From an uncultured Alphaproteobacteria bacterium (GTDB lineage: Bacteria; Pseudomonadota; Alphaproteobacteria; HIMB59; GCA-002718135), in contig CACGZD010000001.1 of NCBI GenBank assembly GCA_902577425.1, positions 574,414-638,413 on the forward strand: a DNA stretch of 64,000 nt. The letters are read 5' to 3'. The notes under the pieces are model-generated. The model did no database searches. It saw nothing but the letters and a program-made list of their open reading frames with translations, and was not told where the DNA came from. The position numbers were made by a program, and so were the translations under genes. The number at the start of each line of letters is the position of its first letter. Position 1 is the first letter of the stretch. Shown here one piece after another: positions 1 through 64,000 of this stretch.

Positions 1-668
1 TTAAACAAAATAACAAAGAGGAAATTACTACAACACAAAATAGATCCTTAGAATTTTGTTTGTTAATATCTTTACCTTCAGCAGCTGGGTTATATATTTT
101 ATCTTCTCCTATTATTTATATTTTATTTGAGCGAGGAGCTTTCTTACCGGAAGATACTTTTTATACTGCTAAAGTCCTATCAATATTTTCCCTTGGACTG
201 CCTGCTTATATTTTAATTAAAGTGTTAGTTACTTGTTTTTTTGCAAGAGAAGATACCAAAACGCCTCTTTATATTTCAGTGATCAGTGTCATAATTAATA
301 TTGTTTTATCTCTCTTATTAATAGGAACAATGCGAGAAATGGGCATTGCCCTTGCAACAGCAATTAGTTCCTGGGTAAATGCTGTACTGCTTTTTTTCAT
401 CTTGCGGGTAAAAAATAATATTTTGTTAGATAGTCGATTCATCAATAGTAGTTTTAAGATCATTATTTCAGCTATTGTGATGAGTGTTGGATGTTATTTT
501 ATTAATCAAATGATATTTTCCAATCTTCAAGACTTTAATTCATTATTACAAATAGTCAGTCTCATATTCGTTATTATATGTTGTAAAATAATTTATCTGG
601 CTATGATTTTTATGTTAAAAGTACTCACAGTTCAGGAATTAAAAGGATATATACAAAATAAAGTATGA
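1..668 (+). CDS. murJ: Lipid II flippase MurJ, C-terminal part (5' end outside window)
   Basis: The reading frame is open from the left edge (first full codon at base 3), so the TTG at 60 is an internal codon and not the start. About 221 C-terminal residues are present. They are strongly hydrophobic, with several membrane helices and the family pattern FERGAF followed by an Ala-Arg-Glu-Asp-Thr-x-Thr-Pro stretch (AREDTKTP), both typical of MurJ/MviN. The family flips the peptidoglycan precursor lipid II across the inner membrane. The stop codon overlaps the start of trpS in an ATGA arrangement, and murJ-trpS is a standard alphaproteobacterial pair. Confidence 0.93.
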
Positions 669-1669
669 CAAAAAATAGAATTTTATCAGGCGTTCAGCCA
701 TCAGGCGATTTGCATCTTGGTAATTACTTGGGTGCAATTAAAAATTTTGTGTCTCTTCAAAAAGATTATGAATGTTTTTTTTGTGTTGTTGATTTACATG
801 CAATCACGGTATGGCAAGATCCAAAAGAATTAGCACAAAAAACAAGAGAAGTGACAGCAGCCTTTATAGCTAGCGGTATTGACCCTAATGAAAATATTTT
901 ATTTGCACAATCACAAGTGCCACAACATTCTCAATTAGCTTGGATATTTAATTGTGTTGCTCGCATGGGATGGTTAAATCGTATGACACAGTTTAAGGAC
1001 AAAGCGGGAAAAGATAGAGAAAATGTTTCTGTGGGTTTATTTTCTTATCCCAATTTAATGGCAGCCGATATATTAATTTATTTAGCGACACATGTTCCCG
1101 TGGGTGAAGATCAAAAACAACATTTAGAGTTAACACGTGATATTGCACAAAAATTTAATAATGATTTTTCAACTGACTTATTTCCCATTCCTGAGCCTTT
1201 AATCTTTGGTGAAGCAACTCGTGTTATGAGTTTAAGAGACGGAACAAAAAAAATGAGTAAATCAGATCCCTCTGATTATTCACGCATTATGTTGAGTGAT
1301 AATATAGATTCAATTGTTCAAAAAATTAAAAAAGCTAAAACTGACCCTCATCCTCTTCCAGCAACAAAAGAAGAGGCAGAGAAAAGACCTGAGGCTTTAA
1401 ATCTAATTACTATATTTGCGGCTCTAAGTGATCAGTCTACAGATACAGTTTTAGAGCAATATTCTGGAAAAGAGTTTTCTCTTTTTAAGAAAGATCTTGC
1501 TGATTTAGCTGCTGAAAAATTACAACCTATTTCTAAAGAAGTGACAAAATTAATGAGTGATCAAGACTATTTAGATCAAATTATGAAAACAGGTAAAGAC
1601 AAAGCTATTGCAGTTGCGGAACCAGTATTGACTAAAGTTTATGATATTGTGGGTTTTGCCAACACATAA
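665..1669 (+). CDS. trpS: Tryptophanyl-tRNA synthetase
   Basis: Class I aminoacyl-tRNA synthetase that charges tRNA-Trp in the cytoplasm. The 334-residue protein has the HIGH-type signature as HLGN at residues 17-20, preceded by the GVQPSGDLH pattern typical of bacterial TrpRS. The KMSKS loop is intact at residues 196-200. Length is normal for bacterial TrpRS. The ATG overlaps the murJ stop, so translation is probably coupled. An 81-base gap follows before nfuA. No truncation or missing motif is visible. Confidence 0.97.
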
Positions 1670-1738
1670 TCCCTGAATTTCCCCTAAAAATACACAAAAT
1701 GTCCAATTTTTTTCATACGAAAGACATATTAATCACTA

Positions 1739-1744
1739 TATAAT
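1739..1744 (+). promoter_or_regulatory. Candidate -10 box upstream of nfuA
   Basis: A perfect TATAAT lies six bases before the nfuA ATG. Transcription starting the usual six to seven bases downstream would begin at or near the A of the start codon, giving an essentially leaderless mRNA. No convincing -35 element at 16-18 bases is visible. The gap also lacks a Shine-Dalgarno sequence, which fits. In such AT-rich DNA a TATAAT can occur by chance. Confidence 0.4.
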
Positions 1745-1750
1745 AAGTGC

Positions 1751-2317
1751 ATGTTTATACAAACGGAACAAACACCTAATCCAGAAACACTAAAGTTCTT
1801 ACCCGGTCGCGTTGTTATGACAGAAGGGACGGCTTTTTTTCAGAATACTGAGGAAGCTTCAAACTCTCCTTTTGCTAAAAGATTATTTAATGTTGATGGT
1901 ATAAAAGGAGTGTTTTTTGGAAGTGATTTTATTACCATTACTAAATCTGAAAATACTACCTGGGAAATTTTAAAACCGATTGCTCTTGGTGCAATCATGG
2001 ATCACTATAATTCTGATGATGAAACTTTAATTTCTGAAGAAAAAACTAAGGGTAAAGAATCTTTAAAATCAGATTCTTCAGACTCCGATATTGTTAAACA
2101 AATAAAAGAATTACTTGATACAAGAGTTCGACCAGCCGTAGCTATGGATGGCGGTGATATTGTATATCAAAATTTTGAGGACGGTATAGTATATTTACAT
2201 ATGCAAGGAGCATGCTCAGGGTGTCCTAGTTCTACAGCAACTTTAAAAATGGGTATTGAAAATATGTTAAAACATTATGTGCCTGAAGTAAAAGAGGTGA
2301 GACCAATAGATGTATAA
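1751..2317 (+). CDS. nfuA: NfuA-type iron-sulfur cluster carrier
   Basis: Two-domain Fe-S scaffold/carrier protein of 188 residues. The N-terminal Nfu_N domain opens with the typical pattern FIQTEQTPNPETLKFLPG. The C-terminal NifU-like domain carries the cluster-binding CxxC, Cys155 and Cys158, in GACSGCPSS. The family transfers 4Fe-4S clusters to client enzymes; MiaB, encoded nearby, is a plausible client (inference). The gene follows trpS in the standard alphaproteobacterial order. Its last eight bases overlap the next gene. Confidence 0.95.
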   Translation: MFIQTEQTPNPETLKFLPGRVVMTEGTAFFQNTEEASNSPFAKRLFNVDGIKGVFFGSDFITITKSENTTWEILKPIALGAIMDHYNSDDETLISEEKTKGKESLKSDSSDSDIVKQIKELLDTRVRPAVAMDGGDIVYQNFEDGIVYLHMQGACSGCPSSTATLKMGIENMLKHYVPEVKEVRPIDV

Positions 2318-3350
2318 GAACTTTGAGGAATATCAAAAAAGATATTTTGAAAAATATTATAAACAAGTTTCAAAAATTGAGACTAATAAAAAATATTCCT
2401 TTTCTCTTTTTGCTAAACAATTTTCTTTCTTAAGCGTTGTTTTAGTTTTTTCTTATTTTGTTTTATTTTATAATGCGAATGTAAATTCTAAATATAATTC
2501 AGAAGAAGTTAATATGATGTATTCACAAAAATTTATTGATAATGATGATATTTATTATAATTCTATACATTTAAATAAAATCTCTTTACCAAAAAAAATA
2601 AAAATAGATCCTTATCTATTTAAAAAAGATCATAAAATAAACTTATCTTCTTTGAATGCGACTTTACCTAAAAACTCACTTCCTTTAGATTGGCAAAAAG
2701 GCTTTTCATTAAAAAAAGTTGAATTTATAGAAACTTTGTTACCTCTAATAGCCTATCAAAATCAGCAAATACTTGTTGAAAGAGAAAGATTATTTAAAAT
2801 TCAAAATTACTTATTAGATAACAAAACTCTTAATCAAAACGATCTAGAATATCTCTTTGCTATTGCTGATAAATATTCAATAGAGACAAACAACAAACAT
2901 AAAATAGATATTGTTGATAAATTACTTCTATCGGTAAATATCATTCCTACATCTATTGTGCTTGCTCAAGCTGTTACTGAAAGTGGCTGGGGTACTTCAA
3001 GATTTGCTAAAGAATACAATGCGTTATTTGGCCAATATACCTACAATGAAAAAAAAGGAGTTATTCCTTATGAAAGAGAAATTGGTAAAAAACATTTAAT
3101 TAAGCATTTTTCATCATTAGATAAGAGTGTCGAATCATATTTTAAAAATATTAATACGCATTATGCGTATGAAAAATTTAGAAGCATAAGAAATGCGATG
3201 CATGAAGACAATTTAGATATAAAATTATTAACGAATGCACTTGATGTTTATGCAGAAGATAAATCGTATGTTGATACTATTAATTCCGTTATAGATACTA
3301 ATGAATTTACTCAATTTGACTTAAGATCGTATATATTTACCAGTTCCTAA
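2310..3350 (+). CDS. Bax-like membrane-anchored glucosaminidase-domain protein
   Basis: Probable peptidoglycan hydrolase of the Bax/FlgJ glucosaminidase family (346 residues). A short basic N-terminus is followed by one membrane helix at about residues 34-53, so the rest should face the periplasm. The C-terminal half holds the family core LAQAVTESGWGTSRFA, with the presumed catalytic Glu224, then the NALFGQYTY segment usual in Bax proteins and a DVYAEDKSYVDTIN-type tail. It overlaps nfuA by eight bases and ends four bases from the convergent deacetylase gene. Neither gene belongs to the usual string between nfuA and tsaB. A lytic role in wall turnover is inferred; the exact bond cleaved is not known. 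Confidence 0.82.
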   Translation: MYKNFEEYQKRYFEKYYKQVSKIETNKKYSFSLFAKQFSFLSVVLVFSYFVLFYNANVNSKYNSEEVNMMYSQKFIDNDDIYYNSIHLNKISLPKKIKIDPYLFKKDHKINLSSLNATLPKNSLPLDWQKGFSLKKVEFIETLLPLIAYQNQQILVERERLFKIQNYLLDNKTLNQNDLEYLFAIADKYSIETNNKHKIDIVDKLLLSVNIIPTSIVLAQAVTESGWGTSRFAKEYNALFGQYTYNEKKGVIPYEREIGKKHLIKHFSSLDKSVESYFKNINTHYAYEKFRSIRNAMHEDNLDIKLLTNALDVYAEDKSYVDTINSVIDTNEFTQFDLRSYIFTSS

Positions 3351-3354
3351 AATA

Positions 3355-4374
3355 TTATAGATAAAATTGGTGTCCAAACCATCTCCAATTATTATTTTTA
3401 TCTTTAGCTGTACAATTTAATCGCGACCGACCAATCGTTAGTTTTCTTTTTAATCTTATTTCAATTCTTTCATTAAATTTAAAGATCTCACTTTCTACTT
3501 GTCCCTTACTATCAAAAACAAAACAATCTATTGAAGGTGCTAGTTTTTGATCTAATAAAGAGAATCCAATAAATGGTGGATTTTCTTCAATCGATGGATT
3601 GGATGGAATAAAATCATATATGCCCAACCCTTTTGTATTTGCTGCAAATCTGACTCTATCAATTTCTCCATATCTTTCATTTAAAGAAAATCTAGGAAGG
3701 TAATATAAATTTGAAGTATCATTTATCACACCTGAATGTTGTCCAAAGGCAACTTTATATTTATACTCTTTTAATATATTAATAATTTTTTCATCAGCTT
3801 CACCATATGGATAAGCAAATAACGATGGAATTTTTCCTATTTCTTTTAAAAAAATTTTATTCGATTTTTCTATTTCATTTTTAATTTCTTCCATAGATAG
3901 ATTAGGCATATGTTCATGAGTATGAGAATGCCCTCCAATGGTAACTCCCTCTTCTACTAATTTCCTAATTTGATTCCAACTCAGATAATTTTTATTATTT
4001 TCAACAATAGTTGAAGTATTAACAAAAAGAGTTACTGGAAAATTTTTCTCTTTTAATTTTGGCCACGCATAAGTTAAAAAAGATTTATCAGCATCGTCTA
4101 CAGTTAATCCTATAGTATTGTTTGGAAGATCACCATCATTGATAATAGTATCTACAATATATTCTAACGGTAAGACATTATATTTAGTTTTAGAAAATTC
4201 ATTTAAGTGCTCCTCAAATTGTTCTGGTCTAATATTAGTTGAGGGATATTTTGGAACATCAAATTTATGATACATAAAAACAACTGCAGAATTTTTTACA
4301 TTATTCGCATGACTTATGTTAGAATAAGTTAGTATGATAAAAATTAATGCAATATAAAATTTTAGTGTACTCAT
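3355..4374 (-). CDS. Secreted polysaccharide deacetylase (CE4 family)
   Basis: Carbohydrate esterase family 4 protein that would remove acetyl groups from a polysaccharide in the periplasm or at the surface. I chose the ATG at 4374 because it gives a clean signal peptide (about residues 1-24, ending SHA-NN). The longer frame from 4437 would add 21 polar residues in front of the signal and overlap tsaB. CE4 motifs are present: the metal/catalytic Asp pair as VDDAD (Asp93-Asp94), and HTHEH (His150, His154). After the NodB-like domain (to about residue 230) comes a tail of about 110 residues that I do not recognise. Its start codon lies one base from the divergent tsaB start. The substrate is unknown. 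Confidence 0.83.
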   Translation of the reverse strand: MSTLKFYIALIFIILTYSNISHANNVKNSAVVFMYHKFDVPKYPSTNIRPEQFEEHLNEFSKTKYNVLPLEYIVDTIINDGDLPNNTIGLTVDDADKSFLTYAWPKLKEKNFPVTLFVNTSTIVENNKNYLSWNQIRKLVEEGVTIGGHSHTHEHMPNLSMEEIKNEIEKSNKIFLKEIGKIPSLFAYPYGEADEKIINILKEYKYKVAFGQHSGVINDTSNLYYLPRFSLNERYGEIDRVRFAANTKGLGIYDFIPSNPSIEENPPFIGFSLLDQKLAPSIDCFVFDSKGQVESEIFKFNERIEIRLKRKLTIGRSRLNCTAKDKNNNWRWFGHQFYL

Positions 4375-4375
4375 A

Positions 4376-5005
4376 ATGATCTTGTTTCTTGATACAGTCT
4401 CTCCTTTACCAGAATTTTCTCTTATTGCAGATAGCAAAATTATACTTTCTAAAAGAATAATTAATAATCATCATGAAAAAATGAGTGACTACTTGATAAA
4501 AAGTTATACTGATCTCGAAAAAAAATTTTCTCTAGATCAAAAACTAGAAAACTTAATCATTAATATTGGTCCTGGGTCGTATACTTCTTTAAGAATAGGC
4601 ATAGCTTTTTTTTCAGGTTTAAGCCTGTCTTATCAAATTGATTTGAAAGGTATCCCATGTGTAGATTTTTATAAGTATTTAATATCTAAAGATGATTTAC
4701 TACTTACGGGAATCTATATTAATTCTGCTAATAATCAAAAATTTATATGTATATATGATCAAAAAAAAGAATATTATAATATTCATAAAATTGAAAGTTT
4801 TAATGAAATAGAAAATTTTAAAATCAAAAAAATTATTAGCAATACTGAATTGAATAAAAATAACTCAAACTTTTTTAAGAATATTAAATATCAAAGTATT
4901 AGTTTTAAAGAAATAATCATTAAAAATTTAGATGCTATAATGAAGTTAGAAAGTCCTAAAATAATTGAGCCAATATATATTTCAAATAACAAAATTTTAA
5001 ATTAA
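4376..5005 (+). CDS. tsaB: tRNA t6A37 threonylcarbamoyltransferase complex subunit TsaB
   Basis: Partner of TsaD and TsaE in making N6-threonylcarbamoyladenosine at position 37 of ANN-decoding tRNAs. The 209-residue protein begins with the family pattern MILFLDTVS and contains NIGPGSYTSLRIGIAF, the characteristic ASKHA-fold glycine loop near residue 64. It is a little shorter than typical TsaB, mostly in the C-terminal lobe. tsaE is also in this window, about 44 kb away. rimI follows after four bases, which is a standard pairing. There is no room for a promoter apart from the upstream deacetylase coding region. Confidence 0.93.
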   Translation: MILFLDTVSPLPEFSLIADSKIILSKRIINNHHEKMSDYLIKSYTDLEKKFSLDQKLENLIINIGPGSYTSLRIGIAFFSGLSLSYQIDLKGIPCVDFYKYLISKDDLLLTGIYINSANNQKFICIYDQKKEYYNIHKIESFNEIENFKIKKIISNTELNKNNSNFFKNIKYQSISFKEIIIKNLDAIMKLESPKIIEPIYISNNKILN

Positions 5006-5009
5006 TCTT

Positions 5010-5504
5010 TTGTATAATATTAATAAATTATTACCAGTTGACTTTTCACACTGTTATGATTTGATGAAATTAAATCAAAATGATTTAAAATATTTTAAAT
5101 TTTTGGGTTGGAATAAAGAACAATTTGAAAAACAGTTTTTTAAAGATAATTTTTATGGTTTAGGCCTTTTTTTTGATAATAAACTTAAAGGTTTTGTTAT
5201 TGGTGATATAATTAATATTGATAATATAATTGAATATGAGATATTGTTAATTTATATTGATAATGAAAAAAGAAATCTTGGTTATGCTTCTAAATTATTA
5301 TCTGATATTTATTTAGGCTTAAATCATAGAAATTTAAAAAAAATTTATTTAGAAGTAGCATCAAATAATTATAAAGCAATTAAACTATATACAAAAAATG
5401 GTTATAACAAAACAGGCACAAGAAAAAAATATTATAATTTTACAAATAAAAAAATTGATGCCCTTCTTTATGAAAAAATTATAAATGACACAATTAAATC
5501 ATAA
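5010..5504 (+). CDS. rimI: Ribosomal protein S18-alanine N-acetyltransferase-like GNAT
   Basis: GNAT-fold acetyltransferase (164 residues). The acetyl-CoA loop is RNLGYA (R/Q-x-x-G-x-A), followed by LEVASNNYKAIKLYTKNGY, the strand-helix pattern typical of RimI. RimI acetylates the N-terminal alanine of ribosomal protein S18, and its place directly after tsaB supports the assignment. Translation appears to start at TTG five bases after the tsaB stop, with no Shine-Dalgarno sequence, so coupling is likely. Its 3' end overlaps miaB by 20 bases. In related alphaproteobacteria a fur gene often sits between rimI and miaB; it is absent here. Confidence 0.88.
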   Translation: MYNINKLLPVDFSHCYDLMKLNQNDLKYFKFLGWNKEQFEKQFFKDNFYGLGLFFDNKLKGFVIGDIINIDNIIEYEILLIYIDNEKRNLGYASKLLSDIYLGLNHRNLKKIYLEVASNNYKAIKLYTKNGYNKTGTRKKYYNFTNKKIDALLYEKIINDTIKS

Positions 5505-6801
5505 AAAAATTTTTATTAAATCTTATGGTTGTCAAATGAATGTATATGATTCTAATAGAATAAAAGATTTATTTGAACCCAAAGGATACTCTCAAACTTC
5601 TAAAGTTGAAGATGCAGACTTAGTAGTTCTTAATACTTGCCATATAAGGGAAAAAGCAGCAGAAAAAGTGTATTCTGATATTGGACGAATAGAAAAAACA
5701 TTTTCTAAAAATAAAAAACATGATTATAAATTAATAGTTGCAGGATGCGTAGCTCAAGCAGAAGGAATTGAAATAAAAAATAGAGCTCCCCGAGTAGATT
5801 ATGTAGTTGGTCCTCAATCATATCAAAACTTACCTGAAATGATTAATAAAAATGAAGAATTCATAAGTGATGATTTTCTTCAAAATGAAAAATTTAAAAA
5901 CCTTATCTTTAAGTCTTCAAATATAGTTTCAGAATTTATTTCTATTCAAGAAGGGTGCGACAAATTTTGTTCTTTTTGTGTAGTTCCTTATACAAGAGGT
6001 TCTGAATTTTCTAGACCCGTAAAAGAAATTAAAGATGAAATAAAGCAATATATTGATAATGGTATTCAGGAAGTAATATTACTTGGTCAGAATGTAAATG
6101 CTTACCATGGGCAAAATAATAACAAAGATGTTGATCTTGCTTATTTGCTAGAATCAATTAGCGAGTTCGAACAAATTAAGAGAATTCGATATATGACATC
6201 ACATCCTAATGATATGAGTGATTCATTAATTAATTCTCATGTTAGCAATGAAAAATTGATGCCATTTATTCATCTTCCTATTCAATCCGGATCAGATAAT
6301 ATCTTAAAGAAAATGAATAGAAGACATACTAGAAATAAATACTTAGAAATTGTTAATAAACTTAAGTCTAAAAGACCTGATATAGCTATGTCTTCAGATT
6401 TTATAGTTGGTTTTCCAGGTGAAACTGATGATGATTTTGATTTAACAATGAATCTTATAGAGGAAGTAGAATTTTCAATTGCTTATTCATTTATGTTTAG
6501 CCCTAGACCAGGAACACCCGCACATAAATTAGAAGATATTAATAAGAATATAAAAAAAGCAAGGTTAAGTGCATTGCAATCATTATTAAAAGAACAACAA
6601 AAAAATTTTAATATGTCATTTGTGGGAAAAGAATTAGAGGTATTATTTGATAGAAAAGGAAGAAATCAAAACCAATATATTGGCAGATCAATATATAACC
6701 AAAGTGTTTTTATTACTTCAAAAGAAAACTTGATAGGTAAAATTTTGCAAGTTCTGATTATTAGATCTACTGATTTTGCTTTAGAGGCAAAAAAACAATG
6801 A
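5485..6801 (+). CDS. miaB: tRNA-2-methylthio-N6-dimethylallyladenosine synthase
   Basis: Radical-SAM methylthiotransferase that adds the methylthio group to i6A37 of tRNAs. The N-terminal UPF0004 domain carries the three auxiliary-cluster cysteines (SYGCQMN, LNTCHIREKAA, AGCVAQAEG). The radical-SAM motif CDKFCSFC lies at about residues 158-165. A C-terminal TRAM domain follows. At 438 residues it is normal in length. It needs two 4Fe-4S clusters, for which the upstream NfuA is a plausible carrier. Start and stop both overlap neighbours, placing it in one transcript with rimI and phoH. Confidence 0.97.
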   Translation: MTQLNHKKIFIKSYGCQMNVYDSNRIKDLFEPKGYSQTSKVEDADLVVLNTCHIREKAAEKVYSDIGRIEKTFSKNKKHDYKLIVAGCVAQAEGIEIKNRAPRVDYVVGPQSYQNLPEMINKNEEFISDDFLQNEKFKNLIFKSSNIVSEFISIQEGCDKFCSFCVVPYTRGSEFSRPVKEIKDEIKQYIDNGIQEVILLGQNVNAYHGQNNNKDVDLAYLLESISEFEQIKRIRYMTSHPNDMSDSLINSHVSNEKLMPFIHLPIQSGSDNILKKMNRRHTRNKYLEIVNKLKSKRPDIAMSSDFIVGFPGETDDDFDLTMNLIEEVEFSIAYSFMFSPRPGTPAHKLEDINKNIKKARLSALQSLLKEQQKNFNMSFVGKELEVLFDRKGRNQNQYIGRSIYNQSVFITSKENLIGKILQVLIIRSTDFALEAKKQ

Positions 6802-7742
6802 ACTCATACTCAGATTTTTTACATATTGAATTTGATGATAATAATATACTTAGTAGTCTTTTTGGAATTGATGATGCAAATTTACGATTGATAGAAAAAT
6901 TTAATAAAGTGAAAATAAATTACCGTGGTAACCAGGTTAAAATAGCTGGGAATAAAGTATCTATTGAAAAAACAAAAAAAACTCTTTTAAATCTTTTCGA
7001 GGAAGCAAAAAAAGGAAATGAAATTGATGAAGAAAAAATTAAAGATATAAAAAGCTTATTATCTTTAGATGAAAGTGATTCTACTAAGTTAAATTTATAT
7101 ATTCAAACTAAAAAAAGAAAAATTATTCCCAGAAGTAATAATCAAAAAAAGTATTTTAAACTACTTAATGAAAAAAATATAATTTTTGCAATTGGTCCAG
7201 CAGGGACAGGAAAAACCTTTTTAGCTGTAGCTAAAGCAGTTGCAGCCTTACAAAGTGGGAGAGTAAATAAGATTATATTATCTAGGCCAGCTGTAGAGGC
7301 AGGAGAAAAATTAGGTTTCTTACCTGGAGATCTTAAAGAAAAAGTAGATCCTTTTTTAAGACCAATTTATGATGCTCTTTATTCTATGATGCCAGTAGAT
7401 CAAGTTGAAAAAAAAATTAATAATGGGATTATTGAAATTGCTCCAATTGCTTTTATGAGAGGTAGAACTTTGGAGGATTGTTTTGTTATTCTAGATGAAG
7501 CGCAAAATAGTACTAAAATTCAAATGAAGATGTTTTTAACTAGATTAGGCAAAAATAGCCAAATGGTTGTTGTAGGAGATACAAGTCAAATTGATCTTGT
7601 TAGTAGAAATGAATCAGGTTTATTAGATGCTGAAAAAAAACTTTCAAAAATTAATGATATAGGTTTCATTATACTAAATGATAGTGATGTAGTTCGCCAT
7701 GAATTGGTTAAGAAAATAATTAATGCATATGAATCAAAATGA
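6798..7742 (+). CDS. phoH: PhoH-like ATPase (YbeZ)
   Basis: P-loop ATPase of the PhoH/YbeZ family (314 residues). Walker A reads GPAGTGKTFLA at about residue 132, and Walker B reads CFVILDEAQN. The N-terminal part resembles the KH-like extension of this family. The family is linked to RNA metabolism and typically functions with YbeY, whose gene follows with a four-base overlap. The miaB-phoH-ybeY-corC-lnt order is strongly conserved in proteobacteria. The precise biochemical role of PhoH is not settled. Confidence 0.93.
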   Translation: MNSYSDFLHIEFDDNNILSSLFGIDDANLRLIEKFNKVKINYRGNQVKIAGNKVSIEKTKKTLLNLFEEAKKGNEIDEEKIKDIKSLLSLDESDSTKLNLYIQTKKRKIIPRSNNQKKYFKLLNEKNIIFAIGPAGTGKTFLAVAKAVAALQSGRVNKIILSRPAVEAGEKLGFLPGDLKEKVDPFLRPIYDALYSMMPVDQVEKKINNGIIEIAPIAFMRGRTLEDCFVILDEAQNSTKIQMKMFLTRLGKNSQMVVVGDTSQIDLVSRNESGLLDAEKKLSKINDIGFIILNDSDVVRHELVKKIINAYESK

Positions 7743-8209
7743 TAAAATTTACAGTAATTTGTAAATCTAAACATTGGCCAGCAAGAGTTAAGAAAATTAC
7801 ATCTATAGTTAAAAAAATTCTAAAAATTAAAAAAGATTTAAAATTCAGGCAAGCTATTAATTACAACTGCAATATCATTTTAACAGATAATAAACTAATT
7901 AAAAAAATTAATTATAAATTTAGAAAAAAAAAACAACCTACTGATGTTTTAACTTTTGTTTCTGAAATTAGAAAAAAAAACTTAAAAAAATTAAAAATTT
8001 GTGATATTTTTATTTCAGCTGAAATAATTAAAAAAGATGCCAAAAGAAATCATACTACATTTTATGATCATTTTACTCATATCTTGATTCATAGTTTTTT
8101 ACATATTAATGGTTTTAATCATTTAAAAAACAAAGACTATTATAAAATGATTAAAAAAGAAGTTTTAATTCTAAAAAAATTAGGAATAATCAACTCTGCT
8201 TTTAAATAA
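7739..8209 (+). CDS. ybeY: Endoribonuclease YbeY, 16S rRNA maturation
   Basis: Metal-dependent single-strand endoribonuclease involved in 16S rRNA 3' maturation and ribosome quality control. The metal site reads HSFLHINGFNH near residues 118-128, matching H-x3-H-x5-H; the usual Asp before the last His is Asn here, a variant seen in the family. The earlier family signature KKQPTDVLTF is also present. Length (156 residues) is normal. The gene sits between phoH and corC, three bases from the latter. Confidence 0.94.
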   Translation: MIKFTVICKSKHWPARVKKITSIVKKILKIKKDLKFRQAINYNCNIILTDNKLIKKINYKFRKKKQPTDVLTFVSEIRKKNLKKLKICDIFISAEIIKKDAKRNHTTFYDHFTHILIHSFLHINGFNHLKNKDYYKMIKKEVLILKKLGIINSAFK

Positions 8210-8212
8210 ATT

Positions 8213-9055
8213 ATGGAAAATACAGAAAAAAAATCGCTTTTTAAAAATTGGTTAATAAAACGACTTTTATCTAATGAATCAACAAGAGAAGAAGCTTTAA
8301 ATTATATAACGTCTAATGAGAAAAATACAAATATTGAAGACGTCGAAGAAAATAATGAAAAAAGTTTAATTAAAAATATATTATCACTTGATGAAAAAAG
8401 TGTTGAAGATATTATGGTTCCAAGAGCAGAAATAGTTTCAATAGAAATAAAACAAAATATGAAAGAAATTCTTTCATTAATAGAAAATGAATCACATTCT
8501 AGAATGCCTGTTTTTGAAAATAATTTAGATAATGTTCTTGGGTTTTTACATGTTAAGGATTTAATAAAAAATAATAATGAAAATAATTTTGAATTAAAAA
8601 AAATTATTAGAGATATTTTATATGTTGCTCCCAAATCCCCAATATTGGACTTATTAAAAAGAATGAGATCTTCAAGAATTCATATTGGGTTAGTCGTAGA
8701 TGAATTTGGTGGGGTAGATGGACTAATCACCATTGAGGATTTGGTAGAAGAGATTGTAGGAGAAATCGAAGATGAACATGATGCCGATGATTTCCAAGAA
8801 ATCTTTCAAAAGATTGATGATAAAACTATTCTAGTAAAGTCTGGTTATAAAATAGAGGATATGGAAAAATATTATGATGTTAAAATTAATATTGATGATG
8901 AAGAGATAGATACAGTAGGTGGCTTACTATTTTTTTTAGCAAACAAAGTGCCTAAAAACAGTCAGGTATATAATTATGAAGATATATTGCAGTTTAAAGT
9001 AATAAAAGCTTCAGCTAGACGTATTGAATCTCTTCAAATAACAAAAATTAAATAA
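8213..9055 (+). CDS. corC: CorC/HlyC-family CBS-domain protein
   Basis: Cytoplasmic CorC-type protein (280 residues) with no membrane domain. It has two CBS modules (about residues 65-185), beginning with the family signature VEDIMVPRAEI, then GGVDGLITIEDLVEEIVGEIEDEHD, and a C-terminal CorC_HlyC (transporter-associated) domain. The family is linked to divalent cation efflux and adenine-nucleotide sensing; the substrate cannot be read from sequence. It lies immediately before lnt, as in most proteobacteria. Confidence 0.93.
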   Translation: MENTEKKSLFKNWLIKRLLSNESTREEALNYITSNEKNTNIEDVEENNEKSLIKNILSLDEKSVEDIMVPRAEIVSIEIKQNMKEILSLIENESHSRMPVFENNLDNVLGFLHVKDLIKNNNENNFELKKIIRDILYVAPKSPILDLLKRMRSSRIHIGLVVDEFGGVDGLITIEDLVEEIVGEIEDEHDADDFQEIFQKIDDKTILVKSGYKIEDMEKYYDVKINIDDEEIDTVGGLLFFLANKVPKNSQVYNYEDILQFKVIKASARRIESLQITKIK

Positions 9056-9056
9056 A

Positions 9057-10517
9057 TTGATTTTTTTTATACTATTTTTTTTATGTGGTATTGTTGTTAG
9101 TTTTTTATACCCACCCTTTTTTTTAACTCCAGTTGGTTTTTTTATATTTCCTGCTTTGTTTTATTTATTAAATCATAAAAATTATATTGCTTTAAGTTTT
9201 AAAAAACATTTTTTATCAGGATTTAGTTTCGGCTTAGGCTTTTTTATAATTTATTTAGGGTGGATAAAAGAACCTTTTTTAATAGAAGATATAACAAAAA
9301 AATATTTTATTTTTTCTTATCTATTAATAATTTATTGCGCTCTTTATTATGGAATAATTTTTTTAATATTAGGTTTTTTTAAAACAAAAATTATTAAATT
9401 ATTTGCTTTACCTATGCTAATGGTTCTAGTTGAGTTTGCTAGCAATAATTTTGTTTATGGATTTCCATGGCTTTCATTTTCCTTAGTTCATTCTAACAAT
9501 ATATTTGGAACTTCTCTTATCTATTTTACCGGAACTTACTTTACTAGCTATATTACTATTTTAATTTTTCTAGTATTTAGTATATTTTTTATTAAAAATT
9601 TAAAATTAAGAAAAGTTTTACAATTCATATATTTATTTATTTTTTTACTTATTATTATTTTATGTTTAACAAGATACTTTGATGCACAGTCTTCAAAATC
9701 TGATTACATTAATATTTCTATAGTACAAAGTAATATCCATATTAATCAATATTTAGATCAAAATGAGAAAATTAAGAAACAAAAATTTATATTGGATTTA
9801 GTACAAAAAAATAAAAGTGAAATAGTAATATTTGGTGAAAACGATTACCCGTTTTTGATGAGTTTAAACGATATTAATTTGATTCAAAACCATATACAAA
9901 ATAATCAAAGTGTAATTATAGGATCAATTAGAAAAGAAGATAATAATTATTTTAACTCAATATTCTTAATAAGGAAAAATGAATATTCTTATTTTGATAA
10001 ACAAATATTAGTTCCATTTGGAGAATTTCTTCCTTTGAGAAATTTATTTGGCTTTATGGAGTATATCTCTGGTTCACTTGATTTTACCAAAGGTACTATG
10101 GAAAGAAATTTGCAATTAAATAATATAAAAATACTACCAATTATATGTTATGAAATTTTATTTTTTTGGAAATTACTTAATAAATCAAATATCAATTCTG
10201 ATATTATAGTTAATATTACTAATGATTCTTGGTTTGGAGATTTTTCAGGACCCTACCAACATTTTTATTTTGCTAAATTAAGAGCTGCTGAGTTTAACAA
10301 AACATTAATACGAGTTTCAGTTAATGGAATTTCAGCAGGAATTGATAATTTTGGAAAAGTAATAAAATTCTCAACGCTTAATCAACAGCAAAATAAAATA
10401 ATTTCAATTCCAGTTAGCAATAATAATAATCAATATATTAAATTTCATAAAATATTATTTTTTCTAATTTTTTTTCCTTTTTTAATAATTTTATTTATCA
10501 ATAAAAAAAATGCTTAA
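9057..10517 (+). CDS. lnt: Apolipoprotein N-acyltransferase
   Basis: Inner-membrane enzyme that adds the third acyl chain to lipoproteins. The first 200 or so residues form a multi-helix membrane domain; the remainder is a periplasmic nitrilase-like domain. The catalytic triad can be read as Glu in IFGENDYP, Lys in FDKQILVPFGEFLP and Cys in LPIICYE. The usual WPE around the Glu is replaced by FGE. Length (486 residues) is normal. Translation begins at TTG one base after the corC stop, and the 3' end overlaps trmB by eight bases. Confidence 0.94.
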   Translation: MIFFILFFLCGIVVSFLYPPFFLTPVGFFIFPALFYLLNHKNYIALSFKKHFLSGFSFGLGFFIIYLGWIKEPFLIEDITKKYFIFSYLLIIYCALYYGIIFLILGFFKTKIIKLFALPMLMVLVEFASNNFVYGFPWLSFSLVHSNNIFGTSLIYFTGTYFTSYITILIFLVFSIFFIKNLKLRKVLQFIYLFIFLLIIILCLTRYFDAQSSKSDYINISIVQSNIHINQYLDQNEKIKKQKFILDLVQKNKSEIVIFGENDYPFLMSLNDINLIQNHIQNNQSVIIGSIRKEDNNYFNSIFLIRKNEYSYFDKQILVPFGEFLPLRNLFGFMEYISGSLDFTKGTMERNLQLNNIKILPIICYEILFFWKLLNKSNINSDIIVNITNDSWFGDFSGPYQHFYFAKLRAAEFNKTLIRVSVNGISAGIDNFGKVIKFSTLNQQQNKIISIPVSNNNNQYIKFHKILFFLIFFPFLIILFINKKNA

Positions 10518-11163
10518 TTTTAAATATAAGTTATTTGGAAGATCAAAGGGAAGAAAAAGAAATAAAAATATATTGCTTAATAACTTAAATAAATTTGATT
10601 TTAATATTAAAAAAGATTTAAATAATAAATCATTTAATATTCTTGATATTGGTTCAGGAAACGGAGAAAATGCTATTTATTTATCAAAACTTTACCCAAA
10701 TTCTAGAATTATAACTTGTGAAATATTTGAAGACGGTAATATTAATTTAATTAATCAAATAAATAAATTACATATTAATAACATTCGTTTATTTAAAGGC
10801 AATGCTCTACAGTTGTTAGATGGATTAAAAGAAGATATGATATTCAATCAAGTATGGATATTATTCCCTGATCCATGGCCAAAAAAAAGACACCATAAAA
10901 GACGTTTAATTAACCATACTTTTTTAAATTATATACATAATTTTCTCAAAGACTCAGGGAGAATTATGATAGCAACAGACTCAAGTTCTTATATGCAATT
11001 AATATTTAATTTAATTTATGAGTTTAAACACAAATATGAATGGGAAAATCAAAATTATCAAATATGGAATTATGATTTTTTAGATTTGGCTGAAACTAAA
11101 TTTTATAAAAAAGCACTAAATTCAAATAGAAAATCGACTTTTTTTTCTCTAAAAAAGATTTAA
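10510..11163 (+). CDS. trmB: tRNA (guanine-N7-)-methyltransferase
   Basis: SAM-dependent enzyme forming m7G46 in tRNA. The 217-residue protein has SAM-binding motif I as DIGSGNGEN and the diagnostic TrmB segment FPDPWPKKRHHKRRL. Basic N-terminus and length are normal. It starts inside the lnt 3' end. In many alphaproteobacteria metK lies just upstream and rimP just downstream; here metK is about 36 kb away beside ahcY, and no rimP frame fits in the 91 bases before nusA. Confidence 0.95.
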   Translation: MLNFKYKLFGRSKGRKRNKNILLNNLNKFDFNIKKDLNNKSFNILDIGSGNGENAIYLSKLYPNSRIITCEIFEDGNINLINQINKLHINNIRLFKGNALQLLDGLKEDMIFNQVWILFPDPWPKKRHHKRRLINHTFLNYIHNFLKDSGRIMIATDSSSYMQLIFNLIYEFKHKYEWENQNYQIWNYDFLDLAETKFYKKALNSNRKSTFFSLKKI

Positions 11164-11217
11164 GCCTTGAATATTTTAGTTTTTTTTAATATAGGTTCAT
11201 AAAATTTGATTAATTTC

Positions 11218-11244
11218 AAAGGTGGGTTTTCCCGCCTTTTTTTT
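11218..11244 (+). terminator. GC-rich intrinsic terminator directly upstream of nusA
   Basis: GGTGGG-TTTT-CCCGCC forms a six-pair stem (one G-U), extended by three A-U pairs at the base, and is followed by eight T residues. This is a textbook rho-independent terminator and the clearest one in the window. It lies after trmB and ends ten bases before the nusA ATG, so transcripts from the trmB side must read through it to reach nusA. NusA itself promotes hairpin-dependent termination, so an autoregulatory role is possible (inference). It also explains away a GTG that would otherwise look like an earlier nusA start. Confidence 0.88.
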
Positions 11245-11254
11245 GTATATTTTT

Positions 11255-12796
11255 ATGGCTAAACAAAAAATTAAAGTAATAAGAGAGGAAATGCTTCAAG
11301 TAGCAAATAATGTTGCTCAAGAAAAAAGCATTGATAAAGATTCTGTTTTTGAAGCTATGGAAATGGCTTTAGAAAAAGCTGCTAGAGTAAAATATGGATT
11401 CGAGCGCGATATAAGAGTTTCTGTAAATAGGGAAAATGGAGATATAAACTTAAATTCTTATCTTGAGGTAGTAGAATCATTATCTGAAGAAAATCAAATC
11501 AATCAAATCTTACTTGAAGATGCTAATAAAATTGATCCGGAAATAAAAATAGGAGAGTTTATAGTAAAAAAACTTCCTCAGATAGATTTAGGTAGGGTTG
11601 CTGCACAGAACGCCAAAGGAGTAATAATTCAAAAAGTAAGAGAAGCAGACAAATCTAGACAATATAATGAATTTAAAGATAAGGTTGGAGAAATAGCAGT
11701 TGGTGTAGTTAAAAGAACTGAATTTGGTAATTTAATAGTTGATCTGGGAAAGAGTGAAGCAATTATCAAAAGAGAAGAATTGATACCTAGAGAAGCATTT
11801 AAAAATGGTGATAGAGTTAGGTCATATATTTATGATGTAAAAGAAGATGTAAAGGGCTATCAAATTTTTTTATCAAGAACCCATCCTGAATTTTTATCTC
11901 ATTTATTTAAACAAGAAGTTCCAGAAATTTATGAGGGTGTTATAAAAATTAAAAGTGTAGCGAGAGATCCAGGCTCTAGAGCTAAAATAAGTGTTTTTAC
12001 AGAAGACTCTACTATAGATCCTGTAGGAGCATGTGTAGGAATGAGAGGCTCAAGAGTTCAAGCAGTAGTAAACGAATTACAAGGTGAAAAGATAGATATA
12101 GTTATGTGGTCTGATAACCAAGCAACCTTTTTGGCTAACGCTTTAGCCCCTGCTGAAGTAAGTAAAATATTTTTATATGAAGAAAAAAATAAAGTTGAAG
12201 TAGTAATACCAGACGAACAATTAAGTTTAGCTATTGGAAGAAAAGGACAAAATGTTAAATTAGCATCTAACCTGACTAATTTAGAAATTGATATTTTAAC
12301 TGAAGAAGAAGAGACTGAAAGAAGACAATTAGAATTTAAGGAAAAAACTCAGATGATGATTAAATCTCTTGATGTTGAAGATGTTATAGCTCAACTGTTG
12401 GTTACTGAGGGGTATGTTTCAGTTGAAGGTATTGCTTCTGAAAGTGAAGAAAATTTAGAAAAAATAGAAGGATTTGACAATGATTTAGCAAAAGAAATCA
12501 TTTCTCGTGCTTCTAATTATATTAAAGATCAAAATGAAGAAGATATAAAAATTATCAATGAAAATATACAGGACGAAGAATTAAAAAACCTAGAAGGAAT
12601 AAATAATAAAATGTTATCACTTCTAGCCAAAAACAATATTGTAACTCTTAATGATTTTGCTGATTTGGCAACTTTTGAACTTACTGATAAAGAAGAAGGT
12701 ATTTTTAAAAATCTCGATATTGATGAAAAAGCCGTAGATAGTATGATTATGAAAGCTAGAGAAAAATGGTTTGTTGAGGAAGAACAAGAGAAATAA
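11255..12796 (+). CDS. nusA: Transcription termination/antitermination factor NusA
   Basis: RNA polymerase-bound elongation factor acting in pausing, termination and antitermination. I placed the start at the ATG encoding MAKQKIK, because the upstream in-frame GTG at 11222 lies inside a terminator hairpin. That gives 513 residues. Order of domains: N-terminal polymerase-binding domain (EEMLQVANNVAQEKSID), S1 at about 130-200, two KH domains (GACVGMRGSRVQAVV and SLAIGRKGQNVKLAS), then two acidic helix-hairpin-helix repeats (AR1/AR2-like). No Shine-Dalgarno sequence is visible in the T-rich leader. The usual upstream rimP is missing from this slot. Confidence 0.96.
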   Translation: MAKQKIKVIREEMLQVANNVAQEKSIDKDSVFEAMEMALEKAARVKYGFERDIRVSVNRENGDINLNSYLEVVESLSEENQINQILLEDANKIDPEIKIGEFIVKKLPQIDLGRVAAQNAKGVIIQKVREADKSRQYNEFKDKVGEIAVGVVKRTEFGNLIVDLGKSEAIIKREELIPREAFKNGDRVRSYIYDVKEDVKGYQIFLSRTHPEFLSHLFKQEVPEIYEGVIKIKSVARDPGSRAKISVFTEDSTIDPVGACVGMRGSRVQAVVNELQGEKIDIVMWSDNQATFLANALAPAEVSKIFLYEEKNKVEVVIPDEQLSLAIGRKGQNVKLASNLTNLEIDILTEEEETERRQLEFKEKTQMMIKSLDVEDVIAQLLVTEGYVSVEGIASESEENLEKIEGFDNDLAKEIISRASNYIKDQNEEDIKIINENIQDEELKNLEGINNKMLSLLAKNNIVTLNDFADLATFELTDKEEGIFKNLDIDEKAVDSMIMKAREKWFVEEEQEK

Positions 12797-12818
12797 GCAA
12801 TTAAATAGGTAATTTAAA

Positions 12819-15065
12819 TTGGATAAAGATAAAGATAAAGATAACAAGAAAAAACCTTTAAAGCTATCATCCTCAGGGAGATTACAAATACGAAAGAATC
12901 TTGGTCCTGCAGGAGACAAACCTAGAAATACAGGTCAAAAAAAAACAATTCAGATAGTTTTCCGCAATAAAAATAATCAACAAAAAAGCTCTTCTACAGC
13001 ACAAAGTAATTTTAGAGGATCTTCCTCTTTTAGAACCCCTGGAGCCACTTCAAAGTTAGTTCCTCCTGCAAATTTTTTTAATCAACCTAATAAAAACTTT
13101 TCTGGTAAAAATAAAAAAACTTCAGAAGCAAAAAAAAGCTCTCCTAAAAAATCTACCCTAAAACCTCAAGATAATGATATAGGAAAAATTAATATTAATA
13201 AAATTTTAGAACAAGAAGAACAAGAATTTGATAAATTTCCTAGTTTAGCAAAAATAAAAAGAGCAAGAGAAAAAGAAAAGCTAAAATCTCAAGATTCAAC
13301 AGAGTCAAATAAAAAAGGTAGGGAGATTACGATACCAGAAATCATAACTGTCCAAGAGCTTGCAAATAGGATGGCTGAAAAAACAGCTGATGTAGTTAAA
13401 ACACTTATGAAGATGGGGGTTATGGCAAATGCAACTCAATCTTTAGAGGCAGACACTGCTGAAATAGTAGCTACAGAATTAGGACATAAAGCTAAATTAG
13501 TTACTGATGATGATATTTTAAAAGAAATAGAGGATATAGATGATTCTAAAGAATCTTTACAAACCAGAGCTCCGGTAGTTACAATTATGGGACATGTTGA
13601 TCATGGGAAAACAAGTATATTAGATGCTTTTAGAAATTCAAATGTTGTTTCAGGGGAATCTGGCGGTATCACACAGCATATTGGAGCTTATCAAATTAAT
13701 AACAATGATAAAAAAATTACTTTTATTGATACACCTGGACATGCAGCTTTCTCAAATATGAGGGCAAGAGGATCAAAAACTACAGACTTAATTATACTTG
13801 TAGTTGCTGCTGATGATGGATTAAAACCTCAAACAATAGAATCTATATCACATGCTAAAGCTGCGAATGTACCAATTATTATTGCAATTAATAAAATGGA
13901 TTTGCCAGCAGCTGATCCTGACAAAGTTAGAAATGAATTATTAAGTCATGAAGTAGTTGTAGAAAAGTTAAGTGGAGATGTTTTAGATGTAGAAATATCA
14001 GCTTTAAAAAAAACAAATTTAGAAAAACTAGAAGAAGCCATTCATCTTCAAGCAGATCTTTTAAATTTAAGTGCGAATCCAAATAGATCTGCCAGAGGGT
14101 CAATTATTGAATCAAAGCTTGAAAAGGGAAGAGGTTCAGTTGCTACTGTTTTAGTTCAAAAAGGTACTTTAAAAATTGGAGATATTTTTGTATCAGGTTC
14201 TGAATGGGGAAAAGTAAAGGCTCTAATAGATGACAAAGGGAACAACATTAAACAAGCACCACCATCTATGCCTGTAGAAGTTTTGGGTTTTGACGCTAAT
14301 CCTTTAGCCGGAGATGATTTTATAGTTGTTGATAATGAGAATACAGCTAGAAAAATTGCTGAATATAGATTCAATAAAAAACAAATACAAAAAAACAAAG
14401 TTGTAAAAACTAATGTTGAAGAAATGTTTGAACAAATTTCTGCGGGAGAATCCGTTACGTTGCCTGTAATTATAAAAGCTGATGTTCAAGGTTCAGCTGA
14501 AGCTATAGAAAATTCAATTACCAAACTATCTACAGAAGAAGTTAAAACTTCAGTAATACATAAAGGAGTAGGGGCAATTACAGAAAGCGATGTTGCTTTA
14601 GCTAATTCAGGTAAAGGATTTATAGTCGGCTTTAATGTAAGAGCAATACCTCAAGCAAGAGACATGGCTAAACGTGATGGAGTTAATATACAATACTACT
14701 CTATTATCTATGAATTAATTGATGACATTAAAAACTTAATGTCGGGATTATTAGATCCAGATATATCGGAAAAAATAACTGGAAATGTAGAAATCAGAGA
14801 AGTTTTTTCAATTTCAAAAGTGGGAAATATTGCCGGATGTTTTGTTAAAGAAGGTTTCATTTCTAGAAACTCAAAAATACGAATACTACGTGATAATGTT
14901 GTAATACATACTGGATCAATCAATAGTTTAAAAAGATTTAAAGAAGAAGTTAAAGAAGTAAAAACAGGTTACGAATGTGGAGTAATGGTTGAAAATTATT
15001 CTGATATTAAAGTCAACGATATAATTGAAACTTTTGAAATAACAGAGTCTAAAAGAAAGCTGTAA
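12819..15065 (+). CDS. infB: Translation initiation factor IF-2
   Basis: GTPase that recruits initiator tRNA and joins ribosomal subunits. The 748-residue protein has a lysine-rich disordered N-terminus, then the IF2_N motif (about 170-220), then the G domain with G1 GHVDHGKTS, G3 DTPGHAAF and G4 NKMD. Domains II, III and the C-terminal tRNA-binding domain follow. Translation probably starts at TTG with an AGG about nine bases upstream; the first codons are a short GATAAA hexamer repeat encoding Asp-Lys. The ylxR gene usually found between nusA and infB is absent. Confidence 0.96.
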   Translation: MDKDKDKDNKKKPLKLSSSGRLQIRKNLGPAGDKPRNTGQKKTIQIVFRNKNNQQKSSSTAQSNFRGSSSFRTPGATSKLVPPANFFNQPNKNFSGKNKKTSEAKKSSPKKSTLKPQDNDIGKININKILEQEEQEFDKFPSLAKIKRAREKEKLKSQDSTESNKKGREITIPEIITVQELANRMAEKTADVVKTLMKMGVMANATQSLEADTAEIVATELGHKAKLVTDDDILKEIEDIDDSKESLQTRAPVVTIMGHVDHGKTSILDAFRNSNVVSGESGGITQHIGAYQINNNDKKITFIDTPGHAAFSNMRARGSKTTDLIILVVAADDGLKPQTIESISHAKAANVPIIIAINKMDLPAADPDKVRNELLSHEVVVEKLSGDVLDVEISALKKTNLEKLEEAIHLQADLLNLSANPNRSARGSIIESKLEKGRGSVATVLVQKGTLKIGDIFVSGSEWGKVKALIDDKGNNIKQAPPSMPVEVLGFDANPLAGDDFIVVDNENTARKIAEYRFNKKQIQKNKVVKTNVEEMFEQISAGESVTLPVIIKADVQGSAEAIENSITKLSTEEVKTSVIHKGVGAITESDVALANSGKGFIVGFNVRAIPQARDMAKRDGVNIQYYSIIYELIDDIKNLMSGLLDPDISEKITGNVEIREVFSISKVGNIAGCFVKEGFISRNSKIRILRDNVVIHTGSINSLKRFKEEVKEVKTGYECGVMVENYSDIKVNDIIETFEITESKRKL

Positions 15066-15089
15066 AATAAAATTATAATTATAATTTTT

Positions 15090-15452
15090 ATGACATCACA
15101 AAGACAAATGAGATTTGGAGAATTAATTCGATCTTTAATTAGTGACTGTTTACTAAAAGAAGATTTTTATGTATCTGATGTGCCATTTACCACTATTACT
15201 GTATCTTTTGTAAAAATGTCTAAGGATTTAAAGATTGCCAATGTATATTTTATGCCTTTAGGTGGAAAGTTTAAGCAAAGTTTTTTAGATCTTTTAAATT
15301 CTAAAAAGTATATTTTTCAAAAATACATAGCCAAAGCTAAATTACAATCAAAATTTACACCTAAAATAAATTTTTATATTGATGATTCTTTTGAAGAAGC
15401 TGAAAAAATTTCTAAATTATTAATGAATAAAAAAGTATCAAGAGATTTATAA
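15090..15452 (+). CDS. rbfA: Ribosome-binding factor A
   Basis: Small KH-like factor (120 residues) that binds the 30S subunit during late 16S maturation and cold adaptation. The pattern RQMRFGELIRSLISDCL at the start and the central ISKDLKIANVYF-like segment (here MSKDLKIANVYFMPLG) are typical. The stop overlaps the truB start by one base (TAATG). It belongs to the nusA-infB-rbfA-truB-rpsO-pnp operon. Confidence 0.93.
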   Translation: MTSQRQMRFGELIRSLISDCLLKEDFYVSDVPFTTITVSFVKMSKDLKIANVYFMPLGGKFKQSFLDLLNSKKYIFQKYIAKAKLQSKFTPKINFYIDDSFEEAEKISKLLMNKKVSRDL

Positions 15453-16357
15453 TGAATAAAGATCAAGGTTGGTTAAATGTTTATAAACCTAAAGGAATTT
15501 CATCTTTTAATGCAGTTTATAAAATTAAAAAAAAATTTAATTTAAAAAAAATTGGTCATGGAGGAACATTAGATCCTTTAGCAGAAGGAGTATTGCCAAT
15601 TGCTATAGGAAAAACTACTAAATTAATACCATTTATAAATAAAAATATTAAAGAATATGAGTTTAAAATTAAATGGTGTGAGCAAACAACTACTGATGAT
15701 AGTGAGGGAGAAATAATAGCTAGATCTTTAAAAATTCCTTCACCTTTAGAAATAAATAATCAAATATTAAAATTGAAAGGAAGTATTTTACAAAAGCCTC
15801 CACTTGCCTCCGCAATTAAAATTAATGGAAAGAAAGCTTATCAACTTTTAAGAGTAAAAAAAAACTTTCAAATTAAAGAAAGATTAGTTTTTCTTGATAA
15901 GGTTATTTTGCTAGATTCCCAAAAACAAACCTCAAAATTTTTTATAAGATGCGGTAAAGGCTTTTATATTAGAAGTTTTGCAAGAGATTTAGGAGAAAAA
16001 CTTGACACTAAAGCCCATATATCATCTCTTAAAAGGATAAAAGTAGGTAAATTTGAAGCAAAAAATGCGAATTTACTGGACGATCTTCTAAATATAAGAC
16101 AAAGGCTCTTTGAATTTAAAGGTTTCCACTCATCTTCATGTATGCTGGACGACATCTTGGCATATGAAATAGATGATGAGAAAGACATAACTAGTATTTC
16201 TCAAGGTAAGTCAATAAAGTTAGATATTAAAAAATTGATTAAAACCCCTTTAGATTTGACTGATGAAAAAGTAATTTTTTTAACAGTCAGGAAAAATGTT
16301 ATTTCCTTTGGCAAATTAAGTGGGGATTTGTTTAAACCAAATAAAGTTTTATTATAG
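15452..16357 (+). CDS. truB: tRNA pseudouridine(55) synthase
   Basis: Makes pseudouridine 55 in the T-loop of tRNAs. The catalytic motif [15 protein letters not shown] contains Asp41. The N-terminal [13 protein letters not shown] and the later [20 protein letters not shown] are diagnostic of TruB. Length (301 residues) is normal. Its TAG stop is part of the Shine-Dalgarno sequence of rpsO, so the two genes are closely coupled. Confidence 0.96.
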
Positions 16358-16365
16358 GAGCGATG

Positions 16366-16635
16366 ATGTCGATATCAAAAGAAAAGAAAAAAACAATAGT
16401 TTCTAAATTTGCTATTAACCCAAATGACACTGGTTCAGCTGAAGTACAAATAGCAGTTTTAAGTGAAAGAATAAATAATTTAATAGAACACTTTAAGGAA
16501 CATAAACATGACAATCATTCTAAAAAAGGATTATTAGCAATGGTTAACAAAAGAAAAAAATTATTAAATTATTTGTCAAAAAAAGATAAAGCAAAATATA
16601 ATGAACTCATAAGTTCTTTAAATATTCGTGGTTAA
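16366..16635 (+). CDS. rpsO: 30S ribosomal protein S15
   Basis: Primary 16S rRNA-binding protein of the central domain. The 89-residue product from MSISKEKK has the family pattern [19 protein letters not shown] and ends with LLNYLSKKD. Two ATGs lie in tandem; I chose the second because AGGAG then sits five bases upstream, and because S15 proteins begin Met-Ser-Ile/Leu. The rpsO-pnp pair is conserved across bacteria, with a 51-base AT-rich gap here. Confidence 0.96.
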
Positions 16636-16686
16636 TAAAGATTAGAATATAATAATTATAAGATTAAAGTAGGAATAGGAAAATAA

Positions 16687-18771
16687 ATGTTTGAAATAAA
16701 TAAAGTTGAAATTAATTGGGCAGGAAAAAAATTAACATTAGAGACAGGTAGAATTGCAAGACAAGCTGATGCTTCAGTTTTAGCTACATATGGAGGAACT
16801 ACTGTTATGGCAAATGTAGTAGCAGCTAAAAAAGAAAAACCTGATATAGATTTTTTTCCTTTAACTGTTAACTATCAAGAAAAATTTTATGCAGTAGGAA
16901 AAATACCTGGAGGTTTTTTTAAAAGAGAAGCAAGACCAACAGAAAAAGAAACTCTAATATGTAGACTAATTGATAGACCTATACGCCCTTTATTTCACAA
17001 AGATTTTAAAAATGAAACACAAGTTATGTGTACGGTATTGTCTCATGATCAAGAAAATGATTCAGATATTGTAGCAATGATTGCCACAAGTGCTGCGCTT
17101 ACTTTATCTGGCTTACCGTTTATGGGTCCTTTAGGAGCTGCAAAAATAGGAATGGTTGAAGGAAAATTTATTTCTAACCCAACATTATCAGAAATGAATA
17201 ATTCAAATTTAGAATTAGTTGTAGCTGGTACTAATAAGGGTGTATTAATGGTAGAATCAGAGGCTCAACAGCTATCTGAAGATGAGATGTTAGAAGCCGT
17301 TGAAATAGGTCAAAAAACTTATATTGAAGTTATTGATGCTATTATAAAACTAGCAAAAAAAGCTGCTAAAGATCCTTGGGATATTAAAGAAAAAGCGGAA
17401 GAAATTAAAAATTTACCTTCTGAAATTGAAAAAAATTACAAATCAAAATTTATTGATGCATATAAAATTCAAGAGAAACAAAAAAGATCTGAATTATTAA
17501 ATGAAATAAGAAGTGAAATTAGTGAAAATTATGAAACTGAGATTCTAACCTCAGTTATTGTTAGTGATGCAACAAAATCAATTGAGAAAGATATAGTTAG
17601 AAGTGAATTATTGAAGACTGGAAATAGAATAGATGGTCGTGATACCAAAACAGTTAGACCAATCAAATGTGAAGTTGGTGTTCTTGAAAGAACACATGGC
17701 TCTGCTTTATTTACTAGAGGAGAAACTCAAGCATTAGTAGTTACTACTTTAGGAACAGGTCAGGATGAACAACGTATTGATGCAATAGAAGGAGAATATA
17801 AAGAAAACTTTATGCTTCATTATAATTTTCCTCCTTACTCAGTTGGTGAAGTAGGAAGAGCAGGCTCTACTAGTCGTCGTGAAATTGGACATGGTAAATT
17901 AGCTTGGAGAGCAATTCACCCTATGTTGCCTTCAGCAGAAAAATTTCCTTATACCTATAGAGTGGTGTCTGAAATTACTGAATCAAATGGCTCAAGTTCA
18001 ATGGCAACAGTTTGTGGAACCTCTTTATCTTTAATGGATGCTGGTGTCCCTCTTGAAAAATCTATTGCTGGAATTGCCATGGGATTAATTAAAGAAGAAG
18101 ATAATTATTTAGTTTTATCTGACATATTAGGAGATGAAGATCATTTAGGTGATATGGATTTTAAAGTAGCAGGCACTAAGGATGGAATTACTTCTCTACA
18201 AATGGATATTAAAATCACCAGTATAACGTCAAATATTATGAAAGAAGCACTTGCACAAGCAAAGGAAGGAAGGCTTCATATTTTAAATGAGATGTCAAAA
18301 GCTATTAATAAATCTAGAGAAAAGATTTCTAATTATGCACCAACTATAACCACCATCCAAGTTCACAAAGATAAGATACGTGAAGTTATTGGAAAAGGTG
18401 GTGCGGTAATAAGAGAGATTACTGAAAAAACTGGTGCAAAAATTGAAATCAATGATGAAGGCCTTGTAAGTATTGCAGCAGTTGATGGCGAGTCTGGCAA
18501 AGCTGCAATTGATTGGGTAAATAGTATTGTGGAGGAGCCTGAAGTAGGTAAAGTTTATGAAGGAAAAGTTGTAAAACTTATGGATTTTGGAGCTTTTGTA
18601 AATTTTATGGGTTCTAGAGATGGATTAGTTCATATAAGTCAGCTTAAAAATGAAAGAGTTGAAAAAGTTAGTGATGTTGTAAAAGAAGGTGAAATTGTTA
18701 AAGTTAAAGTTTTAGATATTGACTCTCGTGGTAAAGTAAAATTGTCTATGAAAGAAGCTAATTCAGAATAA
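16687..18771 (+). CDS. pnp: Polyribonucleotide nucleotidyltransferase (PNPase)
   Basis: Phosphorolytic 3'-5' exoribonuclease of mRNA decay. The 694-residue protein has two RNase PH domains (about 10-230 and 310-545; the second with [10 protein letters not shown], and [20 protein letters not shown]), an alpha linker, then KH ([15 protein letters not shown]) and S1 ([20 protein letters not shown]) domains. Length and domain order are normal. A purine-rich AGGAATAGGA lies upstream of the ATG. Confidence 0.97.
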
Positions 18772-18776
18772 CTAAT

Positions 18777-19517
18777 ATGTTAAACCTTCCTAAACTTATA
18801 GGCCATAGGGGGGTAAAAAATTTAGCACCAGAAAATACTTTGGATTCAATAAAATTAGCTCATAAACTGGGTTTAAAATGGATAGAGGTGGATGTTAAAA
18901 TTACGAAAGACAAAATACCAATAGTTTTACATGATGATTCACTTGATAGAACAACTAATTTTAAAGGTTTAACAATAGATTTTTTGTATGAAGAAATTAA
19001 AAAATTAGATGCAGGTTCTTTTTTTTATAATCATAAAACAAATATATTTATTCCAACTTTAGAAAATATTTTTAATTTTTGTAGTAAACAAGACATGGGT
19101 ATTAATATTGAATTAAAGCCTAATCAAGGTTTTGAAATAGATAATGTAAAAGCAATTGCAAAAGTAGTTAATAAATATAAAAATTTCAATAATTTTTATT
19201 TTTCAAGTTTTGATTTAAAATCTTTAAATGAAATGAAAAAAATTTTTCCAGATTTTCATTATGGCTTATTAGTTGATAATTTTGAAAATGCTTACTCTTT
19301 AGAAGAATATTTAAAAATTTGTGAAAATAATAAATTTTTTAATTTTGGATTAAACAAAAAACTAATTAACAGTGAAATAATTAATAAAATTAAAAAAAAT
19401 AATTTAATTATAACTACCTATAGTGAAAATAATATCGAATTAATTGAAGCAAATGATCTTTGGAAGTTGGGAGTTACAAGTATATTTATTGATGATCCAA
19501 GTTTATTTGAGTTATAA
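18777..19517 (+). CDS. ugpQ: Glycerophosphodiester phosphodiesterase
   Basis: GDPD-family enzyme (246 residues) that would hydrolyse glycerophosphodiesters to glycerol-3-phosphate and alcohol. The catalytic pieces are visible: GHRGVKNLAPENT (His, Arg, Glu), EVDVKITKD (metal-binding Glu/Asp) and LHDDSLDRTTN (His). There is no signal peptide, so it is probably cytoplasmic like UgpQ. It follows pnp by five bases and ends four bases from the convergent fabI. It may salvage phosphate or glycerol from phospholipid head groups (inference). Confidence 0.93.
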   Translation: MLNLPKLIGHRGVKNLAPENTLDSIKLAHKLGLKWIEVDVKITKDKIPIVLHDDSLDRTTNFKGLTIDFLYEEIKKLDAGSFFYNHKTNIFIPTLENIFNFCSKQDMGINIELKPNQGFEIDNVKAIAKVVNKYKNFNNFYFSSFDLKSLNEMKKIFPDFHYGLLVDNFENAYSLEEYLKICENNKFFNFGLNKKLINSEIINKIKKNNLIITTYSENNIELIEANDLWKLGVTSIFIDDPSLFEL

Positions 19518-19521
19518 ATAG

Positions 19522-20289
19522 TTACTTTGGCATCCCAATTATATTAAAACCACAATCAACATAATGAATTTCTCCAGTAACTGCTTTAGATAAATCACTA
19601 ACAAAATATAAAGCACTATTTCCAATTTCATTTAATTCTATATTTCGTTTTAATGCCGAATTACTTTTAGTATAGTTAAATATATTTCTTGAATTTGTAA
19701 TGGCAGCACCAGATAATGTCCTCATCGGACTTGCTGATATTGCATTAACTCTGATTTTCTTTTTACCTAAATCAACACTAAGATATCTTACACTTGTTTC
19801 TAAAGCAGCTTTTGCTATACCCATAACATTATAATTTGGAATAACTTTGTTTGAACCATAAAATGTTAATGTTAATAAACTACCTCCCTCATTTAATATT
19901 TTCGAAGAGAGTTTAGAAATTTCAGTAAATGAAAAACAAGATATATTAAGGGTTTTAATAAAGTTTTCTTTTGAAGTTGATATATAACGTCCACTTAATT
20001 CAGATTTATCTGAAAAGGCAATAGCATGAATTACAAAATCAATTTTTTGAAATTTATCTTCAACAATTTCAAAACATTTTTTTAGAGAACCTTTTTTATC
20101 TAAGTCACATTCTATTAAAAAACTGTTATTTAATTTTTCAGCAAGAGGCTTAATTCTTTTTAATAATGATTCATTTTGATAGGTTAAAATTAATTCTGCT
20201 CCATTTTCAGAAAGTTTTTTAGCTATACCCCATGCAATTGAGTGATCATTTGCAATACCAAAAATTATACCTTTTTTATTTTTAATCAT
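19522..20289 (-). CDS. fabI: Enoyl-[acyl-carrier-protein] reductase (NADH)
   Basis: Final reductive step of fatty-acid elongation. The 255-residue short-chain dehydrogenase begins with the FabI form of the cofactor loop, [14 protein letters not shown], and has the catalytic pair in [12 protein letters not shown] (Tyr-x6-Lys) with a further Tyr in [12 protein letters not shown]. Its ATG overlaps the fabB 3' end by eight bases, making a fabA-fabB-fabI operon. Confidence 0.96.
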
Positions 20290-21499
20290 TAAATTTTGAA
20301 AAGATTAGAGTTGCATTTGTGCCACCAAAACCAAAGCTATTTGACATAACATTTTGAATATCATTTGTATTGATTGTTTTTTGAAGAATATTATGTTTTT
20401 TAGCAACATCGTCTAAATTTTCAATATTTGCTGAACCACTTAAGAAATTATTTTTTAACATTAATAATGAATATATTGCTTCATGTACTCCAGTTGCACC
20501 TAAAGAATGACCTGTTAGTGATTTTGTAGAGCTTATATAAGGTTTGTCTTCATTAAAAACTTCTGAAATTGCTTCTAGTTCTTTTATATCTCCTATTGGA
20601 GTACTTGTTCCGTGTGAGTTTATATAATCTATTTTACCGTTTATTTTTTTAAGTGCCAACTTCATACATCTTATTGCGCCTTCTCCTGAAGGTTGGACCA
20701 TATCGTGGCCATCAGAAGTTGCACCATAACCAGTTACTTCAGCATAAATTTTTGCTCCTCTAGATTTTGCATGTTCTAACTCTTCAAGAACAATCGTACC
20801 TCCTCCTCCAGAAATTACAAAACCGTCTCTATTTGTATCATATGCCCTTGATGATTTTTTTGGATCATCATTATATTTGGAGGATAAAGCACCCATAGCA
20901 TCAAAAAGAATAGACATTGTCCAATGTAATTCTTCACCTCCACCTGCAAAAATTATATTTTGTTTACCTATTTGAATAAGTTCATAAGCATTGCCTATAC
21001 AATGAGAACTAGTTGAACAGGCAGATGTAATAGAATAATTAACCCCTTTTATTTTAAAGGGAGTTGCAAGTGTTGCAGAATTTGTGCTCGACATTGATCT
21101 TGGAACCATAAATGGTCCTACTTTTTTTGAACCACCAGTTTTAGCTAAATCAAATGATTTCATTAGATTAAATGTAGAAGGCCCCCCAGAACCTACAATG
21201 ATGCCTGTCATTTCATTAGAAACTTGACTTTCAGTCAATCCAGAATCTTTTATGGCATCTTTCATAGATACATAATTATATGCAGCGCCATCACCCATAA
21301 ATCTTAAAGTACGTCTATCAATTTCATCTTCCAATTTGATATTTGGTTTTCCATGAACTAAACTTCTAAAAGAATACTCTTTATATTCTGGAGCTTCAGA
21401 TATGCCAGAGTTTAATTCTTTTAAATTTTTAATAACTGTTTTTTGGTCGTTACCAATACAAGAAACAATTCCTATCCCAGTTACTACTACTCTTTTCAT
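20282..21499 (-). CDS. fabB: Beta-ketoacyl-ACP synthase I
   Basis: Condensing enzyme of fatty-acid synthesis; with FabA it sends carbon into unsaturated chains. The Cys-His-His triad can be read in [20 protein letters not shown] and [11 protein letters not shown]. Length (405 residues) is that of FabB. It lies between fabA and fabI with a four-base gap or overlap on each side, so KAS I rather than KAS II is the best call. Confidence 0.95.
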
Positions 21500-21502
21500 T
21501 TT

Positions 21503-22009
21503 TTATTTATTAGGAGTAAACAGTCCGACCTTCATATCTTTAGCTTGATAAATTGATTCACCATCTGCTTTTAAAACACCGTCAGCAACACCTAAAATTA
21601 ATTTTCTTAGAATCAATTTTTTTAAAGAAATATGATACGAAACTTTTTTAACAGTATTTAATACTTGTCCTGTAAATTTAACTTCTCCAACACCTAATGC
21701 CCTTCCTTTACCTGGTTGACCTAGCCAACCAAGATAAAAACCAACAAGTTGCCACATGGCATCTAAACCAAGACAACCTGGCATAACAGGGTCATTTTTA
21801 AAATGACAATCAAAGAACCAGAGATCAGATTTTATATCTAATTCAGCTATTATTTCACCTTTAGAAAACACCCCTCCAGTTTCATTAATATTTATAATTC
21901 TGTCAAACATTAACATTGGGGGCAATGGTAACTGCGCATTACCTTCACCAAAAAGTAAACCTTTGCCACACTCTATGAGCTTTTCATAACTAAAAGAACT
22001 TTCTTTCAT
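21503..22009 (-). CDS. fabA: 3-hydroxydecanoyl-ACP dehydratase/isomerase
   Basis: Hot-dog fold enzyme (168 residues) that dehydrates and isomerises the C10 intermediate, the branch point to unsaturated fatty acids under oxygen-independent synthesis. The active-site His is in [24 protein letters not shown] with the partner Asp in GLDAMWQL. First gene of the fabA-fabB-fabI unit. A 45-base AT-rich gap separates it from the preceding ThiF-like gene. Confidence 0.96.
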
Positions 22010-22054
22010 TTTGTTACATAGATATAGTTTATTAAAATATTTTCAATTAAATCT

Positions 22055-22807
22055 TTATATTTTAGATAGTATCAAATTACATTTAGGATTTTTAGCAATT
22101 TTAATGTGATTAAATGACAAAGATTTACAATTTATTAATGTTAAAAAGTTATTATTTTGATTAAATTTCATTAAAAAATTTATTGTTTTTTGTGCAGTTA
22201 ATAAACCTGCGAGTCCTGCAGCAGTACCAAGAATACCTATAGTTTCACATCTAGCTAATGCTTTATCATTATTATTAGGAAATACACACTCCAGACATAA
22301 GTGATTTTTTTTATTATTTACAAACAATACAATTTGAATATCAAATCCAACAACTGAAGAGCTTAAAAGAGGAATATAATTTTTTTGACAGTAATTATTT
22401 ACTAGTTTCATTGTTTCCCAATTATCTGTTGCATCAATAACAATAGAAGATTCTTTTAAAAGATCTAAATTATCTGATGAAATTTTTTTATGATATGATT
22501 TAATGTTAGCAAGTGGATTAATACTTTTTAATTTTTTCTTAGCAACTATTGATTTTTTCTTTCCAATATCGTGTATTGAAAAAAGAGATTGCCTATTTAA
22601 GTTATTTTTTTTAATTATATCTTGATCAAATATTTGTAAATTTTTTATACCGCTAGATATAAGATATTGTGCTGTAGGACATCCTATGCCTCCTATACCA
22701 ATAATACTAATTTTTTTATTTTGTAATTTTTTGAAATCTTTAAAATTAAATTCATCTAATATAAGTTGTCTAGAAAATATTTCTAATTCTTCTTTATTAA
22801 TATTCAT
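22055..22807 (-). CDS. ThiF/MoeB/HesA-family E1-like adenylyltransferase
   Basis: E1-like enzyme of 250 residues that would adenylate the C-terminus of a ubiquitin-like sulfur carrier (MoaD/ThiS type). The nucleotide loop is GIGGIGCPTAQYL; Asp61 and the LNRQ segment follow as in MoeB/ThiF. The catalytic-loop Cys187 is in ARCETIGILG. Of the four zinc ligands, Cys171 and Cys174 (CLEC) and Cys243 (PKC) are present, but the last, expected at 246, is Ile. There is no rhodanese domain. Molybdopterin, thiamine and tRNA thiolation pathways are all possible. In relatives the gene lies near dut and coaBC; dut is absent here. Confidence 0.82.
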   Translation of the reverse strand: MNINKEELEIFSRQLILDEFNFKDFKKLQNKKISIIGIGGIGCPTAQYLISSGIKNLQIFDQDIIKKNNLNRQSLFSIHDIGKKKSIVAKKKLKSINPLANIKSYHKKISSDNLDLLKESSIVIDATDNWETMKLVNNYCQKNYIPLLSSSVVGFDIQIVLFVNNKKNHLCLECVFPNNNDKALARCETIGILGTAAGLAGLLTAQKTINFLMKFNQNNNFLTLINCKSLSFNHIKIAKNPKCNLILSKI

Positions 22808-22824
22808 ATAATATAATTTCTTAT

Positions 22825-23991
22825 TTACATCTTTTCAATTAATTCAACTATGTGCTTAGCTGTTTTTATTTTTGACATTTTTTTAAAATCAATTCTTTTA
22901 TTTTTTGTTAAAAAGGTCACTTTATTATAATCTGAGTTAAAAACATTGTTATACTTATTTATTTTGTTAACTATTATTGCATCACATTTTTTTTCAAAAA
23001 GTTTTTTTCTAGCATTTAAAATATGATTTTTTGTTTCTGCCGCAAAACCTACAATGACTTTTGGACGATTTTTTTTACGATGAGATATTTCTTTAATTAT
23101 ATCTTTATTTTTTTTTAATTTAATAGTTTGTAAATCATCTTTTTTGATTTTATTTTTAGACCGATTTAATGGAGCTAAATCACTTACAGCAGCAGCAAAA
23201 ATTGCTATATCAACCTTTATATTTTTTTTTACAGCCTCATACATTTCTTTAGCTGTTTTAACTTTTATTAATTTTGATTCTAATGGCGCTTGAATATTTG
23301 TAGGTCCTGATATTAAAGTTACAGAAGCCCCTGATAAAATCATTTGTTTAGCTATCTCATAACCCTGTTTACCAGAAGAATTATTTGTTATATTTCTTAT
23401 TGGATCAATAGGCTCTATCGTAGGTCCGGCAGTAATTAAACATTTTTTATTTTTAAAAATTTGAGTTTTATTTACTATTTGAATTATCGAGTTTGTTATT
23501 GTTTTAGTATTCATTAATCTACCTAAACCAACTTCTCCACATGAAAGTTTTCCATACTCAGGTCCAATAAATTGGATGCCAAGATTTTTGAGATATGAAA
23601 CATTTTTTTGATTAATTTTATTGTTCCACATTTCAGAATTCATAGCAGGAATAAAAAAAACATTCTTATTAGAAGCAACAAGCGTAGTGCTAGCTAAGTC
23701 ATCAGCTATTCCATTAGCATATTTTGCAATAATGTTATTTGTAGCAGGACATACTACAATTAAATCACTTTTTCTTGTGAGATTAATATGAAGCATTTTA
23801 TTGTTCTTTTCATCAAGATCAGAATAAATTTTTCCGGATATAGTTTTTTTTAATTCTTTTAAATTTATCATTTTTTTGGCATTTTTTGTAACTATACAAT
23901 CTATAGGGATATTTTTAGATGATAAAATTTTAAAGATTTCCGTACATTTTTTAATTGCTACTGAAGCAGAGATTATACATAAAATTTTCAT
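22825..23991 (-). CDS. coaBC: Bifunctional phosphopantothenoylcysteine decarboxylase/synthase
   Basis: Two consecutive steps of coenzyme A synthesis. I set the start at MKILCIISASVAIKK, four bases after the ubiE stop, rather than seven codons earlier inside ubiE. The N-terminal CoaC half shows the active-site His in MLHINLTRKSD, the PAMN motif and the substrate clamp CGEVGLGRL. The CoaB half begins KCLITAGPTIEPIDPIRNI and has FAAAVSDLAP and VGFAAET. Length from this start is 388 residues, normal for the fusion. Confidence 0.94.
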   Translation of the reverse strand: MKILCIISASVAIKKCTEIFKILSSKNIPIDCIVTKNAKKMINLKELKKTISGKIYSDLDEKNNKMLHINLTRKSDLIVVCPATNNIIAKYANGIADDLASTTLVASNKNVFFIPAMNSEMWNNKINQKNVSYLKNLGIQFIGPEYGKLSCGEVGLGRLMNTKTITNSIIQIVNKTQIFKNKKCLITAGPTIEPIDPIRNITNNSSGKQGYEIAKQMILSGASVTLISGPTNIQAPLESKLIKVKTAKEMYEAVKKNIKVDIAIFAAAVSDLAPLNRSKNKIKKDDLQTIKLKKNKDIIKEISHRKKNRPKVIVGFAAETKNHILNARKKLFEKKCDAIIVNKINKYNNVFNSDYNKVTFLTKNKRIDFKKMSKIKTAKHIVELIEKM

Positions 23992-23995
23992 AATT

Positions 23996-24727
23996 CTAAA
24001 TTTTATAAGCAATATGTATTGCGACTATTCCATTAAATATATTTAAATAATAAGGGTTCATAAAACCGATTTTATTTAAAAATGAAATAAGTTTTTTTTG
24101 ATTAGGAAACTGGTCAATACTTTCTTCTAAATATTTATAGGCTTCTTTATTTTTAGCAACATTTAAACCAATCCACGGAATAACATTTTTTTTATATTGA
24201 TTATATAATTGTTTAATTAAACTAGACTCTGGCGAACTAAATTCAAGACAATAAAATACTCCTCCTGGTTTAAGAATTCTATAAGCTTCCTTTAATGTAT
24301 TATCAATATCAGTAACATTCCTTAGGCAAAAAGAAATTATATATTTATCAATACTACTATTATCAAAGGGGAGTTTTTCTGCATTTTCTCTAAGAAAAGT
24401 AATATTTTTATTTTTGTGACGTTTTTTTGAGTATTTCAACATTTTAGAATTTAGATCTACCGCATATATCCTATTATTTTTTTCAAGTTTTAATATTAGA
24501 TTGATTAAATCTCCAGTTCCTGAACCAACATCTACTATAGTTTCATTTTTTTGAATATTCATTAAATCTATAAGATCTTTTTTCCATAAACGATGTGATC
24601 CAAAGCTCATCAAATCATTCATTAGGTCATAATTTGATGCAACATTCGTAAAAATATCTTGAACAAGCTTAGTTTTTAATTTTGTTGAAACTTTTCTTTT
24701 GCCAAAGTTTGTTTTTAGATTATCCAT
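23996..24727 (-). CDS. ubiE: Ubiquinone/menaquinone C-methyltransferase
   Basis: SAM-dependent C-methyltransferase of ubiquinone synthesis (243 residues). It has SAM motif I DVGSGTGDL, the UbiE signature YDLMNDLMSFGSHRLWK and a second signature RILKPGGVFYCLEFSSP. It is divergent from mutM with only nine bases between start codons. In relatives ubiB (a kinase-like ubiquinone protein) usually sits between ubiE and coaBC; here coaBC follows directly. Confidence 0.95.
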   Translation of the reverse strand: MDNLKTNFGKRKVSTKLKTKLVQDIFTNVASNYDLMNDLMSFGSHRLWKKDLIDLMNIQKNETIVDVGSGTGDLINLILKLEKNNRIYAVDLNSKMLKYSKKRHKNKNITFLRENAEKLPFDNSSIDKYIISFCLRNVTDIDNTLKEAYRILKPGGVFYCLEFSSPESSLIKQLYNQYKKNVIPWIGLNVAKNKEAYKYLEESIDQFPNQKKLISFLNKIGFMNPYYLNIFNGIVAIHIAYKI

Positions 24728-24736
24728 ATATTTTAT

Positions 24737-25549
24737 ATGCCTGAACTTCCCGAAGTAGAAACCACTATTAGAGGTTTAAAGCCTATAGTTGGTTATAAAA
24801 TAATTAATATAAAAATTAATACCCCTAAACTTCGATATTTTATACCTAAAAGTTTATTATTAATAAATAGTGTTAAAATTACAAAAATAACAAGAAAAGG
24901 AAAATTTATTATATTTTACTTACAAAATAATCATTCAATAGTTTTTCATCTAGGAATGTCGGGAAGATTAAGGCTATATAAGAAACTTGATTTAAAAAAT
25001 AACAAACATGATCATTTTTTGTTAGAAATTAATAATGGAAGATTTTTAGTTTTTAATGATCCAAGAAGATTTGGTTTTATAGATTATGGATTATATAAAG
25101 TAATTAATTCAAGAAAATATCTTACTTCATTAGGAGTTGATGCTCTAAGTACTTCTTTAAACGGTCCCTATTTGTTCTTTAAAATTAGTAAATCAATTGT
25201 ACCAATTAAACAGATTCTATTAAATCAAACGATCATAGCAGGTATTGGTAATATTTATGCTAGTGAAATATTGTTTAATGCCAAAATTTCCCCTCTTAGA
25301 AGGGGAAATGACCTTAAATTACACCATTGCAATAAAATATCTAATTCTTCAAAAACTATATTAAAAAAAGCTATAAATGATGGAGGGTCTAGTTTAAGAG
25401 ATTTTGTTGCAATTGATGGAACATTAGGCAATTTTCAGAATAATTTTAAAGTATATAATAGAGAGGGTAAAAAGATATCTGGAAAAATAGTTAAAAAAAT
25501 AATTCAATATGGTAGATCCACCTATTTTTGTCCATCTATTCAAAAATAA
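24737..25549 (+). CDS. mutM: Formamidopyrimidine-DNA glycosylase with zincless finger
   Basis: Bifunctional glycosylase/AP lyase that removes oxidised purines such as 8-oxoguanine. The catalytic N-terminus PELPEVE is intact, as are the RKGKFI lysine and the helix-two-turn-helix region (NQTIIAGIGNIYASEIL). The C-terminal finger keeps its fold pattern NFKVYNREGK ... IIQYGRSTYFCP, including Arg260, but three of the four zinc-binding cysteines are gone and only Cys265 remains. The frame and length (270 residues) are normal, so this is not a truncation. Zincless fingers are known in NEIL1-type relatives. It therefore probably still works without zinc (inference). Confidence 0.93.
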   Translation: MPELPEVETTIRGLKPIVGYKIINIKINTPKLRYFIPKSLLLINSVKITKITRKGKFIIFYLQNNHSIVFHLGMSGRLRLYKKLDLKNNKHDHFLLEINNGRFLVFNDPRRFGFIDYGLYKVINSRKYLTSLGVDALSTSLNGPYLFFKISKSIVPIKQILLNQTIIAGIGNIYASEILFNAKISPLRRGNDLKLHHCNKISNSSKTILKKAINDGGSSLRDFVAIDGTLGNFQNNFKVYNREGKKISGKIVKKIIQYGRSTYFCPSIQK

Positions 25550-25570
25550 TAATTATTTTAAATTATTATT
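25545..25570. repeat. Perfect A/T hairpin at the end of mutM
   Basis: AATAATAATT and AATTATTATT form a perfect ten-base inverted repeat around a six-base loop, overlapping the mutM stop codon. It contains only A and T and is not followed by a clear T run, so it would be a weak terminator at best. It may protect the mRNA 3' end, or may simply reflect the composition. Confidence 0.4.
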
Positions 25571-25584
25571 ATAAATTAATTGTA

Positions 25585-25612
25585 TTGACTATTATTTTTA
25601 GTAAATTATAGG
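25585..25612 (+). promoter_or_regulatory. Promoter of rpsT
   Basis: TTGACT (five of six -35 consensus bases) and TATAGG (four of six -10 consensus bases) are separated by 16 bases. The predicted start of transcription is near base 19 after the -10 box start, about four bases before the rpsT ATG. The mRNA would have almost no leader, and no Shine-Dalgarno sequence is visible. Confidence 0.55.
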
Positions 25613-25622
25613 ATCGCAATAT

Positions 25623-25883
25623 ATGGCAAATCATAAATCGGCAAAAAAAAGAAACCGACAAATATTAAAAAGAACTAGAATAAATAGCCAAGTATTTTCT
25701 AAGATTAGAACCAATCTAAATAACTTTAATAATCTGTTATTGGAAAAAAACAAAGCTGAATTAGATAAATCTTTAAGCTCAATTAACTCATCTTTAGCCA
25801 AAGCTCTAAAAAAAGGGCTAGTTAAGAAAGAATTTGTGTCAAGAAAGTTATCCTCGTTATCACAAAAAATTAAAAATATTTAA
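25623..25883 (+). CDS. rpsT: 30S ribosomal protein S20
   Basis: Small, lysine-rich 16S rRNA-binding protein (86 residues). The beginning MANHKSAKKRNRQ and the pattern LAKALKKGLVKKEFVSRKLSSL are typical of S20. It has its own promoter-like sequence and a terminator-like hairpin at its end, so it is probably a single-gene transcript. It lies between mutM and dnaA. Confidence 0.95.
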   Translation: MANHKSAKKRNRQILKRTRINSQVFSKIRTNLNNFNNLLLEKNKAELDKSLSSINSSLAKALKKGLVKKEFVSRKLSSLSQKIKNI

Positions 25884-25893
25884 TTTTTTTTTT
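25865..25893 (+). terminator. A/T-only hairpin plus T run after rpsT
   Basis: AAAAATTAAA and TTTAATTTTT form a perfect ten-base stem with a four-base loop, overlapping the last rpsT codons and stop, and are followed by a long T-rich run. The shape is that of an intrinsic terminator, but without G-C pairs its strength is uncertain. Confidence 0.5.
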
Positions 25894-25945
25894 ATTTTTT
25901 TTACTTTTCTTCTTGCTAAAAATCTCTAAAGAGTGTTGTCTATCG

Positions 25946-25965
25946 TAATAATTTGGTGATTATTA
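25946..25965. repeat. Small inverted repeat upstream of dnaA
   Basis: TAATAAT and ATTATTA surround TTGGTG in the 141-base gap between rpsT and dnaA. It may be part of the dnaA promoter or regulatory region. The arms are A/T only and could be chance. Confidence 0.25.
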
Positions 25966-25982
25966 TTTTGTGACTTTTAATC

Positions 25983-25991
25983 TTTTGCACA
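25983..25991 (+). promoter_or_regulatory. Single DnaA-box-like site upstream of dnaA
   Basis: TTTTGCACA matches the relaxed DnaA box TTWTNCACA and lies 33 bases before the dnaA ATG, where autoregulatory DnaA boxes are often found. Only one such site was noticed, so this is not evidence for a replication origin. Confidence 0.3.
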
Positions 25992-26024
25992 ATGAGAAAT
26001 AAAAAGATTAGATGAGGTGATTGA

Positions 26025-27416
26025 ATGGAAGATTCTTTTTTGGATTTTAATGAAAAAAAATGGCCACTTCTAAAAAAGGATCTAAAAAAAATTGTTGGAA
26101 ATACTGCTTATAATAACTGGTTAAAACAACTTTCATTTATATCTAACAAAGAAAATACTATTACGCTTTCTGTACCAACAAAATTTCTTAGAGATTGGAT
26201 TGTTAACAATTACTCAGATAAAATAAAAAATGAATGTAATAAATATATTGATAATATTGAAGCTATAAAGTTTGTTGTAAAACCTGTGGGTGGTAGAGTA
26301 GTTCCTGGAACAACGAGAACAATAAAAAGTACTGATAATCAATGGAAAACAACTATGGATATTAGGTCCAATCAAACCTCTTATCCTACTGATTTTGGAG
26401 CCCCACTTGATCCGCGATTTACATTTGATAATTTTGTTGTAGGCAAACCTAATGAATTAGCTTTTGCTGCATCAGAAAGAGTTGCAGAGTCTGAAAAAGT
26501 TACATTTAATCCTTTATTTCTTTATGGAGGAGTTGGTCTAGGCAAAACTCATCTAATGCATGCAATAGGATGGAAAATAAAAGAGCAACAGCCTGAACGT
26601 AAAGTTATTTATTTATCTGCAGAAAAATTTATGTATCAATTTGTAAGAGCATTACGATACAAAGATACTTCAGCATTCAAAGAACAATTTAGATCAATTG
26701 ATGTTCTTATGATAGATGATGTTCAGTTTATTAGCGGCAAAGATAATACACAAGAGGAGTTTTTCCATACTTTTAATGCCTTAATTGAACAAAATAAACA
26801 AATTGTAATATCAGCTGATAAATCTCCTTCTGATTTAGATGGTGTACAAGATAGATTAAAATCCAGACTAGGGTGTGGTTTGGTAGCAGATATTCATCCT
26901 ACAACTTATGAGCTAAGATTAGGAATTTTAATTGAAAAAGCTCAAAAAAGAGGCGTTGAAATTCCTCCTAAAGTATTAGAATTTTTATCTCATCGTATTA
27001 TTTCAAATGTTAGGGAAATGGAAGGAGCCTTAAATCGTTTAGTGGCTCATGCAACTCTTGTAGGAACTCCAATAACAGTAGAAACAGCTCAAGTTGTTTT
27101 ACAAGATCTATTAAAAACTAGTAATAAAAAAATTACTATTGAAGAAATTCAAAAAAAAGTAGCTGAACATTTTAATATAAGGTTAACAGATATGCATTCT
27201 CCACGTAGATCGCGATCTGTTGCTAGACCAAGACAAATAGCAATGTATTTAGCTAAATCAATTACTTCGCGTTCTTTACCTGAAATTGGACGTAAATTTG
27301 GAGGAAGAGATCATACTACTGTTATGCATGCCGTAAAAAAAATAGAGGAATTAAAGCATAGTGATACTAATTTTAACGAAGATATAGAACTTTTAAAAAG
27401 ATTAATAGATTCTTAG
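26025..27416 (+). CDS. dnaA: Chromosomal replication initiator DnaA
   Basis: AAA+ initiator of chromosome replication (463 residues). Domain I covers about residues 10-90. The AAA+ core has Walker A GGVGLGKTHLMHAIGW and Walker B IDVLMIDDVQFI. The C-terminal domain IV has the DNA-binding signature FGGRDHTTVMHAVKKIE. It has one of the better Shine-Dalgarno sequences in the window (GAGGTGAT, about four bases before the ATG). It is followed by dnaN, recF and gyrB, the classic replication cluster. Confidence 0.98.
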   Translation: MEDSFLDFNEKKWPLLKKDLKKIVGNTAYNNWLKQLSFISNKENTITLSVPTKFLRDWIVNNYSDKIKNECNKYIDNIEAIKFVVKPVGGRVVPGTTRTIKSTDNQWKTTMDIRSNQTSYPTDFGAPLDPRFTFDNFVVGKPNELAFAASERVAESEKVTFNPLFLYGGVGLGKTHLMHAIGWKIKEQQPERKVIYLSAEKFMYQFVRALRYKDTSAFKEQFRSIDVLMIDDVQFISGKDNTQEEFFHTFNALIEQNKQIVISADKSPSDLDGVQDRLKSRLGCGLVADIHPTTYELRLGILIEKAQKRGVEIPPKVLEFLSHRIISNVREMEGALNRLVAHATLVGTPITVETAQVVLQDLLKTSNKKITIEEIQKKVAEHFNIRLTDMHSPRRSRSVARPRQIAMYLAKSITSRSLPEIGRKFGGRDHTTVMHAVKKIEELKHSDTNFNEDIELLKRLIDS

Positions 27417-27441
27417 AATTTTTTTCATTATAAAAATATTA

Positions 27442-28557
27442 ATGAAATTTACAGTTGAAAAAAGTAACTTATTTAAGTCTTTATCTCATGTTCAGAGTAT
27501 CGTAGAAAAAAAGAACACTCTTCCTATTTTATCGAACATTTTAATAGAAGCACAAAATAATTCTCTTATTCTATCTGCTACTGATATGGATATTTCTATA
27601 ACAGAAAAAATAAATTGTAATGTTATTGAAGAAGGATCTACTACTGTAACTGCTCATACTCTGTATGATATTATAAGAAAGTTACCAGAGTCTAGTGAAG
27701 TTGAAATTATATCAAATGATGGAAAAATTATGACTTTAAGAGCTGGAAAATCAAAATTTTCTCTTAGCTGTCTTTTAAAAGATGATTTTCCAATAATAGA
27801 AATAGGGGATTTAGAAAATGAAATTAGCATTGAGTCATTAATACTTTTTAAATTAATTGATAAAACTCGTTTTGCCGTATCTAATGAAGAAACAAGATAT
27901 TTTTTAAATGGAATTTATTTTCATAAAATAGAGAATGATAATAAAAATTATCTATCTTTAGTAGCTACTGATGGACATAGATTAGCAAAATTTGATTACG
28001 AATATAATGATTTAATTAAAGATATACCTGGAGTTATAATTCCAAAAAAAACAGTTAATGAATTATACAAATTGCTATCTGATTTTGAGGGCTTAGTTAA
28101 GATAAATGTAAACTCTAACAAGATTATTTTTTTTGTGGGAGAATCTATTTTAATTTCTAAATTAATAGATGGTAATTTTCCAGATTATAAAAGAGTCATT
28201 CCTAAAGAAAATAAGAACACCCTGAAAGTAGATAGGCAATCTTTTAGTTTAGCGGTGGATCGGGTTAGTACAATTACTACTGATAAACTTCCTATAATAA
28301 AATTTAAGATTATGAATAATATAGTTAATCTTTCTTCCGTAAATAATGAAAATGGTACTGCTACTGAAGATATAAATGTTAATTATGCTGGTGATGAAAT
28401 GGAGATAGGTTTTAATTCAAAATATATATTAGAAATGGTGAATAATTTGGAGGACGAAATAATTATTTTAGATTTCAAAGATTCCGCTTCACCTGTAATA
28501 GCAAAAGAAGCATCTAATCCAAATTTAATTTACGTGTTAATGCCAATGAGAGTTTAA
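27442..28557 (+). CDS. dnaN: DNA polymerase III beta subunit (sliding clamp)
   Basis: Ring-shaped processivity clamp for DNA polymerase III (371 residues). It begins MKFTVEKSNLFKSL, has the family segments LPILSNILIEA and TDGHRLAKF, and ends in the typical YVLMPMRV. Three repeats of the clamp fold are expected from the normal length. It follows dnaA by 25 bases and precedes recF by five. Confidence 0.97.
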   Translation: MKFTVEKSNLFKSLSHVQSIVEKKNTLPILSNILIEAQNNSLILSATDMDISITEKINCNVIEEGSTTVTAHTLYDIIRKLPESSEVEIISNDGKIMTLRAGKSKFSLSCLLKDDFPIIEIGDLENEISIESLILFKLIDKTRFAVSNEETRYFLNGIYFHKIENDNKNYLSLVATDGHRLAKFDYEYNDLIKDIPGVIIPKKTVNELYKLLSDFEGLVKINVNSNKIIFFVGESILISKLIDGNFPDYKRVIPKENKNTLKVDRQSFSLAVDRVSTITTDKLPIIKFKIMNNIVNLSSVNNENGTATEDINVNYAGDEMEIGFNSKYILEMVNNLEDEIIILDFKDSASPVIAKEASNPNLIYVLMPMRV

Positions 28558-28562
28558 TTTTT

Positions 28563-32128
<3,566 letters not shown>

Positions 32129-32148
32129 TAATATTTGTGATTTAAGTA

Positions 32149-33384
32149 ATGGATTCATTTACAAATAATATTCTATTATCTAATCTTACAAGAATTAGAT
32201 GGGTAGCAATTTTCGGTCAATTCTTAGCAATAATTTTTGTATTTTATTATTTAAATATTGAAATTCCTATTTATTTTTGTTTATTAGTTATTTTAATATC
32301 AGTTTTAATCAATAGTTATAGTGCTCTAAATATTAAAGTTGACAAATATTTATCAGATAAACAAGCATTTGGTTTTTTAATTTATGATACTATTCAGTTA
32401 AGTATATTATTATATCTTACAGGAGGAATATATAATCCTTTTTCATTACTTTTGATTGCACCTTTGATTATTTCAGCTTCATATTTGCCAATTTTTTATT
32501 CAATATGTTTGTTATTATTATCTTTGTTAAATGTAATTGTAATTAGTAAATTTTTTATTCCAATACAGTGGAATCAATTATTTGAAGTTCCTCTATATTT
32601 TACATATGGTTTAACTATTGCACTAGTTATATCTTTAGTTTTTATTTTTATTTATGTTTATCTTTTTGCAAGTTCATCTAGGAAATTATCTACAGCATTA
32701 TCGGAAACTCAATCAGCATTATCTGATCAAAAAAAAATATCTGAGATAGGATCTTTAAGTGCAGCTGCAGCACATGAGTTAAGCACTCCTTTAAATACAA
32801 TTTTTTTAATTTTAAATGATTTAAAAGAAAATAAATTTATTTTAAATAATTCATCAATTGCTAAAGAAATTGGTCTTTTAAAGTCTGAAGCTGAGAGATG
32901 TAAAAAAATATTATTAACTTTATCAAAAAATCCTGAAAATCTTAAAGATGATTTTTTAGATAAGACTAAAATTTCTAATATAATAAAGCTAAATTTTGAT
33001 AAATTTAATTCTAAAAATATAAAATTAAATTTAGATATGCAGGATAAAAATGAAGAACCTTTAATACAAATTAAAGATGAATTAATATATTGTTTTGGTA
33101 ATATTGTTCAGAATGCTATTCAACATGCCAGAAAAATTATTAATGTAAAAATAAAATGGGATATTAAAGAATTTTTAATAACTATTGAAGATGATGGAAT
33201 AGGTTTTAAAAATGATATTTTAGAAAAAGTTGGACAACCATATATATCAAAAAAGAAAAATGGTATGGGGCTTGGTATATTTATTGCAAAAAACTTAATT
33301 GAAAATATGGGGGGTTCAATTGCATTTAGTAATAACAAAAATAAAGGAGCAAAGGTTGAAATAAAAATATTTCGTGTTACTTGA
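32149..33384 (+). CDS. regB: RegB/PrrB/ActS-type redox sensor histidine kinase
   Basis: Membrane histidine kinase (411 residues) with about six helices in the first 180 residues. The quinone-site motif of RegB is present as GGIYNPFSLL. The H-box is AAAAHELSTPLNTI with His209, and the redox-active cysteine position is conserved as EAERCKKIL (Cys251). N and G boxes of the ATPase domain follow (GNIVQNAIQHA, EDDGIGF, GMGLGIFIAKNLIENMGG). RegB controls respiratory and redox genes by sensing the quinone pool. It overlaps or abuts regA, its partner. Confidence 0.93.
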   Translation: MDSFTNNILLSNLTRIRWVAIFGQFLAIIFVFYYLNIEIPIYFCLLVILISVLINSYSALNIKVDKYLSDKQAFGFLIYDTIQLSILLYLTGGIYNPFSLLLIAPLIISASYLPIFYSICLLLLSLLNVIVISKFFIPIQWNQLFEVPLYFTYGLTIALVISLVFIFIYVYLFASSSRKLSTALSETQSALSDQKKISEIGSLSAAAAHELSTPLNTIFLILNDLKENKFILNNSSIAKEIGLLKSEAERCKKILLTLSKNPENLKDDFLDKTKISNIIKLNFDKFNSKNIKLNLDMQDKNEEPLIQIKDELIYCFGNIVQNAIQHARKIINVKIKWDIKEFLITIEDDGIGFKNDILEKVGQPYISKKKNGMGLGIFIAKNLIENMGGSIAFSNNKNKGAKVEIKIFRVT

Positions 33385-33389
33385 TTTAT

Positions 33390-33917
33390 ATGAATAAAGA
33401 TTTATTAATAGTTGATGATGATCTTCCTTTTAGGGACAGATTAAGTAGATCAATGGAAAAAAAAGGTTTTGAAGTTGAATCTTATTCTAATTATGCCTCT
33501 TCAATGAAAAGAGTTAAAGAGAAAAAATTTAACTTTGCAATTGTAGATATGAGATTAGGTGATGGCTCAGGTTTAGAATTAATAAAATTAATAAATTCAA
33601 TTAGCCCGGAAACAAGATCTTTATTACTTACTGGCTATGGCAACATAGCTACTGCTGTGGCAGCCATAAAATCTGGAGCTATTGATTATTTGCCCAAACC
33701 AGCAGAAATCAATCAAATATATGATGCATTAATTTCCTCAGAAGATACCTTGCCACCTCCACCCTCAAATATTATGACAGCTGATAGAGTGAGATGGGAA
33801 CATATTCAAAGAGTTTTTATACAATGTAACAGAAATGTTTCTGAGACTGCTAGAAAATTAAGAATGCATAGAAGAACTCTACAAAGAATTTTAAATAAAC
33901 ATGCTCCAAAGGAATAA
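33390..33917 (+). CDS. regA: RegA/PrrA/ActR-type response regulator
   Basis: Receiver plus Fis-type helix-turn-helix regulator. I chose the ATG giving MNKDLLIVDDD over the TTG three codons upstream, which would overlap the regB stop. The product is 175 residues. The phosphoacceptor is Asp53 (IVDMRLGDGSG) and the switch Lys is in YLPKPA. The linker carries the proline run LPPPPSN and the DNA-binding helix reads RNVSETARKLRMHRRTLQRIL, almost invariant in the RegA family. It should act on respiratory or redox genes elsewhere. Confidence 0.95.
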   Translation: MNKDLLIVDDDLPFRDRLSRSMEKKGFEVESYSNYASSMKRVKEKKFNFAIVDMRLGDGSGLELIKLINSISPETRSLLLTGYGNIATAVAAIKSGAIDYLPKPAEINQIYDALISSEDTLPPPPSNIMTADRVRWEHIQRVFIQCNRNVSETARKLRMHRRTLQRILNKHAPKE

Positions 33918-33926
33918 GAATTGTAA

Positions 33927-34007
33927 TTATCTATAATCGTCCCAGCATATAATGAAGAAGAGTTGATATTTTTCAGCTTATCAAAACCAATTGAAGCATT
34001 TAGGTAA
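33927..34007 (+). pseudogene. Relic of a family 2 glycosyltransferase N-terminus
   Basis: One frame reads LSIIVPAYNEEELIFFS and then reaches a stop after 26 codons. The first dozen residues match the very start of GT2 enzymes (xSIIVPAYNEE), but a stop codon lies just before and no start codon is available. The rest of the enzyme is missing. This is best read as the remnant of a deleted sugar transferase next to the O-antigen ligase-like gene. The motif is short, so chance cannot be excluded. Confidence 0.5.
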
Positions 34008-34020
34008 GAAAATTAGTTTT

Positions 34021-35382
34021 TTAATTAGTGTTATTAAACTCAGATTTTTTAGTTGAAGAAAATTCACATAAGGCCATGGTAAGGCCAATAAGAAAAGATA
34101 TAAAAATCATATTCCAATTTTTCAAAAAACTTCCAGTAGACATTATAGGCCAAAATATAGTTAAAATGATTACAAAACCAAAAATTTTAATATTATAATT
34201 TTTTGTCAAAAGTATTTTATAAAAAATCGAACAAACTAAGTTTATGAATAATAATAGGCCTATGATTCCTGTTTCAACTAGTGCTTGTATATATAAATTA
34301 TGGGGATGTGAAGTGCATCCAAAGTCTTTAGAATATTTTAAATATTTGTCTTCAGTTTTGCAGACCAAATTAAAATTATTAAGACCAATACCAGTTATGG
34401 GATAATCGGTCCATATTTTAAGAGAAGTAAGATATATACTCCCATATGCAGAGTCTTTAAAATTAAATAAAACATCTGTAAATTTTGGTTGTCTCCTTAC
34501 TTCTTTGTAACATATCTCATTTGCATTTTCTGGACATGGAAATGCTTTTTTGATCAAAAGACCTTCATGTTTTGCTGAAGAATTTATAATTGTATAATTA
34601 TTATAATGTGGATGAAAAAAAGTATTTAAAAAAATAAAACCAAAACTAATTATAATTATATTAAAAAAATATACTTTGTTATTCTTAATAAATAAAATAA
34701 CAATTGCAAAAGCAAATAAAGCTATTGATATGGCCATTCTTTCACCTGTAAAATATATAGTAGAAAGACTTAAAGTTAATACAAAAAATAAAATAATTTT
34801 GTTGTTAATTTTTTTCTTAAAACTTTGATCAATAAAAAAAATTAATAATATTAAAAAATAAAATCTTGCTAAGTAAGCCCCAGGAATTAAATCTTTAAAT
34901 GGACCACTTAATCTACCATCTAAACCTTCAGGATTAATTCCAAATATATCTCCCTTAAAGCCTAAAGCAGAGTCATAATTATAGAATTGAAAAAGTGTGT
35001 CTAAAGTTACAAATGAAAAAATTGATAGAGAAACATAAAATAACAATTTTAGAAATTTAATATTTATTTCAGAAAAAATAAAATAAATAGCAATAGTAAA
35101 AATTATAAATCTAATAAAAATTATTCCATCAGAAAATGAAGTTATTTGATTATAAGCAAAAAAACTAATTATTAGAAACCATAACCAAAGAGTAATAAAA
35201 CTTATAATCCAATAACTATTAATTATTTTTTTAAAATTTTTTTTAATTTTAAACAATAAAAAATAAATGCTTAATAAAACTGCAGTAATGTCTGGCAATG
35301 CAGGACCAGTAATTAATAACAAAGGAAATATTATTATGATAAATTTTTCTATGTTAGAATTTTGGTAAAATTTATTAATCAT
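34021..35382 (-). CDS. O-antigen ligase/Wzy-like membrane protein
   Basis: Polytopic inner-membrane protein of 453 residues with about ten to twelve hydrophobic helices. A large periplasmic loop lies in the second half, and the Wzy_C/WaaL signature HPHNLYIQALVETGIIGLLL follows. The family joins or polymerises surface glycans on lipid carriers; ligase and polymerase cannot be told apart from sequence. It overlaps the ABC ATPase gene by four bases. The nearby glycosyltransferase relic and the lpt/kdsD genes at the far end of the window fit a surface-polysaccharide role. Confidence 0.8.
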   Translation of the reverse strand: MINKFYQNSNIEKFIIIIFPLLLITGPALPDITAVLLSIYFLLFKIKKNFKKIINSYWIISFITLWLWFLIISFFAYNQITSFSDGIIFIRFIIFTIAIYFIFSEINIKFLKLLFYVSLSIFSFVTLDTLFQFYNYDSALGFKGDIFGINPEGLDGRLSGPFKDLIPGAYLARFYFLILLIFFIDQSFKKKINNKIILFFVLTLSLSTIYFTGERMAISIALFAFAIVILFIKNNKVYFFNIIIISFGFIFLNTFFHPHYNNYTIINSSAKHEGLLIKKAFPCPENANEICYKEVRRQPKFTDVLFNFKDSAYGSIYLTSLKIWTDYPITGIGLNNFNLVCKTEDKYLKYSKDFGCTSHPHNLYIQALVETGIIGLLLFINLVCSIFYKILLTKNYNIKIFGFVIILTIFWPIMSTGSFLKNWNMIFISFLIGLTMALCEFSSTKKSEFNNTN

Positions 35383-36305
35383 TCATTTTTTATTAAATCA
35401 ATAAATATATCTTCAAGATCATTTTCATATGTATCAATTTCCTTAAAAGTAATATTATTTTCGTTTAAAATATTTATAATTATCTTTAGATCAACTTTAT
35501 TTTTTTCATAAGATAAAGTTAATATATTATTTTTTATAGAACCTTCATAGTCTTCAAGCTTGTTGGGCATCGCATAATCTTTATCTAAAATAAATCTAAC
35601 TGTTTTTTTTCCTACTAAATTTAACAAATTAATTTTTGTATCACTTTTTATAATTTTTCCTTTATTTAATATTGTAATATAATCACATAACTCTTGAGCC
35701 TCCTCTATGTAGTGAGTAGTTAAACATATTGTCATACCATTTTTATTAAGCTTTCTTATATAGTGCCATAAATTTCTTCTTAATTCGACATCTACACCTG
35801 CTGTAGGTTCATCAAGTATAAGTACATCAGGATTATGTACTAGAGCCTTTGCTATAAGTAGACGTCTTCTCATTCCTCCAGACAAAGTTCTTGCATAAGA
35901 ATTTTTTTGTTCTGCAAGTCCTAAATTAAATAAAATTTCTTCACTCTTTCTATTTTTTTTTGCGACACCATATAGCCCACCTTGTAATTCCAATAATTCT
36001 ATTGGAGTAAAAAAAGGATCGATATTAAGTTCTTGTGGAACAATACCAATTTTAGTTCTTGATAATTTTGAATGTTTATCAATATCGATTCCACATATTT
36101 TAATTGATCCTGAAGTTTTTAATACTAGTCCACCAAGCATATTAATAAAAGTTGATTTTCCAGCCCCATTTGGTCCTAATAGTCCATATATTGAACCTTT
36201 TTTTATATTTATATTAAAATTATTAAGAGCTTCTATTTTCTTATTTTTCTTTTTATAGATTTTATTAACTTTAATTGCTTCAATAGAGAATTTGTAATCA
36301 GACAT
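35379..36305 (-). CDS. ABC-2-type transporter ATP-binding protein
   Basis: ABC ATPase of 308 residues. Walker A is GLLGPNGAGKST, the signature is LSGGMRRRLLIAKAL, Walker B is DVLILDEPTAGVD and the switch His is in LTTHYIEEAQ. The C-terminal extension of about 80 residues resembles YadG/CcmA/NodI-type exporters. The cognate ABC-2 permease is not adjacent; the next gene is the O-antigen ligase-like protein. It is divergent from polA with a 33-base gap. Substrate unknown. Confidence 0.88.
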   Translation of the reverse strand: MSDYKFSIEAIKVNKIYKKKNKKIEALNNFNINIKKGSIYGLLGPNGAGKSTFINMLGGLVLKTSGSIKICGIDIDKHSKLSRTKIGIVPQELNIDPFFTPIELLELQGGLYGVAKKNRKSEEILFNLGLAEQKNSYARTLSGGMRRRLLIAKALVHNPDVLILDEPTAGVDVELRRNLWHYIRKLNKNGMTICLTTHYIEEAQELCDYITILNKGKIIKSDTKINLLNLVGKKTVRFILDKDYAMPNKLEDYEGSIKNNILTLSYEKNKVDLKIIINILNENNITFKEIDTYENDLEDIFIDLIKNE

Positions 36306-36338
36306 AATATAAAATATATTCTATATACTTTTTATAAA

Positions 36339-39086
36339 ATGAAAAAAGAAAATAGATTAATATTAATAGATGGGTCTGCTTATATATTCAGAGCATATTA
36401 TGCTTTACCACCAATGAACAGAAAGGATGGAACACCTGTAAATGCAGTATTTGGTTTTACCAATATGTTAGTTAAATTAATTGAAGATTATAGAGAAGAA
36501 AAATTAATTGTAATTTTTGATGCAGCTAGAGAAAACTTTAGAAACAAAATATTTCCTGAATATAAAGCTAATAGAGGAGAGACACCTGAAGATCTAATAC
36601 CTCAATTTGATTTAATTAAACAATGCGTAGAAGCTTTCAAAATACCACAACTAGAAATAGAAGGTTTTGAAGCAGATGATATTATTGGTTCTTATTCTAA
36701 CCTAGCTAGTAAGTTAAAAATTTCTTCACTTATTGTTTCGTCTGATAAAGATTTAATGCAACTAGTAAATGAAAAAGTAGAAATGCTTGATCCTATGAAA
36801 AATAAAAAAATAGGCATCCCAGAAGTAATTGAAAAATTTGGAGTAGAACCAAAAAAGGTTATACAAATACAAGCTTTAACTGGAGATAAAGTAGATAATA
36901 TTCCAGGGGCCCCAGGTATTGGTCCCAAAACTGCTTTAGAATTAATAAAAGAATTTGGTGATATTGAAAATTTGATAAAGAATGTTAATAAAATCAAGCA
37001 AGAGAAAAGAAAAAATATTATTAAAGATTCCCAGCACGATATTAGAGTTAGTTTAAAGCTTGTAAGTTTAGATAAAGAAATTGACCTTCCGCTTTCTATT
37101 CAAGATATAAAACCATTTGTTGAAATAGAAGATAATCAAAATTCAATAAATAATTTTTTACAAGAACAAGGGTTTAGAGCTATAGAACAACGACTAAAAA
37201 ACAATTCATTTATCAATATTTCAAAAAAAAATTCGAATAATAAAAATAAAAATAAACTTTCCACATATGTTCTTATCAACAATATTGATGAATTAAAAAA
37301 AATAATTGAAGAAATTAGAATTAAAGGTTTGGTTGCTATTGATACAGAAACTAATTCTTTAAATTTAGAACAGGCTAATTTAGTGGGTATTTCTTTATCA
37401 TTCAATGAAGATAAAGGATTTTATATACCAATTAATCACAAAGATACTGAGAGCGGGAAAAGATTAAAAGAACAATTAGAAGAAAAAAAAGTTTTAGAGC
37501 AAATTAGACCAATATGTGCTGACTCTTCAATTTTAAAAATTGGTCAGAATTTAAAATATGATATTCGTCTATTAAAAAAATATAATGTTACCTTTAATTC
37601 CATCGATGATACTATGCTTTTATCCTATGCTCTTGATAATGGATTAACAAGACATGGCATGGATGACTTGTCTTACAGACATTTAAATCACGAAACAATA
37701 AAATATAAAGATTTGGTTGGCACTGGAAAAAAACAAATTACATTTGATTATGTTTCTATAGATCAAGCAACTAAATATGCTGCAGAAGATGCTCTTATTA
37801 CTCTTAAGCTTTACAATATTTTAAAGCCAAGACTGATTAAAGAAAAAATTTCCTATATTTATGAAAAAATTGATAAACCTTTAATTGATGTTTTGTCTTT
37901 AATGGAAGAAAAAGGAATTAAAGTAGATTTAAAATATCTTGAAAAACTGAGTAAAGAATTTTTAAATGAGTCTAATAAAATTGAAAAATTAATTTTCAAA
38001 ATTACAGGTAAAGAATTTAATATAGGTTCTCCAAAACAACTAGGTGAAATTTTATTTTTAGAAATGAATATTAAAGGAGGCAAGAAAACTAAAACAGGAA
38101 CTTATTCAACAGACTTTGGAATCCTTGAGGATTTATCCTCTCAAGGTCATGAAATAGCAAAACTTGTTTTGGAGTGGAGAGAAGTATCAAAATTACGTTC
38201 AACATATACTGATTCTTTACAAGAACAAATTGATGCGAATACTAAACGAGTGCACACTTCTTATGCTACAGCAACTACTCTTACTGGTAGATTGAGTTCT
38301 AATGATCCTAATTTACAAAATATTCCTATAAGAACCAATAAAGGGAAGCAGATACGCCATGCATTTATAGCAGAAGCAAAAAAACAGTTAATTAGTTTTG
38401 ATTATTCCCAAATTGAATTAAGATTAGCAGCAGAAATATCAGGAGATGAAAACTTTATAAAATCTTTTATTAATAATGAAGATATTCATTCATCAACAGC
38501 AAAAGAAATTTTTAATTTAAATGGCACTGAACTTTCATCTGAACATAGAAGGAAAGCAAAAGCAATTAATTTTGGAATACTATATGGCATAAGCCCATAT
38601 GGTCTAGCTAAACAACTTAAAATTACTAATTCTGAAGCTAAATTATATATTGAAAACTATTTTCAAAAATATCCCAAAATTAAAGAATATATGAATTATC
38701 AAATACAGTTTGCTAAATCTTCTAATTTTGTTTCTACAATTTTTGGAAGACGCTGTAATATTAAAGGAATTAATGACAAAAATTTTAATGTTCGTGGATT
38801 TGCTGAAAGACAAGCTATTAATGCTCCAATCCAAGGAAGTGCAGCTGATATTATCAAATTAGCTATGATTGAAATTCATAATAATATTTTATCTGGGCAA
38901 ATAAATGCAAAGATGCTCTTACAAGTCCATGATGAATTAATATTTGAAGTAAATAAAAATGAAATTAATGAAGTTACAGAAAAAATTAAAAAAATTATGG
39001 AGTTATCACATTTGAAATATAATGATTTTAAAGTTCCTTTGATAGTTGATTATGGTGTTGGAAATACATGGGGAGAATCTCACTAA
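36339..39086 (+). CDS. polA: DNA polymerase I
   Basis: Repair and Okazaki-fragment polymerase (915 residues). The 5'-3' exonuclease domain covers about 1-290 (IDGSAYIFRAYYA, EGFEADDIIGS, GDKVDNIPGAPGIGPKTA). The proofreading 3'-5' exonuclease appears intact: IDTETN (Asp335, Glu337), NLKYD and YAAEDA. The polymerase domain has motif A SFDYSQIELR, motif B RRKAKAINFGILYGIS and motif C LQVHDELIF. All three activities should be present. Confidence 0.98.
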   Translation: MKKENRLILIDGSAYIFRAYYALPPMNRKDGTPVNAVFGFTNMLVKLIEDYREEKLIVIFDAARENFRNKIFPEYKANRGETPEDLIPQFDLIKQCVEAFKIPQLEIEGFEADDIIGSYSNLASKLKISSLIVSSDKDLMQLVNEKVEMLDPMKNKKIGIPEVIEKFGVEPKKVIQIQALTGDKVDNIPGAPGIGPKTALELIKEFGDIENLIKNVNKIKQEKRKNIIKDSQHDIRVSLKLVSLDKEIDLPLSIQDIKPFVEIEDNQNSINNFLQEQGFRAIEQRLKNNSFINISKKNSNNKNKNKLSTYVLINNIDELKKIIEEIRIKGLVAIDTETNSLNLEQANLVGISLSFNEDKGFYIPINHKDTESGKRLKEQLEEKKVLEQIRPICADSSILKIGQNLKYDIRLLKKYNVTFNSIDDTMLLSYALDNGLTRHGMDDLSYRHLNHETIKYKDLVGTGKKQITFDYVSIDQATKYAAEDALITLKLYNILKPRLIKEKISYIYEKIDKPLIDVLSLMEEKGIKVDLKYLEKLSKEFLNESNKIEKLIFKITGKEFNIGSPKQLGEILFLEMNIKGGKKTKTGTYSTDFGILEDLSSQGHEIAKLVLEWREVSKLRSTYTDSLQEQIDANTKRVHTSYATATTLTGRLSSNDPNLQNIPIRTNKGKQIRHAFIAEAKKQLISFDYSQIELRLAAEISGDENFIKSFINNEDIHSSTAKEIFNLNGTELSSEHRRKAKAINFGILYGISPYGLAKQLKITNSEAKLYIENYFQKYPKIKEYMNYQIQFAKSSNFVSTIFGRRCNIKGINDKNFNVRGFAERQAINAPIQGSAADIIKLAMIEIHNNILSGQINAKMLLQVHDELIFEVNKNEINEVTEKIKKIMELSHLKYNDFKVPLIVDYGVGNTWGESH

Positions 39087-39203
39087 GTGAGTAAGAAAAA
39101 AAAACAAAATCCCATCGCAAAAGATTTGAGAAGTCCTAAATATAAACAAAGAACTATAAAAAGTAAAAAAATTTATAATAGAAAGAAAAAAAATACTACC
39201 TAA
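39087..39203 (+). CDS. Small basic ORF, possibly ArfA-like ribosome rescue factor
   Basis: A 38-residue frame starts with GTG directly after the polA TAA and ends inside the last codons of the convergent glutaredoxin gene. It encodes a very basic peptide. Its core NPIAKDLRSPKYKQR followed by a lysine-rich IYNRKKK tail resembles, from memory, the E. coli ArfA stretch NAIEALLHDPLFRQRV...KKGKGSYMRKG: Asn, Leu, Ser/Asp-Pro, aromatic, Arg/Lys-Gln-Arg, Lys-Lys, Tyr-x-Arg-Lys in the same order. ArfA rescues stalled ribosomes with RF2. The coding frame is plausible; the family link is a hypothesis from a short motif. Confidence 0.5.
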   Translation: MSKKKKQNPIAKDLRSPKYKQRTIKSKKIYNRKKKNTT

Positions 39204-39439
39204 AAATCTTCATCAAAAGAATTTTGATCTAACCATTTTTTTAATTCAAAGTAGCCCCCAATGTGTTTTTGATTTATTATAATTTGAGGAAATGTTCTTG
39301 CATTTGGAAATTTTTTAAAAAAATCATTCCTATTGTAGTCTTTATCTAACATATGAATTTTGGGATTGTGTTTCTGCAAGCGCACTTTAGCTTTATCACA
39401 AAAAACACAATTTGATTTAGAATAAATTTCTACTTCCAT
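39200..39439 (-). CDS. grxC: Glutaredoxin, likely electron donor for ribonucleotide reductase
   Basis: Small thiol-disulfide oxidoreductase (79 residues) with the dithiol site Cys11-Val-Phe-Cys14 and the glutathione-binding segments TFPQIIINQKHIGGYFEL. Its ATG overlaps the nrdB stop by one base, and it follows nrdA-nrdB in the same orientation, so it probably reduces class I ribonucleotide reductase with glutathione. The subtype (GrxA or GrxC) is not certain. Confidence 0.9.
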   Translation of the reverse strand: MEVEIYSKSNCVFCDKAKVRLQKHNPKIHMLDKDYNRNDFFKKFPNARTFPQIIINQKHIGGYFELKKWLDQNSFDEDF

Positions 39440-40428
39440 TAGAATGTATCATCAAAGCTTAGTGCTCTATCAGTAGGTCGCTGATATTCCGAAACTCTTT
39501 TTTCAAAGAAGTTTGTAACATTTTGGACATCAAGTGCTCTCATAAAATCAAAAGGGTTTTCAGTATTAAAAACTCTATCAAATTCAAATAGATCAGCTAT
39601 TCTATCTGCTACAGCTTCAATATATTCACACATTAAGCCTGAATTCATTCCAATCAAATCAACAGGTAATGAATCTTTTACAAATTCTTTTTCAAAAGCT
39701 ACCGCCTCTCTAACAATTTCTTCAAATTCAGTTTGTTGAACATCTTTTGGGATTAAATTGATATCAGCAATATCTGTATCATTTAGCGTTCCATTATTAT
39801 ATTTATCTCTTAGAGTTTTATACATTAAAGCTGAAAAGCTAAAATGCATACCTTCGTCTCTTGCGATCCAATCATTTGAAAGAGCCAAACCAGGTAATAA
39901 ACCTCTTTTTCTAAAATAGTAAATAGCACAAAAAGAACCTGCGAAAAATAAACCTTCTACAAGACCAAAACCAATTAATCGAACTAATAAATTGTGGTTT
40001 CCATTTAGCCACTTTGACACCCACTGAGCTTTATGATTAATGCAAGGCACATTATTTATAGCATCAAACAATCCATCTTTCTCTTTTTGGTCTTTTACAT
40101 AAGCTTCTATTTGTAAGGCATACATTTCTGCATGAATTGATTCATTCAACATTTGCATCGAAATAAAACATCTTGCTTCCGGCATTAGTATTTCTTTGTA
40201 AAATCGACTAGCAAGATTTTCATTGATCATTGCTTCAGAATTTGCAAAAAAAGCTAAAACACTTTTTATAAAGTGTTGTTCACCTTCATTTAAAGTTTGT
40301 AAATCTCTTAGATCATCTTGTAATGACACTTCTTCAGGCGTCCAAAAAGCTTGAATATGTAATTTATATCTATCCCAAATCTCTTGGTTTTTTATTGGGA
40401 ATATTGACTTTATACCTTTAGATATCAT
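39439..40428 (-). CDS. nrdB: Ribonucleoside-diphosphate reductase beta subunit
   Basis: R2 subunit carrying the di-iron centre and tyrosyl radical (329 residues). The radical/metal segment reads EARCFISMQMLNESIHAEMYALQIE, with the Glu and His ligands and a Tyr in the usual EMY position. The further ligands lie in FGLVEGLFFAGSF and IARDEGMHFSF. The C-terminal tail that docks onto NrdA ends DDTF. A tyrosyl-radical, oxygen-dependent class I enzyme is indicated. Confidence 0.96.
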   Translation of the reverse strand: MISKGIKSIFPIKNQEIWDRYKLHIQAFWTPEEVSLQDDLRDLQTLNEGEQHFIKSVLAFFANSEAMINENLASRFYKEILMPEARCFISMQMLNESIHAEMYALQIEAYVKDQKEKDGLFDAINNVPCINHKAQWVSKWLNGNHNLLVRLIGFGLVEGLFFAGSFCAIYYFRKRGLLPGLALSNDWIARDEGMHFSFSALMYKTLRDKYNNGTLNDTDIADINLIPKDVQQTEFEEIVREAVAFEKEFVKDSLPVDLIGMNSGLMCEYIEAVADRIADLFEFDRVFNTENPFDFMRALDVQNVTNFFEKRVSEYQRPTDRALSFDDTF

Positions 40429-40440
40429 ACAGTTTTCTTT

Positions 40441-43188
40441 TTATGCGCTACAAGTTAAACATTCTTCTGGTTCATTAGAATCATTAGTTTGTGAATTAAT
40501 AATATTTTCTCTCGCCAATTTTTCTGATGATACTGTAACCTTTACTGCATCAACTGCAGATCTGCTTCTTAAGTAGTACATTCCTGTCTTCAAACCTTTT
40601 TTCCAAGCATACATATGCATAGAATTTACTTTTCCAAAAGTTGGATTGGAAAGCCATAAATTCATAGATTGAGTTTGATCTATAAAAGGCGCTCTATCAG
40701 CTGCCATATCAATAACTGTGCGTTGTGAAGTTTCCCAAACAGTTTTATAAATTTCTTTTAAATCTTCTGGAAACTTACTTATATTTTGAACAGATCCATT
40801 TTCTAAAATGATATTATCTCTCATTTCTTTATTCCAGAGATTTCTTTTTGATAATTCTTTCACTAAATGTCTATTAACCAATAAGAATTCACCAGATAAA
40901 GTTTGTCTTTTATAGATGTTAGATGTCTGTATTTGAAAAGTTTCTGTATTGCCTAATATAATGCCAGTAGAAGCTGTAGGCATACAAGCAGTTGTTAAAG
41001 AATTTCTAACTCCATGTTTTTTGATTTGTTCTCTAAGGGCATCCCAATTCCACATATCAGAAGGCTTAACACCCCAAAGATCAAACTGAAATTTACCTTC
41101 AGATAGTGGAGAGCCTTTAAATGAAGAATACGAGCCTTTTTCTTTTGCCAGCTCCATTGAAGCCTCTAAGGCGCCAAAATATATAGTTTCAAATATTGAT
41201 TTATTTATTTTTTTTGCTTCTTCACCTTCATAAGGAATTGATAATTTGAAAAAAACATCTGATAAACCTTGAATTCCCAAACCTATAGGTCGATGTAAAT
41301 TATTTGAGGTATCAGTCTTACTAGTAGGGTAGAAATTGATATCTATAACTTGGTCTAAATTTTTTGTTGCTAGTTTAGCTGTTTGGTAAAGTTTATTATA
41401 ATCATATTCATTTGTTTTTTTATTAATAAAACTTGGTAGTGCTATAGAAGCTAAATTACAGACTGCAGTTTCATTTTTATCAGAATACTCCACAATTTCC
41501 GCACAAAGATTAGAGGATTTAATAACACCTATATTTTTTTGATTAGACTTTTCATTTATTGAGTCTTTATACAACATGTATGGTTGGCCTGTTTCAATTT
41601 GCGCTTCTATAATTTTAGACATTAACGATCTAGCTTTAATTTTTTCTAGATGAGGCATATCTTTTTCATAATTAGTATATAATTTTTCAAAACTCTTACC
41701 ATAACTATCAGATAGCCCAGGACATTCGTGTTCACTCATTAAAGTCCAATCCTCATCATTTTCTACTCTTTGCATAAATAAATCAGGAATCCAAAGTGCA
41801 TAAAATAAATCACGAGCTCTAAATTCTTCTGCACCAGTATTTTTTCTCAGTTCTAAGAATTTTTCAATATCTGCATGCCATGGTTCTAAATAAATAGCAA
41901 ATGACCCCTTTCTTTTTCCGCCACCCTGATCTACAGATTTTGCTGTTTCATTAAATATCTTTAAAAAGGGTATAAGACCGTTTGATTTTCCATTGGTAGA
42001 TTTAATTCTACTTCCACTTCCACGTATATTGTGCGCATGCATTCCTATGCCACCTGCAGTTTTTGATATTAAAGCACAATCTTTGATTGTATTAAAAATT
42101 CCCTCAATAGAATCATCTTCCATTCCAATAAGAAAACAAGAAGATAATTGTTGCATCTTTAGCCCACTATTAAAAAGTGTTGGGGTTGCATGAGTATATA
42201 AGCCATTAGATAAAGAGTCATAAGTTTCTTTAATTTTAGAAAGATTAAACTCTTTTCCTGATACTGTTAAAGCTACACGCATCCACAAATCTTGTGGTCT
42301 TTCTATAGTTTGATTTTCAAATTTTAGAAGATATGCTCGTATTAAAGTAGTCAATGCAAAATAATCAAAGCTGTAGTCTCTATCGTAATCAATTATAGAT
42401 TCAATTTCTTCAGCATTTTGCATTACTTTATTATAGTAACTTTCATGTAATAAACCGTCTTCAAATAAATTTTTTGTAGCAATAACAAAACCAGGGGTTA
42501 ATTTATGAAGAGCATTGGACTTTATTCTGGCAGCTAAATTAGAATAATCGGGATGTTCTACGGTTAAAGCAGCTGATGTTTCAGCTAGATAATTATCTAT
42601 TTCAGTAGAAGTAATATCATTGTATAAACCTGGTATTGCTTTTTGTGCTACAACTATTGGATCAATAGATAGACCAGTAGATAAAACAGAAACACGATTA
42701 GTAATTTTGTCTAAAGAGACAGGTTCTTTTGTTCCATCACGTTTTGTAACCATCATTGAGGAAACCTTTACCCCAACTTGCTCCTTTAATTTTTTTGTAT
42801 GGTATCTAGAGGCTGCTCTTTGCTCTCTATATAATACATAAGCTCTAGCAACCTTATGATGTTCATCTCTCATTAGAGCAAGTTCAACTTGATCTTGTAT
42901 GTCTTCAATATGAATCATATCCCCATCAGCTATTCTTCTTGTTAAAGCTGTGACTACTTTATCTGTTAGAACTTCAATAGTTTTGTGAATACTTGAAGTT
43001 TGTTCGTTGTCTTTTTCTTTGTTATTTCTTATTTTAGTTTGAGCTAAAAAAGCTTTTTTTATTGCATTAAATATTTTTTCAGATTTAAATTGAGCAATTG
43101 AGCCATCTCTTCTAACAACACTTAAACTTAATAAATTTATTTCATTATTACTTTTTTTCTTTGCTGATACTTGTGAATTGTCTAACAT
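40441..43188 (-). CDS. nrdA: Ribonucleoside-diphosphate reductase alpha subunit
   Basis: Catalytic R1 subunit of class I ribonucleotide reductase (915 residues). Two ATP-cone domains appear in tandem: RRDGSIAQFKSEKIFNAI at about 26-45, and TKRDGTKEPVSLDKIT at about 147-162. The catalytic cysteines are in SSCFLIGMEDD, SNLCAEIV and ETAVCNLASI, and the redox-shuttle pair is Cys910 and Cys913 near the end. GAGG lies seven to ten bases before the ATG. Two NrdR-like boxes sit 38 to 85 bases upstream. NrdB and a glutaredoxin follow. Confidence 0.97.
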   Translation of the reverse strand: MLDNSQVSAKKKSNNEINLLSLSVVRRDGSIAQFKSEKIFNAIKKAFLAQTKIRNNKEKDNEQTSSIHKTIEVLTDKVVTALTRRIADGDMIHIEDIQDQVELALMRDEHHKVARAYVLYREQRAASRYHTKKLKEQVGVKVSSMMVTKRDGTKEPVSLDKITNRVSVLSTGLSIDPIVVAQKAIPGLYNDITSTEIDNYLAETSAALTVEHPDYSNLAARIKSNALHKLTPGFVIATKNLFEDGLLHESYYNKVMQNAEEIESIIDYDRDYSFDYFALTTLIRAYLLKFENQTIERPQDLWMRVALTVSGKEFNLSKIKETYDSLSNGLYTHATPTLFNSGLKMQQLSSCFLIGMEDDSIEGIFNTIKDCALISKTAGGIGMHAHNIRGSGSRIKSTNGKSNGLIPFLKIFNETAKSVDQGGGKRKGSFAIYLEPWHADIEKFLELRKNTGAEEFRARDLFYALWIPDLFMQRVENDEDWTLMSEHECPGLSDSYGKSFEKLYTNYEKDMPHLEKIKARSLMSKIIEAQIETGQPYMLYKDSINEKSNQKNIGVIKSSNLCAEIVEYSDKNETAVCNLASIALPSFINKKTNEYDYNKLYQTAKLATKNLDQVIDINFYPTSKTDTSNNLHRPIGLGIQGLSDVFFKLSIPYEGEEAKKINKSIFETIYFGALEASMELAKEKGSYSSFKGSPLSEGKFQFDLWGVKPSDMWNWDALREQIKKHGVRNSLTTACMPTASTGIILGNTETFQIQTSNIYKRQTLSGEFLLVNRHLVKELSKRNLWNKEMRDNIILENGSVQNISKFPEDLKEIYKTVWETSQRTVIDMAADRAPFIDQTQSMNLWLSNPTFGKVNSMHMYAWKKGLKTGMYYLRSRSAVDAVKVTVSSEKLARENIINSQTNDSNEPEECLTCSA

Positions 43189-43225
43189 CTATCCTCTATC
43201 AATCATAAAAATTTATCGTTGAATA

Positions 43226-43241
43226 ACACTATATGTTGTGT
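43226..43241 (-). promoter_or_regulatory. NrdR box 1 upstream of nrdA
   Basis: ACACTATATGTTGTGT matches the NrdR consensus acaCwAtATaTwGtgt at 15 of 16 positions. Read on the nrdA strand it contains TATAGT, which could be the -10 element, with a TTGTAA 19 bases upstream. NrdR binding here would block nrdA transcription when dATP is plentiful. The nrdR gene itself is not in this window. Confidence 0.75.
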
Positions 43242-43257
43242 TGCTAATTTTTTTACA

Positions 43258-43273
43258 ATACAACATTTGGTTA
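43258..43273 (-). promoter_or_regulatory. NrdR box 2 upstream of nrdA
   Basis: ATACAACATTTGGTTA fits the NrdR consensus at 10 of 16 positions (9 of the 12 central ones). Alone this would be weak. Its start lies exactly 32 bases from box 1, the three-helical-turn spacing known for paired NrdR boxes, so the pair is credible. Confidence 0.5.
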
Positions 43274-43391
43274 ATATCGCAATAAGAACAAATAACGAAC
43301 ATAATAATATTTTTGAAAATGTCAATTAATATTAATTCAAATATCATATCAAATTATTGAATTTTTATCTCTAATATTTAAATTTGTTAGA

Positions 43392-43420
43392 ATATCTTAA
43401 TAACATTGTTAACAAGATAT
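43392..43420. repeat. Inverted repeat upstream of chvI
   Basis: ATATCTT and AAGATAT are perfect seven-base arms around a 15-base centre that itself contains the palindrome TTGTTAACAA reaching into the right arm. It lies 88 to 117 bases before the chvI ATG. It could be an operator or a promoter-proximal hairpin; AT richness lowers its significance. Confidence 0.35.
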
Positions 43421-43508
43421 ACATTTTTAAAAATATAATTTGATAGTTTTTCAACATTTTTTTTAACTTAAATTTGCCATAAATATAAAATAGTAATACT
43501 AGCAAAAT

Positions 43509-44222
43509 ATGACGAATATAGCCTTAGTAGATGATGAAACTAACATTTTAACATCAGTATCTTTAGGCCTAGAATCAGAGGGCTTTAAAGTAGATACATA
43601 TCGTAATGGAGAAGAAGCCTTAGTTGGTTTGGAAAAAACAAAATATGATTTAGGGTTATTTGATATTAAAATGCCCAGAATGAACGGTAATGAATTACTA
43701 ATGAGAATTCGTTCTAGTAAAAAACTTGATTTAAAAAATTTGCCTGTAATTTTTTTGACTTCTAAAGATCAAGAACAAGATGAAATTATAGGCTTAAAAA
43801 TGGGCGCTTCAGATTACATTAAAAAACCTTTTTCTCAAAAATTACTTAATGAAAGAATAAGAACAGTTTTAAGAATTCATGAAAATAGAAAAATTACTGA
43901 CCCAGAAGTATTGAACGAAAATAAAAATTTAAAAAAAGGTGATCTTGTTTTAGATGATCTTAAACAGTTATGTTTTTGGAAAGACCATGTGATAGATCTT
44001 ACAGTAGCTGAATTTAATTTAATTAAATCTCTTGCAAAACATCCCGGTGTAATCAAAGATAGAAATCAACTCATGGATACAATGTATGGAGATAATATTT
44101 ATGTTGATGATAGAACTATTGATAGTCATATTAAAAGATTAAGAAAAAAATTTAAATCTTTTGATACTGAATTTGATCAAATAAGAACCAGATATGGATC
44201 AGGCTACTCATGGCGTGAATAA
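43509..44222 (+). CDS. chvI: ChvI-type OmpR-family response regulator
   Basis: Response regulator of 237 residues. The receiver opens NIALVDDETNILTSVSLGLE, the ChvI pattern, with phosphoacceptor Asp52 and Lys106 of KKPF. The winged-helix DNA-binding domain ends in DDRTIDSHIKRLRKKFKS and RTRYGSGYSW. ChvI with ChvG controls envelope, acid and surface-structure genes in alphaproteobacteria. chvG overlaps its 3' end. Regulation could come through the dyad in the upstream intergenic region. Confidence 0.94.
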   Translation: MTNIALVDDETNILTSVSLGLESEGFKVDTYRNGEEALVGLEKTKYDLGLFDIKMPRMNGNELLMRIRSSKKLDLKNLPVIFLTSKDQEQDEIIGLKMGASDYIKKPFSQKLLNERIRTVLRIHENRKITDPEVLNENKNLKKGDLVLDDLKQLCFWKDHVIDLTVAEFNLIKSLAKHPGVIKDRNQLMDTMYGDNIYVDDRTIDSHIKRLRKKFKSFDTEFDQIRTRYGSGYSWRE

Positions 44223-45939
44223 TCGATTTAGTTTTTTTTTACTTTCAAATTATTCACTTACCAAACAAATTATACTAATTAATTTATTAATCACTTTAGT
44301 TGTGTTTATTGTTATTGTTGTTTATAATTTTTTTTCGTTATCTAATAACAAAAATATTGATAATCATACAGAAATAATAAATTCAAAATTACATGAAACA
44401 ACTAAATATTTAAGTAATAATGCAATTCAGAGAATTTTAACATTTGATGATTCTTGTAACAATTTTCCAGAGATACTAGACAGCGGAGAAATTAAAATTG
44501 AAAACAGAGAAGAATACAGAACAGATTGTAAGGAAGCTGATTTAGTTAGTAAAAATTATGAAGACCAACCTCCTCAATTAGATATTACTTATACTCAACA
44601 ATATATCTATTCAAACTTTTTAGATTCTGAATTAACAGTTAAAATATATGATGATAATTGGTCTATATTGGCGGATACCAGCGAATTTTATGTTGCCGAA
44701 GAAGAAGTCATAATAATGGATATAGATTCAAATGATAAAAAAAATAATCAAAAAAATGATAATTTTTATTTAACATATCAAAAAGTTTATTTTGATTTTT
44801 ATAACTCTTTACTAAATTATTTTGCTAGACAAAAATTAAAAAAATTAAAAAATGATAATATAACTGTAATGGAAACAATCAAATCTAAAGAAACGACATC
44901 CTATATGTTTGAAGATCAAAACGGAATTTTCAGCTCTATTTTTGCATCTCCAATTATCAAAGATAATAAAGTTTATGGTGTTGTTTTAATTATAGCACCT
45001 ATTGTTTATAATCCTGAAAGTGCTAATCAATCTATTACTATAACTAATTTTTTTATTTTTTTTGTATCAATTTTATTTTTATTTTCTACTTTATTTTCAA
45101 AAAGTATCGTTACCCCTATTAAGATTCTTTCAAAAATTACTCAATTGGAAAGAGATAAGTCATATAAAAAAAAAGATAAAATTATTTATCCGGCACGTAA
45201 AGATGAAATTGGAATTTTAAGTAATGATATAAAAGCTATGTCTAGCGATTTAAAAAAAAGAGTTCAAGATATAGAACAATTTGCGGCAGATGTATCCCAT
45301 GAACTAAAAAATCCATTATCTGGTTTAAAAAGTTCGAGCGACTTATTAAAAATAAAAAAATTAAATGAAAACAAAACAGATTTATTAGTTAAAAATATGG
45401 GAGAAGATATTGACAGAATGAATATATTAATATCTGACATTTCAAATTATACTCTTACGCAAGTTGAAATCTCAGAAGCTACTTTAGAAAAAGTAGAGGT
45501 AATTAATTTTTTATATAAATTTAAAAATTCTTTAGTAAATAAAGAATTGGATTTGAAAATAGAATCTCAACAAGAAGAGGTTTATATAGAAATAAATAAA
45601 AATAAATTTTTACAAGTTATAAATAATCTTATCGATAATAGTCTTTCATATATAAAAATTAATCCTAAACTATTAATTAATATTAATGTTGAGGGTCAAT
45701 ATTGTATTTTAAATTATATTGATAACGGTCCTGGTATCTCACTTGACTATAAAGATAAAATTTTTGAGAGATTTTATACTGATAGAAAAGTTGATAGAAA
45801 ATCACATTCAGGATTGGGTCTTTCAATTTCAAAAAGCATTATCGAAAGCTTTGGAGGTACAATTAATTTGAAAGAAAATACGCATGAAGACTTTGAAGGA
45901 GCTTGTTTTGAGGTTAAATTACCTTTAAAAGAATCGTAA
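44194..45939 (+). CDS. chvG: ChvG-type sensor histidine kinase
   Basis: Membrane sensor kinase partner of ChvI. Two helices (about 25-48 and 284-302) flank a periplasmic sensor domain. A HAMP-like linker, the H-box DVSHELKNPLSG (His369) and ATPase boxes (NNLIDNSLSYI, YIDNGPGI, HSGLGLSISKSIIESFGG) follow. Start is uncertain: the ATG here gives 581 residues, a GTG seven codons later overlaps the chvI stop and is equally possible. In relatives hprK and PTS genes lie between chvG and ahcY; here ahcY follows after 24 bases. Confidence 0.92.
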   Translation: MDQATHGVNNRFSFFLLSNYSLTKQIILINLLITLVVFIVIVVYNFFSLSNNKNIDNHTEIINSKLHETTKYLSNNAIQRILTFDDSCNNFPEILDSGEIKIENREEYRTDCKEADLVSKNYEDQPPQLDITYTQQYIYSNFLDSELTVKIYDDNWSILADTSEFYVAEEEVIIMDIDSNDKKNNQKNDNFYLTYQKVYFDFYNSLLNYFARQKLKKLKNDNITVMETIKSKETTSYMFEDQNGIFSSIFASPIIKDNKVYGVVLIIAPIVYNPESANQSITITNFFIFFVSILFLFSTLFSKSIVTPIKILSKITQLERDKSYKKKDKIIYPARKDEIGILSNDIKAMSSDLKKRVQDIEQFAADVSHELKNPLSGLKSSSDLLKIKKLNENKTDLLVKNMGEDIDRMNILISDISNYTLTQVEISEATLEKVEVINFLYKFKNSLVNKELDLKIESQQEEVYIEINKNKFLQVINNLIDNSLSYIKINPKLLININVEGQYCILNYIDNGPGISLDYKDKIFERFYTDRKVDRKSHSGLGLSISKSIIESFGGTINLKENTHEDFEGACFEVKLPLKES

Positions 45940-45963
45940 AAATCTATTAAACGAGGAGATTAA

Positions 45964-47253
45964 ATGGTTGCAGATTATAAAGTAAAAGATATTTCATTGA
46001 GTGATTGGGGTAGAAAAGAAATAGCAATTGCTGAAACTGAAATGCCCGGTTTGATGGCATTAAGAGAAGAATATGGCAATACCAAACCTCTTGATGGAGC
46101 GAGAATAGTTGGATGTCTGCATATGACAATTCAAACCGCAGTATTGATTGAAACTTTAGTACATTTAGGTGCTTCAGTAAGATGGAGCTCTTGCAACATT
46201 TTTTCTACTCAAGATCAAGCAGCTGCAGCTATAGCTGCAAAAAATATTCCAGTTTTTGCCTGGAAAGGTATGAATGATGAAGAATTTTGGTGGTGTATAG
46301 AACAAACTTTATCAGGACCAAATAATTGGAAACCTAACATGATCTTAGATGATGGAGGAGATGCTACCGGAATTATTCATGAAAAATTTCCTCAAATGTT
46401 AGAAGAAATTAGAGGTTTATCAGAAGAAACAACTACCGGAGTGCACCGTTTAAAGGAAATGGAAAAAGAGGGGAAACTGAAAGTACCCGCAATTAATGTA
46501 AATGACTCTGTTACTAAGTCTAAGTTTGATAATTTATATGGTTGTAAAGAAAGTTTAGTAGATGGAATTCGAAGAGGAACAGATGTGATGATGGCTGGAA
46601 AAATAGCCATAGTTGCTGGTTATGGAGATGTTGGCAAGGGTTCGGCTGCAAGCTTAAGAGGAGCAGGAGCAAGAGTTTGTGTAACGGAAGTAGATCCGAT
46701 TAATGCATTGCAAGCAGCTATGGAAGGATATGAAGTAGTTACTATGGATGATGCATGTTCTTATGGTGATATTTTTGTTACCGCTACTGGAAATGTAGAT
46801 ATTATAACTTTGGATCATATGAGAAAAATGCGGGATCGAGCAATTGTTTGTAATATTGGACATTTTGATAATGAGATACAGACTGAAGCATTGCAAAATT
46901 ATAAAACGGATGAAATCAAACCACAAGTTGATGAAGTAGAATTTCCAGATGGTAAAAAAATACTACTTCTTTCTCAAGGAAGATTAGTTAATTTAGGTAA
47001 TGCTACTGGTCATCCTAGCTTTGTAATGAGTGCTTCTTTTACTAATCAGGTGATGGCGCAACTAGAGTTATGGAATAATTATAAAAACTATGAAAATAAA
47101 GTTTATGTTTTGCCTAAACATTTAGATGAAAAAGTAGCTATGCTTCACTTAAAAAAAGTTGGTGCTAAACTTACCACATTAACTGATAAACAAGCAGATT
47201 ATATTGGAGTTAAAAAACAGGGTCCATTTAAAGATGATTCTTATAGATATTAA
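45964..47253 (+). CDS. ahcY: S-adenosylhomocysteine hydrolase
   Basis: NAD-dependent enzyme splitting S-adenosylhomocysteine to adenosine and homocysteine (429 residues), removing the inhibitor made by SAM methyltransferases such as MiaB, TrmB and UbiE. The NAD loop is [17 protein letters not shown]. The signatures [24 protein letters not shown] and NIGHFDNEI are typical, and it ends in DSYRY. A strong AGGAG lies five bases before the ATG. No riboswitch fits in the 24-base gap. metK follows. Confidence 0.98.
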
Positions 47254-47266
47254 TTAGGAGATAAAA

Positions 47267-48436
47267 ATGAAAAGAGATTATATTTTTACAAGTGAGTCTG
47301 TATCTGAAGGTCACCCAGATAAAGTTTGCGATAGAATATCTGATATGGTCGTAGATAGTTATTTATCATCTGGAGATCCACAAACTCGAGTTGCGTGTGA
47401 AACACTTACTACTACTAACAAAGTAGTTTTAGCTGGAGAAGTAAGAGGTCCATCAATATCAAAAGACCAAATCATATCTCAAGTAAGAGACTGTATTAAG
47501 GACATAGGATATGAACAAGATGGTTTTCATTGGCAAAATTGTGAAATAGATTATCATTTACATCCTCAATCATCAGATATTGCTATGGGAGTTGATTCAG
47601 GAAGCAACAAGGATGAAGGAGCTGGTGATCAAGGCATTATGTTTGGTTACGCTTGTAAAGATACAGATTCATTGATGCCTGCGCCTATTCATTATTCCCA
47701 TCAAATTTTGTTGAAAATGGCTGAGCTAAGAAAAAATGGAACTAGAAATGAATTTGAACCAGATTCAAAAAGTCAAGTTACAATGTTGTATGAAAATGGA
47801 AAACCTTCTAAAGTCACCTCAATTGTTGTATCTACTCAACATAAAGAAGGTTTAACACCTGATCAAATTAAAGAAGTAGTAAAACCTATAGTTAATGAAT
47901 GTATCCCAAGTCATCTTATGCAAGAGCTTAAAGATGAAGAGTTTTATGTTAATCCAACTGGAAATTTTGTTATTGGAGGTCCTGATGGGGATTCAGGTCT
48001 TACTGGAAGAAAAATTATAGTTGATACTTATGGAGGGGCTGCCCCACATGGAGGAGGAGCTTTCTCAGGAAAAGATCCAAGTAAAGTAGATAGATCAGCA
48101 GCTTATGCAGCAAGATATTTAGCTAAAAATATAGTTGCAGCTGAGTTAGCAGATGAATGTGTTATTCAACTTGCGTATGCAATTGGAGTATCAAAACCTT
48201 TATCAATTTATGTTAACACAAATGGAACAAACAAAGTTGATGAAACAAAAATAGAAAATTTAATTCCTGAACTTTTTGATTTAAGTCCTAGAGGTATTAG
48301 AGAGCATTTAAATTTAACTAACCCAATATACGTGCCAACTTCTGCTTACGGCCATTTTGGAAGAAAACCAACTACAGAAGGTCATTTTACTTGGGAGAAA
48401 ACTGATTTAGTTGATAGTTTTAAAAGTGCTTTCTAG
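47267..48436 (+). CDS. metK: S-adenosylmethionine synthetase
   Basis: Makes SAM from ATP and methionine (389 residues). Signatures include [26 protein letters not shown] and [24 protein letters not shown] Shine-Dalgarno AGGAG lies upstream in the 13-base gap after ahcY. Together they supply and clear the SAM cycle. In many alphaproteobacteria metK lies between lnt and trmB, so here it has moved. Confidence 0.98.
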
Positions 48437-48446
48437 TATAAATTAA

Positions 48447-48905
48447 TTGAATAAATTAATAGAATTTGAAAGCAATTTAGATGATTTATTAATTTTTTCA
48501 AAAAAAATTGCTGGTATTTCTAGAAAGGGAGATTGGTTTTTTTTAAAAGGAGATTTAGGTGCAGGCAAAACAACTTTTGCAAAATCTTATATTCAATCAT
48601 TGTTTGAATTAAACAAAACTGATTTACCAATTAATATAAAAAGTCCTTCTTTTCCAATTGTAATAAGTTATCCATTAAAAAATTACACTATTTATCATTA
48701 TGATTTTTTTAGATTAAATAATAAGGAAGAATTAAAAGAAATAGATATTTTTGAAAATAGTGAAAATAATATTTCTATTGTTGAATGGCCAAACATTATT
48801 TTGGATAATTTTCAATTTTCTAATTTTTATTTAATTGAACTTGATATTCTTGATTTGAATAAAAGATTAATCAGTGTTTTTCATAGTCATAAGAATACTT
48901 TATAA
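48447..48905 (+). CDS. tsaE: tRNA t6A biosynthesis ATPase TsaE
   Basis: Small P-loop ATPase of the t6A complex (152 residues). Walker A is GDLGAGKTTFAKSYI at about residue 34, and the later KSPSFPIVISY and HYDFFRL segments are typical of TsaE (YjeE). Translation seems to start at TTG ten bases after the metK stop. The gene precedes amgK-murU as in other alphaproteobacteria. Confidence 0.93.
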   Translation: MNKLIEFESNLDDLLIFSKKIAGISRKGDWFFLKGDLGAGKTTFAKSYIQSLFELNKTDLPINIKSPSFPIVISYPLKNYTIYHYDFFRLNNKEELKEIDIFENSENNISIVEWPNIILDNFQFSNFYLIELDILDLNKRLISVFHSHKNTL

Positions 48906-48918
48906 ATAAAATAAAAAT

Positions 48919-49872
48919 ATGTATAACATTAATTCAGAATATAAAAATTTTAAGTTTAATAAAATTAAAAGTGGAGCTTCAAAAAAAATATTCTATAGGT
49001 TGCAGAAAGATAATAAATCATTCATTTTGACAGATTTTAATTTAGATAAAACAGAATATCTGAATCATTTGAAAATTTATAATATACTAAAAGATTTAGA
49101 TATTTCTATCCCAGAAATTTATGAATCCAATGATACTGATTTATTTACTATATCTGAAGACTTTGGCAATTTGAGATTTGATAAAATAATAAATAATGAA
49201 CCTATTGATAAGTTATTGTTTCATGCCGTTGATTCTTTAAAAGTAATAAATCAATCATTACAATTTAATTCTGCTCTTAAACTCTCTATTTATAGTTATA
49301 AAAATTTTAAGGAGGAAATCATGGAGCTGCCAAAATATTTTTTGCCATATTTAAATAATAAATTTAATAAAAATATATCTGAGGAATATTTATTAATTTG
49401 GTCAGAATATTTTAATAAATTTGATTTTGATTTTTCAAATTTTGTACATAAGGACTTTAATATTAATAATTTAATCTTATTACCATCTAAAAAAAATCAT
49501 TTAAAATGTGGCATTATAGATTTTCAAAGTGCTTTTTGGGGAGAAAGTTGCTGGGATTTATTTTCATTACTAGAAGATTCTAGAATTTTTTTTACTGATG
49601 AGTTTAATGATCATTTTATTGAATATTTTTTTGATAAAACTGAACACAATTTATCAATGAAGGAATATAAAATGAAATATCATTTTTTAAATTGTTCTCG
49701 ACAATCAAGATTACTTGGAAGATGGGTGAAATTATCTAAGGATCTTGGTGAGAAATGGTATTTAGATTTTATACCTGTAACAAAAAAAAGAATTTTAAAA
49801 AGTATAAATTTTCTTAACAACAAAAGTTTAAATAATTTTTACTATAAATATATATTTGATAATGAGTTTTAG
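48919..49872 (+). CDS. amgK: AmgK-like sugar kinase (aminoglycoside phosphotransferase fold)
   Basis: Protein of the APH kinase fold (317 residues). The catalytic loop is VHKDFNINNLILL (H-x-D-x4-N) and the metal-binding DFG equivalent is IIDFQSAFWGESCWDLF. In several bacteria the neighbour pair of this kinase and a nucleotidyltransferase are AmgK (anomeric MurNAc/GlcNAc kinase) and MurU, a peptidoglycan-recycling shortcut. The position before a MurU-like gene, overlapping it, supports that call; the substrate is not proven by sequence. Confidence 0.82.
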   Translation: MYNINSEYKNFKFNKIKSGASKKIFYRLQKDNKSFILTDFNLDKTEYLNHLKIYNILKDLDISIPEIYESNDTDLFTISEDFGNLRFDKIINNEPIDKLLFHAVDSLKVINQSLQFNSALKLSIYSYKNFKEEIMELPKYFLPYLNNKFNKNISEEYLLIWSEYFNKFDFDFSNFVHKDFNINNLILLPSKKNHLKCGIIDFQSAFWGESCWDLFSLLEDSRIFFTDEFNDHFIEYFFDKTEHNLSMKEYKMKYHFLNCSRQSRLLGRWVKLSKDLGEKWYLDFIPVTKKRILKSINFLNNKSLNNFYYKYIFDNEF

Positions 49873-50563
49873 TAATGTAGGTATGATATTGGCGGCTGGT
49901 TATGGAAAACGTATGTTGCCATTAACAAAATTAGAGCCCAAACCTTTGTTAAGAGTTAATGGTATAACTTTATTAGAAAATTCTATAAATTTTTTAATAA
50001 AATTAGGATGCAAAAAAGTAATAATCAATACTCATTATCTAAATCATCAGATTGAATCTTTTATTGCTAAATCCAAAGAAAGAAAAAAAATAATAATGAT
50101 TTATGAAAAAGAAATTTTAGATACAGGAGGTGGAATTAAAAATATTATCCCTCATATTAATGATAATAATTTATTAGTAATAAATTCTGATGTTTTTTGG
50201 ACAGAAAACAATTTGATAGATGCTAAATTACTAATAAATAATTTTGATATTCATAATAATTCTACTTTATTACTATCAAATAAAGAAAATAGTTACGGAC
50301 TTGATAAAATGAACGGTGATTTTATATTAAAAGACAATAAAATTATAAGGTATTCAAAAGGTGAAGAAGTAATCTTTTATTCAGGATTGCAAATTTTAGA
50401 TGTTGACAGTATAAAAAATTTTTCTGAAAAAAAATTTTCTATTAATTTAATTTGGGATATTTTAATTAACAATGGAGAATTATGTGGTGAACTTATGAAA
50501 TCAAAGTGGTTTCATGTAGGGGATCCAAAAGGACTAAGTATCGTCAAAAAGTTATTCTCTTGA
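49862..50563 (+). CDS. murU: MurU-like nucleotidyltransferase
   Basis: NTP-transferase-fold protein that would form UDP-MurNAc from MurNAc-1-phosphate. The pyrophosphorylase signature is LAAGYGKRMLPLTKLEPKPLL, and the later VINSDVFW (metal-binding Asp) and WFHVGDPKGL (Gly-Asp-Pro) are consistent with MurU. I start it at the ATG two codons after an in-frame TTG. It overlaps the kinase gene by 11 bases. In relatives addB-addA lie between this gene and trxA; here the gap is only 30 bases. Confidence 0.83.
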   Translation: MSFSNVGMILAAGYGKRMLPLTKLEPKPLLRVNGITLLENSINFLIKLGCKKVIINTHYLNHQIESFIAKSKERKKIIMIYEKEILDTGGGIKNIIPHINDNNLLVINSDVFWTENNLIDAKLLINNFDIHNNSTLLLSNKENSYGLDKMNGDFILKDNKIIRYSKGEEVIFYSGLQILDVDSIKNFSEKKFSINLIWDILINNGELCGELMKSKWFHVGDPKGLSIVKKLFS

Positions 50564-50593
50564 TTTAATTTATATAATGATTACATACATTTT

Positions 50594-50908
50594 ATGGCAA
50601 CAAATAAAACATCTGATAGTACATTTGAAGATGATATTTCTTCTTCTAATTTGATATTAGTTGATTTTTGGGCTGAATGGTGTGGTCCCTGCAAACAAAT
50701 TTCTCCTATTTTAGAAGAAATAGCAAATGAAAAAGATATTTTAAATATATTAAAATTAAATATAGATGAGAATCCAGTTACTCCACAAAAATATAATGTC
50801 AGAGGAATTCCAACACTTATGTTATTTAAGGAAGGTAAATTAGTTGATACGAAGATAGGAAGTTTACCAAAATCTTCACTTGTAGATTGGATAAATAGTT
50901 ATTTATAA
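50594..50908 (+). CDS. trxA: Thioredoxin 1
   Basis: General disulfide reductase (104 residues) with active site WAEWCGPCKQ (Cys30, Cys33), cis-proline in GIPTLMLF and the normal length. It is convergent with folC and the two coding regions overlap by ten bases. It is a second possible reductant for ribonucleotide reductase besides the glutaredoxin. Confidence 0.97.
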   Translation: MATNKTSDSTFEDDISSSNLILVDFWAEWCGPCKQISPILEEIANEKDILNILKLNIDENPVTPQKYNVRGIPTLMLFKEGKLVDTKIGSLPKSSLVDWINSYL

Positions 50909-52167
50909 TTTTTATCTCTTATTTTGCCAATTAAGTAAAGTGAGCCTGTAACTAGTATAAGCTTAGGCTTAATTACTGTTTTCAAAAATTTATTTGCAGA
51001 TTTAATATTTGTTTTTTTATAACAAATTAAATTTAATTTTTTACAAACATTAAATATTTGTTTAGCTGTAAAACTATTTTTTTCTTTTGGAATAGGTATT
51101 GCTACGATACCCTCAGCAATTGGTTTAAGGATTTTTATAAAATCAATTAAATTTTTATTATTTAACATTCCTATAATAATCCAAGCTTTTTGATTTTTTT
51201 GTTTAAAAAAATTTAATAATTTTTTTGCACCATCTATATTGTGTGCTCCATCTAAATAAACTGGTATTTTATTCAGCTTTACCCTTTCCAATCTTCCTGG
51301 CCATTTTGTTTTAATTATTCCTTTATTAATAGATTGATTTTTAAAATTATAACCCAGATTTTTTAATACGAAAATAGAAGCAATAGCTGTACTTGCATTT
51401 TCTATTTGATGTTCCCCAATTAATTTAGGGTTACTAAATGTAAATTTTTTTTTATCATATTCAATTTTAAAGTTTTTTGAATTTTTTTTTAAAATTTTAA
51501 ATTTGTTTCCATAAAACAAAGTATTATTTTTTTTTAATATTAATTTATTTAAAATATGATTTTTAACTAATTTTTTTTGTTTTGAAATAATGATAGTGCT
51601 TTCTTTTTTAATTATTCCTAATTTTTCATTAGTTATCTTTTTTAAACTTTTTCCTAAAAAATCTTGATGATCAATTCCTATAGGAGTTATTATATCTATA
51701 AGGCTTTTATTAATAATATTAGTTGCATCTAACCTTCCTCCCAAACCAGTTTCTAGAATTAAAAAATCAGATTTTTTTTTGGAAAAAATATAAAATGCAG
51801 CTGCAGTAGTAATTTCAAAAAAAGTTATAGGCTCATTATTATTTAATTTTTTAATTTTTTTTAATATTGTATAAAGGTTTTTTTTGTTTACTAATTTATT
51901 TCTAATAATTATTCTTTCATTAAATGATTTTAAATGGGGTGAAATATAAGCATGAACAGAATAATTATTCTCAATTAGTATATTTTGTATAAAACTTAAT
52001 GTGGAGCCTTTTCCATTTGTACCAGCAATATGAATCACAGGTGGAAGTTTAAGGTGAGGATTATTTAGTTTATCTAAAAGTTTTCTAAGTCTATCTAGAG
52101 AAAGATCAATATATTTTGGATGCAAATTATTTAATTGCTTAAGTAATGCATCAAGTTTTTGAGACAT
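50899..52167 (-). CDS. folC: Folylpolyglutamate synthase/dihydrofolate synthase
   Basis: Mur-ligase-fold enzyme (422 residues) adding glutamate to folates. The ATP loop is GTNGKGSTLSFI, and the family segments SPHLKSFNERI, LETGLGGRLDATNI and VYLDGAHN are present. The gene follows accD by three bases, a conserved alphaproteobacterial pairing. Confidence 0.95.
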   Translation of the reverse strand: MSQKLDALLKQLNNLHPKYIDLSLDRLRKLLDKLNNPHLKLPPVIHIAGTNGKGSTLSFIQNILIENNYSVHAYISPHLKSFNERIIIRNKLVNKKNLYTILKKIKKLNNNEPITFFEITTAAAFYIFSKKKSDFLILETGLGGRLDATNIINKSLIDIITPIGIDHQDFLGKSLKKITNEKLGIIKKESTIIISKQKKLVKNHILNKLILKKNNTLFYGNKFKILKKNSKNFKIEYDKKKFTFSNPKLIGEHQIENASTAIASIFVLKNLGYNFKNQSINKGIIKTKWPGRLERVKLNKIPVYLDGAHNIDGAKKLLNFFKQKNQKAWIIIGMLNNKNLIDFIKILKPIAEGIVAIPIPKEKNSFTAKQIFNVCKKLNLICYKKTNIKSANKFLKTVIKPKLILVTGSLYLIGKIRDKNYK

Positions 52168-52170
52168 TAT

Positions 52171-53013
52171 TTAAGATATATGATGAAGTAAATTTGAAAT
52201 AGTTTTTATTAAATTTTTTCTTTCAACTACAATATCAACCATTCCATGCTCCAAAAGATATTCAGCTTTTTGAAAATTATTAGGCAATTCTTCTCTTATA
52301 GTATCTTGTATTACTCTTTTTCCAGCAAATCCAATTGTTGAGCCTTTTTCTGCTATTGTTACATCTCCCAACATTGCAAATGATGCAGTCACTCCTCCAG
52401 TTGTTGGTTCAGTTAAAACTATTATATATGGAATTTTATTAACATTTAAAAGTTCAACTGCCGCAACTGTCCTTGGCATTTGCATTAAACTTATAGTTCC
52501 CTCTTGCATCCTAGCCCCACCGGAGGAAGTAAAAATTATATAAGGATATTTATTTTTAATAGCCTCTTGTGCTCCCTTTACTATTCCATCACCAACAGCT
52601 CTACCCATTGATCCACCCATAAAATTAAAATTCATAAATCCATAAATAGCTTTTTTGTTATCAATATCACCTATGCCTAAAATAAAAGCATCCTCTCTGC
52701 CCGTTTTTTTTCTATAATCTTTTAATCTATCTTTATATTTTTTTTTGTCATAAAATTTTAAAGGATCATCAGGAATTTTATCTAGTTTTATTTCTGTAAA
52801 TTTATCTTTAGGAAATAAAAATTCTATTCTTTTTTCTGCTGTCATTCGAAAATGATAGTTGCAACTAATACATACTCTTAAGTTTTCATTTAGATCTTTA
52901 TGATGAATCATATTTGCACACGAAGGACAATTATTCCAAAGATTTTCTGGAACTTCTTTTTTACGAACAAAAGCACTGAGTTTAGGTTTGACAAAATTTG
53001 TTAGCCAATTCAT
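52171..53013 (-). CDS. accD: Acetyl-CoA carboxylase carboxyltransferase beta subunit
   Basis: First committed step of fatty-acid synthesis, with AccA. The N-terminal zinc ribbon is intact: Cys29, Cys32, Cys48, Cys51. The crotonase-like domain has SSGGARMQEGTISLMQM and LTEPTTGGVTASFA. Length (280 residues) is normal. It overlaps trpA by one base. Confidence 0.97.
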   Translation of the reverse strand: MNWLTNFVKPKLSAFVRKKEVPENLWNNCPSCANMIHHKDLNENLRVCISCNYHFRMTAEKRIEFLFPKDKFTEIKLDKIPDDPLKFYDKKKYKDRLKDYRKKTGREDAFILGIGDIDNKKAIYGFMNFNFMGGSMGRAVGDGIVKGAQEAIKNKYPYIIFTSSGGARMQEGTISLMQMPRTVAAVELLNVNKIPYIIVLTEPTTGGVTASFAMLGDVTIAEKGSTIGFAGKRVIQDTIREELPNNFQKAEYLLEHGMVDIVVERKNLIKTISNLLHHIS

Positions 53014-53804
53014 TATTTTGTTCCTTTTTTTAATTCTTCAATAAAAGAACTAATTTCACTCATCATTTTTCTTTTATTATTTAGATTATTTTCAATAATC
53101 TTAACAATTGATGAACCAATTACTACCCCATCAGTAGTTTTGCAAATTTCAGTAACATCTTTTTTGTCTTTAATGCCAAAACCTGCAATTATAGGTAATT
53201 TAGAATATTCTCTTATGTTAGGAATAATTTTTTTTAATTCTTGAATATCTGCACTTTTTTGACCAGTAATACCCGTAATTGTTACATAATATAAAAACCC
53301 AGATGCTTGATTAGTAATTGTAGACAATCTTTTTGAAGTTGTATTAGGGGTAATTAATCTTATTAAATCAATATTTTTAGATCTTAAAGAATCATAAAGT
53401 TCTTGATCTTCTTCAGGCTGTAGATCAACTATTATTAAGCCATCTATTCCTATTGAATCTATTTTATCAACAAAATTCTTTATACCATAGTGAAGAATGA
53501 CATTATAATAACCCATAAGAACAATGGGAATTGAAAAATTCTTTTCTCTAATATGATTACAAATTTTAAATATCGTTTCTAAGTTTGTGCCATTATCTAT
53601 GGCTCTTTTACTAGCAAGTTGAATTGTTGGTCCATCTGCCATTGGATCTGAAAAGGGCATACCAATTTCAATAATATCAGCTTCTTTTTCAATAATTTGA
53701 TCCAAAATTTCCTTAGAGGTCGTATAATCTGGATCTCCACCAGTAACAAATGTCACTAGTTTTTTTGAGTTATCTTCAAAGATTTTTTTTATTCTGTCAG
53801 ACAT
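53013..53804 (-). CDS. trpA: Tryptophan synthase alpha subunit
   Basis: TIM-barrel subunit cleaving indole-3-glycerol phosphate (263 residues). The catalytic Glu and Asp lie in IEIGMPFSDPMADGP. GFGIKDKKDV and GVVIGSSIVKII near the end bind phosphate. It overlaps trpB by one base. Confidence 0.96.
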   Translation of the reverse strand: MSDRIKKIFEDNSKKLVTFVTGGDPDYTTSKEILDQIIEKEADIIEIGMPFSDPMADGPTIQLASKRAIDNGTNLETIFKICNHIREKNFSIPIVLMGYYNVILHYGIKNFVDKIDSIGIDGLIIVDLQPEEDQELYDSLRSKNIDLIRLITPNTTSKRLSTITNQASGFLYYVTITGITGQKSADIQELKKIIPNIREYSKLPIIAGFGIKDKKDVTEICKTTDGVVIGSSIVKIIENNLNNKRKMMSEISSFIEELKKGTK

Positions 53805-55018
53805 TAGATCTTTATTTTTAAAGCATCTGCTACTGTAAAAATATCTTTGTCACCTCTTCCACACATATTCATTACAATAATTTCATTTTTACTCATTTTA
53901 GGAGCAATTTTGATTAGAGCTGCTAAAGCATGAGCCGGCTCTAATGCAGGAATAATACCTTCAGTCTTGCAACAATATTTAAAAGCATCTAAAGCTTCTT
54001 CATCAGTTGCCGATACATATTTAACTCTTTTTTGTTCAAATAAAAAAGAATGCTCCGGTCCTATTCCTGGATAATCTAATCCTGCAGAAATAGAATGAGC
54101 TTCTTCAATTTGACCATCTTGATTTTGTAAAAGATAAGTTTTATTCCCATGAAGTACTCCTGGTTTTCCACCAGAAAGACTGGCGGCATGTTTTCCTGAA
54201 GATAAACCTAGTCCTGCTGCTTCTACAGCAAGCATTTTAACTTCTTTATCATCTAAAAAATCGTAAAATAAACCAAGAGCATTTGATCCTCCACCGATAC
54301 ATGCTATCAATAAATCTGGTAATTTATTTTCTTGAGCTATAATTTGAGATCTCACTTCTTTTCCAATTACAGATTGAAAGTCACGAACCATACTAGGATA
54401 AGGATGAGGTCCTGCAGCTGTACCTATTATATAAAAGGTATTCTGAACATTCGTAACCCAATCTCTTAAAGCTTCGTTCATGGCATCTTTTAATGATTTA
54501 GATCCATTACTTACACTTTTTATTTCAGCTCCTAATAGTTTCATTCTAAATACATTTGGTGATTGTCTTTCTATATCTTTTTCTCCCATATAAATAATAC
54601 ATGGTAAACCAAACAGAGCACAAACTGTTGCTGTAGCAACTCCGTGTTGACCTGCACCAGTTTCAGCAATAATTCTTTTTTTACCCATTCTCCTTGCTAA
54701 TAAAATTTGTCCCATACAGTTATTTATTTTGTGGGCACCAGTATGATTTAGCTCATCTCTTTTAAAATAAATTTTTGCTCCACCAAGATTTTCAGTAATT
54801 CTTTTAGCAAAAAAAAGTGGGCTTGGTCTTCCCACATAATTTTTTAAATAATAATCAAATTCTTTTTGAAATTTACTATCATTTCTCAAACTATTATATT
54901 CCTTTTCTACTTCTTCAATTAAAGGCATTAAAGTCTCAGAAACATAACGACCTCCAAAATCACCAAAATAACCTTTTTCATTTGGCCATTGAGTATAAGA
55001 ATTTTTATTTTGAACCAT
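53804..55018 (-). CDS. trpB: Tryptophan synthase beta subunit
   Basis: PLP enzyme joining indole and serine (404 residues). The PLP lysine is in [24 protein letters not shown] and IGGGSNALG bind substrate and phosphate. Its start lies 14 bases inside the trpF 3' end. Together with trpA and trpF it gives the last steps of tryptophan synthesis, so the organism probably makes its own tryptophan. Confidence 0.97.
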
Positions 55019-55646
55019 AAGCGTTGATTAAAGATACTATTTTTTTGTTATTTTTAATACCAAGTTTTTCTTCTACACCTGAAGACACATCAATTCCATA
55101 AGGAATTGCATAATTTTTAATATCATTAATATTATTAATATTAATTCCTCCAGATAAAAACCATGGTTTTTCTATTTTAATTCCCCTTAATAAAGACCAA
55201 TTAAATGTTTTTGCATTCCCACCTGGTAATTCTTTTTTATTAGGCTTGTAATCAAATAAAAATAAGTCAGAATTTGGATATTCTATTATTTTTTTAAAAT
55301 CTTCTAAAGTGCTTACTGAAATCACTTTAATTATTTTTATATTATGATTTTTTTTTATTTTATTTATATATTCATTATTCTCTTTTCCATGTAATTGAAC
55401 AAAATTGAAATTTAATTTTTTAATTATCTTATTTAAGTATTCAATATTTTCATTTACGAAAACCCCAACAGAAGAAATATTTTTATTTTTGCTATAATTA
55501 ATTAAATCTAGCGCATTTTCATAGGAAACAAAACGAGGACTTTTTTTATAAAATATCAACCCATAATAATTAATGTTATTTTGTATACAACATTTAAGTG
55601 TTTCAATTTTTTTAATTCCACAGATTTTTATTTTTGAATTATTCAA
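55005..55646 (-). CDS. trpF: Phosphoribosylanthranilate isomerase
   Basis: Small TIM-barrel isomerase of tryptophan synthesis (213 residues). The start [13 protein letters not shown] has the catalytic Cys, and the later FVQLHGKE and [15 protein letters not shown] patterns are diagnostic. It overlaps both pyrF and trpB, so a single transcript is likely. Confidence 0.96.
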
Positions 55647-56325
55647 GAGAAGAATTAATAGATTGCAAACTTTTTAAAGGATTAGTTGATTTAGTGATAG
55701 GCCTTCCCATTACCAAGTAATTTGCCCCTGCATTAATAGCATCTTTTGGTGACATAACTCTCTTTTGATCATCTTTCGAGTCTTGATAATTTACTGGTCT
55801 AATTCCAGGTGTAACTATAATAAGTTTATTTTGGGTAATTTTTTTGACAATAGTAATTTCTTGAGGACTACACACTATACCGTCGAGCTTATTAATCAGT
55901 GCATTTTTAGCAAAATTTGAAACTATTTCCTCAACATTATTGTTATTGTAATATTTTTTAGTTTGTTTTGAATCAAGACTTGTTAAAATTGATACACCTA
56001 ATATTTTTGTATTTGATTTAAAATATGAAGAGATTTTTTGCATTTCATCTCCTCCTGATAAATGAATAGTTGTGAAATATGGGTCTAATTTTGCAATTGC
56101 CTTAATTCCACTAGCTACTGTATTAGGAATATCATGTAATTTTAAATCTAAAAAAATATTGGCATTTTCTTTTTTGATAGCTTTGTATCCACTTATGCCA
56201 AAATTTAAAAAAAATTCATATCCAATTTTAAATGCAAATGCTTCATTTTTTAAACTTTTAACAATTGCTAATGTGTCATTAATATTATCACTATCTAAAG
56301 CAATAATAATTTTTTTTAAATTCAT
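55639..56325 (-). CDS. pyrF: Orotidine 5'-phosphate decarboxylase
   Basis: Last step of UMP synthesis (228 residues). The active-site array D-x-K-x2-D is present as FLDLKLHDIPNT, and the substrate loop as VTPGIRP and YLVMGRPIT. The ATG overlaps the ihfB 3' end by four bases. Confidence 0.97.
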   Translation of the reverse strand: MNLKKIIIALDSDNINDTLAIVKSLKNEAFAFKIGYEFFLNFGISGYKAIKKENANIFLDLKLHDIPNTVASGIKAIAKLDPYFTTIHLSGGDEMQKISSYFKSNTKILGVSILTSLDSKQTKKYYNNNNVEEIVSNFAKNALINKLDGIVCSPQEITIVKKITQNKLIIVTPGIRPVNYQDSKDDQKRVMSPKDAINAGANYLVMGRPITKSTNPLKSLQSINSSLE

Positions 56326-56606
56326 TTTTTTGAATTTATTCTATTATGTAGTATTTTTCCAATCTTAAAATGAACTTTGTAAGTTTCATCTTTATAAATT
56401 CTTTCATTGGTTTTTGGATTTCTAACAAACTTAGCTTTGTTAATTTTCTTAGCCAAGGTTCCAAAACCCCGTATTTCAATTTTTTTACCTTCTTGTAAGG
56501 CAAGAATAATTTTTTTAAAAAATAAATTAGAAATTGATTCTATTTCATTTGGATTTAATGAGGGATATTTTTTATGAATAGAACTTACTAAGTTAGACTT
56601 AAGCAT
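56322..56606 (-). CDS. ihfB: Integration host factor beta subunit
   Basis: Small DNA-bending protein (94 residues) of the HU/IHF family. The beta-arm tip has FVRNPKTNERI, in the place where IHF has its intercalating Pro. The position directly after rpsA is diagnostic of ihfB rather than hup. The DNA-binding partner, IHF alpha, is not in the window. Confidence 0.92.
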   Translation of the reverse strand: MLKSNLVSSIHKKYPSLNPNEIESISNLFFKKIILALQEGKKIEIRGFGTLAKKINKAKFVRNPKTNERIYKDETYKVHFKIGKILHNRINSKK

Positions 56607-58299
56607 TATCGTTATTTTTTTTATCTAAAACTGAGCCTAATATGTCTCCTAAAGAAGCTCCAGAATCACTTGATCCATACTTATTAAGAGCTTTTTGTTC
56701 TTCATCAATTTCCATTTCTTTAACAGATAAATTAACTATTCTTGATTTATTATCTACTGAAATAATCATAGAATCTATTTTTTCATCAGAAGCAAATCTT
56801 TCAGTTTTTTGATCAGATCTATCTTTAGCTAAATTAGATTTTTTAATAAAACCATTTATGTTTTCTGCAAGTTTAACTGTAAGGCCTTTTTCAGTAATTT
56901 CAGAGATAATTCCTGTAACTTTAGATTTTACTGGATTTGATAATATATAATCAGATATTGGATCATTATCTATTTGTTTTATACCCAGACTAATCCTTTC
57001 TTTTTCAATATTGATATCTAAAATTTTTACTTTTACAGAATCACCCTTTTTATAAGTAGATAATTTTTTTGGACATTCATCTTCGTCCCAACTTAAATCT
57101 GATACATGAATCATACCATCTATCTCTTCATGTACTTTTACAAATACCCCAAAATCAACAATGTTAACAATTTCTGTTTCAAAAACATCATTAATATTAT
57201 ATTTTTTAGTTAATTGATTCCATGGGTTATCTTTTAATTGTTTTAAACTGCAAACTATTCTTCTTTTTTCGTCATCAATTTCCGTAATTTTTACTTCTAA
57301 TTGTTGATCAATTTCAACAACTTTAGATGGATGGGGTGGTTTTTTTAACCATGTCAATTCATTGAGAGGGATAAAGCCCTCGAAATCATCTTTTATAGAC
57401 AAAACAACGCCATGGTCATTTGTCGATGAAACAGGCGACTGGATTATGTTATCCACTTTATAAATATCATTTACTTTTTCCCAAGGATCTTCGGTTAATT
57501 GTTTGATACCTAAACTTAATCTTGCTAATTCTTCATCAAATTTTAGGACTTTTACATTTATTGTTTGTCCTAATTGATGAAGGTCAGAAGGGTGATTAAT
57601 TTTTTTCCAAGATATATCAGTTACATGCACTAAACCATCAACTCCTCCTAAATCAACGAATATACCATAATCAGTGATATTTTTTATCTTACCCTCAACT
57701 ACAGAACCTTCTTTTATTGTGGAAAGTATTTCAGCTCTTTGTTCTTTTAATTCTACATCGGAAATTGCTTTTCTTGAAACCACAATGTTTCCTCTATATT
57801 TGTCCATTTTAAGAATCATAAGATCAAGAGGTTTATTTAAAAGCTCTTTGGTATCTTTAATTATTTGTCTTGTATCAATTTGACTACCAGGTAAAAATGC
57901 TGTTACTCCATCTAAATCAACACTCATACCTCCTTTAACTCTATTATAAGGTGTGCCAGAAACAACTTTATTATTTTCGTAACAATCTTGTAAGAAATTC
58001 CAAGCTTTTTGTTTTACAGCTTTTTCTCTGGATAATTTAGTTTCGCCATTTATAGAATCTACATTTTCAATGTATACATTAAGTTTTTGACCTGTTTCAA
58101 TTTCAGGTTTGATTCCAGATCTACTAAACTCGTTTAGTGGAATTCGCCCTTCACTTTTAAGTCCAACATCAACTATTACCATGTCATTTTCTATTGCTAC
58201 AATTTTACCTTCGACAATAGATTTTGACTTATTATCTTTTACATTAATAGATTTTGAAATTAATTTTTCATATTCAGCATTTGATATATTTTCAGACAT
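56599..58299 (-). CDS. rpsA: 30S ribosomal protein S1
   Basis: mRNA-binding ribosomal protein of 566 residues with six S1 (OB-fold) repeats; the third and fourth show clear copies of ITDYGIFVDLGGVDGLVH. It helps initiate translation of mRNAs with weak or no Shine-Dalgarno sequences, which are common in this genome. It lies between cmk and ihfB in the standard order. Confidence 0.97.
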   Translation of the reverse strand: MSENISNAEYEKLISKSINVKDNKSKSIVEGKIVAIENDMVIVDVGLKSEGRIPLNEFSRSGIKPEIETGQKLNVYIENVDSINGETKLSREKAVKQKAWNFLQDCYENNKVVSGTPYNRVKGGMSVDLDGVTAFLPGSQIDTRQIIKDTKELLNKPLDLMILKMDKYRGNIVVSRKAISDVELKEQRAEILSTIKEGSVVEGKIKNITDYGIFVDLGGVDGLVHVTDISWKKINHPSDLHQLGQTINVKVLKFDEELARLSLGIKQLTEDPWEKVNDIYKVDNIIQSPVSSTNDHGVVLSIKDDFEGFIPLNELTWLKKPPHPSKVVEIDQQLEVKITEIDDEKRRIVCSLKQLKDNPWNQLTKKYNINDVFETEIVNIVDFGVFVKVHEEIDGMIHVSDLSWDEDECPKKLSTYKKGDSVKVKILDINIEKERISLGIKQIDNDPISDYILSNPVKSKVTGIISEITEKGLTVKLAENINGFIKKSNLAKDRSDQKTERFASDEKIDSMIISVDNKSRIVNLSVKEMEIDEEQKALNKYGSSDSGASLGDILGSVLDKKNNDNA

Positions 58300-58305
58300 A
58301 TGTTT

Positions 58306-58947
58306 TTATTTAATCTTGGAAAAAGCTTGATTTATTAGAGCTTTTGTATGTAAAAAATTTTTTGAATTATCTATTATGATCGCACCTCTAGGAATCACTA
58401 GAGGAGATTGTAGTCTATTTTTATCAGTTTTATCTCTCAAATTTATCTCTTTCAAAATTTGAGCGTATATAGACTTTTCACCTAGTTCAATCAACTGTTT
58501 ATGTCTTCTTTTTGCTCTAATTTCTGAATTTACTCTTATAAAAAGCTTGATATTGGCATTTTTAAAGACCTTCGAACCTATATCTCTTCCATCAACAACG
58601 CACCCTTTATAGGACTTAAGCTTTTTTTTTACTATTGATTTTTGATTGGCATTTATAAATTTTCTTACATCATATATTATAGCCATTTTTGAAGCTAGTT
58701 TACTAATTTTCTCATTTCTTAATTTTAAGTGAGATCTAGCAGATAAAAAACTAATTGAAGATAGAAAAATTTTTAGCTTTTTATTATCTTTATAGTTTAA
58801 TTTTTTTTTAATAATAATTGAAGCTAGTCTTCTATATAAAATTCCTGAATCCAGATGATATAACTTATATTTTTTTGATATGTATTTTGCTATTCTTTGT
58901 TTTCCTGAACCAGCTGGACCATCTATCGAAATAATTAATTTATTCAA
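58306..58947 (-). CDS. cmk: Cytidylate kinase with altered P-loop
   Basis: Phosphorylates CMP and dCMP (213 residues). CMP-binding motifs (DGRDIGSKVF, and Arg/Asp residues near RLQSPLVIPRGAIIID) and the position between aroA and rpsA identify it. The P-loop reads GPAGSGKQRIAK, where the family has Gly-Lys-Gly-Thr/Ser, so the Gly and Thr after the Lys are Gln and Arg. Activity with this loop is not certain. Translation starts at TTG overlapping the aroA stop. Confidence 0.9.
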   Translation of the reverse strand: MNKLIISIDGPAGSGKQRIAKYISKKYKLYHLDSGILYRRLASIIIKKKLNYKDNKKLKIFLSSISFLSARSHLKLRNEKISKLASKMAIIYDVRKFINANQKSIVKKKLKSYKGCVVDGRDIGSKVFKNANIKLFIRVNSEIRAKRRHKQLIELGEKSIYAQILKEINLRDKTDKNRLQSPLVIPRGAIIIDNSKNFLHTKALINQAFSKIK

Positions 58948-60247
58948 TTAATTTACCTCCAACACTGTTGAAGCTTTTGAAAAAATTTGGAAAACTAGTA
59001 TTTATACACTCACTTTCTAAGATTTCTAAATTTTCATTTAAACGAGTTCCCATAACGCTAAATGCCATTGCAATTCTATGGTCAAATTTAGTTATTATTT
59101 TGCTATCTTTTGTAGTGTATTCTTTATTTGGATAAATATATAAATCATCATTTTTTACTTCACAACTCACACCACATCTTAGAAGGTTTAGATATATTAG
59201 TTCAAGTCTATTACTTTCTTTTATTTTTAATTCTTTAAGACCTCTAAAGATTGAAGGGGTTTCTGCAAAACAAGCAGCTATTGAAAGAATTGGATATTCA
59301 TCTATCATTAATTTTGCCATTTCTTTATCTAGTTCTACCCCTTCTAACTTAGAAGATTTGATATTTAAATCTGCAACAACTTCATTGTTCAGAAGTCTTT
59401 GATTCGTAATATGAATGTTTGCCTTCATTTTTTTTAAAGCTCTTAAAATACCATCTCTTGAAGGATTGATATTAATATTTTTTAAAACTAAATTTGAATT
59501 CTTATTAATTAAACATGCTACTATAAAAAAGGCACTACTAGATAGATCGGACGGCACATGGATATTTTTAGCTATTAGCTCTTTTTTTCCAATAATAGAA
59601 ATATGTTTATATTTGTTTTCTTCTTTTATATCTATATCAGCCCCAAAAGATTCTAACATAATTTCTGTGTGGTTTCTTGTAACATCTTTTTCAATGAGTT
59701 TGGAAACACCTTCTGTATTAAGTGCAGCTAAAATTAAACCTGATTTTACCTGTGCAGAGGGAACAGGAACTGTATAATTAATTGGTTTTAATTTTTGACC
59801 ATAAATACAAATTGGTAATTTTTTATCTTTAGAATCTATTTTAGCTCCCACTAAATTCAGGGGATCAATAATTCTACCCATTGGTCTAGAAGATAAAGAA
59901 ATATCACCTGAAAGATTAGATGTGAAATTTTGAGAAGAAAGTAGTCCAATTAATAATCTAGCACTAGTACCTGAGTTACCTAAATAAATTTCCTTTGAAG
60001 GTTGTCTAAGTGAATTTAAACCTTGACCATAAATAATTATTTTGTCTTTTAATTCCTCAATTTTAACCCCCATAAGCTTAAAAGCACCCATAGTATGTAA
60101 GACATCTTCAGATTTTAAAATGTTTGAAATTTCTGAAACTCCGTTTGATATGGATGGAATAATTATTGATCTGTGTGAAATTGATTTATCTCCTGGAATT
60201 TTAGCTTCACCATTTATGCCATTATAAATTTTGGAACTTATTAGCAT
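58940..60247 (-). CDS. aroA: 3-phosphoshikimate 1-carboxyvinyltransferase
   Basis: EPSP synthase of the shikimate pathway (435 residues). The start IPGDKSISHRS and LGNSGTSARLLIGLLS are class-II-like signatures common in alphaproteobacteria; the catalytic Asp lies in MIDEYPILSI and the segment KESNRLELI is present. It supplies chorismate for the tryptophan genes nearby. It is followed by cmk with an eight-base overlap. Confidence 0.96.
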   Translation of the reverse strand: MLISSKIYNGINGEAKIPGDKSISHRSIIIPSISNGVSEISNILKSEDVLHTMGAFKLMGVKIEELKDKIIIYGQGLNSLRQPSKEIYLGNSGTSARLLIGLLSSQNFTSNLSGDISLSSRPMGRIIDPLNLVGAKIDSKDKKLPICIYGQKLKPINYTVPVPSAQVKSGLILAALNTEGVSKLIEKDVTRNHTEIMLESFGADIDIKEENKYKHISIIGKKELIAKNIHVPSDLSSSAFFIVACLINKNSNLVLKNININPSRDGILRALKKMKANIHITNQRLLNNEVVADLNIKSSKLEGVELDKEMAKLMIDEYPILSIAACFAETPSIFRGLKELKIKESNRLELIYLNLLRCGVSCEVKNDDLYIYPNKEYTTKDSKIITKFDHRIAMAFSVMGTRLNENLEILESECINTSFPNFFKSFNSVGGKLIE

Positions 60248-60252
60248 GAAAG

Positions 60253-60996
60253 TTAAAGATTAAAATCTGAGCCAAGATAAAAATTTCTAATTTTTTTATC
60301 ATTAATAGCATCTTGAGGAAGGCCTTGAAAAAAAATAGTACCTTCATTTACTATATATACTTTATCTACAATTTTTAATGTTTCACGAACATTATGATCC
60401 GTTATTAAAACACCTATATTTTTATTTTTTAATTTTTTAATAATTATTTTTATTTCTTCAATAGATACTGGATCTATTCCTGTTAGTGGCTCATCAAGTA
60501 GTAAATATTTAGGATTAGATGCTAAAGTTCTAGCAATTTCTAGTCTTCGTCTTTCTCCACCTGATAGAACAATAGATTTAGATTTTCTTACGTGTTGAAT
60601 ATCAAATTCATTTAATAAATTTTCTAAAATTATTTGATGCTTATCTTTATTTTTTTCAATTATCTCTATTATTGACATCAAATTATCTTCTACATTCATT
60701 CCTCTAAAAATCGATGCTTCTTGAGGTAAATAGCTTATTCCTTTTTGTCCTCTAAGGTAAATAGGTAGAGTTGAAACATCTATATTTTCCATATAAATTT
60801 CCCCGGTATCGGGTTTAACTAATCCTACAATAATATAGAAAGTAGTTGTTTTTCCAGCACCATTGGGACCTAATAAGCCAACTATTTCCCCTCTATTAAT
60901 ATTTAAAGATATGTTTCTAACTACTTGTTTGTTTCCAAAAGATTTAGAAATTTTATTTACTTGCAAATTGTTATTTAAAACTTTTAATTTATTCAT
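60253..60996 (-). CDS. lptB: LPS export ABC transporter ATP-binding protein LptB
   Basis: ATPase driving LPS extraction from the inner membrane (247 residues). Walker A is GLLGPNGAGKTTTFYII, the signature is LSGGERRRLEIARTL, and Walker B is YLLLDEPLTGIDP. The Q-loop reads ISYLPQEASIFRGM, typical of LptB. lptA and lptC lie upstream. In many relatives rpoN, hpf and ptsN come next; here aroA follows after five bases. Confidence 0.95.
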   Translation of the reverse strand: MNKLKVLNNNLQVNKISKSFGNKQVVRNISLNINRGEIVGLLGPNGAGKTTTFYIIVGLVKPDTGEIYMENIDVSTLPIYLRGQKGISYLPQEASIFRGMNVEDNLMSIIEIIEKNKDKHQIILENLLNEFDIQHVRKSKSIVLSGGERRRLEIARTLASNPKYLLLDEPLTGIDPVSIEEIKIIIKKLKNKNIGVLITDHNVRETLKIVDKVYIVNEGTIFFQGLPQDAINDKKIRNFYLGSDFNL

Positions 60997-61744
60997 CTGT
61001 GCTATCTATAAGTACTTTTACTTTTTTTGATTTATTAGAAGTAACTTTATATGATTCATCCAAAGTATTAATTTTAGCATAATCGCCAATTATCACTTCA
61101 TTATTTCTTATGACTTTTACATTGTCAAATAGTTCAATAATATTATCTTTTTTAGAGTACACAGCTTTTGATGAAAACATTTTCAGTGTATCACTAGTAA
61201 TCTCAGTAATTTTATCACTTTTAACAATTAAATTATTAATTTCATTTACCCCACTAATTTCTTGGTAAGATCCATCTATATATGAACCAACAATATTCAT
61301 ATTATCTGTGGTAAGCTCTGATATATTTCCTTCTAATTTAAACTTACCATTTGAATCATCGATCATTATATAATTATCTGATTTCATAATTAGGTTTTCC
61401 ATATTTAGTAAAGCATTATTTCCAGATATATTCATTAGATTATTTTTTATAGAAAATTCCAATTTTTCTCCAGATCCTTTATAACCTTTTGAAGAAGTAA
61501 AATTGACATTTCCCTCAGATTCTATTTTTTGAATATCATACAAATCTTTTTCAAAAAATGCCTTTACAAGATCCGCAGATAAAATAAATTCATCAGACTC
61601 AATAAGTACATTTTTTTTTAATAAATAATATTTTTCTTTTTGGAAAACTTCAATTCCTTCTTCAGTCGTAATCTCAGTTTGACCTTCTTCTCTGCCTATT
61701 ACTGAAAAAGATAAAAAAATTATTAAAAAGAATATTTTTTTCAT
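60989..61744 (-). CDS. lptA: LPS transport periplasmic protein LptA (OstA-like)
   Basis: Periplasmic bridge protein of 251 residues. The N-terminal hydrophobic stretch (about 3-17) is a signal peptide. The beta-jellyroll repeats of the OstA domain appear twice (EGNVNFTSSKGYKGSGEKLEF, and again near the end DNVKVIRNNEVIIGDYAKINT). It is longer than E. coli LptA. It lies between lptC and lptB with overlaps on both sides. Confidence 0.88.
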   Translation of the reverse strand: MKKIFFLIIFLSFSVIGREEGQTEITTEEGIEVFQKEKYYLLKKNVLIESDEFILSADLVKAFFEKDLYDIQKIESEGNVNFTSSKGYKGSGEKLEFSIKNNLMNISGNNALLNMENLIMKSDNYIMIDDSNGKFKLEGNISELTTDNMNIVGSYIDGSYQEISGVNEINNLIVKSDKITEITSDTLKMFSSKAVYSKKDNIIELFDNVKVIRNNEVIIGDYAKINTLDESYKVTSNKSKKVKVLIDSTDE

Positions 61745-62190
61745 TTTATTAACACCACTTTTGTTTTTCCTTTAAAATTTATATTATCCCCATTATTTGT
61801 TATTTCAAAACCTTTTGCATTAATTGTTGTTCCTTTAGAAATAAATGTTGTATTTTTTTTACTATATGCAGTTTGGTTTTTTTGATTAAAATAAACTTGA
61901 GGTGATTTTAAAGTAAAAGTATTAGATTTAAAAATAACATTTTTTTCTAACAAAATCTCATTGGTACCAATAAAGCTCGCACCCTTTGCTTTAATTGATA
62001 TTTCTTCATCTCTTCCATTTATTGTAAAATTTGGATTTTTAATATCAAAAGAATATTCTTCTTTAGTTATGTTTAATGAACTTTTGTTGAAAGGATTTTG
62101 TCCTAGGGTAAAAAAAATAATTACAACCAAACTAATTATAAAAAAAATTATAAGTATTAATTTCTTATTGATTAATAATAAGTTATTCAA
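61741..62190 (-). CDS. lptC: LPS transport protein LptC
   Basis: Single-pass membrane protein (149 residues) with a helix at about residues 11-29 and a small periplasmic OstA-like domain (ISIKAKGASFIG, LEKNVIFKSNTFTLKSPQVYF). It links LptB2FG to LptA. Similarity is weak by eye; the call rests mainly on size, topology and the lptC-lptA-lptB order. It starts one base from the kdsD stop. Confidence 0.83.
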   Translation of the reverse strand: MNNLLLINKKLILIIFFIISLVVIIFFTLGQNPFNKSSLNITKEEYSFDIKNPNFTINGRDEEISIKAKGASFIGTNEILLEKNVIFKSNTFTLKSPQVYFNQKNQTAYSKKNTTFISKGTTINAKGFEITNNGDNINFKGKTKVVLIK

Positions 62191-62191
62191 T

Positions 62192-63148
62192 TTATGTGCT
62201 TAATCTTAGAAGATCGTGAATATGAACGATTCCAATAGGTTTATTTTTTTTACATACAAAGATACTAGTAATTTTTTTATTGTTCATTAAATTTATTGCT
62301 TCTCCAACTAAAGTAGAAATATCTACCGTTGATGGTTTCTTTGTCATTACATCAGAAGCTGTTTTATTAATAATCTTATTATCCATATTTCTTCTGAGAT
62401 CCCCATCTGTTATAATGCCAATTAAATTGCCATTTTTATTTATAACTCCTATGCAACCAAAGCTTTTTTTTGTCATTTGAATTAATATTTTTGACATTTT
62501 TTCATTTGGATAAGTTAGAGGCAGTTTTGTATCTTTGTGCATTACTTCAGATACCCCAACTAGGTCTTTGCCTAATATTCCCCCAGGATGAAAATTACCA
62601 AAATGAGATTTTTTAAACCCTTTCATTTTAATCAGAGTGACCGCTATAGCATCTCCAATAATCAACATCATTGAAGTCGAGCTTGTTGGAGCTAAATTAT
62701 TTGGACATGCTTCAATTGGTTTTTTATATATGATTCCATGAGTGGATTTTTGATATAAAATTCCTTTTCTATTTGATGAAATACTTAAAAGAGGTATGTT
62801 ACATCGCTTTGAATAATTGATAATTCCTTTTAACTCATTTGATTGTCCAGAATTTGAAATTGCTAAAATTACATCTTTTTTTGTAATACCACCTAAATCA
62901 CCATGACTTGCTTCAGTGGCATGAATAAAATGTGAGGGTGTTCCTGTTGATGTTAAAGTTGCTGAAATTTTATTTGCTATATGACCACTTTTTCCAATTC
63001 CCGTTATTATTGTTCTACCTTTGCAGTTATATATAGCTTTTACTACGTTATAAAATTCATCATTAAATGATTTTGCAATAGTTTTAATCCCCTGAAGTTC
63101 TGTAGTTAAAACTTTTTTAGCTTCATTTAATATTTGTTTCTTATTCAT
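62192..63148 (-). CDS. kdsD: Arabinose-5-phosphate isomerase (KdsD/KpsF)
   Basis: First step of Kdo synthesis for LPS (318 residues). The SIS domain (about 35-170) has ITGIGKSGHIANKISATL, HGDLGGITKKD and SISNSGQSNELK-like segments. Two CBS domains occupy about 205-318 (MHKDTKLPL, GIITDGDLRRNMD). It heads the lpt genes and confirms Kdo-containing LPS. Confidence 0.95.
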   Translation of the reverse strand: MNKKQILNEAKKVLTTELQGIKTIAKSFNDEFYNVVKAIYNCKGRTIITGIGKSGHIANKISATLTSTGTPSHFIHATEASHGDLGGITKKDVILAISNSGQSNELKGIINYSKRCNIPLLSISSNRKGILYQKSTHGIIYKKPIEACPNNLAPTSSTSMMLIIGDAIAVTLIKMKGFKKSHFGNFHPGGILGKDLVGVSEVMHKDTKLPLTYPNEKMSKILIQMTKKSFGCIGVINKNGNLIGIITDGDLRRNMDNKIINKTASDVMTKKPSTVDISTLVGEAINLMNNKKITSIFVCKKNKPIGIVHIHDLLRLST

Positions 63149-63150
63149 AA

Positions 63151-63762
63151 CTAATGTTTAAAAATATCTAAATCTGGCCATCCAGATAAATCTAATTTAA
63201 CTCTATGTTCTATAAAATTAAAACAAGCTTGTGCTATTTCAATTCTTTTTTCACGTTTTAAAATTTCATTTAACTTAATTCTTAATTCATGCAAATAAAG
63301 CACATCAGTAGCAGCATACCTTTGTTGAGCAGAAGTAATTTTTTTTGTTCCCCAATCTGAAGTTTGTTCATTTTTATTTATTTTTTTATTCAAAAGTTCT
63401 AGACATAGATCTTTGTATCCATGTTTATCTGTAAAGGTTCTTGATAATTTTGATGAAATTTTTGTGCAATATATATTTTGAATATTTATACCGTATGTGA
63501 AGTTTAAAATCCCAACATCAAATCTAGCATAATGAAATATCTTTAAAATATTATTATTTTTTAGAATTTTTAGAAGATTATCTGGCTTTTTTGAAACATC
63601 ATTAATCTTAACTAAATGACATGTTTTATTTCCATTGGATAACTGAACTAAACAAAGTCTATCTCTTTTATGATTCAGACCCATTGCCTCTGTATCAATT
63701 GCTACAATTTTTCCCAACTTTAGATTTTTTGGAATATCATCTTGATACAGTTTAATTTTCAT
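63151..63762 (-). CDS. rnd: Single-domain ribonuclease D
   Basis: 3'-5' exoribonuclease of the DEDD family (203 residues). Active-site residues are in AIDTEAMGLN (Asp, Glu), FHYARFDVGIL (Asp) and YAATDVLYL (Tyr, Asp). The HRDC domain of E. coli RNase D is absent, as in the short alphaproteobacterial form. It is followed by kdsD in the usual order. Confidence 0.93.
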   Translation of the reverse strand: MKIKLYQDDIPKNLKLGKIVAIDTEAMGLNHKRDRLCLVQLSNGNKTCHLVKINDVSKKPDNLLKILKNNNILKIFHYARFDVGILNFTYGINIQNIYCTKISSKLSRTFTDKHGYKDLCLELLNKKINKNEQTSDWGTKKITSAQQRYAATDVLYLHELRIKLNEILKREKRIEIAQACFNFIEHRVKLDLSGWPDLDIFKH

Positions 63763-63828
63763 TTTCTTATGTCTATCAATCTTTAAATTATTTTAAATAA
63801 TGCTATATCATTTAACTTTAAAAAAATC

Positions 63829-64000
63829 ATGAAAACAGTACTAATTTTTGGGGGGTCAGGCTTTGTTGCTAAACATATTATTCGTCAATTAGCGAAAAAT
63901 GGATATAAAATCGTAGTTCTCTACCAGCAACCTACTAATGAAGCTAAGTTAAAAATTTTAGGCTCTTTAGGTCAAATTATCCCTATTCAATATAAGTCGA
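63829..64000 (+). CDS. NDUFA9-like NAD(P)-binding protein, 5' part (cut by window edge)
   Basis: The first 57 codons of a frame that runs off the right edge. It begins KTVLIFGGSGFVAKHIIRQL, a Rossmann-fold loop like that of the complex I NDUFA9-type proteins, and continues in the expected LGSLGQIIPIQ pattern. It is divergent from rnd with 66 bases between starts. A TATATC resembling a -10 box lies upstream. The rest of the gene is needed to confirm the family. Confidence 0.8.
   Translation, partial: MKTVLIFGGSGFVAKHIIRQLAKNGYKIVVLYQQPTNEAKLKILGSLGQIIPIQYKS

Follow-up and report, generated by a model that had tools for sequence, protein, structure and literature searches.

The formamidopyrimidine-DNA glycosylase (MutM) of the HIMB59 bacterium studied here is very probably the working MutM of its order, an enzyme that gave up its Cys4 zinc site in a single event preceding the divergence of the order's two families and that now carries hydrophobic residues there. 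The gene lies in a 64,000-nucleotide stretch of DNA that was analysed as a whole (the window). We propose that it is the usual bacterial MutM of a marine order of Alphaproteobacteria and that, judged by its residues, it would still act as a glycosylase/lyase on oxidised guanine. Its ancestral zinc site would have disappeared in place, hydrophobic residues would have taken over the first and fourth Cys positions, and, in place of a metal, a small core of hydrophobic side chains would probably hold together the beta-hairpin from which Arg260 reaches the DNA backbone. We infer three of these steps from sequence, namely the metal-free finger, the packing of I247 with I268 and the activity on 8-oxoG.

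The window mutM (24737..25549, plus strand, as for all parts of the gene given below) encodes 270 amino acids in an open reading frame that begins with MPELPEVE and ends with NFKVYNREGKKISGKIVKKIIQYGRSTYFCPSIQK. A profile search with the Fpg N-terminal domain returned a single match in the assembled genome (1.52 Mb), which is this gene. Its product scored above both NCBIfam equivalog cut-offs (TIGR00577, 244.2 against 203.3; PRK01103, 272 against 212), and E. coli Fpg 1k82 is its nearest solved structure by sequence (E 6.5e-48). The Pfam C-terminal Fpg domain matched with an E value of 0.45 only, and the Pfam zinc-finger model reached 11.8 bits against a cut-off of 21.3. The catalytic N-terminus PELPEVE (24740..24760) is normal, as had been predicted: Pro2 and Glu3 are invariant in our alignment and present in 123/123 order members with the column filled (of 128). 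An H2TH domain occupies residues 132-222 (25130..25402; Pfam PF06831, E 2.1e-23). The 8-oxoG recognition loop region, whose role is described in passages of PMC3188539, covers residues 216-234 (GGSSLRDFVAIDGTLGNFQ; 25382..25438), with G217, G228, G231 and Q234 in 128/128 order members.

The finger itself spans residues 239-270 (25451..25546) and reads VYNREGKKISGKIVKKIIQYGRSTYFCPSIQK. Alignment with E. coli Fpg and relatives agreed with the original prediction that three of the four zinc cysteines are missing: the first position is I247 (25475..25477), the second Cys is lost from a knuckle with two residues fewer than that of C-x2-C fingers, and the fourth position is I268 (25538..25540). The sole remaining zinc Cys is C265 at the third position (25529..25531). 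The DNA-contacting Arg260 (25514..25516) is kept, again as predicted, and is Arg in 279/279 aligned sequences. According to passages of PMC9266487 and PMC4176347 the finger's Arg clamps a DNA phosphate, and the former describes it as the one conserved Arg that the Fpg finger supplies to the active site. The window MutM thus combines the family score, Pro2/Glu3 with H2TH, the finger Arg and the 8-oxoG loop with its flanking glycines, all of which define MutM/Fpg. It has one of the four zinc-binding cysteines that define a zinc-finger Fpg (BaFpg1, parts of PMC3188539), and it shares with the zincless-finger Fpg/Nei proteins a beta-hairpin kept without zinc ligands, the hairpin being taken from predicted models and the ligands from the sequence. 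By its family score the protein is a MutM, and by its ligands, as aligned, it is outside the zinc-finger Fpg class.

To determine how widespread the zincless finger is, we analysed 162 genomes of the order from two families. A MutM match was found in 132 of them, including 20/20 genomes with a completeness of at least 90%, and the finger was readable in 128. In the four others the frame is broken (G058), the gene is cut before the finger (G082 and G140) or the match stops at residue 194 (G118). The corresponding rows L108 (G058), L153 (G082) and L154 (G140) were left out of the alignment, as was L236, a fragment from G369, for which L235 supplied the finger; L208 (G252) has no readable MutM, and the gene that begins in L025 was read in L024, L025 covering its start alone. 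The mutM frame is broken near the finger in L108 (G058) and mid-gene in L103 (G007), by assembly error or decay. As outsiders we used 151 sequences, 89 from the same class, 55 from the same phylum and 7 titled loci. The class-level sample comprised 76 of the 241 matching genomes outside the order (246/289 genomes matched, 5 of those in the order), and 68 sequences were taken from a sample of the phylum in which 154/160 genomes matched. All finger counts were made on columns of one alignment of 279 sequences (128 from the order and 151 from outside).

The loss proved to be lineage-wide, the question for which an alignment of related MutM proteins had been suggested. All 128 readable order fingers hold zero (44 fingers), one (81) or two (3) cysteines. 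In the column of the first zinc Cys, 151/151 outside sequences have Cys versus 0/128 inside the order, a contrast far exceeding chance. The two families differ at the third position: family 1, to which the window belongs, keeps Cys in 81/83 fingers, whereas family 2 has it in 1/45 and Ser in 43, so that overall C265 is Cys in 82/128 order members and lost in 46/128. In family 2, 42/45 fingers are devoid of any Cys.

Outside the order, at least three finger cysteines were present in 151/151 sequences and at least four in 140. The first and third positions were Cys in 151/151. The original prediction had zinc strictly kept in MutM proper; this stands as far as passages of PMC3188539 go, which describe the four cysteines as perfectly conserved across bacterial Fpg clades, but at the fourth position only 127/151 sampled outsiders have Cys. 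In part, those without it carry an extra Cys in the first knuckle. Zinc-ligand spacing among L155-L236 and L262-L329 is plastic, with a C-x4-C first knuckle in 20/151 sequences and C-x2-C-x-C plus one later Cys in 12/151; by sequence, this looks as if one ligand had moved across the zinc site. Five outsiders (L167, L221, L264, L270 and L272) have three finger cysteines and no obvious fourth, and an Asp or His may serve as the fourth ligand there. Among the order and the 151 sampled outsiders, outright loss of the zinc site is confined to the window's order, and ligands otherwise shift within the class. Base composition differs little between some zinc-bearing loci and the window (GC 0.269): five loci of other Alphaproteobacteria with 26-28% GC (L181, L200, L228, L233 and L210) keep at least four finger cysteines each, and AT-richness alone is therefore not the cause of the zinc loss.

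Next, we asked what replaced the ligands. At the first Cys position all 128 order members have a hydrophobic residue (Ile 80, Tyr 35, Phe 4, Val 3, Leu 3, Met 2, Trp 1), and at the fourth 127/128 do (Leu 93, Ile 33, Phe 1; Lys in the remaining one). Positions 248, 249 and 267 are hydrophobic in 1-2% of order members, so AT-rich codon drift to Ile and Leu alone is no explanation. Since 38-46% of members also have a hydrophobic residue at positions 245, 246 and 250, the replacement is not confined to the old ligand places and was accompanied by other changes. Physically, this pattern is most simply read as I247 and I268 probably pairing in a small hydrophobic core, which would seal the finger at its end.

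Structure prediction supported the claim that the finger keeps its shape, with a confident hairpin in two AlphaFold2 models. The window MutM was modelled with a mean pLDDT of 91.8, block means of 95-96 for residues 241-270 and hairpin strands at 253-257 and 260-264. For a family 2 protein with a Cys-free finger (L089), modelled with 20 order sequences alone, the mean pLDDT was 90.2, and the same hairpin was predicted (strands 255-259 and 262-266, block means 92-93). In VIA-align searches, the top match of the window model was E. coli Fpg 1k82 (Z 34.7, rmsd 1.4 over 257 residues), and zincless Arabidopsis FPG 3twm (Z 27.1) and Mimivirus Nei1 3a45 (Z 26.6) ranked lower; the best 50 matches listed by Foldseek and by VIA-align were all Fpg/Nei enzymes. 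Since AlphaFold2 models no metal and has learnt Fpg structures, the models speak for a fit to the fold and not for stability free of zinc.

We thinned 204 full-length distinct proteins to 119 MutM rows and built a tree of the quick kind from them with the finger left out, supported by SH-aLRT only. The 38 order members fell on one side of a single branch (SH-aLRT 98), which requires one change of state, and a second tree of that kind, with 80 rows, again gave one order clade (SH-aLRT 99). Both trees place the order among zinc-bearing Alphaproteobacteria, with a backbone so weak that the sister group is unsettled. We then compared gene neighbourhoods. In the window, mutM is flanked on the left by a gene on the minus strand (23996..24727) that we take by recognition to be a ubiE-like methyltransferase, and on the right by presumed rpsT (25623..25883) and dnaA (26025..27416), both on the plus strand. 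Within the order, ubiE stands to the left in each of the 16 loci that include a left flank, and rpsT with dnaA follows on the right in 18/18. Six of 21 zinc-bearing loci show all three genes (L181, L200, L210, L216, L228 and L233), three have ubiE and rpsT and one rpsT only. In the other 11, which include five freshwater 'Rickettsiales/Rickettsia' MAG loci, the flank examined contained none of the window's five neighbours. The six syntenic loci suffice to place the zincless gene where the ancestral zinc-bearing one stood. Given one clade and the gene order ubiE-mutM-rpsT-dnaA in some zinc-bearing relatives, the simplest account is a single loss of zinc in place. Replacement of the gene by transfer from a eukaryote or a phage is not favoured by the position among Alphaproteobacteria (in trees without eukaryotic rows), by the six-locus synteny or by the separate clade of zincless viral proteins. 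A DnaA-box-like TTWTNCACA occurs once in the window (25983-25991), just upstream of dnaA, with 11.1 occurrences expected from shuffles.

Several other explanations can be weighed against a single loss with function retained. A sequencing or assembly error in one genome, which would leave the window alone among close relatives with four cysteines, is practically out of the question: 128/128 readable order genes from 128 genomes share the zincless state, and no two of the proteins are identical. Relaxed or decaying repair, in which the finger of a reduced genome drifts toward loss of function, had been offered as a cause. The small AT-rich genome, the additional loss of the third Cys in 46/128 fingers and the broken frame near the finger in G058 are in line with it, but the finger does not evolve faster than its surroundings. 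In 48 disjoint close pairs, the pooled dN/dS was 0.122 for the finger and 0.155 for the rest of the protein, a simple Nei-Gojobori estimate over a short finger stretch, compared descriptively. In the finger, every order member has V239, Y240, G259 and R260, and nearly all have S261 (125/128) and T262 (127/128); P2, E3, M74, R110, F112, N172 and Y174 are kept in the order wherever the column is filled. Together with the presence of mutM in every one of the order genomes that are at least 90% complete, these values make decay very unlikely; the window-type mutM is, by its pattern of conservation, not a decaying gene. Companion repair genes are also present in the same genome: Nth scored above its cut-off, the protein nearest to MutY stayed below the MutY cut-off (251.8 bits against 286.5), and a third HhH-GPD protein, which matched no NCBIfam model, was taken for AlkA-like. 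The purifying selection, the kept catalytic residues and these repair proteins do not bear out relaxed repair. It is also very unlikely that a metal is still held by C265 together with residues at non-classical positions, or is shared by two molecules. C265 in 82/128 fingers, a His at position 244 in 33/128 and a finger His in 33/45 members of family 2 may hint at a weak or non-classical metal site; against such a site, 44/128 fingers have no Cys at all, and the two families share no Cys/His position (His in 9/83 of family 1, C265 in 1/45 of family 2).

The original prediction also raised zinc saving, by which zinc would be stripped from dispensable sites since it is scarce in the open ocean. 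The lineage does look marine (HIMB59, formerly AEGEAN-169, belongs to the streamlined marine bacteria according to passages of PMC10308929), and one zinc site is gone. Yet we found six zinc-ribbon proteins with intact cysteines, RpoC, IleRS, PriA, AccD, a Fur-family regulator and a Zn_ribbon_4 protein, in 464 kb of the 1.52 Mb (400 kb of contig 1 plus the window), a scan for CxxC pairs that passes over proteins lacking them. The regulator is nearest to Zur yet below the Zur cut-off, and the IleRS finger belongs to a Pfam family that also covers MutM (17.6 bits against the cut-off of 21.3). MutM is a protein of low abundance, so the zinc saved would be trivial. Zinc saving is thus unlikely, and the intact ribbons speak against this part of the prediction. 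A further explanation would add a reason to the single loss in place instead of replacing it: a metal-free finger that is proof against oxidation and thiol attack may have been selected under sunlight and radicals. We regard this as possible but doubtful. It would fit the finger being kept with hydrophobic replacement rather than lost, and a second loss, separate from this one, among viral contigs of one clade, but zinc-bearing MutM persists in other AT-rich alphaproteobacterial lineages (f84 and f9). Passages of PMC4176347 describe how 2-thioxanthine oxidises the zinc thiolates of Fpg, expels the zinc and abolishes DNA binding in solution; the hairpin and the Arg260 contacts persist in the crystal after thiol attack, and zincless NEIL1 resists.

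A working MutM that lost its zinc in place resembles several known systems in part. With bacterial Cys4 MutM/Fpg (E. coli Fpg 1k82; BaFpg1, parts of PMC3188539) it shares the catalytic end, H2TH, wedge residues, 8-oxoG loop, equivalog score, a structural Z of 34.7 and the gene neighbourhood of six zinc-bearing alphaproteobacterial loci, and it differs in three lost zinc cysteines, two of whose places are hydrophobic, and in a shorter knuckle; family 2 has usually lost all four. Zincless fingers had been noted for NEIL1 and viral Nei, which is correct and extends to plant Fpg (passages of PMC9266487, PMC3188539 and PMC4176347). Arabidopsis FPG1 and other plant or fungal Fpg (PDB 3twk, 3twl, 3twm) are, like the window MutM, Fpg proteins with a zincless finger (parts of PMC9266487), but the window model is structurally nearer to bacterial Fpg than to 3twm. 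In the plant/fungal subfamily the specificity loop has 12 residues versus 23 in bacterial Fpg (PMC3188539, Table 4, among the parts of that paper drawn on here). The loop region of the window MutM, unlike theirs, aligns with bacterial MutM without a large gap. Plant and fungal Fpg are said not to excise 8-oxoG, reportedly in work of Duclos from 2012. NEIL1 and Mimivirus Nei1 (PDB 3a42, 3a45, 3vk7) also have a zincless finger, with a Z of 26-27 for MvNei1, but they lie on a different branch of the superfamily. Passages of PMC3188539 argue that the zincless fingers of NEIL1 and of the plant/fungal enzymes arose separately. The position of the order among zinc-bearing Alphaproteobacteria, in trees without eukaryotic or Mimivirus sequences, speaks for a zincless state separate in origin from both.

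By analogy, the MutM of this order fits the literature as a further, bacterial instance of a zincless finger; we found no report of a zincless bacterial MutM in the open-licence literature searched. An order-wide exception to the Cys4 rule, as worded in parts of PMC3188539, with syntenic zinc-bearing relatives is a clean case of dispensing with a structural metal. It bears on what must change, what must stay and, through the third Cys of family 1 versus family 2, perhaps in what order. It also separates the zincless finger from the short specificity loop with which it is joined in plant Fpg, which makes it possible to ask if losing zinc from the finger has by itself any effect on 8-oxoG excision. 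We predict that MutM without zinc resists thiol-reactive zinc-finger inhibitors.

Finally, a scan of viral contigs gave 33 MutM relatives. Nineteen of them (L337-L342, L344-L348, L350, L352-L355, L357, L358 and L362, on contigs of 22-434 kb) carry no more than one Cys among their 45 C-terminal residues; VYGRETCENGFEVVRELTRDGRTTHWVPEIQI is an example of their fingers. As in the order, the fourth Cys place is taken by Ile or Leu (19/19, by eye); unlike in the order, the third is Val (19/19) and one Cys stands near the first place. Thirteen different zincless viral proteins formed one clade (SH-aLRT 100) apart from the order in the 80-row tree, where long branches make their deep placement unsure. 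This separate clade most simply reflects a separate loss. The four zincless viral proteins that were scored all fell below the Fpg equivalog cut-offs. A hydrophobic core could thus have replaced the zinc of MutM at least twice outside eukaryotes, in the marine order and in large viral contigs, giving metal-free 8-oxoG glycosylases with bacterial substrate range that resist zinc-finger poisons and thiol oxidation; this is roughly as likely as not, and we propose it tentatively. Gp292 of Bacillus phage G, the top annotated phage match to a zincless viral protein among the matches listed, has four finger cysteines. One further viral-contig protein (L334) scored above the Fpg cut-off and has lost the first-knuckle Cys while keeping CPIC and a further Cys.
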